From: Bolinopsis microptera
Taxonomy: Eukaryota; Ctenophora; Tentaculata; Lobata; Bolinopsidae
Assembly (NCBI RefSeq): GCF_026151205.1
Contig: NC_087082.1
Span: 17,763,401-17,827,400, forward strand
Direction: 5' to 3'
Length of the DNA: 64,000 nucleotides
A program made the position numbers and the translations under genes. Shown here one piece after another: positions 1-64,000 of the stretch (position 1 is its first letter; every line of letters begins with the position of its first letter). A model generated the notes under the pieces. The model was given only the letters and a program-made list of their open reading frames with translations. It ran no database searches and was not told the origin of the DNA.

Positions 1-960
1 GGAATTGGGAAGTGTTCACAATATCCAACTTAGCATGGTAAACTTATGCTATCTCTGGCTGAAGATTAACAACTCTAACAGTATTTATTTTAATCAACTG
101 AGAAACATTTGGTCTTGTTACCGGCTTTTACTAATTCGCTCGCCCAAAAATTTCACGTGACTTTGGTTTTTATGGTTTTGCAGCCGTACAAAACGGTTTT
201 ACATAAACCCTAATCCCAACCCTAACCCTAACCATAACCCCGAAGCTATCCATAACCCTAACCACAACCCTAACCCTAACCCGAGCCCTAAACAATCGAA
301 TTCATGTTTTATTACCATGTCACGTGACCAAAACGGTTTTTTGCCCATAACTCTCCAGGGAAGCATTTTTACCCTACGTCATGAGGGGTGATTCGGAATC
401 AGCGTCCAAAAATACACCGATTCAGATTACTTTCATACCCATAGGGCCTTTTCACAAGAATTTTCTTAAAATTTGGGCGAGCGATTTAGTAGAAGCGCTT
501 GTTACCTCATAAATTTTATCGAAATCGAACGATGCAGTACAAAAATATTCCGTTTTAAACTTCATGGTAATATTGAAGTAGAAAAAAGTTCGTCGCTTGC
601 TATTAAAACATGTGCTCCTTCATAAATAGTATCATTATCGTGATCAAACCTCTTATTTATATTTATGGGCCTGCCAGTCTCTTCTGAAGCACGAATGAAC
701 TTAATTTCTACTATCCGAGAAAAGTTCAGAATTTTCTCTAAACACCCATTTTTGAATTTTGTAAATCGGTGGTCCGGAAGCGGAGTTATGGTTTAATGAA
801 AATTGTTAGTTTAACGCTGTTTGTATTGTCATTATCAGAAGTGACGAAAACATATTATGTCACCCCACTGTATCTAATAACCAGATTTTACAAGCTATCT
901 CAGCACGCGCGCGGCTTTTCTAGCGTATACATTACTTTTTTTCCTATTGGTACTCAGCGT
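1..960. other. Gene-free repeat-bearing stretch
   Basis: I see no convincing coding exon here. The stretch holds a degenerate telomere-like tract (listed separately) inside a longer dispersed repeat: a CACGTGAC motif lies on each side of the tract, and a gaagcat motif follows it. A related arrangement recurs near 52.5-52.74 kb, so this is probably part of an interspersed element rather than a chromosome end. Confidence 0.5.
205..292. repeat. Degenerate telomere-like CCCTAA tract
   Basis: Repeats of ccctaa and variants (cccaacc, ccataacc) run for about 90 bases. The units are too diverged and too few for an active telomere. The same kind of tract with similar flanks occurs near 52.56-52.64 kb, which points to a dispersed element carrying an interstitial telomere-like core. 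Confidence 0.6.
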
Positions 961-961
961 G

Positions 962-1092
962 CTTGACGGATGTTACTCGTCTAAATTTCTTCGAAGTAGC
1001 GCGCGCCGCTTTCTTCTCGAAATATTACTTGCCCGATGGCAAGTGCTACGAAGTAGCGCGCGCCGGGCCAGACCATTAACAATGGTCAATCA
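962..1092 (+). repeat. Dispersed repeat, copy 1 of an inverted pair
   Basis: About 130 bp that reappears in reverse complement at 12105-12232. It holds two offset copies of a gaagtagcgcgcgcc motif and ends in an accattaacaatggt palindrome. Small DNA-transposon derivatives can look like this, but I could not fix its ends. Confidence 0.55.
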
Positions 1093-1414
1093 GCGTGCAC
1101 GTGTTTTTTATGTCCACGATTTGCGATTGATTATGAACAAGTACTTAAATCATAAATGCTGGTCACCAGTCACGCACACACTAACTTTCAATGAGCACCG
1201 CACTTTTTTCAGACGTCGTGATTCGCTCAGCCCGACTAGAGATTCTTTGGAATAACATAAACAGGCCTGTCATACTCGTTGACAGACTGAGCGTGGCCCA
1301 GCGCAATAATTTAATTTCATATACTATACTTTTCTTTTGCAAGTTCTGAATGTGAAGTGTGTATGACTGATGACGCAGCGGGCATCGACCGCCACCGTAC
1401 CAGGACATACATAC

Positions 1415-1800
1415 TATGGTGGCCGAGGAGGGTCATTTTTAAAAATAAAATAAAAACCATATACTCACGTGGCCGAGGAGGGTCATTCGGCCGAGGAGGG
1501 TCATTTTTTAAAAATGGCCCTCCTCGGCCATGGCCGAGCAGGGCCAAACAATATGACGAAAATGGCCCTCCTCGGCCATCGCCGAGCAGGGCCAAACAAT
1601 ATGACGAAGAAATGGCCCTCCTCGGCCATGGCCGAGCAGGGCCAAACAATATGACGAAAATGGCCCTCCTCGGCCATGGCCGAGGGGGGCCATTTCTTCG
1701 TTTTAAAAAAAAATGACCCTCCTCGGCCGAATGACCCTCCTCGGCCACGTAAGTATGGTTTTTATTTTATTTTTAAAAATGACCCTCCTCGGCCACCATA
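1415..1800. mobile_element. Foldback element with TA target site
   Basis: The first and last roughly 120 bases are near-perfect inverted copies beginning tatggtggccgaggagggtc. The centre holds three tandem copies of a roughly 48-bp unit built on ggccctcctcggcc. The ends read TA-tggtggcc and ggccacca-TA, as expected for a Tc1/mariner-type TA duplication. There is no transposase, so the element is non-autonomous. Overlapping short reading frames on both strands follow from its symmetry and are not genes. Confidence 0.75.
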
Positions 1801-2034
1801 CAGGACAACCGCCACCATTAACAACATATAAATAAACGCTTGCAAGCGCTTTACAATTTCTGACAATTATTGTCGGAGAACTTTGCCGCGCCGTGCACTT
1901 AGCCTTTTTGCTTGGCTTCTAGATCGCCAGTCAAACAACTATGTTTAAATCCATGTTGATAAATGATAGATAAAGCGGTAAAAACCAGTAATAAAAAGTG
2001 ATTGTAATCGCTTATAACCGCTTTTCAAATCCTG

Positions 2035-3860
2035 ACTCCCGCCAGTGCATGACAGGTTTAGGGGCATCGAGAAAAGCGCTTATAAGCGCATTTAAATTCC
2101 GTGCACTCCAGGTGAACGGATGTTCAGATTTGTGCTTATAATTGTAAGTTTATAACTTACCAGGACGCACGCCGAGTTGGACTCAACGTAATATTTGAAA
2201 CAAATATTTTACGAGTATCGCCCGTTAAGCTTATAAGCGCTTTCCAATTCCTGGCACTCTCCCTTGTAAGCGCTTTCTAATTTCGGGTACTCCCCCGTTC
2301 CGACCAGGTTAGGGGCAGCATTGAAAAAGCGCTTATAAGCGCTTTCTAATTCCTGCCAACCAGCCCATGGGTGATGGGAAAAGCGGTAGATCATAAGCGC
2401 CTATAAGCGCTTTTAAATCCTGACTCTGCCGGTGCACCCCAGGTTGCTCAGAAAAGCACATACGAGTGGGCACTCTGATCTCCAGTTCCGACCAGGTTGA
2501 GGGGAATTGAGAAATCGCTTATAAGCGCTTTTTAATTCCGGGCACTCCCCCGTTCCGACCAGGTTAGGGGCAGCATTGAAAAAGTGCTTATAAGCGCTTT
2601 TTAATTCCGGGCACTACCCCGTTCCGACTAGGTTAGTGGCAGCATCGAAAAAGCGCTTATAAGCGCTTTCTAATTCCTGCCAACCAGGCCATGGGCGATA
2701 GGAAAGCGGTAGAAAAGCAATCATAAGCGCCTATAAGCGCTTTTAAATCCTGACTCTGCCGGTGCACCCCAGGTTGCACAGAAAAGCACTTATAAGCGGG
2801 CACTCTGATTTCCAGTTCCGACCAGGTTAAGGGGAATTCAGAAATCGCTTATAAGCGCTTATTAATTCCAGGCACTCCCCCGTTCCGACCAGGTTAGGGG
2901 CAGCATTGAAAAAGCGCTTATAAGCGCTTTATAATTCTTGCCAACCAGGCCATGGGTGATGGGAAAAGCGGCAGAAAAGCGATCATAAGCGCCTATAAGC
3001 GCTTTTAAATCCTGACTCTGCCGGTGCACCCCAGGTTGCACAGAAAAGCACTTATAAGCGGGCACTCTGATTTCCAGTTCCGACCAGGTTAAGGGGAATT
3101 GAGAAATCGCTTATAAGCGTTTATTAATTCCAGGCACTCTCCAGTTCCGACCAGGTTAAGGGGAATTGAGAAATCGCTTATAAGCGCTTTTTAATTCCGG
3201 GCACTCCCCCGTTCCGACCAGGTTAGGGGCAGCATTGAAAAAGCGCTTATAAGCGCTTTTAAATTCCGGGCACTACCCCGTTCCGACCAGGTTAGGGGCA
3301 GCATCGAAAAAGCGCTTATAAGCGCTTTTTAATTCCTGCTCACCTGGCCATGGATGATAGGAAAAGCGGTAAAAGCGGTAAAATAGCGATGAATTAGCCG
3401 TTATAAGCGATTTCTAAAAAAGCGATTATAATCGATTATAAGCGGTTATAAGATGTAATATAGCGTTTTCCTGACTCAATTTTAAAAGCGCTTATAAGCG
3501 CTTTGTTTGCGCTTTACAAACAGCTAAATTGCACCCCACTTATAAGCGCTTATAATCGCTTATAAATGGTTCAAAAAAGCGCCTACGAATCGCTTATCCG
3601 GCCAACCGCTTATCCACCCGTTTTTGGCGCCAATCCTACTGGAAAACCGCTTTCAAATCGCTCAGCGACGCTAGTAAGCGCTTAAAAGCGCTTATAAGCG
3701 CTTTTAAATTCAAAAAAGCGCTTTTTTGAATTATGACATCAATTATAGTCGATTATAAGCGATTTTTTTTGAACCGTTTATAATCGTAAAAAAAGCGATT
3801 GTAAACGGTTTTTTTTTTAAAAAGCGCCGAAAAAGCGCTCAATAAGCGATTATTGGCGAC
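2035..3860. repeat. Complex satellite built on a perfect 20-bp palindrome
   Basis: The core AAAGCGCTTATAAGCGCTTT is its own reverse complement and recurs, exactly or with small changes, more than a dozen times. It is separated by two kinds of spacer. One contains ccgttccgaccaggttaggg. The other contains ctgactctgccggtgcaccc, appears near 2430, 2750 and 3010, and marks a larger higher-order unit. From about 3350 onward the spacers fade and short ttataagcg-type units dominate. No coding exon was seen. It lies upstream of the first exon I can detect of the class C receptor. Confidence 0.8.
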
Positions 3861-4241
3861 GATCATAAAATATCGTTTATGGAAACTTGCCTACATTTGT
3901 ATAATAGGTCTTTCAAAAATATAAGTCATCAAATATTTAAGAGACAATCTAGTGAGCTGTGAGAGTAAAACGCAGAAGCCATAGATTTCTACAGTTGGTG
4001 CCAAAAACAGGTTGACAAATCACTAATCATTGGACCAGTCGAATGATGCATCTGGTCCAATATATCATAATATAAAAATACATAGACCTAATAAATCGTC
4101 AACGGTCAATAAAGATACTAAAAATCTTTATCAATTTGTTTCCTACTGTTAATTAACCAATCAGCCTCTAATCTAATATTCTGACTAGGCATGACAAGAC
4201 TCAGCACACCACATCTAATACTGTTGATGTTATGTTATCAG
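3861..4241. other. Unassigned sequence upstream of receptor exon
   Basis: AT-rich sequence without a recognisable exon. The receptor should have a signal-peptide exon upstream of 4242. I did not find one here, so it may lie upstream of the satellite or outside the window. An ATG at 4227 is in frame with the first exon but would not give a signal peptide. Confidence 0.4.
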
Positions 4242-7200
4242 CTGGTGACTGGGGACGAGGCAGCCTGTTACAGCAGGTCGGTAGAGGAGCCCATAGTGGA
4301 CAAACCTGGTGATTTTGTCATCGCTGGTATTTTCAACATCGGGGAGATCGAGGAGACTCAGAACCCGTGAGTTTGTGAATTTTTTCGTAATCTCAGATGA
4401 CGACTATTTCTTGAACAAATTTGTATGGTTTTCTCTTTTTCTGCGATCATTTTAAAGAGAATAGACGAGAGATGTGTCATCTTAGCACAACAATTGCCAA
4501 ACAAAACAGGTGGTGCAATGTTATTGGTAAAGGTCTAACTGTTTTTATTGAGTTTAGGTATATAATATAATATATATATATTGGATTTTTAATCAAAACC
4601 CCATCTTCCCAGTAAGACGAACGAGACAGAGTTATCGTGCGTGCTATCAGGAAGTAACTTGTCTTATTGGAGTCTACAAAGGGCACTGAGTTTCATTGAG
4701 ATCCTTAACAACTTCAAAACCTCACCTGGCTATACACTTGGTTATAAAATCTTCACTGGGTAAGAGAAATAACAGTTACTTTATTCAACCTCTCAAATTG
4801 TGATTCTGCAAACGTTTTAAAAACATACTTCATAAGCCTGAGAGATTTCAACGATTACATACAGGGTGGCCCAAAAGTGACTACCCACACGCAACCTTTT
4901 AATAACTCACGTTATTCGTCTTCAAATTACACAAAAATTTCAGAGATTATAGATATAGGTCAAACTTAGATTTCCTGAAAGTTTCGTAAACCACGCCCAA
5001 TTACAGTGGGCGTGGCGTGAGACTCCCTCTTTTTCACTATTGTCTTCATAAAATGAGAACGCTTCAAGCTAAGAACTCCAAATTTTTTGCACACATTTGG
5101 CTTGATAATTTAAAACCTTTCCCAAAGTTTCAAGTTCATTGTTAAAAATTTGGCTGAGTTATGACCATCTCAAAATTCATCGGATACGTGATCCGAGCAC
5201 TCGGTCAGTGATCTCTGCACTTGGTTAATGGCCTGTTTGGCTCACATGCACCGCTTGATTGGTTGCAGGGCTTGTTAGCCCTGCTAGTCACAGGTTCGTT
5301 CCTTAAAATCGATAAAAAGGAATGAACTATCCATTGAATCATCGAAAATGGTTCACTATCCTCCCTATACTGCGGAACAACGATTGTTTGTCTACCTGAA
5401 GAAAGAGAATGGGGAGTTCTGCCCTCAGCTTAAACGACAATTTCAAATGAAATTCAACCGACCATCCCCTTGCCGGAAAAGCTGCTTTGATATGCATCAC
5501 AAGATCAAGTTCACTTTTTCTGCAAACGATCAGCGAAGAGTCGGCAGAAGACGAACTGCGAGGACCGAGGAAAACATCACCATGGTTATTGGTGACGTGA
5601 TGGATACACCTAAAATTGGCACCCGACAACGAGCTCCTGTCTTAGACCTCAGCAGAACATCCCTTAAACGAATCCTAAAGCGAGATCTTTCTAACCGGGC
5701 CTATCGGATCACAAAGAAACACCAACTTTTAGACCGTGATTCCTGATTTTCCTGAAAAGTTCACGATCTGTTGCGCCATCAGTTCTCGTGGAATCCTAGG
5801 ACCTAACTTTTACGAAGAATTTGGTGTTTTCCTGTCTAGCAAAGTCATTATCGGTATCCAATCAATCATGATCAGGTCGTCATCTCCTCAGTATGTTTGG
5901 TAAAGCCTAATGAACCTCATTAATACACGCTAACGCCTTACTCTTGAACAGATTGGGTGACGAGATCACTGATTGAGTGCAGAGATCACTGACTGAGTGC
6001 TCGGATCACGTATCCGATGAATTTTGAAATGGTCATAACTCAACCAAATTTTGAACAATGAACTTGAAACTTTGGGAAAGGTTTTAAATTATCAAGCCAA
6101 ATTTGTGCAAAAAATTTGGAGTTCTTAGCTTAAAGCGTTCTTATTTTATGAAGACAATAGTGAAAAAGAGGGAGTGTCACGCCACGCCCACTGTAATTGG
6201 GCGTGGCTTACGAAACTTTCAGGAAATCTAAGTTTGACCCATATCTATAATCTCTGAAATTTCGGTGCAATTTGGAGACGAATTACGTGAGTTATTAAGA
6301 GGTTGCGTGTGGGTAGTCACTTTTGGGCCACCCTGTACTTGTTAGGGATGGCAATCTTAATAATGAGGAAATTTTACTAATCATTGTGGATCTATTATCT
6401 CCTATTTCTATTATCTCCTATTTCTAATAATAATACAAAATGAATTAATGTAATATATTATATGGATCAGGTGCAACAGTATGGTGGTATCCCGACTAGT
6501 ATCACGTGCTATCTCACTAGATGACAGAGTGACGGGGGCCCTCCTCCCTGGCTATAAGAAACACGTGGAACCTCTAGCTGGTCTTATCACTGCTTACAGT
6601 ATTCCTGCTGTCAGCTATATCTACGCTGATGATGCCCTCATGGACCAGGTAAAGAGCAGGGCCACACCCTATCCATATAATATCTTGCCAGTTCTTCCCT
6701 TCAACTCTCTTGCTACAGCTAGCGAAATGCTGCTTTTATTCCACAAATATATCAATTATATCATGGAGAATGTGGAGAATGTGGCTAATAACACACCGAA
6801 AGTTTAAGTACAACCTCACGAATCAGGTAGTAATGACAAAAAAATAAAAATGGAAAATCGGGTACTCCTTATTCCTTAAACTTAAAATTCAAGATAAATA
6901 TTCAAACTCGTTCCGTCTAAACTGTTCGATCCCAACAGGATAGCTACCCGACAATGATAACGTTGTTAGACACGGAGAAGAACGAAGCGGAGAGCATTAT
7001 CCGGTACCTGGAGAAACAGCAGTATCAGTTTATAGACGTGTGGTATCATGACTTCTCTAAGGAGGTTGCACACCACATCTACGATAACTACGTGCTGAAG
7101 GTGAGCCCCCCAGAAAGTAAGGACCTTATTTATATTGTTTTACTCTTCAGTGTGCTTAACTAAAGATGGAGGAACGGGGTTTATTATACAAGTTGTCTGT

Positions 7201-10200
7201 TGTTAGCATGGCTCTACACAGCAGGCCACATCCCATCAAGTTAAAACCACCCCATTAAGTTTATCACATTTCATGAGATTATCACGGGAAGATGTTTACC
7301 AGTGCACACTGCACAGTCATCTTGAGAACTGGACTAACTTGTCATTTCAGGTAGGTTGTGGCCGTATTAACGAGTACACAACCAGTTCTGGGATGGATAT
7401 CGACAAGATCCTCCCCTTAGTCTACAGCAACACCACAGGTTACACATTAACCCGTTACTATGATGCTAAGAGTCGTGTTATTTGTTGACAGGACTGAAGA
7501 GATCGTGTTATTCATACAATTTATAAATTCTTACACGAAAAAAAAATCGTGGTCTAACTTTTAACTGTCCAACCTTTGCAGTCGATCCTGCCAAAGTTCA
7601 ACTCCTACTTTTCAACAACAAGAAATCAGCCAGCAACTTCCTCAACCTAACAGTGAATCAATTGCAGTGGAATAACACCATTTTCATGTTCGGGTACAGC
7701 AATGGTCGGGACTCTTACATGGACTATTATCTGAGTGCCATTGATTGGAACTCAACTGTGACTAACACGTTAATCTTCCTTGGATCGGACTTCTTAAATG
7801 TGCAACTTGAGAACTTCTGGGGAAAGATAAGCGACCCAAAACTACTTCGTGACGTTCCGGAGAATTTAGCACTTCTTGACCCGTGAGTTCCTTAGATCAG
7901 TACGTTATCAAACTGCTAAAGTTCTCTAAATTCTCTAAATATTGGGATTATCAGGAGACAGGAGTTACATGCACAGTGATTTACTGATACTGTTCTTTAC
8001 TGATATCTGTTTCAACCTCCTGATTTAGATGCATTCCAATGAATTGCAGGTACGAGGTGATACGAGAGAGACCCATAATTCCAATGCATTGCAGGTACGA
8101 GGTGATACGAGAGAGACCCATAATTCCAATGGATTACAGGTACGAGGTGATACGAGAGAGACCCATAATTCCAATGCATTGCAGGTACGAGGTGATACGA
8201 GAGAGACCCATAGTTCCAATGCATTGCAGGTACGAGGTGATACGAGGGACCAATAATTCCAATGTAATGCAGGTACGAGGTGGTACGAGGTGACACTAAT
8301 TCCAATGTATTGCAGGTACGAGGTGATACTAATTCCAATGCATTGCAGGTACGAGGTGATACGAGAGAGACCCATAGTTCCAATGCATTGCAGGTACGAG
8401 GTGATACGAGGGACCAATAATTCCAATGTAATGCAGGTACGAGGTGGTACGAGGTGACACTAATTCCAATGTAATGCAGGTACGAGGTGGTACGAGGTGA
8501 CACTAATTCCAATGTATTGCAGGTACGAGGTGATACTAATTCCAAGTTGATACGAGGTGATACTAATTCCAATGTATTGCAGGTACGAGGTGATACGAGA
8601 GAGACGACAGTACACCACACAAAAGACAAGTTGGCTAGGATTCTCTATGAGTGGGACATCTCTCCTAGCCCAGTCCCTTGATACTGTCCTTCAGCAGAAT
8701 ACCAAACATTCCTGTGCTTCTGAACTGAGGAAACGCGTCTTTGAAACACTCTCCACAGGCAACTACACTGTTTCTCTGGAGAGCACTGATTTGGGGATTA
8801 ACTTTGTGAACAGGTCCTACTCTAAGGGGTACGCAGTTAAAGCGGTCACCGCTACAGGGAATAACTCTATATCCACTCTGCTGGGTTACTCTTCCCATCT
8901 TGGTATCGAACTACTGAACGAGAGGATACCGCAGAATCTCAGCTCGACACCAGAACAACAGTCCTGCTCGGTAACCTGTCCCCCAGGTCAGCATCGTGAC
9001 TTTATGGACGTGGTAAACTTGCCCTGTTGCTGGAAGTGCGTGAAGTGCCCAATCCACTACTACAACAACAGGTCCGATCAGAACAAGTGTCTGGAATGCG
9101 GCCCAAACGAGACGAATTCCGATGATTACATAGGTTGTGTTCCTACTCATAGAGAGTTCCTAAAGATATCATCTAGATACGTGATCCTTGGGATAACCTG
9201 CAGTGGTCTCAATCTCGTTGTCATCACCTTTGTCATGATCCTGTGCATAAGACTGGCATCTCGACCAGTCATCAAGGCTGCTGATCCTGCATTTTTGGTA
9301 ACATTCCTCTTAGGGCTAGCTTTTGGGAACTTTGGTGTGATACTCACTCTGATGAAGCCCTCACCGAGGGTTTGCACAGCGGAATTTATCCTCAACACCG
9401 TGTTTTTCACTTTGGTGACATCAAGTTTAGAGCTGAGATCAATGAAGATCTACACAATATTCTCAGCAGCAAACAACTTCAGAAAACCAAGATTCCGGGG
9501 TCTTTGTACACGGAGAGGACAGATGGTGATGAACACAGTTATCTTGATAGTAAACCTTACAATAACAGTATTTGTGGTGGAGATGGGTAACGGTTGGAAG
9601 TTTGAGCTAGTCCAGGAGCAGATCCACAGGGAACTATACGTCATGTGTAAATCAGGCAGTTGGTTAACATTCCTGCCCTTCATCATCCCCGGATTCCTCT
9701 TCCTACAAACACTTTACTTTGCTGTTATAATGAGGAACTTCCCCCACAACTTCAGAGAAACTACCAGTATCTTTGCAGCGACCCTCATCGCCATCTTCTC
9801 TTCCGCCATGTTCCTGACCGGGTATGAGCTGTCCCCACCCAAGAACAAATCAGTCCTGAGGGCCATCATGATCTACATATCAGTGCTGGCATTCCTAGGT
9901 TCCATCCTGGGCCCCAAGTTTGTGGTGCTGATCAGGTTCAGGAGCAGTGCTTCAGAAGAGAAGGAGGAAATCAGTGCAACTTTACACAATTATTGCAACA
10001 CCGTCAGCACTAAATCAATTAGACATACTGGTAAGACCATGACTAAGGTTAATGGGGTGAAGGGAGCTACTAAAACTAACAATGTTGTCACCAGAGAAGC
10101 TTCCCTGACAATATCCAGTGATTCTGAATTACAAGTTAGGAATGCAAGTGTACAAGAACCTGATGTTCTCAACATTGATTGTTATAATAAATCTGCAATC

Positions 10201-10206
10201 ATTTAA
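4242..10206 (+). CDS. Class C GPCR, metabotropic-glutamate-receptor-like
   Basis: Seven exons fit together: 4242-4366, 4613-4759, 6471-6648, 6939-7100, 7351-7438, 7582-7882 and 8604-10206. Junction phases are 2, 2, 0, 0, 1 and 2, and the sum is 867 codons plus stop. The predicted order is a Venus-flytrap ligand-binding domain (residues about 10-440, with GDFVIAGIFNIGE near its start and a VSYIYADDALMDQ lobe-1 segment), a cysteine-rich NCD3G linker (about 455-512, including CCWKCVKC), and seven membrane helices from about 524. Class C landmarks are RPVIKAADPAF, the PSPRVC helix-3 cysteine and LGPKFVVLIRF at the end of helix 7. The tail is Ser/Thr-rich. The N-terminal signal-peptide exon was not found. 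Exon 5 begins GTAGGT directly after its acceptor. A mariner-like element sits in intron 2 and a minisatellite in intron 6. The ligand cannot be assigned from sequence alone. Confidence 0.85.
4862..6335. mobile_element. Mariner-like transposon with long inverted repeats
   Basis: The outer roughly 360 bases at each end are inverted copies starting CAGGGTGGCCCAAAAGTGAC. TA dinucleotides flank both ends (4860-4861 and 6336-6337). The inside encodes only the N-terminal part of a transposase (5348-5746), so this copy has probably lost its catalytic region. It lies within intron 2 of the class C receptor and should be removed by splicing. Confidence 0.85.
5348..5746 (+). pseudogene. Truncated transposase, helix-turn-helix N-terminus
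   Basis: 132 residues begin with a YTAEQRLFVYLKK-type helix. Later come RRRTARTEENI and LSRTSLKRILKRDL, the pattern of a paired-type DNA-binding domain in mariner-like transposases (the DUF4817-like group). After residue 132 the frame closes and I see no catalytic DDE/D segment before the right inverted repeat. It lies centrally within the 4862-6335 element. The assignment rests on motif resemblance. Confidence 0.65.
8025..8603 (+). repeat. 45-bp minisatellite abutting the last receptor exon
   Basis: Tandem units of about 45 bp, with shorter variants, contain ttgcaggtacgaggtgatac. The array fills the 3' part of the last receptor intron, and its final unit supplies the sequence up to the inferred acceptor at 8602-8603. 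Every unit contains an AG-GT pair in ttgcag-gtacgag, which looks like an acceptor joined directly to a donor. Long open frames on both strands here come from the repeat and are not proteins. Confidence 0.8.
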
Positions 10207-10897
10207 TATAACTGCTCAGTCCCTGAAAAACTGTTCACAGATTTTAAATTCACATAATGTTTTTAGATTTAAAGAAAGTGAGAGAGAAAGATTTTTGGTT
10301 TGTTTCGTTTAAGAAATTCGAACAGATTTTATCAGCTAATTAAAATCAATTTTGTAACTGTGCAATTAAATTAATAAATAACTAAACGCTGATGTAAGTC
10401 TTTCATTAACTCGACAACCTATGTTATATGAGTTCTGTTGTTCAAATGTTTTACGAGCAGTGTACTTCTGCCGTTTTCTGACAAATGTGCTTAAGTAACA
10501 TTTAGGAAATTTCGGATTTTTTGGTCTAACTTTTGTTTTTGGGTCAAGAACTATCCCTGAGGACCATCGGATACATTCGCCGACCCCCCGAAACCCCCTT
10601 TTTGGAACCCCCTAAAATGCAAAAATTTTAATTTTTCTGAGAAAAGTGCTTAAGTAACATTTTGGAAAACAGGTGCCGTTTATCTAAAAAATGGTGCCAT
10701 TTCGGGAACTGAAAATGGTGGTATTGTTTTCTACGTCCAAAACTGGCCTGGTGACGGCAATTCGGTGATCGTGGGTCTTTTGGCCTGAAAAAAATAATTA
10801 TTGCACTTAAGCACTTTTGTGAAAACGAGCTCGTTTTCTCATAAAAGTGCTTAAGTGCCATTATACTTTTAATTAAATGTTGATTCTGTCACTCGAC

Positions 10898-11753
10898 TTA
10901 GGGCGGCTTCAGCGTCCGAACAGAAATAGTCTTCTTCCAAATCTGTCTATCCAGCATGAGTTTGTTAATCTCTTTGCTGTCGTCAAGCCCCGTGTCCTTC
11001 CGAAAGATGTCAATGTATGTGAGATGTGGTCTTTTACTTCCCCTTCGACGATGTCCTTGAAGGGGTTCCCAAAAGAGAAGTTGATGACTCAAAAGTTCTT
11101 CATGTCTGGCTAAATGACCTGCGAGTCTCATCCTCCGTGCAGCTATCTTATCAGATGCTCTGATGAGGTGTCCATACACCTTGGCGTTAGTCTGCCGCTC
11201 TTTCCAGTCAATGTTCAGTGCCATCCTCAGCATTCTCGTATAACATCCATCAATACGTTTAGCGAGGGTCTGGCTGACATTCCATGTTTCAGAGCCATAT
11301 AGAAGGATGGACTCGACTGTAGCCAGGAACAGTCGTATCTTGAGATCTCTACGCATATCCGACTTCCATACAAGCTTCATCTGGTGACACGCTCCCCATA
11401 CCTTAGCTTTCCTCACTTCGAAGTCCTTCTCCGAACTCTTCATTCTACTACCCAAATATACGAAGTCATCGACTTTCTTCAATGTTCTTCCCACTCCCAG
11501 CAACCAGAGTCGGGTTATCATCATCTCTTATGTTGATTCCCATGTACTTAGTTTTCCCCTCGTTGAGGTGGAGTCCAACTGAGTTGGCCGCCAGTTCCAG
11601 ACTCCTGAGGAAATCTTGTGCCTCCGCAACACTATCTGTTATAAGAGCAAGGTCGTCAGCAAAGTCCGCATCAGTGACCTTGACTGCCGGATAGCGACGG
11701 CTTCTTCTAGGGTGTAGAGTAAAGCTATATAATCGGTACTTAAATTTGGTCAT
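10898..11753 (-). pseudogene. LINE reverse-transcriptase C-terminal relic
   Basis: Two overlapping reading frames on the minus strand (11466-11753, then 10898-11524) together read like the 3' half of a non-LTR reverse transcriptase. They contain FADDLALI (a variant of the catalytic YxDD box), a thumb region with GLHLNEGKTKYM, FVYLGSRM and SILLYGSETWNVS, then a Lys/Arg-rich end. A frameshift near 11500 separates them, and the 5' part of the element is absent. It lies inside the 10468-13570 transposon. The style resembles RTE/Jockey-like LINEs; I am not certain of the clade. Confidence 0.75.
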
Positions 11754-12104
11754 GATTATTGGTGAAGGTCATAAACTTCAGAAACGCTAGCTTCGCCGTC
11801 AAAATTGCCAATTTGTCAATGCAGAACCTTTCAAAATATACTTCAAAATTTGCTTTAAAATTTGTATTCTCTAATCAGTTGAGACTGCAGATTTTTAGCT
11901 TGTCTGACCTAAAATGAAGCAAATTGCTATTGCTGGGAGGAAAGATGAGAAAGTATCTTCAACCTGGGTCAAAGCTATAAGGTATTTTGCTGAAGGGAGA
12001 ATTGGTGAAAGCCGGAAAATCATTCTGTGGGCAGACAATTGATCCGCTCAGAACTTTTCACTGCGTTATGTTTGTTTATAAACAGCCCTGACCTCGGGCT
12101 TGAC

Positions 12105-12232
12105 TTGACCATTGTTAATGATCTGGCCCGGCGCGTGCTACTTCGTAGCACTTGCCGTCGGGCCAACATTTCGAGAAGAAAGCGGTGCGCGCTACTTCGA
12201 AGAAATTTAGACGAGTAACATCCGTCAAGGGC
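12105..12232 (-). repeat. Dispersed repeat, copy 2 of an inverted pair
   Basis: Reverse-complement copy of 962-1092, with a few substitutions. It lies within the 3.1-kb transposon, so it was probably carried along or inserted there. Confidence 0.55.
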
Positions 12233-13013
12233 TTGACACGATAACAGTGAAATATCTGGAGCAAGGCCATACGTTCATGAGCGCTGACTCGTTCCACCAT
12301 AAAGTGGAACTGTTCATCAAACAGTGCGGACAGCTACATAATTATGACTTGAGGACTTTGGTGGTGCAATGGAAAAGGTGGGTACCGCTGTTTCTATGGC
12401 CTGTTCGGACTTTCATTCTTGGCCTATAAGGTCATATGGGACAAGCAACCGCTGCAAAACAGAAAGACCACTGCTCGAGAAGGTGAAGGTTATCAGGTTT
12501 CATCATGGCTCGGTCCAAATGGAATGGAAATCAGAGCACAACGAGGTTTCCTTCCGTTCTGCTCCATTTCGGCGGCAGAAAGAAGAGAGATTGATCCGGT
12601 TAGGTATAATCATAGCTTTCCCACAAAATCAATCACGGGGTAAAGCAAGTGCTAAAAAGAAAGATATAGTTCAAAAACTTTGTAGACTTATGAGCCCCCC
12701 CCCCCTCTATATAAATAGATATATTCTCGATAGTATTGCCTGAATAAATAGTATCTGGAGAGAAGATTTGTAGGATACAATACTTGAGTAGCAACAGTGT
12801 GCCTCGTGACGTGTAAAGCTGTAGGTACTTCGCACGACAGTCGACAATAGCTGGATAACGCAATATTGTTCACACACGTTTCGTGTATCAATTACAGTGA
12901 ATGGGATATTGACTTTGAGTAGGGAAGGTTAGGACATTATTGGATCTTGTGATATAAAGTAAGAATAGCTCATCGCATGTAATACTCAACAAGCTTACTT
13001 AATAATAATTTCA

Positions 13014-13345
13014 GCGTGTCCCAATATTACAACCAGTGTTTCATCACAACAGTTTAAGGCTAATTTTTCGTCTTATTTTCGATGACCAATGGTTTGAACG
13101 GATAATTTTCATCAGAACATGGAGTTTTTTGCCGATGTGGCTGTACTGAAGCACTTTTATCAGAAAACGAAATTTTCAAATTTTTATTTCAGCGTATCCC
13201 AATATTACAACCAGTGTTTCATCACAACAGTTTAACTTTTAAGGCTAATTTTTCGTCTTATTTTCGATGACCAATGATTTGAACGGGTCATTTTCATCAG
13301 AACATGGAGTTTTTGCCGATGTGGTTGTACTTAAGCACTTTTCTA
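13014..13345. repeat. Tandem duplication, about 177-bp unit
   Basis: Two successive copies begin ttcagcgt and then tcccaatattacaaccagtg, starting near 13014 and 13191. Each ends in the transposon's own gcacttttnnnagaaa motif, so this is subterminal duplication inside the 10468-13570 element. Confidence 0.7.
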
Positions 13346-13580
13346 AGAAATTCAAACTATAATTTGTGATTTTGAGGCACTTTCCGAGAAGTTAGGATAA
13401 TGAAACCTTGTCACAAGTCTCAAAAGTTGACAAAGCACCTTAGAAACATGTGGGTGCAGTTTAAATTTGACAACAGCTAGCCCAGAGCAATTGCAGAATT
13501 GAAATCTTTAAAGTCAATTTGCACAAAATGAACCTTGTGTTACTTAAGCACTTTTGTCAGAAAACGGCAGCAGTGTACTT

Positions 13581-14132
13581 GAAGGTTGGAATGTGAACAT
13601 ATCAATTTTGTTAATGTACTATCACTTGGCTCCTTGAAAAGTGTAATACAGTTACAAAAAGAGGTCTTTATACAATACATTCAACAGAATGGTTTATGTT
13701 TTGGCGTATTCTAAAGGAATATGTTTCACTTGTTAATAAGTTTACTTTTGAGTGTTGATTGATTGAGGAGCACTACCCGAAGGCATTACTCGGCACTAAC
13801 GCCTTAAAATCTTTAATTACAATCAAATATAAATATATGCACACAATGTATAAAGTATTAATAATGTATAAAATATGATTATGCTATTAGCAAATTTAAA
13901 TAGTACTATTAAGAATTTTAAATAACTCTTATCTCTTGACATAAATTTAGAACAGCGACACAGGGTCTGAAGAATGCGCGGTGATATTTTTATCTTTTAA
14001 AAGTTGTAAATGACAGTGAAATTGCGCGGTGTCGATAGCATTGTAAAAAATGCTCGAAGATAGTCATATTTTGTTATGAGGTTAAAGTTTTGTTGCTCGT
14101 TATTATGATCAACGTATGTTGTACCAAATTAT
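13581..14132. other. AT-rich spacer without recognised features
   Basis: About 550 bases between the 3.1-kb transposon and a LINE relic. I see no gene, RNA or repeat structure here. Confidence 0.4.
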
Positions 14133-14972
14133 TTAAATTTCTAAAAGTACGAAATTTGAGTTGTCCCAGTCCTTGTCATCCGGTTTATGTGCTTGTGCAG
14201 TAAGCACATGCTTGTTGACTGTAGACTTGAATGAATTTAGGAATTTGTCTTGTAGGCAAGTGGTGACATATTTTATGTCCTTGTTAATAATGTTGACTGT
14301 TTGGTTATATAACTTAGGCCCAATGTAAGAAATGCTCTTGTCTGAATTACATAAACGGTTAAATGGTACTGCAAAGAACTCAGGTTCTCTTCTAGGTGCG
14401 TTTAAGTTTGAAACAGTGAACATTCTTATAATATTTGGTGGTGCAGTGTTAGAATAAACTTTGTGCATTAAGCATAATATACATTTAGCTATTATTAGGT
14501 TTGCGTCGTCAGCGAAATAAATATGTTTAGCTAAATTACTAATCTGAGGAAGGTCGTTGATGTAGATTATGAACAGAATTGGTCCGAGAATGGAGCCCTG
14601 TGGTACTCCGTAGTTAAGTTTGAGGTGAGAGGACTTGCAGTTGTTGACGCTCACGTATTGCTCTCTATCGGTTAGATATGAGTGAAACCAAGATAAAGCC
14701 AACCCCCGAACTCCATAGTGCTCAAGTTTTCTCAGAAGAATACTGCTGTCAACCATGTCAAAGGCCTTGCTGTAGTCCAATAAACATGATACATAAACGA
14801 TCATGAAACAAGGATAATATCCTGACTGACTGATTTCTGGCACTGACCGTGTAATTACTGAGCACTTTTGTAAGAAGAAAAACAGGAGGAATTTGAAATG
14901 GTATGAAATATGACACCTCATAATCGTACGACTATTCTTCTCAAAGTTAGATTTGAGGACACATTTTTTCAT
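14133..14972 (-). pseudogene. Internally deleted LINE reverse transcriptase
   Basis: A 279-codon open frame contains LLDYSKAFDMVDSSIL (RT motif A), YGVPQGSILGPILFIIYIND (motif B) and YFADDANLII (motif C). After motif C the protein jumps to a LINE C-terminus-like segment (NRLCNSDKSISYIGPKLYN). The thumb region is therefore missing, yet the frame stays open. The N-terminal finger region is also absent, replaced by an unrelated start. It resembles CR1/Jockey-group LINEs. A related scrap occurs near 38.37-38.43 kb. Confidence 0.75.
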
Positions 14973-15219
14973 GAAAAGTGATTAGCATTTTTGAAAATTT
15001 GAAAAGCAATTTTTTTGACACGTTATCTTGCTCATAGAAATTAGAATAAGAAAGAGACTAGGATATGAATAGTGATTGCAATTTTTCACATTTTTCTTGC
15101 GCACTGCATCATGGGCAGCACCACAACCTACTGCTACACAGTGAGAATTGTTGGAACCTGTTTTTACTCTAGTTGAATAAGTGGTACGGTGCTGGAGCAT
15201 CCCTTTTTGATCGATACTT

Positions 15220-15247
15220 GGGGGGGGGGGGGGGGGGGGGGGGGGGG
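15220..15247 (+). repeat. Poly-G tract, 28 bases
   Basis: An uninterrupted run of 28 G about 100 bases upstream of a GPCR start codon. Its true length is uncertain because such runs are error-prone in sequencing. Confidence 0.8.
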
Positions 15248-15354
15248 TATAGCTCGAGTTTAGCTGGAATTGTTTCGCTGTAGCTTAAACTGGCACGTAA
15301 TAACCCGCCTATATTCTCGTTGAAATATCTATCAATTAATCGCATTTTAGGATA

Positions 15355-16545
15355 ATGATGACCCAAATTCTCGACAACCCGAAGAACGGTTCAAACCTGG
15401 TCGAAATGAACGATCACGAAGTACACCTGATTCTAAAAGGCGCCTGCTATGAACTAGCCCCACTCACCATTCCACTGTGCTCCATGGTATTTGCTCAAAA
15501 CATTGTTATATTCACGGACTTCTACAGAGAGAGGGCTAAGTTTGTACCGAGCTTGTTCATGGGGATCGCAATGACGGACATCCTAAAAGCACAAGGAGAG
15601 CTGGTTGTCTCGCTGGTCAGCATCTTCGTTTTCACAGGCTATCTTGAGATTTCGGCCCTTTACTACACCATGTTTTACTACATACTAACAGCTACACCAG
15701 GCATCAACTGCTCTAAGCTCATCAACTTAGTGCTGACCATCACGTTTACCTTAAATGTGACAAACCCTTTCCGTAGGCTGAACACAGCACGCATACGAAA
15801 GATAACCGCTTATCTCTGCTTGCTGATAACGGTCCTCCATATGTTGGACACTGCTGCAGCTATTGTGATCCACTTGAAGTACCTCAACTCCCACCCTGAT
15901 GTATCCTCTGTATCTTATCTGTGGATGGCGGTTATGGCCATGATGCCTGGTGTTATTACAGCCTCAGGACTTTTTTGTATCCCAGACCACACAGGATCTT
16001 CAAGATGTGCTGAGATTGGGCATAAACACCATCTGAGCCATGAACAGGTCCACATTTTGGCATGCCTGACTGGCTCCTTCTACTTTCTACTGCCATCTGT
16101 CATTACATTGGTCTGTATGGTGATTCAGATAATATATTTCCGAAGATCTTTTCAGGATGACGACCAAGCTAACTCATCTACACTCAATCCCACTCGTCAT
16201 ATTTCAATCACCGTTTTGCTAGTGTCAGTTCTCTCCTTTACTTGTCATACCAGTTTCTTTATGATAGGGGCCATTTTCTTCTCCATTCACTCAAACGTCT
16301 CAGCAGAGCACCATGACGACCAATTCTTTGTCAGAATGGGCGTGTTGCTGGGGTTTGCCGAGTACCAACTTCCCCTGATCTACGCGTTTATCTACCCCAT
16401 CATCATCATCAGCCGGAAGCAGGAGCTGAGGGAAAGGTATACTGGGTTCATCAGACGAGTCACTGCCTGCTGCGGAAGAAGAGGGGACACAGACAGAGGA
16501 GACGTGGACACAGACAGAGGAGAAGGGGACACAGACAGAGGATAA
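15355..16545 (+). CDS. Divergent rhodopsin-type seven-transmembrane receptor
   Basis: A single 396-codon frame. About seven hydrophobic helices can be picked out: LAPLTIPLCSMVFAQNIVIF, a second starting FVPSLFMGIAMTD, a third ending LNVTNPFRRLN (a stand-in for the DRY region), LCLLITVLHMLD, LLPSVITLVCMVIQIIYF, VLLVSVLSFTCHTSFFMIG, and a last one ending YAFIYPIIII, comparable to NPxxY. A basic stretch (SRKQELRERYTGFIRR) and a double Cys follow, suiting a juxtamembrane helix 8 with palmitoylation. From about residue 376 the tail is made of the 21-bp minisatellite (GDTDRG units) and stops at a TAA inside a repeat unit. No typical DRY or CWxP motif is present, so this belongs to a lineage-specific receptor group; the ligand is unknown. 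I saw no intron. Confidence 0.75.
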   Translation: MMTQILDNPKNGSNLVEMNDHEVHLILKGACYELAPLTIPLCSMVFAQNIVIFTDFYRERAKFVPSLFMGIAMTDILKAQGELVVSLVSIFVFTGYLEISALYYTMFYYILTATPGINCSKLINLVLTITFTLNVTNPFRRLNTARIRKITAYLCLLITVLHMLDTAAAIVIHLKYLNSHPDVSSVSYLWMAVMAMMPGVITASGLFCIPDHTGSSRCAEIGHKHHLSHEQVHILACLTGSFYFLLPSVITLVCMVIQIIYFRRSFQDDDQANSSTLNPTRHISITVLLVSVLSFTCHTSFFMIGAIFFSIHSNVSAEHHDDQFFVRMGVLLGFAEYQLPLIYAFIYPIIIISRKQELRERYTGFIRRVTACCGRRGDTDRGDVDTDRGEGDTDRG

Positions 16546-19180
16546 GGGGACACAGACAGAGGAGACGTGGACACAGACAGAGGAGAAGGGGACACAGACA
16601 GAGGATAAGGGGACACAGACAGAGGAGAAGGGGACACAGACCGAGGAGAAGTGGACACAGACAGAGGAGAAGGGGACACAGACAGAGGAGACGTGGACAC
16701 AGACCGAGGAGACGTGGACACAGACAGAGGAGAAGGGGACACAGACAGAGGAGAAGGGGACACAGACAGAGGAGAAGGGGACACAGACCGAGGAGAAGGG
16801 GACACAGACAGAGGAGAAGGGGACACAGACAGAGGAGAAGGGGACACAGACAGAGGAGAAGGGGACACAGACAGAGGAGAAGGGGACACAGACAGAGAAG
16901 AGGGGACACAGACAGAGGAGAAGTGGACACAGACAGAGGAGAAGTGGACACAGACAGAGGAGAAGTGGACACAGACAGAGGAGACGTGGACACAGACAGA
17001 GAAGAGGGGACACAGACAGAGGAGAAGTGGACACAGACAGAGGAGACGTGGACACAGACAGAGAAGAGGGGACACAGACAGAGGAGACGTGGACACAGAC
17101 AGAGAAGAGGGGACACAGACAGAGGAGAAGTGGACACAGACCGAGGAGACGTGGACACAGACCGAGGAGAAGTGGACACAGACAGAGGAGAAGGGGACAC
17201 AGACAGAGGAGACGTGGACACAGACCGAGGAGACGTGGACACAGACCGAGGAGAAGGGGACACAGACAGAGGAGAAGGGGACACAGACAGAGGAGAAGGG
17301 GACACAGACCGAGGAGAAGGGGACACAGACAGAGGAGAAGGGGACACAGACAGAGGAGAAGGGGACACAGACAGAGGAGAAGGGGACACAGACAGAGGAG
17401 AAGGGGACACAGACAGAGAAGAGGGGACACAGACAGAGGAGACGTGGACACAGACAGAGGAGACGTGGACACAGACCGAGGAGAAGGGGACACAGACAGA
17501 GGATAAGGGGACACAGACCGAGGAGACGTGGACACAGACAGAGGAGACGTGGACACAGACCGAGGAGAAGGGGACACAGACAGAGGATAAGGGGACACAG
17601 ACCGAGAAGAAAGGGACACAGACCGAGGAGAAGGGGACACCGACCGAGGAGAAGGGGACACAGACAGAGGAGACGTGGACAGACAGAGGAGACGTGGACA
17701 CAGACAGAGGAGAAGGGGACACAGACAGAGGAGACGTGGACACAGACAGAGGAGACGTGGACACAGACAGAGGAGAAGTGGACATAGACCGAGGAGAAAG
17801 GGACACAGACAGAGGAGAAGTGGACACAGACCGAGGAGAAGGGGACACAGACAGAAGAGAAGTGGACACAGACCGAGGAGAAGGGGACACAGACAGAGGA
17901 GAAGTGGACACAGACAGAGGAGACGTGGACACAGACCGAGGAGAAGGGGACACAGACAGAGGAGAAGTGGACACAGACAGAGGAGACGTGGACACAGACC
18001 GAGGAGAAGGGGACACAGACAGAAGAGAAGTGGACACAGACCGAGGAGAAGGGGACACAGACAGAGGAGAAGGGGACACAGACAGAAGAGAAGTGGACAT
18101 AGACCGAGGAGAAGGGGACACAGACCGAGGAGAAGGGGACACAGACAGAGGAGACGTGGACACAGACCGAGGAGAAGGGGACACAGACAGAGGAGAAGGG
18201 GACACAGACAGAGAAGAAGGGGACACAGACAGAGAAGAAGGGGACACAGACAGAGAAGAAGGGGACACAGACAGAGGAGAAGGGGACACAGACAGAGGAG
18301 AAGGGGACACAGACAGAGGAGACGTGGACACAGACCGAGGAGAAGGGGACACAGACAAAGGAGAAGGGGACACAGACAGAGGAGAAGGGGACACAGACAG
18401 AGGAGAAGGGGACACAGACAGAGGAGAAGTGGACACAGACCGAGGAGAAGGGGACACAGACAGAGAAGAAGGGGACACAGACAGAGAAGAAGGGGACACA
18501 GACAGAGGAGAAGTGGACACAGACAGAGGAGAAGGGGACACAGACCGAGGAGAAGGGGACCCAGACAGAGGAGAAGGGGACACAGACAGAGGAGAAGGGG
18601 ACACAGACAGAGAAGAAGGGGACACAGACAGAGAAGAAGGGGACACAGACAGAGAAGAAGGGGACACAGACAGAGGAGAAGGGGACACAGACAGAGAAGA
18701 AGGGGACACAGACAGAGGAGACGTGGACACAGACCGAGGAGAAGGGGACACAGACAAAGGAGAAGGGGACACAGACAGAGGAGAAGGGGACACAGACAGA
18801 GGAGAAGGGGACACAGACAGAGGAGAAGTGGACACAGACCGAGGAGAAGGGGACACAGACAGAGAAGAAGGGGACACAGACAGAGAAGAAGGGGACACAG
18901 ACAGAGGAGAAGTGGACACAGACAGAGGAGAAGGGGACACAGACCGAGGAGAAGGGGACCCAGACAGAGGAGAAGGGGACACAGACAGAGGAGAAGGGGA
19001 CACAGACAGAGAAGAAGGGGACACAGACAGAGAAGAAGGGGACACAGACAGAGGAGAAGGGGACACAGACAGAGGAGAAGTGGACACAGACAGAGGAGAA
19101 GTGGACACAGACAGAGGAGAAGGGGACACATACAGAGGAGAAGGGGACACAGACCGAGGAGAAGTGGACACAGACCAAGA
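16481..19180 (+). repeat. Large 21-bp minisatellite in a receptor tail
   Basis: Roughly 128 tandem copies of a 21-bp unit, consensus ggagaaggggacacagacag plus a. Variants include aag to acg, cagaca to cagacc, and gga to gaa. Because 21 is divisible by three and the unit lacks stops in most frames, all forward and reverse frames stay open for hundreds of codons. Those frames (for example 16923-19184 and 16300-19131) should not be read as proteins. A second-order duplication is visible: the blocks near 18300-18560 and 18720-18960 are nearly identical. The first 65 bases lie in the receptor coding sequence. Confidence 0.95.
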
Positions 19181-19184
19181 GTGA

Positions 19185-20533
19185 GACTTTGTTACTTTGT
19201 GATTAACTCGAACTTGCTACAGGAGCATGATATTATGTTAAACTTTAACTGCCAGTTTTACTGTTTTGAAATTTCTTTTGTCTGTTCTTGATTGAGAATA
19301 TTTGTAATTCACAATTCGTAAAATTGATTAATATCATAAAAAATAAATTGTGTTAGTATGTATGGTAAACGTTTTTGCACTTTTTTTACATGTGATTTTT
19401 TAATAATTCTGATAGATTCTTTTTTGATATCTAAACATTTTAAATATTGAATTTTGTATTTTAATATTATCTTTTACGTGCCTATCAGCATCAACTTCAA
19501 TTTATTATTAATACCTTTATTTACAATATACATTGAAAGGTGATTAATAATCAACTTATTGAGATGAGTATGTCAACTAGTTGAATTGACTTTTATATTT
19601 CTGTTTCACTTCTGGACAAGTTGTTTTCCTTTTCTCATTTCCTATGCTCGAATTACTCATATACAGTTTAAAAAAGGAAATTTCTTTCTCAGTAAATCTT
19701 GTAGGTTCCACCCAGCACCCTAACCCGGCCAGGCCCGCCAGGGCCCGACATGGTACAACATGATACAATCACTAGTACAACCTATATATTCTGGTGTATT
19801 AAAGGCTGGATTCTACCCTACAAGCACACAGCTGACGTTGCAGAACACAGCTATAATTACAGGGCTCAATCATTAAAACTCATAAGTATACTGTAAACTA
19901 ATTTCAGTATTAAGATCTGCAGAGCCGAGCTCCTTACCCGGCACGTGTGCCTCCACCTGAATCACAGTAATTCACCTGTATAACTGAGAGAGAGAGAGCT
20001 GCTGATCCAAGAACCCAACTCCCACAGTACTAGCTGACCGATCATTCTCTTCACCGCAACCTCACCACTCCAGGTGCTCTTTAGACCGATTAGCTGCCAG
20101 TTTGAATCCTGCTATTGGCCGTGCTTCCCGGAGAGTTACGCAACCCCCCTCCGCTTCCGGGAGATGAGTTAAGTGAGTTTTAGTAGCCCTGGCTTGGTTG
20201 TCTTGGAGATTAATGGGTTGTCATGGGTACTAATTCTCGGAATTAGACACCACGTGACCACCACAAAACAATTGCGTGCTAGCCGCCAACCAGAACAGGT
20301 TGAAAAGTTTACAGCGTATGAGAAAGCCGCTGCTCAGCCAGGCAGAGGGCCGTGCAATTGCAGTTTGGGATTGTATTTTTCTACATTCTTGTGTAAAGTA
20401 GGTCGTTCATTTGTTGTCATATACCATCAGTTTTACATTGTAGGGATTGTAGTTGTATCATTTATATGAACGGAGTTAGTTGGACGAATTATCCGCAGCA
20501 AATACCCAGTAACCAAGCCAGCCTACCCGAACA
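19185..20533. other. Spacer after the receptor minisatellite
   Basis: AT-rich to about 19.7 kb, probably including the receptor 3' UTR, then more GC-rich to 20.5 kb. A 98-codon frame at 20173-20469 resembles no family I know. I see no exon structure. Confidence 0.35.
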
Positions 20534-21897
20534 GGTTGCAGGTTACAGTCCTGTTAGTTTCAGGTTGCAGGTTACAGTCCTGCTAGTTTCAGGTTGCAGG
20601 TTACAGTCCTGTTAGTTTTAGGTTGCAGGTTACAGTCCTGTTAGTTTTAGGTTGCAGGTTACAGTCCTGTTAGTTTTAGGTTGCAGGTTACAGTCCTGTC
20701 AGTTTCAGGTTGCAGGTTACAGTCCTGTTAGTTTCAGGTTGTAGGTTACAGTCCTGTTAGTTTCAGGTTGCAGGTTACAGTCCTGTTAGTTTCAGGTTGC
20801 AGGATACAGTCCTGTTAGTTTCAGGTTGCAGGTTACAGTCCTGTTAGTTTCAGGTTGCAGGTTACAGTCCTGTTAGTTTCAGGTTGCAGGTTACAGTCCT
20901 GTTAGTTTCAGGTTGCAGGTTACAGTCCTGTTAGTTTCAGGTTGCAGGTTACAGTCCTGTTAGTTTCAGGTTGCAGGTTACAGTCCTGTTAGTTTCAGGT
21001 TGCAGGTTACAGTCCTGTTAGTTTCAGGTTGCAGGTTACAGTCCTGTCAGTTTCAGGTTGCAGGTTACAGTCCTGTCAGTTTCAGGTTGCAGGTTACAGT
21101 CCTGTTAGTTTCAGGTTGCAGGTTACAGTCCTGTCAGTTTCAGGTTGCAGGTTACAGTCCTGTCAGTTTCAGGTTTCAGGTTACAGTCCTGTCAGTTTCA
21201 GGTTGCAGGTTACAGTCCTGTCAGTTTCAGGTTACAGGTTACAGTCCTGTTAGTTTCAGGTTGCAGGTTACAGTCCTGTTAGTTTCAGGTTGCAGGTTAC
21301 AGTCCTGTTAGTTTCAGGTTGCAGGTTACAGTCCTGTTAGTTTCAGGTTGCAGGTTACAGTCCTGTTAGTTTCAGGTTGCAGGTTACAGTCCTGTTAGTT
21401 TCAGGTTGCAGGTTACAGTCCTGTTAGTTTCAGGTTGCAGGTTACAGTCCTGTTAGTTTCAGGTTGCAGGTTACAGTCCTGTTAGTTTCAGGTTGCAGGT
21501 TACAGTCCTGTCAGTTTCAGGTTGCAGGTTACAGTCCTGTTAGTTTCAGGTTGCAGGTTACAGTCCTGTTAGTTTCAGGTTGCAGGTTACAGTCCTGTCA
21601 GTTTCAGGTTGCAGGTTACAGTCCTGTTAGTTTCAGGTTGCAGGTTACAGTCCTGTTAGTTTTAGGTTGCAGGTTACAGTCCTGTTAGTTTCAGGTTGCA
21701 GGTTACAGTCCTGTTAGTTTCAGGTTGCAGGTTACAGTCCTGTCAGTTTCAGGTTGCAGGTTACAGTCCTTTTAGTTTCAGGTTGCAGGTAACAGTCCTT
21801 TTAGTTTCAGGTTGCAGGTTACAGTCCTGTTAGTTTCAGGTTGCAGGTTACAGTCCTGTCAGTTTCAGGTTGCAGGTTACAGTCCTGTTAGTTTCAG
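20534..21897 (+). repeat. 29-bp minisatellite
   Basis: About 47 head-to-tail copies of a 29-bp unit containing gttgcaggttacagtcctgt and then tagtttcag. Copies differ mainly at tta/tca before gtttcag. There are no intervening unique spacers, so this is not a CRISPR array. Each unit contains two CAG-GTT junctions. Open frames are by-products. Confidence 0.95.
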
Positions 21898-22499
21898 TTA
21901 CTTATGGTCCAACTAAAATAAGGTCCATTGTAACGTTATCGGTACAATCTCCTTTCTCAACTATTTCTTCCCTATATAAGGTGCTAAGGCTATTTGCTAT
22001 TGTGGATATTATTCACGGCTCGTATGACTTTTATGTTAGATTGCACGTACGAATTCTGTTCAATCTTTACATCTATCTGTTTGATAGCTTTCACATTTGA
22101 ATTTAACGATTTACATATGTTTCGATAAAGGCCTATACGACCTGAAGCATATACTTTTGCTTCATGACGCAAGAGAGTTTTCTTCTTAATATACTACTTA
22201 TCGGTAGTTTATGAGGTAGTTACGAAACATGTCCTACCACAATACAAGTATCCACCACACGCTAGTTACCGCTGTAGTCTATAATACATTGCTTATATTC
22301 TGATTATACGTTAAACCGATCACGTTACTATTACCCAGGATCCTCCAGGGTTTACGGGGTCGGCTGGTAAATTACAATATTCCCTGCAACAGGGGAAGGT
22401 GTGATGCTCAAACAATAGCAATATAGTTATACACTATACAGCAATCTACTGATTACACGTATTATATACTATATAATAATGGAGTCTCTCTCCCTCTCT

Positions 22500-22539
<40 letters not shown>

Positions 22540-23846
22540 TTGAGCCTCTGTTTTTGCTAGTCGACCACACAGGGACTATTCCGTGATTTACTTATTATAT
22601 ATCTGACATTGGACATGGAGGGATTCTATCAGGGTAACCCTATAATACAATGCTATTTGTTGTAATTGTTTTAAGAAAATAGGAGAATTGTTTAATAGTT
22701 GTAGATTTGTAATCTTAATATACTTACAAATATTACAGTATATTGAATATTGATGGCATGCTCCTTGACATAATATTAACTCTGCAATGAAATGTAACTG
22801 AAGTACCGTTACATAATAATGAGTACCCCCCGAGTCGCTCTCACTTGATCAGTCATCTGTCATTCTCATACAGCACCTGCTGTCATAATATAATCAGCTC
22901 CAACTAGAGTTCATTAAATTCCAACCAACTGACATGACTGGTAGATCACATATTTGTAGTTCCAGAAACTAAGGGGGATTAAGGAGACACTTAACCCCAC
23001 CCTTCTCCTGCCCAGGACCCGACCCTCTACCACTCCATATGGTATAAATGCACAGGTGCGTGTTCCATTAATCGACCTGATACTCCGAGCTCCACTACAA
23101 GCTACCACTGCTGAGCCTTCAATCTCCTATTGCTCCAATAGTTTGAGACTTTAGAGAGTTTGCACTTTTGTCGCTTTATTATTTGTTAAACTTTTTCAGA
23201 TCAGAGAGATTGACTTGTTTCAAATAATCATCTAGACTATCAGTATCAACATGAATTACCAGTAGGAATAACATGTTGCAATCTCACTCTCAGTTACAGA
23301 ACCGTTGCTGTGTAACAGTAATGCTACTCAGCTGACAGCACCAATATATCGGACATTAACCCAATTATATGCTCATTATTGCTCATCTTTAGTTGCTCTT
23401 TTCAGCGAACTTTATTGCAGCTTTATATAAACTAGATTGTTGCTCATATTCAGTTGCTTTCGTTAGTTGTCTTGGTTTCAGGTTCCGTAAACATAGTTTC
23501 GAGCGTTTTCATCATGCTCTTTTGTCAGATATATTATGATTATAAACAGGGACATGGTTCAGGTTCGTATTGCCATTAAATATTAAAACATACATAATAA
23601 CGATTCTTTCCTTTACAGTCGATGTAATAAAAATAAATGTGACGAACACGCGAGGTTAAGCGATATCTAATAGTAATGTCTATTTAACTCCTTATTTGAT
23701 TTTTAATTTATAAATTGAAAGTTATTATTACTAATACTACAATAACCTCGACGAAATACAATGTTATAACCGAGGATGTGCATCTATGCTTCCTTCACAG
23801 AATTACTTAAACTTAAATAATAACAATGGTCACGTGTTAACAATTA
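21898..23846. other. AT-rich intergenic stretch with a CT microsatellite
   Basis: No gene recognised. The only clear structure is a pyrimidine (CT) run at about 22484-22536. Small open frames here do not resemble known proteins. Confidence 0.4.
22484..22536 (+). repeat. (CT)n microsatellite
   Basis: An almost pure CT dinucleotide run with a few interruptions at its left end. Confidence 0.9.
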
Positions 23847-23996
23847 GGGGTCGTTCACATATTATATTTTTTGACAATTTTTACCTTCCCCCCTCCGTAA
23901 TCAGTTTTAAACATAGCTATTGTGTAAAAAGATAACACTAGCGTAATCATTTGGAACCCCCCCCCTCGGCTGATTACGTAATATGTGAACGACCCC
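23847..23996. mobile_element. Short inverted-repeat MITE, copy 1
   Basis: Ends are GGGGTCGTTCACATATTA and its inverse, with an internal C-rich run, a central gtaatcagtttta motif and a tagcgtaatca motif. A second copy is at 25476-25641. It has no coding capacity and no clear target duplication. It ends about 55 bases before the start codon of the small gene at 24051. Confidence 0.75.
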
Positions 23997-24050
23997 TGAT
24001 CACGTGTTGGTCACAATAAGAACACTCACCACTTTACCCTCAGTAGCAAT

Positions 24051-25292
24051 ATGTCTGGCGGACTAGGAGGGTGCGTTATAAACGAGTACGATGTCACGGC
24101 ACTGGGGGAGCTGTGTGGGGAGTTGCTCCTCATAGCGGGGGCGCTCATATTCTTCCAGTACGCTGACAAGGGTTAGTAGGGGTAGAGGTGCAGTTAGAGG
24201 TGCAGTTAGAGGTGCAGTTAGAGGTGCAGTTAGAGGTGCAGTTAGAGGTGCAGTTAGAGGTGCAGTTAGAGGTGCAGTTAGAGGTGCAGTTAGAGGTGCA
24301 GTTAGAGGTGCAGTTAGAGGTGCAGCTAGAGGTGCAGCTAGAGGTGCAGTTAGAGGTGCAGTTAGAGGTGCAGTTAGAGGTGCAGTTAGAGGTGCAGTTA
24401 GAGGTGCAGTTAGAGGTGCAGCTAGAGGTGCAGCTAGAGGTGCAGTTAGAGGTGCAGCTAGAGGTGCAGTTAGAGGTGCAGTTAGAGGTGCAGTTAGAGG
24501 TGCAGTTAGAGGTGCAGTTAGAGGTGCAGTTAGAGGTGCAGTTAGAGGTGCAGTTAGAGGTGCAGTTAGAGGTGCAGTTAGAGGTGCAGTTAGAGGTGCA
24601 GCTAGAGGTGCAGCTAGAGGTGCAGTTAGAGGTGCAGTTAGAGGTGCAGTTAGAGGTGCAGTTAGAGGTGCAGTTAGAGGTGCAGTTAGAGGTGCAGTTA
24701 GAGGTGCAGTTAGAGGTGCAGTTAGAGGTGCAGTTAGAGGTGCAGTTAGAGGTGCAGTTAGAGGTGCAGTTAGAGGTGCAGTTAGAGGTGCAGTTAGAGG
24801 TGCAGTTAGAGGTGCAGTTAGAGGTGCAGTTAGAGGTGCAGTTAGAGGTGCAGTTAGAGGTGCAGCTAGAGGTGCAGTTAGAGGTGCAGTTAGAGGTGCA
24901 GTTAGAGGTGCAGTTAGAGGTGCAGTTAGAGGTGCAGTTAGAGGTTAGAGGTGCAGTCGTGAGTCGGGGGACTGTGTTGTCATTTAGTTCACGTCCTAAA
25001 ATGTGTTTAAAGTTGCAGAAATAAGGCATTTACAAAGTATTATTGCTGAATTTTAAAGAAGTATTTATACTATTGTTTACAATTTAATGGCATTGTATTT
25101 CTATAGAAAATACAATACCATACAACATCTCACGAATTTGTTTCAGATGACTACAAGCCACACGTTAACGCCATGATGGGCGTGTACGAGAGTTTCAAAG
25201 GTTTGTTACCTGAGCGGGCAAGTAGAGTCCTCAACAACGAGGATGCCCCAATAGAAGCGGAGGCCATCGAAGATGAAGAACTGTTAAATTAG
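24051..25292 (+). CDS. Unrecognised 88-residue two-exon protein
   Basis: Exon 1 is 24051-24171 (ATG after tagcaat) and exon 2 is 25147-25292 (ending TAG). The phase-1 donor gttagt pairs with the tttcag acceptor, and the total is 89 codons with stop. The protein begins MSGGLGGCVINEYD, has a short hydrophobic segment (LLLIAGALIFFQYA, about residues 25-38) and then an acidic, soluble tail ending in EDEELLN. This could be a small single-pass membrane or mitochondrial protein, but I do not recognise the family and infer no function. The intron holds a 12-bp array starting about ten bases after the donor. One MITE copy lies just upstream and another about 180 bases downstream. Confidence 0.6.
24184..24957 (+). 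repeat. 12-bp minisatellite in an intron
   Basis: About 64 copies of gtgcagttagag, some with gctagag. It starts immediately after the donor of the small gene's intron. Because 12 is divisible by three, it is open on both strands (Gln-Leu-Glu-Val on plus, Thr-Ser-Asn-Cys on minus); neither is likely to be translated. Each unit contains an AG-GT junction. Confidence 0.95.
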
Positions 25293-25475
25293 ATTCAGCA
25301 CTTTATTTACAGGACGATAAACCATTACTACATGTACATGTAGTTGTACTTATTAAACTTATGATACAGTATTACTAGGCAGTGAATACAATGCAGCGGC
25401 CGCAGGAGCAACGGCTTTAAGTTAAAGAGGTTTTGGAGCTTATTTTTTGCCCAAATTAAAACTTTTATGCAATAT

Positions 25476-25641
25476 GGGGTCGTCCACATATTACGTAATC
25501 ATTTTTTTGAACATTTTTACCCCCCCCCCCCCCCTCCGTAATCAGTTTTACACATAGCATTTGTGTCAAAATTACACTAGCGTAATCAGTCGGAAACCCC
25601 GCCCCCCCCCTCAGCTGATTACGTAATATGTTAACGACCCC
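25476..25641. mobile_element. Short inverted-repeat MITE, copy 2
   Basis: Same family as 23847-23996: GGGGTCGTCCACATATTACG at the left, its inverse at the right, and the same C-rich blocks and tagcgtaatca motif inside. The two copies bracket the 88-residue gene. Confidence 0.75.
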
Positions 25642-26912
25642 TATCTGCTCTGAATGTTCTCAAATTCCCACTCGTAACAGCTATTTATTTATACATCACT
25701 TTTGTGATTAATTTAAAATTTGAACGAATTGTACATTAATTACCAATATTTATATAGTCGTGAGTCAGGAACAATACGTGGGGCTTATTACTGGCGGCAA
25801 CGTGCAAATATGAAAGGTACAAGATGTATGTTGGCAGTTGAAACTGAATTCATATCGGCCAATTGAAGGGTGCTTCATTTCGCTGTCTCAGGGCGCTATT
25901 TCTAATATCACAATCAGCGGTACAATTTGAGCAGTAAAACACGGCACATACTATAGGATAAAATATTGTTGAAATAGAATATATTAAGTAATTTATTATA
26001 GCAAATTCAAAAATAAATAATTAGCAATTACATGACTAACTAATTTAAAACCGCGAAATTACCTTTCGTTTTCACAGAAGATATTTATTCCAACGAAAGT
26101 ATTCGCTAAATTCAGGCCTCTTTAGACGATAGATTAATGTCGCATATTTATTCAATTTTCAGCGATCCAGAAATAAATTTAGACATACGATTTTAGATAA
26201 TCTAGCTCACCAGAGAGAGGGATTAGTTTCAAGGACAATGTATTGTTTACAAATATGAATATTGAATATGTTTGTTCACAAACTTTGTTTTTTTATTTCC
26301 AATCTAGCAATTACACATCATATTTAACCTCTGGCTACCGTGGATAGATTTTTCAATTCGTCAAAAATGACACACCCTGCACCCACAAGGAAAGGTGGTA
26401 TTACAGATAAGGAGATACTCCAACAATTCAAAATTGACATTTAAAAGACAAAAGCTTTAAAAATTTAAAAACTTTAAAAATGTGTAATAAAAGTAATATT
26501 TAAATTGGTATAAAACTATCATAAATATTAAAATTTAAAAATGCAAGGAGTTTTTATTAGGAAACAATTCTGTAAAATAAAATGAAAATATAACATGCAT
26601 ATATATTAATTGAAATTGCGAAGTATACAAATTTTAATGAAAACATTATAATGCCAGCGTAATGAGCATATCTGATTTAAAAACGATTGATTTAATTTAA
26701 AAGACATTTAAAAACAATCAACAACATGTTCGCCTTTCAACTCCGCCGTGCCCTCTCACAACAACAGAAGAGCAGGGTCTAATATTGAGAACCTTATCAA
26801 ATGTAGCTCTCATCGTCCAGGAGTGAGGTTATCATGTGTACGAAGCCATTTTAAAGGGTTGAAAAACCATATGCTATCCCATCACAGACAAAACACAACC
26901 AAGGATGATATT
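25642..26912. other. AT-rich spacer downstream of ERH
   Basis: Very AT-rich, no recognisable exon or repeat family. It lies between the convergent ends of the small plus-strand gene and the minus-strand ERH gene and should contain both 3' UTRs. Confidence 0.4.
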
Positions 26913-27418
26913 TCAGAAGTAGTAGTTCTTGCCGTTTTTGTTGGTGGCTGTGTATGCCAAATAACCGTAGATCTTTGACTTTACAAACCGTCTCCCGTGA
27001 GGCTCGTAGTGTCCCAGTTCCTTGTTGAAAATAAGGACTAGAATATCTGATATGTCCTGAATAAAGTCCATAAGTTGTGATATGTTGTAGGATATGCTTT
27101 CCTCCTGAAATAGGGTTTAATTAGTTCAGACATTCCATAAAAATTTACTGTTTAAGGCCGCAGTCTCTTCTTAGGTGGCTCAAAAAAAAAACTCTAGCTA
27201 GAACGAAAAGAACAGAAAATTATCAATAAAACAGCTTGTGTTTCCTCAAATAAATTCACCGCAGAATATCATACATTTTTAAAGACATTCTTGAGATGCT
27301 CCTCGTGAAGTTTGATAACAGTCTGCAGACACTCAGTCAGACTGTTAAACTGAGTGTATGTTCTGGAGGCAGGTCGGTGGAGAGGCTGGATCAGCAGAAT
27401 ACAGCTCCCGTCCGTCAT
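26913..27418 (-). CDS. ERH: Enhancer of rudimentary homolog (ERH)
   Basis: Two exons on the minus strand, 27418-27275 and 27104-26913, joined in phase 0, give 111 residues; ERH proteins are usually about 104. Matching landmarks are ILLIQPLHRPASRTYTQFNS at the start (family pattern ILLVQP..RPEGRTY), LHEEHLKN, SISYNISQLMDFIQDISD (family: ITYDISQLFDFIDDLAD) and KSKIYGYL. The spacing to family landmarks is preserved across the junction, which supports the donor choice. In other animals and fission yeast ERH is a small nuclear dimer in RNA metabolism, and human ERH binds DGCR8 of the Microprocessor. This copy is strongly diverged and has a different C-terminus. A pyrimidine-rich acceptor-like cag lies eight bases upstream of the ATG, suggesting a 5' UTR intron or trans-splicing. 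It follows SRRT in the same direction. Confidence 0.85.
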
Positions 27419-27584
27419 CCTGGGTGCTGCTAATGTGTCAGAGAAAAAAACGAAGTCGTCTCACCATGTGTTTGATTTAAACTGGGAACTCAATGCGAAA
27501 GGGTAGAACAAATTTATCACATCGGGATTTGAGACGAAAGTAAGACACAAAATTCAATGAATCGGAATCAATTTAGATATAATT

Positions 27585-27590
27585 TTTATT
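27585..27590 (-). terminator. Candidate polyadenylation signal for SRRT
   Basis: AATAAA on the minus strand about 180 bases after the SRRT stop codon and before the ERH start. Position and motif fit; nothing else confirms use. Confidence 0.4.
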
Positions 27591-27766
27591 TAACAATTTA
27601 AATTAAATAAATGTATTATTATGATTATGCAGATGCAATTTGCTTTTCTATTATTGCGAAAATATTCTGTCCACGGTCAATTGGCGCATGTTCAGATAAA
27701 ATAAAAGTCGGCTGGTAGTCTTCGTCAATCTTCATCAGCTCTCCTTTCCTGATTCTTTGTCTTATT

Positions 27767-30700
27767 CTATACTCCAAGAACGTCATATTCATCGGGAGCA
27801 TCCAGGTCGTTGTAGCTAATAACCTTTCGTCCTTTGGGCGCCGGCCTGAAAGGGAATATTTGTTCAAATTAACGTTCAAAACTGCAAAATTGAAGCTCTG
27901 ATAGTCGGACAAAGACAATAGTAGCACAAAATAGATCCAAGACATGCAATAATGATGCTTTCAAATTTTACATCGTCCAATAAAAGTAGGAATTCTGAAA
28001 AATTAGCAAGTCCGCATACTTATTATCATCAACTGAAGTTGTGCGCCGCGCGCGCGGCTCAAGATCACGTACGAACTTATTTGAAACGTGTTTTGTATAA
28101 GAGTATTTTCTGGGCGCCTCGCGTATATATCCAGTAGAATCTTTATTCAATAGAATCTTTATTTCGCGGGCAAAAGCTGTCCATTTAGCGGAACAAATAT
28201 AAAAAAAGGTCATGCCTAGGAATCCAATAATTGTCAAGCGTTTAGATAATTAAGTCACGGTTTAACATAGTTCATTTCAGGAACTGGTCAGATAATTATC
28301 CAGCTTAGATCAACAATCCTATAGGCTATATGGTACTGCAGGTATGTTAAGCTAGTGGCAACTGGCAAGTTCTAAGGTATTGATTTGAATATTATTAAGA
28401 TCTCACTCGCTCATTTACATTGGTTGCGAAAAGTCCGGAATGGCCCTTCTCTCCTTTATATCAACTTACGCCTGAGGGAAAGGAGCAGGGAATCCGTAGG
28501 GAGGAGGGAATCCAGGGTAGCTAGGTCGAGGAGGCGCAGTGTAGTTAGCGTTTGGAGTGGAGCTGTTGTAAGATGGTCCATTATTGGACTGTTGAGCAGG
28601 TGGAAACAGGGGCTCCATCGGTCGCTTTGGCTCTTGGACGTAGTTGTTCCAAAAGATAGCCTACAGGGAAATTGGACCATTCGTCAAAGCGGTTTGTAAT
28701 GTTGTGATCAAATACAGTTAAGTGTCAATAACCATTACTTCCACAGAAAGCATCACAGCCCATCGGAATGCCAGAAATTAAAAGTAATGTGTAATAAGTA
28801 TTCGCACTAAAAGTAAAACAAAACTCACATCTTTCTTCACGTTGTCCACCTTCTCCGCGTGTTTGTTGAAGATGTGTTTCCGGACGAACTCTGGACCTTT
28901 AAACTTCTTGCCAGAAAGTGGACAGTGGAACTTTCCGGGTCCCTGTTCTTCTGTGTTCATCTTCACAAACTCTTCAACTGTCTGAGGAAAAAGAGGTTAT
29001 AATCTGTTGTGAACTGGGAATATCTCATTATTATTATTTGTATTACTGTTTCCTTTGTTTCGATAGTATGTGAATGTAAACACTACTGTAATCCCGGGAG
29101 AAGGTATGTGAAGCATTAAAACAGAGCAGTGTGGTATTCACCTCCTCTTCAGTCTTGAGTCCGATCAAGACAGCTTCATCATGTTGTATAGTAACTCCTC
29201 TCATGTCGTCAATTACACCCTGCATCTTGCTCCCTAGTTGCTTGTTCCAATCATGTACTGTAAAGTTTCAACAAATTACTATCTCATTTGCTGAACAGCA
29301 TTTGTGAAAATTGGATTTATACGTATTTTCGTTAAAAATTCATATTTGCACCTGTTAATCTCAAACTGAAGTTCATAATTGCCCAGCAATTTCACTGCCC
29401 CTTTAGGCCACAAACATTACAGCAAAGGAAAGAATTTACTTATCAGTTCCAATAATAAATATAACATCCCCTCTCCCCCAATAAATGTGTACATTTGACT
29501 GCCACATACCACACATACCACACATACCATCTTGAAGAGAGTTTTTAGAGCTGGTGGTCTCCAGAGGACCCCTGATGTGGAACACTCCGATCTTGTTGGG
29601 CATCTCGTCCTCGTTAGGGAACTCAGTACCGTTGTAGTAGTCAACCATGTGCACAACTCTCAGATACACTACAAGCTTGTCCAACACCTGCATCAATTAT
29701 ACAATTATGGAACCAACAATTAGCAGAAATTAGGGACAACATTTTGATATTCATACCGAAAAGCTACAGTATGGAAAATAAAAAGTTGTAGTCTTTGGAT
29801 GAGAAATCTTGTTAGCGATATAAACATTGCGTCACAGATCACAGTACCTTAAGTTTCTTATCGTTGATAATGTGAATCTCGTCCTCGTCAGTTTCGCCCT
29901 GGTCCAGTTCGTGATCCAAGGTGGGTGTCTTGAGACAGTCCTCTGTGAACCTTCTCAACTCTTCTATCATGGGGTTCTCATATATCTCGTTTAATCGCTG
30001 TTTAGGCCGGTCTGTAGGATAGTATTACTTAAAACTATGTAGTTAATTATTGAACTTCTTATTTATAGCAGATCTGAAGTAAGTTATTGAAACTTCAGGT
30101 GGGTCCCTTAGTTAAACTACTTTTCAATATAATGTTATGGTAAGCGTCTGAATCGCCTTTAATTACAAATGGCAACGTTTGGAGAGGAAACCTAAAATGT
30201 GGCGAGTGGTAAGAAATGTAAGAATTGTAATTTGTAACGCCTCCCTACCTTCACTGTCATCTTCTCCCTCCTCCTCGTCCTCATCTTTGAGTTTTGTTAC
30301 CCACAACCCAGCAGCTTTATCTAGTTCTGTTATCAGGATATCCAGCCATTTCACGTCCTGCTGTATGGCGTATAGTGACCTGCGTAGTTTAAATTAATTA
30401 GTTATTTTATATCTGATCTACGTCGCGTAGGTAGTTACAAACTGTTAATAATTTTACCTAGGCATCTGATAAAGGAATCAGAAATTTACTTGGGCTTTCT
30501 TGATGTAATGTAGAAATTGTCAAGGATCATCGCTAAAAATGAGAAATAGAGAAACAACTGAAATGTGAACACAATGATTTCAATAAGTGTTAAAGAATGT
30601 AAAGAATGTAAAGAATGTGCACCTAGTGAAGGAAGGGACGAATCTGACTCGTTTACTAAGCTCCCTGTTGATCACCACGTTCAGCTCATGATCGTACTTC

Positions 30701-33382
30701 TCCACTTTACTACTCATCAGCACACTGCACGCCTCCTTGATGTCGGTGTTGTGCGCGAATGTTACCCACGCGCGCCGGTAGTACCTGGTTAATGGGTGTG
30801 AGTTAGTGTGACTATCATTACAATAATTGTGCAGCACAACAGAGCTTAGAAAACGTAGAACTGTAATTATTGTAAATTAGACTTAATATACTGAGAAAAT
30901 TACTGGTTAGTGGGTTCTGAGCGGTAGTTCATGTCGATGCCGCGTATTACTGCGCTGTATTGATTTAACAATGACCATTTGTGGTGATCGTTTAACAAGA
31001 AAAGGAAACGTTACCAATCTCTAAAATAGTCAGGGATTACAATATGAACCTCATGACTCATGAATTAGCGAGCTGATGAAAAGATACGCTGGGGTCTGAG
31101 TTTACAGTTAGCTTTGACTTTTGGGGTAGTTATTAATGCAGCAGGAGGGCTAAAATTAGCTGACTTTTAGAATATTTTGTAATGATGAAAGCTCACAAAA
31201 ATCAAACAGAAATATCTAGGATGGTATCACGATAAGAATATTAATCTAATTTCTTAATATAATTTTTAATTTAATTTATTAGTTATCTATTTATATAACA
31301 GTTCACCACTTACATGGTAAAGTAGTCCTTGACGACTGAGGGCAGGTTTTTAAACAAATATAAACAACGGTAAGTGAACAACGTTTTGCAACGAAACCGA
31401 ACAACTCAAATGCAAGCAACGACATAAAAAGTCTTGACTTAGATCTCACTTTTCCTTCGCTGGATTTCACTATGAAATTGGGTTAGAGAATATTGAGAAC
31501 CATTTCCATCCTCAGCAATTTCGAAAGAACATAAAATTGCAATGGATTTCAAAACTCAGACAAAGAGATAAAACATACTTGCGGTCGGGAAGTGGCTCAG
31601 CCATGGCCAGCCTGAGAAAGCCAGGCAGGTTCAGAGATTTCACAACATGGAGAAGGTCCTCCCGTGTGATCAGCGGAGTTAGGGATCTCACGAACAAGGA
31701 CTGTGGCTTGTGGAGCGGTTGTGGCAGTTTGTTCTCCAGTTCATCGGATCCAGGTGATTCTGTGAAGATTGTATTGGTGAACATTGTTTAGAATTATTCG
31801 CTGATGTCAAATAGAAATTTATGAAGATCATGACTCATTTAGATTCAAATAATGTTGAACGATATTTTGTCTGAGAAGTTACTAGTTCGTTACCTGGATC
31901 ATCTTTGATGTTGCCTTCCTCAGAATCAGAATCATCACCCTCTTTAGCCGAGGGAGCCTTCTCCTTCTTCAACTTAGCCACGGGAATAGCAACGAGTGGT
32001 TTATCAGAGTTCCTATCTCTTCCGTCTAGGATTGTAAGATCGTGCACGGTGCCTCCCTCCATCAGGATCACTGCTGCATCCAGAGCCTTCATCAGCTTGT
32101 CCTGGTCCTCATGACACACACCCAAATCATCCAAATACCCTAGCTCCTGGATACGTTTGTAGATTTCTAACCGCTTTATTTTGCACTGCTTTAGTTCCTT
32201 CTTTTTCCGGATAAGGTAGTCTGGGTGGAACTTCTCTCTAAACCTAAAGTTGAGAAATTATTCTATAATTATATGATTATAATCACAATGGAATTAGTCT
32301 AACTGGTTACAGATACGTGGGGTCAGCCCAAATATCGACTATTAATATCGACGAATATTATATTTCGATTAGTCGCCTCAAGGCGTCCATGGTCATGGGC
32401 CCGATCCACTTAATTAAATAATTAAACTAGAGCTATAAAAGAGCTTTTATTAACCCTAAATTACGTTTAACATACCATTCCTCGTTTTGGTGAGCCTTGT
32501 AAAACTTTGTTATGCTGTTTTTCTTGTATTTGGTTTTGTATCTCCGGTAACTGTCAACCGCTTCGTGCTCATTGCAGTCGTCCTTGAGTGACATAACAAA
32601 CTGTTTGAATCGTTTCATAAAGTTGTCTTCGTTACTGAAATGAGATGAATGATCATGATAGGGATTATCAAGTAATTATGGCACGAAACCACCATTTACC
32701 ATAAATATGGAATAATTAATTATTAGGATTCCGGCTTATGTTGAATAGTTAGCAAAATAAATTATAGATTCATATCAAAATATGAGTAGGTGTATACTTC
32801 TCAAATAATTTGCATACGGAAAGCTTTACATTGACGACCATGACTAACCTGTGTTTGTCGTTGTTGTGATTATTCTGGTGGCCTCCCATATCAGGCATTG
32901 GCCACGGGGCAGCAGCTTGAGGCATCCCGTAGGGAGGGAAGGCAGGTGGGTAGAAGGGATGCATTCCACCTGGTGGTGGACCACCGGGTGATCCACTGGT
33001 GGAGAGAGTAGCTTTTAGTTTTAGAAACTAGGAGGTAGTAGCTCAGGTGTCCAACAAAGGTGATATCGTTCTCAAGTACTATATTTGAAAATCCCAAAAA
33101 TACACAAACTAAACGTTAGAGTTTATCAGAACGGGATAAAGCACAAAATGAAACTTACTCTCGTTTAGATCGCTTGTAAGCAGGAGATCTATCTCTATTA
33201 TATCTGTCGTTATAGTCCCTTCCTCCTCCGCCACCAGGCCGGCGGTCGTACTCTCTCCTCCTGTGATCCACGTGCTCCTCCCGTCGCGGTCTCTCGTGGT
33301 CATCCCTCTCCTCTCGCTCCCTCTTGAACTTGTCTCTGCTCCTGCTGTGCCTGTCGAACTCGTCATCACCGCTATCTCCCAT
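27767..33382 (-). CDS. SRRT: Serrate/ARS2 RNA effector protein (SRRT)
   Basis: Thirteen exons on the minus strand: 33382-33159, 32995-32849, 32634-32476, 32243-31894, 31759-31579, 30784-30623, 30379-30249, 30011-29848, 29687-29528, 29257-29142, 28981-28829, 28660-28470 and 27845-27767. Phases agree at every junction and total 738 codons plus stop. In order: an Arg/Asp/Glu-rich N-terminus ([20 protein letters not shown]), a Pro/Gly-rich linker, the SERRATE/ARS2 N-terminal helical domain ([30 protein letters not shown]), an acidic linker, an RRM-like region ([18 protein letters not shown]), a leucine-rich helical core with [18 protein letters not shown], a C2H2 zinc finger ([20 protein letters not shown]) and the C-terminal [12 protein letters not shown] peptide. 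ARS2 bridges the nuclear cap-binding complex to RNA maturation or decay and helps pri-miRNA processing. Human SRRT is longer, about 870 residues; most of the difference lies in low-complexity regions. Confidence 0.93.
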
Positions 33383-34654
33383 TGCTTGCTATGTAAGTGG
33401 TTAGTGTGACATTAACTAAGTGGTAAGTGTGACATAAACTATGACAGATTCATTGCCAGATGGCTAAATGTTGATAATAGTGATGATTATTTACATGTTT
33501 CAACTGTGAGTATAATTGAATATTATAGTAAAAAAATGAAACAACAGAAATTTGTATAGTAAGATTCAAAATCTAATAAATTATGAGCTGAAAACGAATT
33601 GTACACCATTCTCCCATACAAACAAACGATAAAGCAAACTCTCAAAAGAAAATAACAACAATCTTATGTAAGATAATATGTATGCCAAGTTCACAAGATA
33701 CAAATAAATATGATAACAACATTCACAGTTCACACAGTGCAATTTTAAACAAAGATTGATAAGCCACTTAACAGGACATTGATTCAGAAATTTCTCGAAT
33801 ATTTTATGCAGTATGTGGAAACAGCCCCGTTAGCTAAATTAATTATTCATAATATTCATATTACATCTATACTATAATTTAAACTTGACGAAATTTCCCC
33901 GGCAACGGGGACATAGAAGAAAAAACACCGAAAATCGACCTCAAAATGACCCTCTGGTGAAATCAAACCCAGCTCGCAAATGGAGTTGAAACCTCGCCAT
34001 TTTAGCAGGGTTGTAGAAAAAGGATAGGAATAGGCTATAGCATTCTTAGAATTTTGATTTAGGCTTTAGATTTTTTATAATTAACGTCGGAAGTGAGGTA
34101 AAATAACTGTTAGAATAATGTCGTTATTTTAGCAAAGGTTTACTGCGCTGTTGCGTAGCAACGTTAAAATGCACGTGCGCGAGCAAAAACATCTTAACTA
34201 CGCGCGTTGTTATGCTGTATGCTACGTCATAATTTCAAAACTAGCTCACATTTACGCTCACGCTATGACTTATATTCATAACTTTGGTTGTGATTGGTAT
34301 TTTTTGATGCGGTAAAAAGTATCGTTTTGGGAATCCGAATACTAACAACGCTGTCGCCATTGTTAGATAAATTCCATTATGTCTACAGTATAACAGAGCT
34401 ATATGATGAAGAGAAATTAAAACATAACTGATTTTTAAAATTTCCTCGAACAAAGCTTTCGACTAGCGGGTTTCTAGTATTATATATAGCAGTATTTATA
34501 TTTTTATGCAAAGCTTTAGATATTATGTGGAACAGAAAAATCAAATTGGCCACTTCTGAAACAATTGTTTTTGAAAGCATTTATCTTACTTGATTATTTA
34601 TTTCTAGGGGAGCAGGTTTAAGAAATTCTTCTGATCAATAAAATTGTACAAACT
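33383..34654. other. Intergenic region between PGAM5 and SRRT
   Basis: No recognisable exon. It should hold the SRRT promoter and 5' UTR and the PGAM5 3' UTR. AATAAAT-like signals on the minus strand occur within about 60 bases of the PGAM5 stop. Confidence 0.4.
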
Positions 34655-35437
34655 TTAGGTAAAAGTAATCTTATTAATAGGCATGTGTCCCTTGTCACCA
34701 ATTCCTGATATGGAAACTTTTCCATTTGGCTCAAGAACAACTTCAGTTATACTTCCATTGGCTAAACTCATCCTTAGCCAGCCCTCAGGAGGGTTCTGTG
34801 ATGCCCGGCAAACCAAGTATCTGATCACATTTGCATGGCACACCACTATTTCATATGAATCTTCTTTCTGTGAATAATGTGCTCTGTGGAAATATTTCCG
34901 AAAAGCAGCTTCAATACGTGCTCCATCTGTAAACTCCCATGAATCTGGTTTGAATCTACTACTGGAGGGCACAGAATCAATTGGATGCCCCTCACGTAGC
35001 AGGTCTGTTTTTTCAATTTCAAAGTTTTCATTTAGAACCTCCATACCAGTTTCATTGAGCTGTTTCAGAATGATTTCACCAGTTTCATTTGCTCTGGTCA
35101 TAGTGCTGATAACTAAATCAGAATATTTTACACCCAACTTAGCAAGATGCTTACCAGTGCACTCAGCTTGTTGACGACCCAGATCAGTGAGAATTTTCTC
35201 TTTATCATGCTGTTTATCTAGTTCATACTGACCATGTCTAATGAGATATAGGGTCCGTCTGGTGGCTGATTTTCTTTTCTCAAGATCCTCATCTGGTGAG
35301 TTAGGTTTAACAAGAGATGATGGCTGGCGGAAGTCCCAATTGTAATCCCATGCTTTTGATTTGCACTTTGCATGAACGCTAAGAGCAGACACTGTTCCAG
35401 CTACTGAAGCAAGACAAACTATTGCTGCTTTCTTCAT
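34655..35437 (-). CDS. PGAM5: PGAM5 mitochondrial Ser/Thr protein phosphatase
   Basis: One uninterrupted frame of 260 residues; human PGAM5 is 289. An N-terminal hydrophobic anchor (residues about 4-20) is followed by the WDYNWD multimerisation motif at 30-35. The histidine-phosphatase signature LIRHGQY has its catalytic His at about 68. The LREGHPID and DGARIEAAFRKYFHRA segments are followed by the second catalytic His in VVCHANVIRYLVCRA (about 201) and by PPEGWLRMSLANGSIT. The family acts on phospho-Ser/Thr/His, not on phosphoglycerate, in the mitochondrial membrane in mitophagy and cell-death control. All expected catalytic residues are present. Unlike the neighbouring SRRT and ERH it has no introns, which could mean an ancestral retrocopy or simple intron loss. 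Confidence 0.95.
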   Translation of the reverse strand: MKKAAIVCLASVAGTVSALSVHAKCKSKAWDYNWDFRQPSSLVKPNSPDEDLEKRKSATRRTLYLIRHGQYELDKQHDKEKILTDLGRQQAECTGKHLAKLGVKYSDLVISTMTRANETGEIILKQLNETGMEVLNENFEIEKTDLLREGHPIDSVPSSSRFKPDSWEFTDGARIEAAFRKYFHRAHYSQKEDSYEIVVCHANVIRYLVCRASQNPPEGWLRMSLANGSITEVVLEPNGKVSISGIGDKGHMPINKITFT

Positions 35438-36888
35438 GGTGCCTTATAGTAATAAGTTATATTATTATAGGGAAAAATTAAATTAAAAAAGGATTCAACG
35501 ATTGACATTGGAATGATACAATTAATGATATTGTATTTGGTGTTTTAATGTTGAGTTTGGTAGAATGGAAAAATACTCAGTAAATCGTTAGTTTGCATGA
35601 AATGCATGTAGAACCGTTTTTGGGTTTAAAAATGATCTCAGTTAGTTGGGGTAAGAGGTAAATTAGCCCCTATATCAGGGTTTTACTGTAATAGGAAACA
35701 AATTTAAATATTTTCCTTAATATTATGTGTTCTTTAATTCATCTTTGTTGGCAATATGGTTAACGTTAAAAATTACATGGGTAAAAAGATGATGGTCAAT
35801 TGGGATTGGGACTCCTACACTTCACTGAAAAGTATAAGTATGCACCCTAAGTAATCCACCATAGAAGCTAGGTGACAAAGTGGTTGGAGCTTCCGCCTTC
35901 AGCACAAAAGCCAGAATGTCAGCACAAAAGCCAGAATGTCAGTGGCAAAACGACCACCTCGTTGCTTGAATGTGGGACAATTTTGAAAAACTAGTACAAG
36001 CAAAATTGCGCGTTTTGATCTAGAAACACACCATTTTAGAGATTTTACAAGCATTTTCTCTAAATCAAAGAGAAATTTAAGATATTAGGAACCATCTCTA
36101 GGTCCTCTAAGGTTCTCTAGTCTAATACATCATCGATACAACAACATGATTCCACTACACATCGCGAACCTTACATACCATATCAACAAACAAGTTTCAA
36201 CTTCTGCTTGGAATACAATAAGTTAAATCAAGTAATCAATGAAACAAGAAATTTCAATGAAACAAGAAATTTAATTTTAGCACATTTTTACAGAATAAAA
36301 AGATGTTCAACAATTCATAAAATATAATGCCCATTTGGTGTATGACTTTTTGTCCTTGACTGCTAGTTTGGTTTTGGAAGGACAGGTAACTAACGGGGCA
36401 AGGAATGCGCGTGCCTGGAAGCTTTTGCACACAACGAAACGCTAGTTCAGTTAAGTTTATAGAGACAAGGCTCAGATTAGGACTAGAAGAAAAATTGTGA
36501 GCAGACATTAGGGGTTCTGTTTATAGTTGTTATTATAGGTTGCAGTCTTGTTGTGACAAAAAGTCTACACTAAAACATTCTTTGGTTTATATTGTGTAGT
36601 TCAAGGATATAAAATGCAGCTTCAAGCTTTCAAGGTGGATATTGGAGAGCTGGCGAAAGATTATGGCCTTTGTATCAATGGTTATAATAAGCTATAAATA
36701 TCTTAAACTATACAGTGCTAATTAAAATTTCCTTAAACTTCATTCTTAAATTAGATTTTTTAGATTCAAAAGTAAATATACAATAATTTTATTAAAACTT
36801 TCTCACACATACTTTACTCACAGGACAAGACTTGGAAAACAGTAGCCTAGGGTAATTTTAATTGTAATGCAATTGGCAGAGCACAATC
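35438..36888. other. Gene-free region upstream of PGAM5
   Basis: Contains the presumed PGAM5 promoter near 35.45 kb, a short direct duplication (agcacaaaagccagaatgtc twice near 35.91-35.94 kb) and a relic related to the hAT-like MITE of 53 kb. No other exon recognised. Confidence 0.4.
35960..36085 (+). mobile_element. Diverged relative of the 53-kb hAT-like MITE
   Basis: From ttgaatgtgggacaatttt through caaaattgcgcgttttg to cattttagagattttaca, the sequence parallels the inside of the element at 53043-53331. The CAGTGGCGTA termini are not clear here, so this is a fragment or older copy. Confidence 0.5.
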
Positions 36889-37216
36889 CTAAATCCTGAG
36901 CAATCGTTGAAGGAGACATTGGATATAGGGGCGGTCCATGCCTTGAGCCTTCTTTGCCTTCCCACATACACCTCTAACTGCTACTAGTACACTCCTCATT
37001 ATATCCAAGCTCAGGCATGTCATGATGTTACACATCACCTGGATGTAGTCCTCCATTGTCTTGGTGGCTATCAATAAGTCTCCTTATGAAACGCTTGGCC
37101 TCAGGTGCCATTCCTCCTGTAGTGGTAAATACAAGGGGGACGAATGACCCTTTGTCCAATTGTAGCACTCGGTTCATGTACTGGTTCTTTTTCTCATAAA
37201 AAATATACCATATCAA
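36889..37216 (-). pseudogene. Retroelement-type C-terminal relic, copy 1
   Basis: Two overlapping minus-strand frames share a frameshift near 37070. The first has EKKNQYMNRVLQLDKGSFVP, then TTTGGMAPEAKRFIRRL. The second has MRSVLVAVRGVCGK. This resembles a tail I associate with metazoan retroelement reverse-transcriptase proteins (an N-R-V/I-hydrophobic-G-[ST]-F-x-PLVF pattern, then a [LI]RxxxxxxRG box). No catalytic domain is present. I am only moderately sure of the family. Confidence 0.45.
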
Positions 37217-39743
37217 TGACGATACCGCGTAAGAATCAAGCTGGTTAGTATCAAGTTCATGACTTAAAAATGTGTATTAACGAAAGCTTTAACAGAATAA
37301 GAATAAGCTAAATAACGAATGAAGAATCAACATAAATAACAGGTCACATCCAACGCAAAACTAAAAAATGCGAAAAACGGATTTACACCGCAATTTTATC
37401 ATTAACATTCCTTGTATCACTTCGTGACCCCCTATATCGTTTCTACAATACAGGGGGAGCAGCGCACTCAGCGCAGCGGGTATGACAATAGATTCTTGAT
37501 AATTTCCATGAATATTTGTCGCGCGTTTTTGTCCCAGAATCAATACAAATCTAGCTAGATCCCACATATGTAATGCGCTCAATTTGAACGTCTTAAGAAC
37601 TTAAAACCCCTAGCCTGAGAGCGACTGATTTTAATTTAATTTAAATATTTTTGTTAACAAAAATAAGTCGGTGGCATAGCTGTGGAAATATTATGGCTAG
37701 GAATTAAATTTTTAAATTCGTCACTTTAAGCCACTGCACACCGCACAGGATAGGATGACCAAAGTGCAAAGAAACTGCTGCTAACTGATGCTTGCTGCTG
37801 CTAACTGCTGCTGTCGCGCGGGCTTAATCTGCAGTAGTTACTTTTGAACTCAAAATTGCTTCTTTAAATATAAAATCCTTGACTCGCTAGACTCTCCGGC
37901 CCAGTAAACCTTAGAAGTATAAGCTCCTGGTATCAGGTTACTGTAAGCGAATAATTATCTGGTAGTCATGCTAACATGAAGTGGGCAGCATCGTGTTAGA
38001 GATTTACAGTAAGAACTGCTTCTTACAAGGAAACTAATAAACATCGTGAATCAACAGGTTCTTTACAATTTGGCCCTCATGTGACTGGGGTCTACGTAAT
38101 AATTGCCATGTATATAAGTTGGCACAGAATTTTTTGTTTCCGATCCTGATGAATTTGGTACCGTGCACCACGATAAGGTTGAGCTGTATATGGACCTCTT
38201 GTGCATTACAATTGTGCATAGAAGACGAAAAATTAACAGTTTCTTGCGTAAAAAGCTAATGATTTCTTAAAAATCAAATATTATGAAATAATTTTTACAG
38301 TATAAGTTATTATATTGTAATCAGCTAGGTCAGTTGGTCAGACGCAACTTTTGGTATATATATTTTTATTGCACTATTGACGCTCACGTATTGCTCTCTA
38401 TATTCGGGCACTGGCAGGGCATATGAAAGAAAATGTTTCGAACAGTATACAGGTAATTTCAGCAATGGTAATTGTCTAGCTATAAGGATAGACACCCTCG
38501 AAAAATGAATAAACCAATTCAATAGATAAAAATAAAATCCACAAGTTCACATCATATCACAACAAAGAGCAGTCTAGACCCCACCTAACAAGCACTCCAT
38601 GGCCTGTTTAAGTAAAGTAAAGTAAAGTAAAGTAAAAATTATGACATAATAACCTTAGTCAGTTGAAAGTCTGATAGCATATGTTCTGTTTGATTTGACC
38701 AAACTAATTAGTATGAGGCTCTTACGGGCAAAAAGACGTGTTTTCTGCTACGATTTTAGAGACCTAACCGCTAATTGGACACAATAGTATGATGTCTAAG
38801 GATCGATAATATGTTAAGAAGTATAAATTTGGCCTTATTAGTCACGTGCTATACCAATGTGCGTTTTAAACTTTGACAGTCTATTACTCTAAGGCAAATA
38901 GAGTAATTATATTCATATTTTGTCAGCAATAAGATCACATTATTTTCTATTTAGTGTGAAAATATGAGCTAGAACGGACGTAATCTCGCTGAGTTATAGC
39001 TGTTTGAAATTTATGATGAACGCGCGGGTGCCAATTGATAACAACTAAATGCTTTTGCGCGTAGTGCGCGTCGAAAATTTGGCAAAAACGCTTGCGGAGT
39101 GACAATATTCAAACTTCGATAAAGTATATGAAGTGGGTACTTCTCGGAAAGGAAAAATTTAGGCAAACACGATGTGACTATTTTTTGGGTTGATTTAATA
39201 CAACTGCAAAAAATTATACAAACTTCAAGCAAAAAAAGTCAAATTTTTACCCCTTTTTTGGATTTTTACCTCCAAAAAAATAGAGGGATTTTTCAAATTT
39301 TTATATCATCTTGTGCGGCCGTGTTTTAGCTATCTCCATGCAAGTTTTGCCGACATGCCAACAAAATTAACTTGTTCAAAATATCAAAAACATGGTTTTA
39401 TGGCCTATTTTTTGCCCAAAAATCGGTTTTTTGCAATTTTACCCCCCAAAAAGTCAGTCCAATCATCTTAAAACCACTTTTAATCGATTTTACGGTCAAA
39501 AATACGTCTAGTGAGGTGTATCTGGGGTCCCTAGCGTATCGAGCAGACAATGCCCGTAAGAGCCTCTACTAAATGCCTTTCATTGCTTTATAACATCATC
39601 ACACATGACTACAAAGTATCAAAACACTGTATGGAAAAATATAAATATCTTACCACCAAAATTAATAGATTATTAACTACAACTTTATTAAAAAATTTCA
39701 AATAAATTCAAAAAGCATCCCCAAAAGATAACCCTATTCATAC
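37217..39743. other. Gene-poor region with repeat fragments
   Basis: Contains one end of the CTGCTG-rich MITE family near 37757-37815, a scrap of LINE coding sequence near 38371-38432 (minus strand, REQYVSVN, as in the 14-kb relic) and an AAAGT microsatellite at about 38611-38636. No complete gene recognised. Confidence 0.4.
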
Positions 39744-39968
39744 TTAAGGTTTAGGAGTGTTGATCAGGTCAAGGTCCAAATTACTTATCGCCGTGGGTGG
39801 AAGAGTTTTGGTACCTCTGTAACCCCTGATAGAGATTATACAGCGTCTGACAAATGATATCACATCACAATACCGTTGGCCTTTCTTAAGGCTGATCTTT
39901 TCAGCGAGATGTTTTAGGAACTGTGAAGCCTTGCAGTTGCCATTCCTAGCTTGTAGTACTGAACACAA
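39744..39968 (-). pseudogene. Retroelement-type C-terminal relic, copy 2
   Basis: The frame contains FLKHLAEKISLKKGQRYCDV, then SFVRRCIISIRGYRG, the same kind of segment as in the 36.9-37.2 kb relic (helix, KKGxxYxxVxxxxR, RGYRG). Only this fragment survives. It probably derives from a related element. Confidence 0.45.
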
Positions 39969-40884
39969 GTGGCGTGAAGGTAGCCTTTTCTACATTGACG
40001 ACTCTGTTATTATACTCACGTTTTTGTTTTTCTCGTGAGATTGGTACATCTGTGAGATGCTCTTGTCAATGTTGGACTGGGCTTGAGGGTGAATTACCCT
40101 TACATCTGGCAGGGCGTATTACTAGGTAGTGCGCCATCGACAGTGAGCCGCGCGAAATTCTTGGAACAAATGAGTATTGAGTAACCTTCCCTTGATCCAA
40201 TTTTAACAAAATTGGTTAGCTTACCGATAGATTTACAAGGAAACTGTCCTAAAAATTTAAAGCATATCCAACCATCAGACATTATGTTACAGCTAAAAAC
40301 AGCGTATTTTCCCCCATTTTGCCCCATTTTTGTTACTATATCAGCTCCAATATCCACCTAATTTTTTGGACAGTTGTGAAAGCCCTATTTGAAAGTCTTT
40401 ACAAATTTTCAGAATTATCTCAGTCAAGGAATCGAGGATATGACAGAATAATACGACAAAAATCAACGAATTTCGTCAAATTACGCGCGTGACTTTTACA
40501 CTTACTTTTGCTCCAAACGTTGATTCACGATGTCAATCCTTCGCATTTCGCCGATTTGCATACGAGCTACAAGTCCAAAAGCCGCGCACCACCAAATATG
40601 ATACCTAGGCGAAGCTCACTGATCATTCCAAAAAGGTATAACAAATTTGTTCGGTGGCGCAAAAAGTGGCATGCAACGTATGTCAACAAATTTGGTACTG
40701 TGAAAATTTTTGATCTTACAGTCTTTTACTGGGCCGCGCTCAGCCTGTCATTCCGCCAAATATTTATCTTAATGAACATAATAGCCTGGGGTCCTCAGGT
40801 AAACAGTCTTTAGAAAACAATGTTATAAAAATTTTGAAAATCATAGCAAGTTTAATTTTATCGTTCACCCCTTTACTACACAAA
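39969..40884. other. Unassigned sequence
   Basis: About 900 bases with no recognised gene. A 101-codon frame at 40508-40813 resembles no known family. A short segment (gttgattcacgatgtcaatc) recurs near 41.01 kb. Confidence 0.35.
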
Positions 40885-41213
40885 AGGACTAAGACTACAG
40901 TGCAAAGAAACTGCTGCTAACTGATGCTCGATCACTGCATGCTGCTCACTGCTGCTATATACTGCTGCTTGCATGCTCACTGCTGCTCCCTGCTGCTAAT
41001 AACTGCTGTTGATTCACGATGTCAATCCTTCGCAGCTCGGTGAGTCACAGTCAACAGTGGTGCATTTCGCCGATCTACCGTGGAGAGAAGAATTATTTGA
41101 TGCGCGGCGCGACCCAGTAGTGCATCGCGCTACAATAACTGAGCTGCTGCTATGGGCAGGCGCGCGGCAGCAGTGAGCAGCAGTTAGCAACAGTTTCTTT
41201 GCACTATAGTCCT
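40885..41213. mobile_element. MITE with CTGCTG-rich inverted ends
   Basis: The left end contains agtgcaaagaaactgctgct after aggacta; the right end is the inverted counterpart (ttgctgcta/agcaacagtttctttgcact). The inside carries further gctgct/agcagc runs. Relatives occur at 42189-42287 and, one-ended, near 37757. No coding capacity. Confidence 0.6.
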
Positions 41214-41898
41214 CCTGTGCCTTCACATAGCCATGTGTATACACGTACTGCGTGACGCGCTTGTTTCACAAGTAGAATATAGTATGGTAGTAGAATCCTG
41301 TGCCGCCTTCGGCGGTCGCGCGCTACCGCAAGCGAGAAGGCTCTGGTTAGATCGAGCAATCATGTGCCTAGTAATACTAAGAAAATGCGATCGTGTTTAA
41401 AAAAATCGTGTTTGAATTTAAGATGAGTTGGTTACAATGCCATAACATTAACAATCATTTCATAATAACTGTAACTGCAGTATTATATATACCAAAAACT
41501 AAACATTTCGGCAAAAAAAGCACGCGCGGGGAACAAGCGCCGTCGCGTGAAGCAGTTTTAGCAAAAGTTGCTACACGGTGGAATTATTTTATTCACATTT
41601 TTAGACAGCTTTTGGTACCAAATTCATCGAAATCGGAAGAAAATAATGTTGTGCCAACTCATAGCGCTTATTACATAGACTACATGGTCATTGCTGCTCA
41701 TAACTGCTTTAACTTTATGTCATGGAGGTAATTCGGAATCATTGTACAAAATACATTAATTTATGCATTATGATTTAGTTTACAATTACTTCCATATATA
41801 ATAACACCATCAGGACCGAATTTGAGGTAATTTCAATTATGTACGTTTATTTTAGCTAAATAAATGTATTTCACAACAAATAAACGTAATATGTACGC
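41214..41898. other. Unassigned sequence
   Basis: No recognisable gene. A 112-codon frame at 41393-41731 has no family resemblance and no splice context. Confidence 0.35.
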
Positions 41899-42768
41899 CA
41901 CAATGGTATATAATTATATCTATAATGTAAATCACTAAATCAAAATGGCCGTGTTTATTTATAGTGTTTTGTGTCGTTCACGTCCCGACTGTTCGACCAA
42001 TGCTAGCTTTGTTGTTCAGCTACGTACTATATACTAGCACTTATCATGGCTCAATTCCTACCGATTATCAATATTTTGCATATGTTTGAAATCTACATTG
42101 TACATACCGATACGAAGAGCATGTCATGTCACCAGTGTTACTGTTACTGTTAGCAATAACACGTAACATGTTACGTACTATGAACACAGGGGTGCCATAG
42201 TGCAAAGAGACTGCTGCTAACTGCTGCTGACATAGCAGCAGTTTGAGTTAGCAGCAGTCAGCAGCAGTTTCTTAGCACTATGACACCCGGCCTGTGTGAA
42301 GTATAACTATAAAGCACGTGATTTTTGTAAATTTTTTAAAAACTGTTCGGTCCCCAAATGAGGTACTGGTTGCGTTTGAATATTTGAAACAAATATTTAT
42401 ATTTACAGCCGTCGCATCATCCGTCAAATGACTATCTAAATACATATCCGCGTCCCTATGTTGTATTTACAGCGAGCAGGAGTTCTTTAGGGTTTGGAGT
42501 TGTGTACTATTATAATGCGAGGTATTCATTTGTCATTGTTCTGAGAACGGCTAGCCATTACTTCTAATTCTGGTCAAACATTTTGCTCATTGGTACATTA
42601 ACATACAAAATATTGATCGTCGGTAGGAATTGAGCTATGATAAGTGCTAGTAGATGAGCAATCAAAGGTAGCATTGGTCGAACAGTCGGAACGTGAACAA
42701 CACAAAACACCATAAACACGGCCATTTTGATTTAGTGATTTACATTATAATTATGGATATAACATTGT
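41899..42768. mobile_element. Long inverted-repeat element
   Basis: Arms of about 170-185 bases (41899-42082 and 42601-42768) are inverted copies. They include a caaaatggccgtgttta stretch and a taccgattatcaatatttt stretch. The roughly 500-base loop has no coding frame and carries the nested MITE at 42189-42287. The exact termini and target duplication are not clear. Confidence 0.65.
42189..42287. mobile_element. Nested CTGCTG-ended MITE
   Basis: About 100 bases, almost a complete hairpin: gggtgccatagtgcaaagag and ctgctgctaactgctgctg at the left, the inverse at the right. Same family as 40885-41213. Confidence 0.65.
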
Positions 42769-43134
42769 TCCTATTTAATTGGCAGGTTTTAATTGTTTAA
42801 CATTGACTTGCTCAACAAACAAGCTTACGTTTCTTACTTCATTCGTAAAAATGTGAATAAACTGGCTATAGAGACGGAAATCAAAAGCAAAAGCTTTCCT
42901 TTCCCAGGTAAGAATGTTATTATTTGTATTACATAAACATAAATTATATTACATTATAGAATATTATTTTAAACTATTTACACTAAATAAAGGGTGGCTT
43001 AACAAAGTTAAACTTAACTCTAGATTAGATCATCGCATCATGAGACTGGGACACCTAAATAGTATCTAGTGCTCACAACGTATTATCTTTCTTTAATCAT
43101 AACTTATTCGACTCTTACTGCACTATATAGACCG
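42769..43134. other. AT-rich spacer
   Basis: No feature recognised between the inverted-repeat element and the following minisatellite. Confidence 0.4.
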
Positions 43135-45712
43135 GAGAGTACTGGTGCTCTACTGTTCATAGGATAATACTGGTGCTCTACTGTTCATAGCAGTGTACTG
43201 GTACACTACTGTTCATAGGAAAGTACTGGTGCTCTACAGTTCATAGCAGTGTACTAATGCTCTGCTGTTCATAAGAGAGTACTGGTGCTCTACTGCTCAT
43301 AGGCGAGTATTGGTGCTCTATTGTTCATAGCAGTGTACTGTTCATAAGATAGTACTGGTGCTCTACTGTTCATAGGAGAGTATTGGTGATATACTGTTCA
43401 TAGAATTGTATTGTTCATAGGATAGTACTAAGGCTCTACTGTTCATGGGAGTGTACCGATGCTCTGCTGTTTATAGGAGAGTACTGGTGATAAACTGTTC
43501 ATAGGAGAGTACAGGTGCTCTAGTGTTCATAGCAGTGTACTGGTGCTCTGCTGTTCATAGGAGAGTACTGGTGCTCTACTGTTCGTGGGAGTGTACCAAT
43601 GCTCTGCTGTTCATAGGAGAGTACTGGTGATAAACTGTTCATAGGAGAGTACAGGTGCTCTAGTGTTCATAGCAGTGTACCGTTCATAGGATAGTACTAA
43701 TGCTCTACTGTTTATAGGAGTGTACCGATGCTCTGCTGTTTATAGGAGAGTACTGGTGCTCTACTGTTCATAGGAGAGTACAGGTGCTCTACTGTTCATA
43801 GCAGTGTACCGTTCATAGGATAGTACTAATACTCTACTGTTTATAGGAGTGTACCGATGCTCTGCTGTTTATAGGAGAGTACTGGTGCTCTACTGTTCAT
43901 AGGAGAGTACAGGTGCTCTAGTGTTCATAGCAGTGTACCGTTCATAGGATAGTACTAATGCTCTACTGTTTATAGGAGTGTACCGATGCTCTGCTGTTTA
44001 TAGGAGAGTACTGGTGCTCTACTGTTCATAGGAGAGTACAGGTGCTCTACCGTTCATAGCAGTGTACCGTTCATAGGATAGTACTAATGCTCTACTGTTT
44101 ATAGGAGTGTACCGATGCTCTGCTGTTTATAGGAGAGTACTGGTGCTATACTGTTCATAGGAGAGTACAGGTGCTCTACTGTTCATAGCAGTGTACCGTT
44201 CATAGGATAGTACTAATGCTCTACTGTTTATAGGAGTGTACCGATGCTCTGCTGTTTATAGGAGAGTACTGGTGCTCTACTGTTCATAGGAGAGTACAGG
44301 TGCTCTAGTGTTCATAGCAGTGTACCGTTCATAGGATAGTACTAATGCTCTACTGTTCATAGGAGTGTACCGATGCTCTGCTGTTCATAGGAGAGTAATG
44401 GTGATAAACTGTTCATAGGAGAGTACTGGTGCTCTGCTGTTCATAGGAGAGTACTGGTGCTCTACTGTTCATAGGAGAGTAATGGTGCTCTACTGTTCAT
44501 GGGAGTGTACCGATGCTCTGCTGTTCATAGGAGAGTACTGGTGATAAACTGTTCATAGGAGAGTACAGGTGCTCTAGTGTTCATGGGAGTGTACCGATGC
44601 TCTGCTGTTCATAGGAGAGTACTGGTGCTCTACTGTTCATGGGAGTGTACCGATGCTCTGCTGTTCATAGGAGAGTACTGGTGATAAACTGTTCATAGGA
44701 GAGTACAGGTGCTCTAGTGTTCATAGCAGTGTACCGTTCATAGGATAGTACTAATGCTCTACTGTTTATAGGAGTGTACCGATGCTCTGCTGTTTATAGG
44801 AGAGTACTGGTGCTCTACTGTTCATAGGAGGGTACAGGTGCTCTACTGTTCATAGCAGTGTACCGTTCATAGGATAGTACTAATGCTCTACTGTTCATAG
44901 GAGTGTACCGATGCTCTGCTGTTTATAGGAGAGTACTGGTGCTCTACTGTTCATAGAAGAGTACTGGTGCTCTACCGTTTATAGTAGTATTCTGTTCATA
45001 GGATAGTACTAATGCTCTACTGTTTATAGGAGTGTACCGATGCTCTGCTGTTTATAGGAGAGTACTGGTGCTCTACTGTTCATAGGAGGGTACAGGTGCT
45101 CTACTGTTCATAGCAGTGTACCGTTCATAGGATAGTACTAATGCTCTACTGTTCATAGGAGTGTACCGATGCTCTGCTGTTCATAAGAGAGTACTGGTGC
45201 TCTACTGTTCATAGAAGTGTACTGCTCATAAGCACCAGTACTCTCCTATGAACAGCAGAGCAGCGGTACACTCCTATGAACAGTAGAGCACCAGTACTCT
45301 CCTATGAACAGTAAATTACCAGTAATCTTCTATGAACAGCAGAGCACCAGTACTCTCCTATCAACAGTTTATCACCATTAATCTCTTATGAACAGCAGAG
45401 CATTGGTACACTGCTATTCATAGCAGTGTTCATAGGATAGTACTGGTGCTCTACTTTTTTATAGGAGAGTACTGGTGCTCTACTGTTCATAGCTGTGTAC
45501 TGTTCATAAGAGATCACTGGTGCTCTACTGTTCATAGCAGTGTACTGGTGCTTTACTGTTCATAGCAGTGTACTGGTACTCTACTGTTCATAGGAGTGTA
45601 CTGGTGCTTTACTGTTCATAGGAGAGTACTAGTGCTTTACTGTTCAACTATATACGAGAGTACGGTGAATATTAGAGCACCAGTACACTCATATGAACAG
45701 TAGAGCACCACG
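43135..45712. repeat. 2.6-kb minisatellite with 129-bp higher-order units
   Basis: The basic unit is about 28 bp (ggtgctctactgttcatagg plus agagtact), with many variants. Between about 43672 and 44317 a marker variant (gcagtgtaccgttcatag) recurs exactly every 129 bases (43672, 43801, 43930, 44059, 44188, 44317), showing a higher-order unit. Near 45220-45415 the units run in the opposite orientation, after which the original orientation returns; another reversed piece is at about 45670-45712. No gene lies inside. Confidence 0.9.
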
Positions 45713-46204
45713 ATTAGGAGTTTGTAATGTGCTTTTATCTTTGGTTATTATTTTTAGTTACCCAGTATTTCTCATTTTTACGAATAAGCTCAGTAAGATG
45801 CAAGAGAAAATTGATGCGATAGAAAATTAATCGTGCGTGGTGTAACTATAGGCGATGTTATTTTTACCTAAATTTGTTCAGTGCTTTATAGCTACTGGCC
45901 GAGGACGCTGAAATGCCTCATCGATGTAATTTAAGGATGCATATTTATCGATATTTCGATAACAAATTCCAGTAGTTAACACAGAATATCTGGCCCAGTT
46001 AGTGCTTCGTTTTGGTGATTAGTTTTACTTTATAGCAGAAAGCCCGTCCGCCGGATGCATGACATAAAGAATTTGGTTTAACTTGTTTGTATGAAAAGCA
46101 TCAATATATAGGTTAATAATTATTCTTGCCTCATCGCCTCTCTTCTCTCTCATTTTAGTACAAACAGATCCGTCTACTAAAAATCGATTTGCCGACATAC
46201 AAAG
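45713..46204. other. Unassigned sequence
   Basis: No recognisable gene; a 66-codon minus-strand frame at 46025-46225 has no family resemblance. Confidence 0.35.
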
Positions 46205-46935
46205 CTCACAAAGGATTTTTGACATTTTTGAGTCCGATTAGGTGCCCTTTATGGCTGACCAACTTTTCCAAACATTTCCATATGTATTAAAGCCGCTTTT
46301 GCCACTTAACCACTTTTTACCACCTTTCTTTTTAGTCGAATATCTTTAGTTGTGAACATCGTTAAAGGTTGCAGATTAATCGAGGGTGTTCATATTATCA
46401 GGAAGAAAAACTTTCGTACAAACAATTATTACGGTTAAAAATTTGTAGGTTTACAACCTACCAGGACGCGCGCCGAGTTGGACTCGTCGACGGTCCAATA
46501 TATGGAACAGATATTTTACGAGTATCACCCGTTAATTAAAAATTGGAGTTCAGTAAATCAATAAAATGATAGTAAGATAGTAGTAGTACAGCAGGCTATC
46601 GAATAGATCTTAAATGTGCCTTTGGTGCAGTTTCTCATTTCTGTGAAAATCGATAAGGATGTACTGTAATTAATTATGAAACTCTAATATCCTGTAGTTA
46701 ACGTTTTTAAGTTTCAGCCTTTTTATTTATTTTGACTTAGTAATTCCTGATTGTTAAAATTTGCCGAGATATACTGAACTCCAACTACAAATATTGGTGA
46801 TTTAAGTATTCTTGAAAAAAAATCAGAGTTTTTTCAAAGTGGCAAAAAGTGGCCTTAAGACACTTGGAAAAGTTTGGAAAAGTTGGTCAGCCATAAAGGG
46901 CATCTAATGGGACTCAAAACGTCAGAAATCCTTTA
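46205..46935. mobile_element. Inverted-repeat element of about 730 bp
   Basis: The left end contains gccctttatggctgaccaac and the right end its inverse. The arms also share ggactcaaaa/ttttgagtcc and aggattt/aaatcct. The inside includes accaggacgcgcgccgagtt, a dispersed repeat also present near 2160. No coding frame. Confidence 0.6.
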
Positions 46936-46984
46936 TAAAGTATAGAATACTTATTGTCTTCTTATTATCTGCAGTAGATAACGA

Positions 46985-47399
46985 GTTTCTATGTTATCAA
47001 CGACAACGTGGAGCTCTGATTATGTGGCAACTAATGGCATAGACAAGGCTTTAAACACACGAGCTCTTACATCATCTGAACATGACCCCTGGTTTAAAGC
47101 TAAGTTAGGAAAGACATATTGTGTAGAGGAAGTGCACCATACGTGCAGTCTGATTATCACACTTACCCGTATAACAAGCACACATGCTCGAGAGATGTGT
47201 GTACCTGTATAAGTGGTCACTACTGCACTAACCATCCCACTTGGTGGCCCGTGTCAGTGTACTCTGAGGATGGAACAGTACCTGACAACGTTCCTTCTGA
47301 TTGTAAGATTGGAGACACAGTTGTTATTAGAGAGGGTTCTAATTATAACTATGTCTGGTTACGTGAGATAGTTATCATCGGAAGAGATATAGAGCTTTG
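46985..47399 (+). pseudogene. Broken fucolectin-like module, copy 1
   Basis: Closely matches the intact lectin exon at 47848-48303, beginning at gcagtagataacgag. The frame starts with YVATNGIDKALNTRALTSSE and PWFKAKLGKTYCVEEV. It then shifts by one base near 47130 (caccat-acgtg against caccattacacg in the intact copy). The second frame continues with the cysteine-rich half and IIGRDIEL before a TGA. It is a tandem duplicate that can no longer encode the whole domain in one frame. Confidence 0.75.
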
Positions 47400-47593
47400 A
47401 CTCGATATCATCATTTAGATTCTCAACAAAATGTATTCTCGTCCGTCTCAAAATTATAAATCTGTCTAAGATTCATATCATTTTATAACGTTTCAGTTGG
47501 ATTCTTAAAAATTGTGTAAACGTTCAACTTAAAGCAATTTAATTGGCTGATCGAATATTTCAGTAAAAATGTTTATGTAGCGACCAGCCTATC

Positions 47594-50500
47594 ATGAAGA
47601 TAACAACAATTATCTTAACGGCTCTTTTGTGTTTACCCATTCAAGGTAAATGTTGTATTGCACCACCTTACAACAGAATCATTATTTACTGTTCTAAGTC
47701 ATTACTACTGACTGTATGCATATGATATTGACCAGAATTAATAGGCTATATGTGACAATCAAATAAATTATAGCTATAATTATAGATACTGCAAGTACTA
47801 TTACTAAGTGCTAAAACACTATATAATCTATCGTGGTTATATTTCAGGTTACATTTTACCTGCAGTAGATAACGAGATAACACCTGTATCCGTCTCTTTA
47901 TCATCATTGTATGACTATAGTTATGACTATGTGGCAACTAATGGCATAGACAAGAATTTAGGCACAAGCGCTGCTACATCATTTGAACATGACCCCTGGT
48001 TTAAAGCTAAGTTAGGAAAGACCTACTGTGTAGAGGAGGTGCACCATTACACGTACTCTGATTATCACACTTACCCGTATAACAAGCACACATGCTTGAG
48101 AGATGTGTGTACCTGTATAAGTGGTCACTTCTGCACTAACCATCCCACTTGGTTACCCGTGTCAGTGTACTCTGAGGATGGAACAGTACCTGACAACGTT
48201 CCTTCTGATTGTAAACTTGGAGACACAGTAGTTATTAGAGGGGGTTCTTATAGCTATGTCTGGGTACGTGAGATAGTTATCATCGGAAGAGATATAACTC
48301 TAGGTAAGATTTTATACCAGATTATTTATCACTTTTCTTGATTATGCTAAAATCAACACAAACCTATTACCTACGCCTATAAAATAAAAGATGATCTAAA
48401 CAAACTTTTCATAAATCTGTTCATAAATCACCTTGAACTGTTCCGAGTTAAGAACAATTTGTGTATATGGTGCCGGACAGTTGCACCCTTTCTCACCCAA
48501 TCTAGATCAAGTTACCATGTAATAGGAAGATGACGAGTAAAAACTGATTAATTCAGATAGGACAGTTCCGCCCTGTTAATCATGATATCTTATTCTGTGA
48601 AATTCAGATCATATTTATTTAGAGCCACATAGAGTTAAAAGTGACCCTGAGGCGCAACTGTCATTTTGAAAATCCGACATGACGAATCAGCTATCACGTC
48701 GCTGATTGGGAATCTGTAAATGCGTGGGAACAGGATCTGAAGGGGCGCAGCTCACAGATATCGGTAGGCCGTGAATATACAGGGTGTCCCAAACAACAAC
48801 CATGTGATCGGTGTTAACAACTCAAGAACAGTTTGAGAACGTGATTTATTAATAACAGGGGCGAAAGGAAGACCACATGTAATTTTTACTTTAATATTTT
48901 CTAATAATGCTTTTAGAATGGATGAGCTTTATTTATCAAAAATAAGGAATAATAATTTTTGTCCTAGTCCTACTTTAAGAGAAAAGGCTGAGTTGTCACA
49001 TGATATTTGATCGAGATGCGCACCTGATGTATTAATATAACGCTGCTTAGATTTGAAAGTTTCCATCAATAGTTGTAAACCTCCATTAATTATTTATTTT
49101 ATGATTGAGGGTTAAATGAGGAGCTGTCCCAAATTAAAATGAGAATAAAGTCTATATTATATAGATTTAACAATATATACTAACAGTGTATACACTTCAC
49201 AGACACAAAATAGTACATCGATTAAAGCTTTTGTATAATCGAGAGTTTATGCGTATATTCATTATTCAGCTAACGATTTACTAAGATACCATGAAATCAG
49301 CTTAACATGCATAAAGTTCTGCAACTGTATATTTAAGTTTTAAAACATTTCAGTTAACGGAGGCTGGAGCGTGTTCACATCTTGGTTGAACTGTCCTGTT
49401 GATTGTGGAGGGGGACAACAAACCAGAACAAGGTCATGTGATAACCCTGCCCCGGAATTTGGAGGAAATGGCTGTTTAGGACCATCTTCTGAAACACAGC
49501 CCTGCAACACACGACAATGTCCTGGTGAGTGTAATGCCTTATCTATTTTATCGGACATTACTTGAGTGCTAGAGGGTTTAATGCTCATGTAATGTCCTCC
49601 CAAATTTAAGTTCAGCTAATCAGTAGTCAATAACTAAATAGGGTTATTGTAATGAAAATGAAATGATGGCGTCTGGACTTGAGACCACATTACATCAATG
49701 CTTTCTGATTACCATCAGGCTAGCTAATAAATGAACATGTTTGGTAAAACGAACCGAGAAATAAATTAAAATGAAATAATAAATCGTACTATGCTAACAT
49801 AAGGAATCACATGTCATGCTAGAACAAATGGTGCATATCTAAATTAACTCCAAATTTTCCTCAAAAAGGGCAGCAATATCGAAACTTTGTCTTTCAAGTT
49901 TACGAACTAAACTTTTGCAATCTGATACAAGACCATTAGAAGAGCTATTAATACGAGCTAAACGAACTAACTGACTTATAAGTATAGTTATACCGTATGA
50001 CTGACTTTTGGTAATATTGCCTTCTAAAAATGGAAAGTTTATTACATCAAAATTATAACAATTTCTTTTATCATAATATGTACGTTCAAAGAAATTGTTG
50101 CGTTCATAATTATGTCGGTGGTCGGAACAAAATTATGTCCGTCTCCGTAATTTCCGTCCAAATAAGATCCGATGAGGTAAACTTAAATATCCTAAACCAG
50201 AACTTAAACAAGATCAAATATAGGATTTAAAATATAAATGAATAAATATGACGAGATTTTAAGAAGAGGCCTAAAATAAAAGAATTTCTGAATTCAACAA
50301 TAAAGTTTAAAGCAAACCTGACAAAATGTATGATCAAAATGAAACTTACAAAACCATTACAGGAATCACAGCACACGATGTAGAGGTTGGTAAAGGAAAA
50401 CAAACGACTCTTTCCTGCAAGATTTCACCAATATACCAAGCTGTAACTGTTGTGTGGAAATTGGGTGGTCAACTAATCTCCAATGGTGGCGGATTTGTCT

Positions 50501-52139
50501 CTAGAGTAGATCCTTTAAGTTCAAATTCTCAAACTGGATTTCTAGAAATAGCATCACCGAGCAGCACTGCTTCTTACAAATGTGAAATCACATCAATCGA
50601 TTACCCAAAAGAAGGAGAGAAAGAAAAGATGGTCAACATTTTCGTTTACAGTAAGATACAAATTTTTTACTCCTGAATTAAGATACCTTATCGGACCTTA
50701 TTTGGACGGACATTACATGAACGGACATAATTATGAACGGACATAAATATGAACGCTCGAAGGCATTCAAAACCATCAAAAATCCGAATTTTTTTCAATT
50801 TTTTTGACGTTTTTTAAATTTCAGCAAATGTTTTTTAAATCCATATTTATACAGTAAGTGAGAAAAGCAGTCATTAAGCAGTAAAAATGTTAAAATATGT
50901 GTACATGATCAGTTTCTAATATCACATATCATCTTCATCAAATGGGTTTTCGTGCATGAAATAGTCCATGCTTAAAGCATAAGTGATTTCTAGCTTTATG
51001 GAAACCTTTTTTATCAAACTACCCCGGTCCTGCATTTCAGTGTTAACTTTTACAAGCCGTTCGGCGTGAAGTGGTTTTATCTTAGACAACTTAAGGTTAA
51101 CCTTAACATCACGTGGAGCTTTCCTAGCACTGTTTCATTACCGCCCCTGAGTAATATGAGCTATATATAACAACGTCGGACAATGTCCTTGGCAACACGA
51201 TTTACCGTAATATCTAGAGGCTCATGGAACAAGTTTGTCATGTTGGCGGGGACTAGTTCATGAACTATGTTGTTGAGTGCCATAATTTTGTTGAATTTTT
51301 TCCGCCAAGTGACCCTTGAAAACATCATATACTAGTAGAGTTTTCTGTGCCTCCGGCAGACCAAGGAGAACCTTTCCGTCGTTAACTTACGGCACAATAA
51401 AGTCCTCAAAGTTGTCATATTCTGGACAAAAAGTTCGAAATGGAAAAATGTTTGAAAAAATTTCAACGGACTTTAACTTGGACGGACAATAATTGAACGG
51501 ACTTTATTTGAACGGACATTAAGATGAACGCTAAGGCCTCCAGCGTTCAAGTAATGTCCGTCCAAATAAGGTCCGATAAGGTAATACAAAAATACTTGAA
51601 CAATAATTAAGAATGCCGTAATTTAAAGTGGCTATATAGTATGACCCTGTCAGTGGTTCGCATGCATCCTATCAGTCTACGTTGATCGCATGCCGCAGAG
51701 CCTTTTTTGGGACACCCTGTATAATTGGATTAAATGTAATTTGATACCATGAGATATTGTTCAGTAAACAAGTCGAAGCACCTTCCGTCTTTAACCCTAA
51801 TATAACCCTTAATTGTATCAAACTGATAACCATGAAACGTCAATTCAGATGTTGAATCAGTTAACACAGAAGTGAAGAAAGGCTCTTATGCAACGATTTC
51901 GTGTATCATCACTGGCATAACAGAAACAGCAGCAGTGACCTGGCGAACAAGTACAGGACCAGTTCCAGCTGAAAAGTTCACCCCTGTTCAAGGAAGTCAC
52001 TCTGCAGGGACACAGACATCAACTCTTGCTGTAGACGGAACTCTTGTCAACGAAGATACTGCCTACACTTGCAGAGTCACTTCCGGATCTCTTCCTGATT
52101 CCAACTTCTCTGATACCACTGTCAATCTAAACGTTTATG
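47594..52139 (+). CDS. Secreted or surface protein: fucolectin-like, TSP1, Ig, Ig
   Basis: Five exons: 47594-47645 (signal peptide, MKITTIILTALLCLPIQ), 47848-48303 (F5/8-type-C/fucolectin-like module with NGIDKNLG, DPWFKAKLGKTYCVEEV, six or more Cys and YVWVREIVIIG), 49354-49524 (thrombospondin type 1 repeat: WSVFTSWLNCPVDCGGG and CNTRQCPG), 50363-50650 (Ig-like: LSCK ... VVWKLGG ... YKCEI) and 51849-52139 (Ig-like: ISCI ... VTWR ... YTCRV). Every intron is phase 1, so each module is a symmetrical 1-1 exon, the classic sign of exon shuffling. Such architectures bind glycans or partner cells outside the cell. No terminal, transmembrane or stop exon could be found before the LINE at 54.5 kb, so the 3' end is unknown and the locus may be incomplete. 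Confidence 0.75.
48292..48900 (+). repeat. Duplicated intronic block, copy 1
   Basis: Sequence from the end of the lectin exon into its intron; it matches 53386-53950 base for base over most of its length. It includes the short terminus-like motif cagggtgtcccaaa at about 48780. Confidence 0.8.
50686..51581. mobile_element. TIR element of about 900 bp in an intron
   Basis: The left end reads ccttatcggaccttatttgg followed by acggacatta. The right end is the inverse (aatgtccgtccaaataaggtccgataagg). TA flanks both ends. Several gaacggac motifs repeat just inside. No transposase was found. It lies in the intron between the two Ig exons; part of the same terminal sequence also occurs near 50.12-50.18 kb. 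Confidence 0.7.
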
Positions 52140-52756
52140 GTATGTTCTTTAAACGCTAACAGTAATCTTACAATCTATTTTTCGATTCATGAACAAGTTT
52201 CTATCCTTCCTCCATAGTCCAATTCACATCAGATCAAGAAAATGACTTCATGATACGTCGCGGTTATAAATTGTAAAATTTGTAAATGCTCAAAAATCTA
52301 TGCATCAATTTCAAAACAAAACTTTTCCAATGAGAGGTTGTTTTAACAAAATTTATTTAATGGTCATCTACGTCTATAAAACAAAAAATAACTTATATTA
52401 AATTAACTTGAAATAAAGAAAATTTCAATTTATGTCAATAAATAAATTCAATATTTAAATCGTGCGAGCGTTATAAGTTGGATGATGATTAATCACTCTA
52501 CACTCGACTGTCACGTGACTTATTCAACCCGTTCTCTAGCTGGCCCTGAACAACTACTCGAAACCTTAACCCTCTAATCTGATTCCAACCCTAACCCAAT
52601 CCCTAACAAAAGCATAATAGGCTGAAACCCTAATCCAATGAGAAAACTTCATTAATCATTATACGGTCATATCACATGATCGAGACAGTTTTTCGCCAAT
52701 ATCTTGCCAGGGAAGCATATTGAATGTCATGGGGATGTTTCATTTACTGACACGTG
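52140..52756. other. Region after last Ig exon, with telomere-like tract
   Basis: No exon recognised. From about 52.5 to 52.74 kb lies a relative of the 5'-end repeat: a CACGTGAC motif, then taaccct/ccctaac repeats and a gccagggaagcat motif. Confidence 0.5.
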
Positions 52757-52900
52757 TCAGTGTACTCTGAGGATGGAACAGTACCTGACAACGTTCCTTC
52801 TGATTGTAAGATTGGAGACACAGTTGTTATTAGTAGTGGGGGTTTTTATAGTTATAACCGTGTCTGGTTATATGAGATAGTTATCATCGGAAGAGATATT
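52757..52900 (+). pseudogene. Fucolectin-like module 3' fragment, copy 3
   Basis: Matches the last third of the intact lectin exon (VSVYSEDGTVPDNVPSDCK to VIIGRDI) and then reads straight into TGA. The upstream part is missing. A roughly 485-bp insertion separates it from the remainder of the duplicated block at 53386. Confidence 0.75.
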
Positions 52901-53042
52901 TGACATTTGACAGAGCATAGTGTGGAGTGAGCTGTGAGCTATGAGCTATGAGCCCATCCTTGGAGAACCCGGTGGATGTCCTTGCTGTACGGCAGTGTTA
53001 AACAAGGAACTGAAACCGAGGGGTTCCGTTCAGGCCCTTCAC

Positions 53043-53331
53043 CAGTGGCGTAACGAAGGGCCCTGCTGACCCCGCTGTGCAGGGGGGCGCCGTCTTAGGG
53101 GGGCGCCAAATCGTCGTTTGAATGTGGGACAATTTCGAAAACTTAACTAAAGTACTAGCAAAACTGCGCGTTTTGCTCTAGATACACACTTTTTTAGAGA
53201 TTTTTACCGGCGTATCTTCTAAAATCACCTAATTTGTTCAATTTTAGGGAGGGGCACCAAAAGGGGAGGGGGCGCCAACAGGGGGGCACCTTTTCGGCAG
53301 GGGGGCGCCAACAGGCAACGTTACGCCACTG
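53043..53331. mobile_element. hAT-like MITE with perfect 8-bp target duplication
   Basis: Termini CAGTGGCGTAAC and GTTACGCCACTG are perfect inverted repeats. The direct repeat cccttcac flanks it at 53035-53042 and 53332-53339. An 8-bp duplication and CAG-CTG termini are the hAT hallmark. The inside is G-rich (ggggggcgcc) with no coding frame. A diverged relative is at 35960-36085. Confidence 0.9.
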
Positions 53332-53385
53332 CCCTTCACACTTTGTTTCTGTCTAGTTCTAATGTACCATCACAATAGTGACTTA

Positions 53386-53950
53386 AATATAACTCTAGGT
53401 AGGATTTTATACCAGATTATTTATCACTTTTCTCGATTATGCTAAAATTAACACAAATCTACGCCTATGAAATAAAAGATGATTTAAACAAACTTTTCAT
53501 AAATCTGTTCATAAATCACCTTGAACTGTTCCAAGTTAAGAACAATTTTTGTATATGGCTGCCGGACAGTTGCGCCCTTTCTCACCCAATCTAGATCAAG
53601 TTACCATGTAATAGGAAGATGACGGATAAAAACTGCTTAATTCAGATATGACAGTTCCGCCTTGTTAATTATGATATCCTATTCTGTGAAATTCAGATCA
53701 TATTTATTTAGAGCCACATAAAGTTAAAAGTGATTATGGGGCGCAACAGTCGCTTTGAAAATATGGCATGACGAATCAGCTATCACGTCGCTGATTGGGA
53801 ACCTGTAAATGCGTGGGAACAGGATCTGAAGGGGCGCAGCTCACAGGTATCAGTAGCCCGCGAATATTCAGGGTGTCCCAAAAATCAACCATGCGATTTA
53901 TTAATAACAGGGGCGGAAGGAATGAGACCTCCGGTATCCAGGAAAAATGT
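53386..53950 (+). repeat. Duplicated intronic block, copy 2
   Basis: Second copy of 48292-48900, starting ataactctaggtaggatttt; the donor base after gta is changed. It includes the cagggtgtcccaaa motif at about 53868. With the 52757-52900 fragment it shows that a piece of the lectin gene (exon end plus intron) was copied about 5 kb downstream. Confidence 0.8.
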
Positions 53951-54479
53951 TTTCTTTTGTTCATTCGAGTAGGGTGTGGCAGCCTCGTCACGCTATTTTA
54001 CAAATTGTCTAATATCTCACTAATTTTTTATGCAATTGATTTGTGGTGAAGATCATGTGATAATTGACCTAGAAATGGGCTAGAGTTCACATAATAACTC
54101 TGTACATACTTACATAGAAGCTATAAATTAAGAAGTGAACATGATCTCTCTGGGTGCAGTTATAATATGACCTGGTGAGATGTGATAATACATAACATCA
54201 CGTATCAGCTCTGTCTCACAGCTCACTTATTATATAGAAGCTAGCTATTTCTGGCCCGATATATATCAGTATACTCGTATAAAGTATCTAAGTATAACTA
54301 ATTAAAAGTATAACTAATTTATGAATTATATTTGTGTTTGTATACTTTCAACACTACTATATAACAAATAATTTGAGGATTTGGAATCTTACTTCAATAC
54401 TACTGTATAGTTTTTCTCAGAACTAAAGAGTTTGGAAATCCGAGTTCGGTCCTCAGTACTTGGCAGGGTATTATGATTT
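53951..54479. other. Unassigned sequence before LINE
   Basis: AT-rich with no recognised exon; the true 5' end of the LINE may lie here, upstream of its first open frame. Confidence 0.35.
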
Positions 54480-55671
54480 ATGGCGGATATGAAGTTGAAG
54501 AAGAAACTGGAGATAGAGTTGGAGAAAATCAACACCTCCCTTAAGGTAAGAATATCTGAGTGTGATGATGTTAAAAAGTGTACTAATACAAAGGAGGGCA
54601 TTTGGCAGTCCCTTAAAATGGCTTACAATTTAGCTGAAAAAGCAATCGAAGCTCTGTCTTGTTCACAAGAATCCAGTACACATGAACAGGTTTTAGCTAT
54701 TGTAAGAGAGGAACTAGCTTCTACACTGCCACATATTATTCAGGAGAGCTTGGCAACAGCTCAGTCAGGTTATAATTCTAGTGTGAAGTCTTTGCATACT
54801 GACAAGGTCAGGCACACTCTGGTGGTCGAAAAGAAGTCTGAGGACTTGGGACCTGATGGAGATAATAAAATCTCGGGTGAAGAATGGACAACAGTTGTGA
54901 AAAAGGATCTTAAGCGAAAACTGAGCAATATTCCTGTAGTTAGGGCTAATCCCCCTAAAACTGAAGGCGTTGCCAGACTGGTGTTCAAATCCAAAGAGGA
55001 TCTAGGTCATGCAGAAGAAGCGCTTAAATCCAATTATAATGTCACATCTAAGTCGGAAGAACTGAGGAAGCTTAATCCAAAGATAACTATCTCAGGCCTT
55101 GATGCAGACATAAAGACGAAGGAAGAGCTAGTGGAGGGTGTCCTGAAGAAGAATGACACTATCAAGACCCTGATGGAAAGTGGTGATGAAGGCTGTCTTT
55201 ATGGATGAAAAAGATAGGTTTGCCGTTTTGCAGGTTTCACCGGCTATAAGGGAAGTTATAAAAAAGGCTGGAAACAGGATCTGTCTGGGATTGGAAATGT
55301 AGCCTGTCAGGGACAGGTATCACGTTATACAGTGTTATCACTGTCAAGGTTTTGGTCATACAAGTGGATCCATATACTGCAAGTCCAAAGACTCAGACCC
55401 AACATGTTTTTACTGTGCAGGAAGCCACAAATCAAAGGACTGTATTAAGAAGAAAGAGAAAAAGACAGGGGACATACGATGCACGAACTGTTCACATAGC
55501 AAGAATCGATCAGAGAAGTCAGAACCAAGACACAAGGCGTCAGACACTCTTTGTCCGTTTTATGTGAGAGAAAAACTGTGGGTCATGTCCAGAACTCACT
55601 CATCAAGTGATGCAAAAAACTCCTACCAAATCAGGGTAAAGGAGCTCATGACAAAGAGAACAAAAACCTAA
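54480..55671 (+). pseudogene. LINE ORF1 with CCHC zinc knuckles, broken
   Basis: The first 242 codons (54480-55208) are Lys/Glu-rich and helical, with SGEEWTTVVKKDLKRK, and continue into an RNA-binding-like region. The frame then shifts by one near 55200 and continues VLQVSPAIREVI, followed by a TAG at 55300-55302. Next come CYHCQGFGHTSGSIYC, a second knuckle (CFYCAGSHKSKDC) and CTNC, closing at TAA 55669-55671. Zinc-knuckle ORF1 proteins bind LINE RNA to form the particle used in retrotransposition. Two lesions make this copy non-functional. Confidence 0.85.
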
Positions 55672-56460
55672 GGGTTGGAACCTTTAATGTCAGATCGCTT
55701 GTAAATAAGACAGTGGGAGTGATGGAGCACCTCAATGATCAGAAATGTGATGTTTGCTTTGTCCAGGAAACGTTTCTTAAGGAGGCAGATAGTGTTAAGA
55801 TTCAAGAGATCAAGAGTTATGGCTGGGAGATACTATCAAATCCTAGAAAACACAGAGGTGGAGGAGGTATTGCTTTCCTTTACAGACCAAAAATAACCTT
55901 AAAAGTCAACGAAAAGGTAACTAAATACAAAACGTTCCAGGTTATGGAAGCATTGCTCCAATCTGAGACTGAGACAGATTCGATTCGTCTTGTGAACATA
56001 TACAGGCCTCCTTATACAAAGAAAGCTAGATACACGGAATGTATGTTTCTAGAGGAGTTCGAGAGCTACCTAGATGACTTAAGTACCAAGACTGGTATCC
56101 CTCTTGGGAGATTTCAACATTCACATGGAGCGTCCTAATGATTTGTACCCTATGAAATTGGTAAGACTTCTACAAGACTATGACCTTTATCAAATCATGC
56201 CTATTGTACCAACGCATGAACAAGGTGGTACAATTGACCTTATACTCTCTACAGAAAACCTTAGGTCCAGAATGGGCCCAGTTTCTGTGACTAAATCAGG
56301 AACATCCTCTGACCACTTTCTAGTTCATTTTGATTTAGGGTATCACTGCTGTAAGATACCCAAGATGATTTGGAAAAAGGTTAACTACCGAAATTTTAAA
56401 GATCTTGACAAAGACATTTTTAGAGAAAGTTTGAAGAACTCATCTTTGTGCCAAGGAAAC
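55665..56460 (+). pseudogene. LINE ORF2, APE endonuclease part
   Basis: Endonuclease motifs follow in order: RVGTFNVRSLVN, VCFVQETFL (metal-binding Glu), GGGGIAFLYR, VNIYRPPY, then, after a one-base frameshift near 56100, GDFNIHMERPND (the D-x-N box) and SSDHFLVHF (catalytic His). The reading ends at LCQGN, where the MULE is inserted. The domain nicks target DNA to prime reverse transcription. The frameshift leaves this copy unable to encode the whole domain. Confidence 0.88.
56451..56460 (+). repeat. MULE target-site duplication, left
   Basis: ccaaggaaac, identical to 59696-59705. It lies within the LINE ORF2 codons for Gln-Gly-Asn. Confidence 0.9.
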
Positions 56461-57796
56461 GGGTATAGGACGCAGCGGCGGAAGTCACTGCGGCGGTGGA
56501 CGGTACAGCGGAGGACGGTACAGCGGAGGACGGTACGGCGGTAGTTTCTAAAAAGGTTGGACGGTGCGGCGGATCACATGACACCCACTTTACTTTGGAC
56601 AGTACGGCGGTACTACTACTACTAGAAACTGTACCTATAAGATAGACCTAGCACTGCTAATATAACAAAATCGATTAGCTATAAAAAGTTCTATTTTCCT
56701 CTTTGTTACTTCGAAATTAAATTTAATTAAAATTAAATTGGATAGAGCTTAACATATACATTGTGATTACTAAGAGCAGTTCTTGTTCCACTTTCTGGTT
56801 CGTATCAGATCGCGTCCGGTCTGCACAACGGTGGTTAAGCGAGTGCACGATGAGCTTGTTACGGTGAGATCTCATATCACTGCGCCGAGATGCAATGGGT
56901 AATAACAAGGGCATGAGAACACGTCACGAGGGATCGCATCCAGGAATCTGATCAACCGTAGCCAAGAAGAGAGGTTGCTCAGTGAAACGTAGATAATGAT
57001 AGAGGCAAACAGTATATAAAGCGGTTCAAAGTTGAGGAGATTATCTCATTAGCACCACCATCTCCACTCTCCAGTACTGCAACACTACAACTTGAGTACA
57101 ACAGCTACAACGATGTTCGATGAAGATACGGTGAAGGTGGTCAGAGGAAGAACTGCTAAGAGTCAGAACCTTCTACACCGTGGTTTCCGCTACTCCAAAG
57201 ATGGAAAGCCGACTCTGGATGGACGACAGGCTTGGAGGTGCGTGAAGAAGAACGACAGATGCAAGGGACGACTCTACACCCTCAACGGATCCCTGGTGTC
57301 AGTCACCCAGCCTCACAACCACAGTGCCGACATAGCTGACTGCGAAGTCCGAGAAACCCTCTCCCAAGTCCACGATCTGGCTGCGACTACGAATACTCAG
57401 AACCACAGAATCTACTGCTCCGTTACTGGCTCGCTGTCCCAGACTGCTCGCTTCCTCCTCCCCAGTGAACAAGCGGTGAAGAAGCAAGCTCAGAGAGCCC
57501 CTTGGAAGGAGAACCCTGTCCCTAGAGCTCCGACGAACCTGGCAGACCTTGAACTGGAGGAGGACGACTGCATGTCTCTGGCTGGCGAACCTATGCTCCA
57601 GTTTGATAACAAAGACGACGAGCGACGAGCGACGAGTTATCATCTTTGGGACGGAGAAGAACCTACGAGCCCTGGAGGACAGCAGCTCTTGGTACGGTGA
57701 TGCGGGCTGTCCAGCGACTTGGCTACAAGGAGCAGTACGAGCGAGTTACGACGGATCCCACTACTGGTCAGAAAACCTACACTCCTACCCGGATCT

Positions 57797-58981
57797 CAGA
57801 GGCACATATTAGGTGCGATGGGTGCGGGATCGCACAATTTACCATTTTATTGTTTTCCGCACACTTCCGCACATTTTGTAATTTTCTGCATATTTCCGCA
57901 TAATCTAGCATTTTCCGCGTAATTTCGCAATTTTGAAATTTTCGCGTTAAGATTTTCGAGTGTAAAAACCAAAATATGTTAAAAGTCGGGCCCTTTTAGG
58001 ACCGTGACTCAGGCCCTTTCGGGACCGTGACCCAGGCCCTTTTGGAACTCATACCTAGGCCACGTGACCCAGTTACCACGTGACCCAGGCCCTTTCGGGA
58101 CCCTGACCCAGGCCCTTTCGGGAACGTGACCCAGGCCCTTTCGGGACCCTGACCCAGGCCCTTTCGGGACCGTGACCCAGGCCCTTTTGGAACTCATACC
58201 TAGGCCACGTGACCCAGTTACCACGTGACCCAGGCCCTTTCGGGACCCTGACCCAGGCCCTTTCGGGACCGTGACCCAGGCCCTTTTGGAACCCATACCT
58301 AGGCCGGGTGACCCGGTTACCACGTGACCCAGGCCCTTTCGGGACCATGACCCAGGCCCTTTCGGGACTGTTACCCAGGCCCTTTCGGGACCGTGACCCA
58401 GGCCCTTTCGGGACCGTGACCCAGGCCGTTATGGAACCCTCGTCGTTACCGTACTTCGATCATACCTGCAGCCCTTTTTATCGGGTAATGAGCTCTATTC
58501 GTTGTAGCGTTGGCTTTATATCGGGCTTAATGGATCTTGGATCAAATGGTTTACAATTACTGACGATCAATGCCAACAAGCGTGTCACATATTTGCGATC
58601 ACGCATGGGATCTGATCGACTCTATCAAGAGGCGTCTTCAAATAACTGTCTCCTGATCTCTACCAGATCAAGTCACTGTTCTCAGATAACTGAATCTCAA
58701 TATAGGTTCAATCATGGACTTAGTAAAGAACTACACCCTCAGTAACACATAAAGAGACCTATTTTTGATAAGAGCGGCGGTTATACGTTTAGAATTTCCA
58801 AAGTCCTTCAGAAAATACAAAAGAAAACCGCACAATTCCCGCAAAAATTTCGAAAAAATCGTCGCACATTTGCCGCATAATTGGTAAAAATTTACCGCAC
58901 CTTACCGCACATTTTACCTTTATAGTCGGGTGCGGTACCGCATAATTTCCATTTTTTTACCGCACCTAATATGTGCCTCTG
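57797..58981. mobile_element. hAT-like non-autonomous element nested in the MULE
   Basis: Perfect inverted termini CAGAGGCACATATTAGGTGC and its inverse. The sequence cggatct occurs directly before the left end and again three bases beyond the right end, an imperfect target duplication. CAGAGG ends fit the hAT superfamily. Subterminal regions carry many gcaca/tgcgg motifs. There is no transposase; the middle is occupied by a minisatellite and about 300 bases of unknown sequence. Confidence 0.8.
57997..58435 (+). repeat. 23-bp minisatellite inside the nested element
   Basis: Units of about 23 bp containing cctttcgggaccgtgaccca. A longer variant block (aactcatacctaggccacgt onward) is repeated about three times, giving higher-order structure. 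Open frames here are repeat by-products. Confidence 0.85.
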
Positions 58982-59695
58982 CGGCGGATCTGGATACGCA
59001 GACTGATGATCCTCGCCTACATTCCTACAGCGGACGTCCCGGACGTATCCTGGACCAGATGCCACCGACCTTGGACATCGACGACCTCCTCGCCTACTTC
59101 CAGACGACATGGATCCAGGGACTCACCACCTCCTCTGGTACTGGACGAGCTAAGTTCCCTCCACTCTCCTGGAACGCTTACGATCGGACCCACTTTCACA
59201 TGAACAGAACGAACAACTTTGTGGAGTCCTGGAACAAGAAGTTCTCCGCTATCCTTGGACACTCCAACCCCACCATCTACAACTTCATCACATCACTTGG
59301 GATTTAGATATTATTGCTATTGAGTGTGTCAAGTTATATTCACTTTTTGATTTTCAACAACTCAATATTCTCGATTTACATTGTCTGCAAAGCCCTGAAT
59401 AAAAAAAGTAACAACTAAACTAACAAGAATTATACAAAATGATAAAGAGAAAAGAAAAAATAAAACTTATAATGCGAATATAGAACAAAACTTAGAAACA
59501 AGTTGAATGTGTAAGTTCTGTCTTAGGTACAGTTTCTAGTAGTAGTACCGCCGTACTGTCCAAAGTAAAGTGGGTGTCATGTGATCCGCCGTACCGTCCA
59601 ACCTTTTTGGAAACTACCGCCGTACCGTCCTCCGCTGTACCGTCCTCCGCTGTACCGTCCACCGCCGCAGTGACTTCCGCCGCAGTGACCGGTTC

Positions 59696-59705
59696 CCAAG
59701 GAAAC
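59696..59705 (+). repeat. MULE target-site duplication, right
   Basis: ccaaggaaac, identical to 56451-56460; LINE ORF2 resumes here. Confidence 0.9.
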
Positions 59706-61828
59706 TTTGACTGGTCACTAGACGAGGCCGTTACACAGTACAATGAAGTTCTTTCGAGTCTTATGGACACCCATTGCCCAGAAGTGGACAGGAAAGTGAA
59801 AGCTAATGAAACGCCCTGGATTGATGAAGAGCTGAGAGAAGTGAGAAGAATGAGAAGAAGAGCAGAGAGAGCTTGGAGGTCTGGAAAAGGACTTAAATCA
59901 GCGTACGTAGGACTTCGGGATAAATTTCAGGGTATGGAGTTTGAAAAAAGAAAGGGATACTATAGAAATTCTATCACAGCTTCATCAGGTGATATTAAAT
60001 CCCTTTACAAGAAAGTCAATCGCTTGTTGGGTAATTCTCAGACAAGTATGCCATCTGGAAATCCTAAGGAAGTTGCAGATGATCTAAAAGCTTTCTTTTC
60101 TGGAAAAGTGGAAAACATCCGGTCCTCTATTGAAAACCTTCGTGATTTACCGGCCGAACCCCAGGAAAACCCAAGAGGTGATAAAAGGGAGTCAAAGTTA
60201 GAGACTTTTAAAGCAGTAGAAGTGTCCGAGATGGAAACCCTGGTGAAAAGCATGTCAAATAAGTTCTGTGACTTAGATCCAATACCCATGTTTCTCCTGA
60301 AACACTGCATTAAAGAACTAGCACCATTTCTCTGCTACATCGTCAACCTTTCCATTGAAACTGCTAAGTTTCCATCGGATCTTAAGAGAGCAGTGGTCAG
60401 ACCCACCCTCAAAAAGGATGGAGCAGAATCTGACTGTCTAAAAAACTATAGACCAGTTTCAAATCTCCCGGTTATGTCCAAGATCCTTGAAAAGTACATA
60501 CTCAGTCAACTCAATGAATACTTGGATGCAGAAGATCTTCATTGTCCAGTTCAGTCTGGTTATAGACCAAAACATAGCTGTGAGACTTTATTAGTGAAAA
60601 TGACTGATGACATTCTTGGGAAAATCGAGCAGGGTAGAATTGTGACACTGGTCCTGCTAGACCTTTCAGCAGCTTTCGACACAATAGATCATAATATACT
60701 TATCAGAAAACTGAGTATCAGAATCACAGGTAAAGCTAACAGCTGGTTTGAGGATTATCTTCATGCAAGATCTTTCAATGTCAAAGTTGGTCAGGAGCTA
60801 TCTGATGTAATGTGTCTTCTTTTTGGAGTGCCTCAGGGATCTTTGCTTGGACCGATTTTGTTCATCCTGTACATTAAACAACTTCAGAAGATAGCTGCTA
60901 AATATGGGATTCGTATTCAGCTATATGCAGATGACTCGCAGCTCTACATTTCTTTTGAACCCCTAATACCTGGAGAACTAAGTGAAATGAAAATTAAGAT
61001 CAATGCCTGCCTTGACGAAATAAGGGCCTGGATGCTTGAAAATTATATGAAACTTAATGAGTCAAAAACAGAGCTACTAGTCATTGGGAAGCCTTTGGTT
61101 CTTAGAGAATTTGGACAGAATCAAATTTCTGTTAATTTTGGGAGTACGGAAGTGATCCCAACAGAATGTGTCGGTGACAATTGGAAGAGTTTAGGAGTCA
61201 AACTAGACCCAGCTCTTACCATGGAAAGACAGCTAAACAGTGTTAAACAGAAGTCAATGTGGGCATTAACTAATCTGAAGAGAATACGATGTTATCTTGA
61301 TGAAAGTTTAAAAGTTATGCTAGTGAAGCAACTGGTTATATCAAAACTTGACTACTAGTACTGTAATGCACTGTATGTTTGCCTACCGATGAAGTCACTG
61401 AAAAAGCTCAAATCTGTACTGAATGCTGGAATACGATTCATCTATAACATCGATGACCGTGATGTAGATCTTCTTGAATACTACAAAAAAGCACACATTC
61501 TCCCCATTGAAGAACGAATAAGTTTCAAGATTTGTCTTCTGGCGTATAAGGTTATGTACAGCCAAGCACCACCATATCTGTCTGATCTTCTTCAGATTGA
61601 CTCCCAGGCAGCATATTCTAAAACACGGCAACTGTCTGGTGATGACTTAAGGTTTAAGGTTAGTAGACTCAGTAAAATCAGGCTAGGTGATAGGAGGTTT
61701 AGCAACGCAGCCCCAAAACTCTGGAACTTGCTACCGTATACGGTAAGACGGTAAGAAAAGCTAACAACATTGATACTTTTAAACGGGCTTTAAAAACCCA
61801 TTTTTTCAATCATTTAGAACATACCTAG
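59696..61828 (+). pseudogene. LINE ORF2, reverse-transcriptase part
   Basis: Resumes at QGNFDWSLDEAVTQYNEV. RT motifs in order: NYRPVSNLPVMSKILEKYI, QSGYRPKHSCETLLVKM, LLDLSAAFDTIDH (motif A), GVPQGSLLGPILFILYI (motif B), QLYADDSQLYIS (motif C, YADD) and the thumb region. An in-frame TAG at 61356-61358 interrupts VISKLDY. The frame continues to ERISFKICLLAYK and RFSNAAPKLWNLLP. A tandem 8-bp duplication (acggtaag twice, near 61738-61753) then shifts the frame; beyond it DTFKRALKTHFFNH and a stop at 61826-61828 complete the normal CR1/L2-type end. Confidence 0.9.
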
Positions 61829-62635
61829 TCGTATTTATATTCGTGTTCTTTTTTCTTTTTTAGAAAGTTCCTAGAACCTGGCCTTAGTTTGTAGATTATT
61901 CCATGGGATTTTTTAACTGCCATGAGTTGTGTATAGTTACACTTACACGGAGAGACTAGACTGCCATTTGCCATGCCCTGGCTTGTTTTTATTTTTATAA
62001 CCTGTATCCTTGGCCGGTACCACATGATTGCAGAGTTGGTAGCACATGCTTCGGCAATCTACCTGTACCTCAGTGAACCGGTGGGTGAACGGCAGCTTGC
62101 TTGCAAGCTGTTGGGTACAGGGTGATGTAGTGTGCGAGTTCCCTTAATTGGGTGCGACAAACCTCAGGGAAATCGGACTGGGGATCCGTCGGCCTGGGCA
62201 AGGGACGGAACACAGGAACTGGTTACAGAGTGTATAAAACAGTGATTCAGCAAGTACCCATTGGGTATTGCTGAATCTGACCCACAAAATACCACAATCA
62301 ATACAAGAATATACAATATAACAAACATCATGTTTATACAAGAATCAGGGCATGCAGAGCAAGAGAAGAAAAATAAGAGAAAAACTCCAACACATGTATA
62401 CCCCTTAGTCCAGTAAATAACAATAATTACTTGTACACAAAACTGTATAATATAAAATACATAACAAATACACAGTCTACCCAATATACGAGTTAAAAAT
62501 TGTATAAACAAGAGACAGGGTTTGCATAGCAAGGGAAGAGATATAAGAGGACCAGGTAAAAAGTGTTTATTACAGTATCCAGTGAAGAAAAAACTAAATA
62601 TAGAGTATCTACAGTGTAATATACTCTCAATAATA
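61829..62635. other. LINE 3' tails and spacer
   Basis: Probably the 3' UTR of the plus-strand LINE followed by the 3' UTR of the minus-strand RLE-type LINE. Contains a small palindrome (gattcagcaagtacccattgg and its inverse, near 62240-62280). No gene recognised. Confidence 0.4.
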
Positions 62636-64000
62636 TCATATGTCTAAGACCATCCTGAGAATTCTGGCTGATCCAATCAAAGCTGTCTTCTGGAGATTAG
62701 AGATGCTCAGATGGCAGTGGACTGCGTCGAGGTGTTTACGAAAGTTAATGGTGATAGTTCCTAATGCGCCTATCACCACAGGGACGATTGTGACCTTTCG
62801 TAAATTCCAGTTCTTCTTAATTTCTCTTTTTAGGTCTTGATATTTCAGTATCTTTTCTTGTTATCTATCCAGGATCCGGGTATCTCCTGGGACTGCAACG
62901 TCAATGATGGTTGCTGCGTTGGTTACCTTGTCTACCAGGAGGAGATCCGGTCTGCAGTGTTCGATAACGTGGTCCGACTGGACATGGAAGTCCCACAATA
63001 TCTTGACTTTTTCGTTCTCCAGCACCTTCTCTGCCCGATGTTCGTACCACCTTTTACTGCGTGGGAAGCCGTATTCCTTGCACAGACTCCAGTGCAATGC
63101 GGCAGCTACTTTGTCATGCCGACACTTATATTCTGTCTGTGAAAGTTTTGGGCACCCATTCAGTATGTGGTCTATTGTCTCGTAATGATTTCTGCAGAGT
63201 CTGCAGAGGGGAGAGGAGCCAGGTGTTTTGTCAATCCTGTGCTTCACATAATTAGTCCTAAGTGCTTGGTCTTGGGCTGCTATCAACAATCCTTCTGTTT
63301 CCTTCTTCAAGTCTTGTTGAGTGAGCCAGTTCCAAGAGGTTAACGGGTCCGCTATACCCATCATCTGCCTTGGGAACTGTCCGTGCATCACTTTAGCAGT
63401 CCACTTCTCCTTGCGGATTTCCTCGCGTTGTGTTCGGTCGATATCTTTCTCTATCTCTTCACCCAAGAGTATCTTGTCTTTGACAAAGTAGTCCTTCAGA
63501 GCAATCAGTTCTGGGTCTCTACTTCTCACCACATAAGTGGTGAGTGCATTCTCCTCTCTCTTTATGACTTCCTCTATACTATGTAGCCCACGGCCACCCA
63601 GTTGACGGCTGACGTATAACCGATCAACATCTCCTTGGGGGTGGTGAGCTCCATTTATCCTCATCAGTTTCCGGGTCTTGACATCTAGGGCTTTGGTCTC
63701 TCCAGCATTCCATGAGAGAATTCCAGCTCCATATCTTATCACAGGTACAGCCCAGGTGTTAATTGCTTGTATACTATTCCTGCCATGAAGCTGGGATTTT
63801 AAAACCTTTTTAACTCTTCTGATATACTCTTTTGTAACCAGTGCTTTCATCTCTTTGTGTAGTATATCATTGGCTTCTAGTATTCCCAGATACTTATAGC
63901 CCTCGTCCTCCAACTCATGGATCTGTTCACCTGTGGGTAGGGAGATGCCTTCGAATACGGCTCTTGCTCCCTTCTTCACCTTCACCACGGCACATTTCTC
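62636..64000 (-). pseudogene. 3' part of an RLE-type LINE (R2/NeSL-like)
   Basis: The frame enters from the right window edge. It reads an RT thumb region (VKKGARAVFEGISLPTGEQI, YKYLGILEAND, INTWAVPVIRYGAGILSW, DRLYVSRQLGGRGL), then a zinc-knuckle-like CRLCRNHYETIDHILNGC and H. A restriction-enzyme-like endonuclease segment follows (RPDLLLVDKVTNAATIIDVA). A TAA at 62863-62861 interrupts after TRILDR. Beyond it the same frame continues QEKILKYQDLKREIKK, IVPVVIGALGTI and ends in TGA at 62638-62636, the usual end of this family. So the copy is probably dead through a single nonsense change; the 5' part lies outside the window. Confidence 0.88.

Follow-up and report, generated by a model that had tools for sequence, protein, structure and literature searches.

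A 21-bp minisatellite runs across the 3' end of an open reading frame (ORF) that probably encodes a divergent seven-transmembrane (7TM) receptor, and the receptor frame closes at a TAA codon in the third repeat unit. Probably, the array overlaps the last ~20 codons of the receptor, the rest of it being 3'UTR or downstream DNA and its effects on the receptor tail accidental. The features on which this conclusion is based are collected in Table 1, where positions are those of the window, i.e., the whole stretch of 64,000 bases that was analysed. The sequence-only reading of this DNA had described a 2.7-kb minisatellite with a 21-bp unit, and the array proved to be real: Tandem Repeats Finder reports 2,694 bp with 128.6 copies and 92% matches. 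Unit starts were set by cutting the array at each GGACA or GGACC, which gave 129 intervals. Of these, 122 measure 21 bp, five measure 20 bp and one measures 19 bp, and a single interval of 5 bp corresponds to the place where the end of the array was cut. Minisatellites consist of head-to-tail units of ~10-60 bp in many copies, and this is the structure found here, in one sequence representing a single allele. A search for ungapped matches to the consensus unit with up to four mismatches found none elsewhere in the 64-kb window. The two-unit consensus had no exact match in viral contigs, and Rfam (gathering thresholds) and ARAGORN likewise returned no match.

Table 1 Features of the receptor candidate and the 21-bp array (positions in the window)
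Feature	Position	Strand	Remarks
Divergent seven-transmembrane (rhodopsin-like) receptor candidate, ORF	15355-16545	+	396 codons and TAA
21-bp minisatellite	16482-19175	+	consensus GGACACAGACAGAGGAGAAGG; Tandem Repeats Finder
Array part read as the last 20 residues of the receptor, then TAA	16482-16545	+	
Two identical 63-bp (three-unit) blocks	16485-16610	+	one TAA unit in each
Frame-shifting region	16884-17695	+	five 20-bp units, one 19-bp unit, two further TAA units
20-bp units	16884, 16988, 17050, 17091, 17405	+	
TAA units off the receptor frame	17488, 17572	+	
19-bp unit	17677	+	
Indel-free stretch, GDTDRGE phase open for 495 codons	17697-19184	+	off the receptor frame
Higher-order repeat	18305-19039	+	a run of 16 unit types is repeated exactly after 19 units (399 bp); end coordinate hand-computed from start, lag and run
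AATAAA, candidate polyadenylation signal	19342-19347	+	~170 bp past the array

A first question is what kind of protein the ORF upstream of the array may encode. Its unique part extends over 15355-16476, while the remainder enters the array. The part before the array comprises 374 codons, for which the chance of staying open is ~2e-11 at the base composition of the window, and an in-frame stop precedes the ORF at 15337. Comparison with Pfam revealed a weak match to PF00001 7tm_1 (E 2.2e-4, 21.3 bits, under the cut-off of 30.5 bits). Eight hydrophobic segments were recognized at a lenient threshold of 1.2 and six at a strict threshold of 1.6, and the control of 500 shuffles, which applies to the threshold of 1.6 only, gave a mean of 3.3 and a maximum of 8 segments. 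The array starts close behind the last hydrophobic segment. DRY and NPxxY are motifs of rhodopsin-like (class A) GPCRs; the motif scan of the ORF found no NPxxY, and the sole DRY-like motif was an ERY at residue 360, within the tail. Searches against PDB sequences gave no match up to E 1, and the single-sequence AlphaFold model of the ORF was poor (mean pLDDT 44). Judged by its sequence, the ORF is a probable divergent 7TM receptor. Candidate relatives were also sought in bacterial and archaeal contigs, and the 22 pattern matches obtained there were rejected, none of them being confirmed by tblastn. With regard to the immediate surroundings of the ORF, a run of 28 G lies ~110 bp upstream of it, at 15220-15247, and an ORF or fragment with a reverse-transcriptase domain (RVT_1; 14133-14972, minus strand) is situated 0.4 kb upstream.

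The final 20 residues of the receptor ORF, GDTDRGDVDTDRGEGDTDRG, are derived from the array. The sequence-only reading had placed in-frame TAA codons at 16543-16545 and 16606-16608 and had stated that without them the frame would remain open to 17787; both codons are present, and the next stops in the receptor frame are TAG at 17785-17787 and a fourth, also TAG, at 18100. Its further statement that the unit keeps the frame has to be abandoned, since the five 20-bp units and the 19-bp unit shift the frame, with seven bases lost in all. Nor does the present sequence encode several hundred acidic residues, as had been proposed: read-through beyond the second TAA would yield 392 residues, 98 acidic (D/E) and 92 basic (K/R), in a peptide that alternates among GDTDRGE, TQTEEKG and HRQRRRG phases and that, from 17420 to 17680, contains 47 basic and no acidic residues among 86. 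That part of the proposal is borne out only after large deletions made in silico (see below). In coding VNTRs of the CEL/DRD4 type, translation proceeds in frame over most of the array; the sequence studied here departs from this pattern because of the TAA in the third unit and the six frame-shifting units.

Another important question is whether the long open frames of the array indicate coding or are a by-product of its base composition. Only 51 of the 2,694 bases are T, and the reverse frames lack stops throughout. Because stop codons, as well as their reverse-strand equivalents (TTA, CTA and TCA), contain T, a T-free unit has no stops in any of the six frames, and when the T-free consensus was shuffled, all six frames were open in 20,000 of 20,000 trials. 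Tandem arrays of random 21-mers with the composition of the window left a given frame open in 64% of 20,000 trials; the forward frames were all open in 20% of them and the six frames together in 5%. When all bases of the array were shuffled, ~8.6-8.8 stops per forward frame were expected, compared with the 4, 2 and 0 observed, a deficit that arises because repetition holds the few T to few contexts. Thus, the array has long open frames on either strand because T is nearly absent, and these frames are weak evidence of coding. The ORFs that pass through the array on the reverse strand (943, 928 and 903 codons) were discarded as composition artefacts. As things stand, the main value of this locus is one of caution: T-poor arrays resemble coding DNA for long stretches in every frame of both strands.

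The substitutions that distinguish the 21-bp units were assessed as well. Among 12 distinct substitution types, two are silent in the GDTDRGE phase, which is that of the receptor, against 2.78 expected (P(>=) 0.88), and five and four are silent in the other two phases (P 0.29 and 0.48, respectively). The expectation was computed with the same base changes, and with 12 events the test is weak and has little power. Within this low power, the encoded residues show no sign of selection.

The order of the units provides direct evidence of how the array has been rearranged. The segments 16485-16547 and 16548-16610 are exactly identical, and the two early TAA codons are therefore most simply regarded as copies of one mutation. 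The longest exactly repeated run of unit types consists of 16 units, compared with a maximum of 7 across 300 shuffles of unit order; the repetition in the array is far beyond chance. The 63-bp block duplication and the 19-unit higher-order repeat thus reflect ordinary minisatellite turnover.

Can such turnover convert a short receptor tail into a long one? According to the sequence-only reading, the array would provide an intracellular domain of variable length, in which deletion of the TAA units toggles the tail between a short form and one of several hundred residues. In silico, every run of whole units was deleted or tandemly duplicated (8,256 events of each kind, weighted equally). Deletions left the tail unchanged in 7,887 cases and shortened it in 15, while 30 gave tails of 23-60 residues and 324 gave tails of more than 60 residues. 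The smallest deletion with the latter effect removes four units, the block duplications show that the array does rearrange, and in 252 of these 324 tails acidic residues are at least twice as numerous as basic ones, 150 of the 252 being at least 300 residues long. The proposed switch by copy number therefore stands insofar as the tail can become longer when a whole-unit deletion takes out the two early TAA units. It fails for tandem duplications, of which 8,253 had no effect on the tail and none produced more than 60 residues. Few small deletions have this effect: among the 1,235 that remove 10 units or fewer, 18 gave tails of more than 60 residues, and these tails (366-408 residues) are near-neutral, with net charges from -8 to +4. 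Tails of at least 300 residues in which acidic residues are at least twice the basic ones require the loss of at least 18 units; one 18-unit deletion yields the longest tail reached by any unit-aligned deletion, with 776 residues, 323 acidic and 117 basic. The frame-shifting indels in units past the stop and the absence of a selection signal in the encoded peptide also argue against a length-variable domain, and we consider this explanation very unlikely.

The 3' half of the array raises the question of whether the whole array was once coding. The 495-codon stretch in the GDTDRGE phase contains 225 acidic and 74 basic residues and ends at a TGA (19182-19184) that is the third codon past the array. 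All ten interruptions of this phase (four TAA, five 20-bp units and one 19-bp unit) lie within the first 58 of 128 units; the last 70 units contain none, and two of them carry a TAG in the present frame of the receptor. The clustering of the interruptions and the open 3' phase could be a relic of a once-coding tail, i.e., a GDTDRGE tail of ~900 residues ending in VDTDQE and a stop, which the TAA codons and 1-2 bp deletions of the 5' part would have truncated, either recently or in the present allele only. With the interruptions counted as three mutation types, the chance of such clustering is ~0.09 (hand arithmetic, post hoc). Against this history, a given frame would meet a stop within three codons in ~18% of cases (hand arithmetic, noticed post hoc), the clustering may reflect local copying, and all five substitution types confined to the last 70 units alter the residue in the GDTDRGE phase. 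We therefore regard a once wholly coding array as unlikely. The same phase would, in alleles or relatives that have neither the TAA codons nor the short units, encode an acidic GDTDRGE tail of up to ~900 residues with its end at the same TGA, so that the locus would have short-tailed and giant-tailed receptor forms. Such a locus seems to us quite unlikely; if it did exist, the length of the intracellular domain of the receptor would be set by an unstable array, and the effect on signalling or trafficking would be directly testable.

It is also necessary to ask whether the array could be intronic, with the true 3' exon of the receptor located elsewhere. This would involve a donor such as AAG/GTATAC, and the 9-mer concerned, AAGGTATAC at 16434, scores 6 in a donor scan that is a crude count of matches to a simple consensus (maximum 9). 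However, rival 9-mers within the ORF score equally or higher, including ATGGTGATT at 16117 with a score of 7, whereas 9-mers that start in the array score no more than 4, though AGAGTGAGA at 19178, just past its end, scores 6. Moreover, the lenient threshold already places eight hydrophobic segments in the ORF, and an AATAAA is present downstream of the array; it is the sole AATAAA/ATTAAA between 15355 and 19797, the next ones being at 19798 and 19872. An intronic array is thus highly improbable.

The 21-bp array is not the only one in the window. From 83 rows of Tandem Repeats Finder output, seven large arrays, the 21-bp one and six others, were selected, and together they occupy 9,461 of 64,000 bases; arrays are therefore common in this DNA. 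A tandem array at 8033-8596 (units of 33-45 bp) adjoins the mechanical 5' end of an ORF at 8557-10206 and overlaps it slightly; this ORF carries a domain of class C receptors (7tm_3, E 6.3e-30), so that a second receptor gene in the window is bordered by an array. A 29-bp array at 20532-21897 (47 copies, 97% matches) follows the 21-bp array at a distance of 1.4 kb. The 12-bp array at 24183-24945 (63.6 copies, 98% matches) is fully open in two frames per strand because of the composition of its unit. The 28-bp array at 43134-45646 has a higher-order period of 129 bp, and at 45231-45402 its unit, as judged by eye from the consensus, occurs on the opposite strand. The neighbouring ORFs of the window carry 7tm_3, FLYWCH and reverse-transcriptase domains, a combination that points to animal DNA, a second ORF or fragment with RVT_1 being located at 59574-61358 (plus strand). 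Finally, an ORF at 34655-35437 (minus strand) contains a histidine phosphatase domain (His_Phos_1, E 4.4e-20) and presumably resembles PGAM5.

The array, its stops, the reading frames and the block duplications are observed directly, and the following course of events would explain them. A dynamic minisatellite may have expanded where a gene for a divergent 7TM receptor ends, in its only or its last exon. If the ORF is expressed as a receptor, translation would terminate at the first TAA unit (16543-16545) and leave a short tail with ~20 repeat-derived residues, while the other ~2.6 kb of repeats would be 3'UTR, in a transcript ending near the AATAAA at 19342, or simply downstream DNA. Like other minisatellites, the array would gain and lose copies as blocks are duplicated or deleted, which we infer to occur within populations as well; the effects on the tail would be accidental, and the array itself would presumably have no function. 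This explanation is favoured because a TAA occurs early in the frame, 20- and 19-bp units follow downstream and silent changes are not in excess; it also agrees with the T-poor nature of the open frames, the turnover of blocks, the frequency of arrays in the window and the AATAAA past the array. It is weakened by the clustering of the interruptions, by the 495-codon open phase and by the acidic tails that result from large deletions.

A search of one open-access collection of literature found no report of a minisatellite array in the C-terminal tail of a GPCR, and several known systems can be compared with the locus in part. Cephalopod rhodopsin has C-terminal pentapeptide repeats that are translated throughout. 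Like the receptor candidate described here, it is a 7TM protein with a repeat-derived C-terminal tail, although its repeats differ in composition and are fully translated. The array of carboxyl ester lipase (CEL) is also normally translated. CEL resembles the 16482-19175 array in having a tandem repeat in the last exon (a putative last exon in our case), and single-base deletions in its VNTR shift the frame, so that the proteins are truncated and their C termini are aberrant (PMC8692231, PMC12185230). CEL, however, is an enzyme, whereas the receptor frame studied here is closed as early as the third unit, with the bulk of the array downstream of the stop. The 48-bp VNTR in exon 3 of DRD4 is a tandem repeat that encodes intracellular sequence of a GPCR (PMC3164202), as the receptor-tail repeat may do in our candidate. 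The DRD4 repeat belongs to the third intracellular loop, has documented alleles and preserves the frame with its 48 bp, while the array described here is located at the C-terminus, is shifted in frame and is represented by one allele. Tandem-repeat segments are abundant in the Nematostella proteome, and 80% of them can be read in two or more open frames (PMC2805694). They share this property with the array, but they are predicted repeat proteins (PMC2805694). The 40-bp VNTR of SLC6A3/DAT1 is a minisatellite in the 3'UTR of a gene for a membrane protein (PMC4472402); the array described here would likewise be largely 3'UTR, and it differs in also overlapping the last ~20 codons of the receptor.
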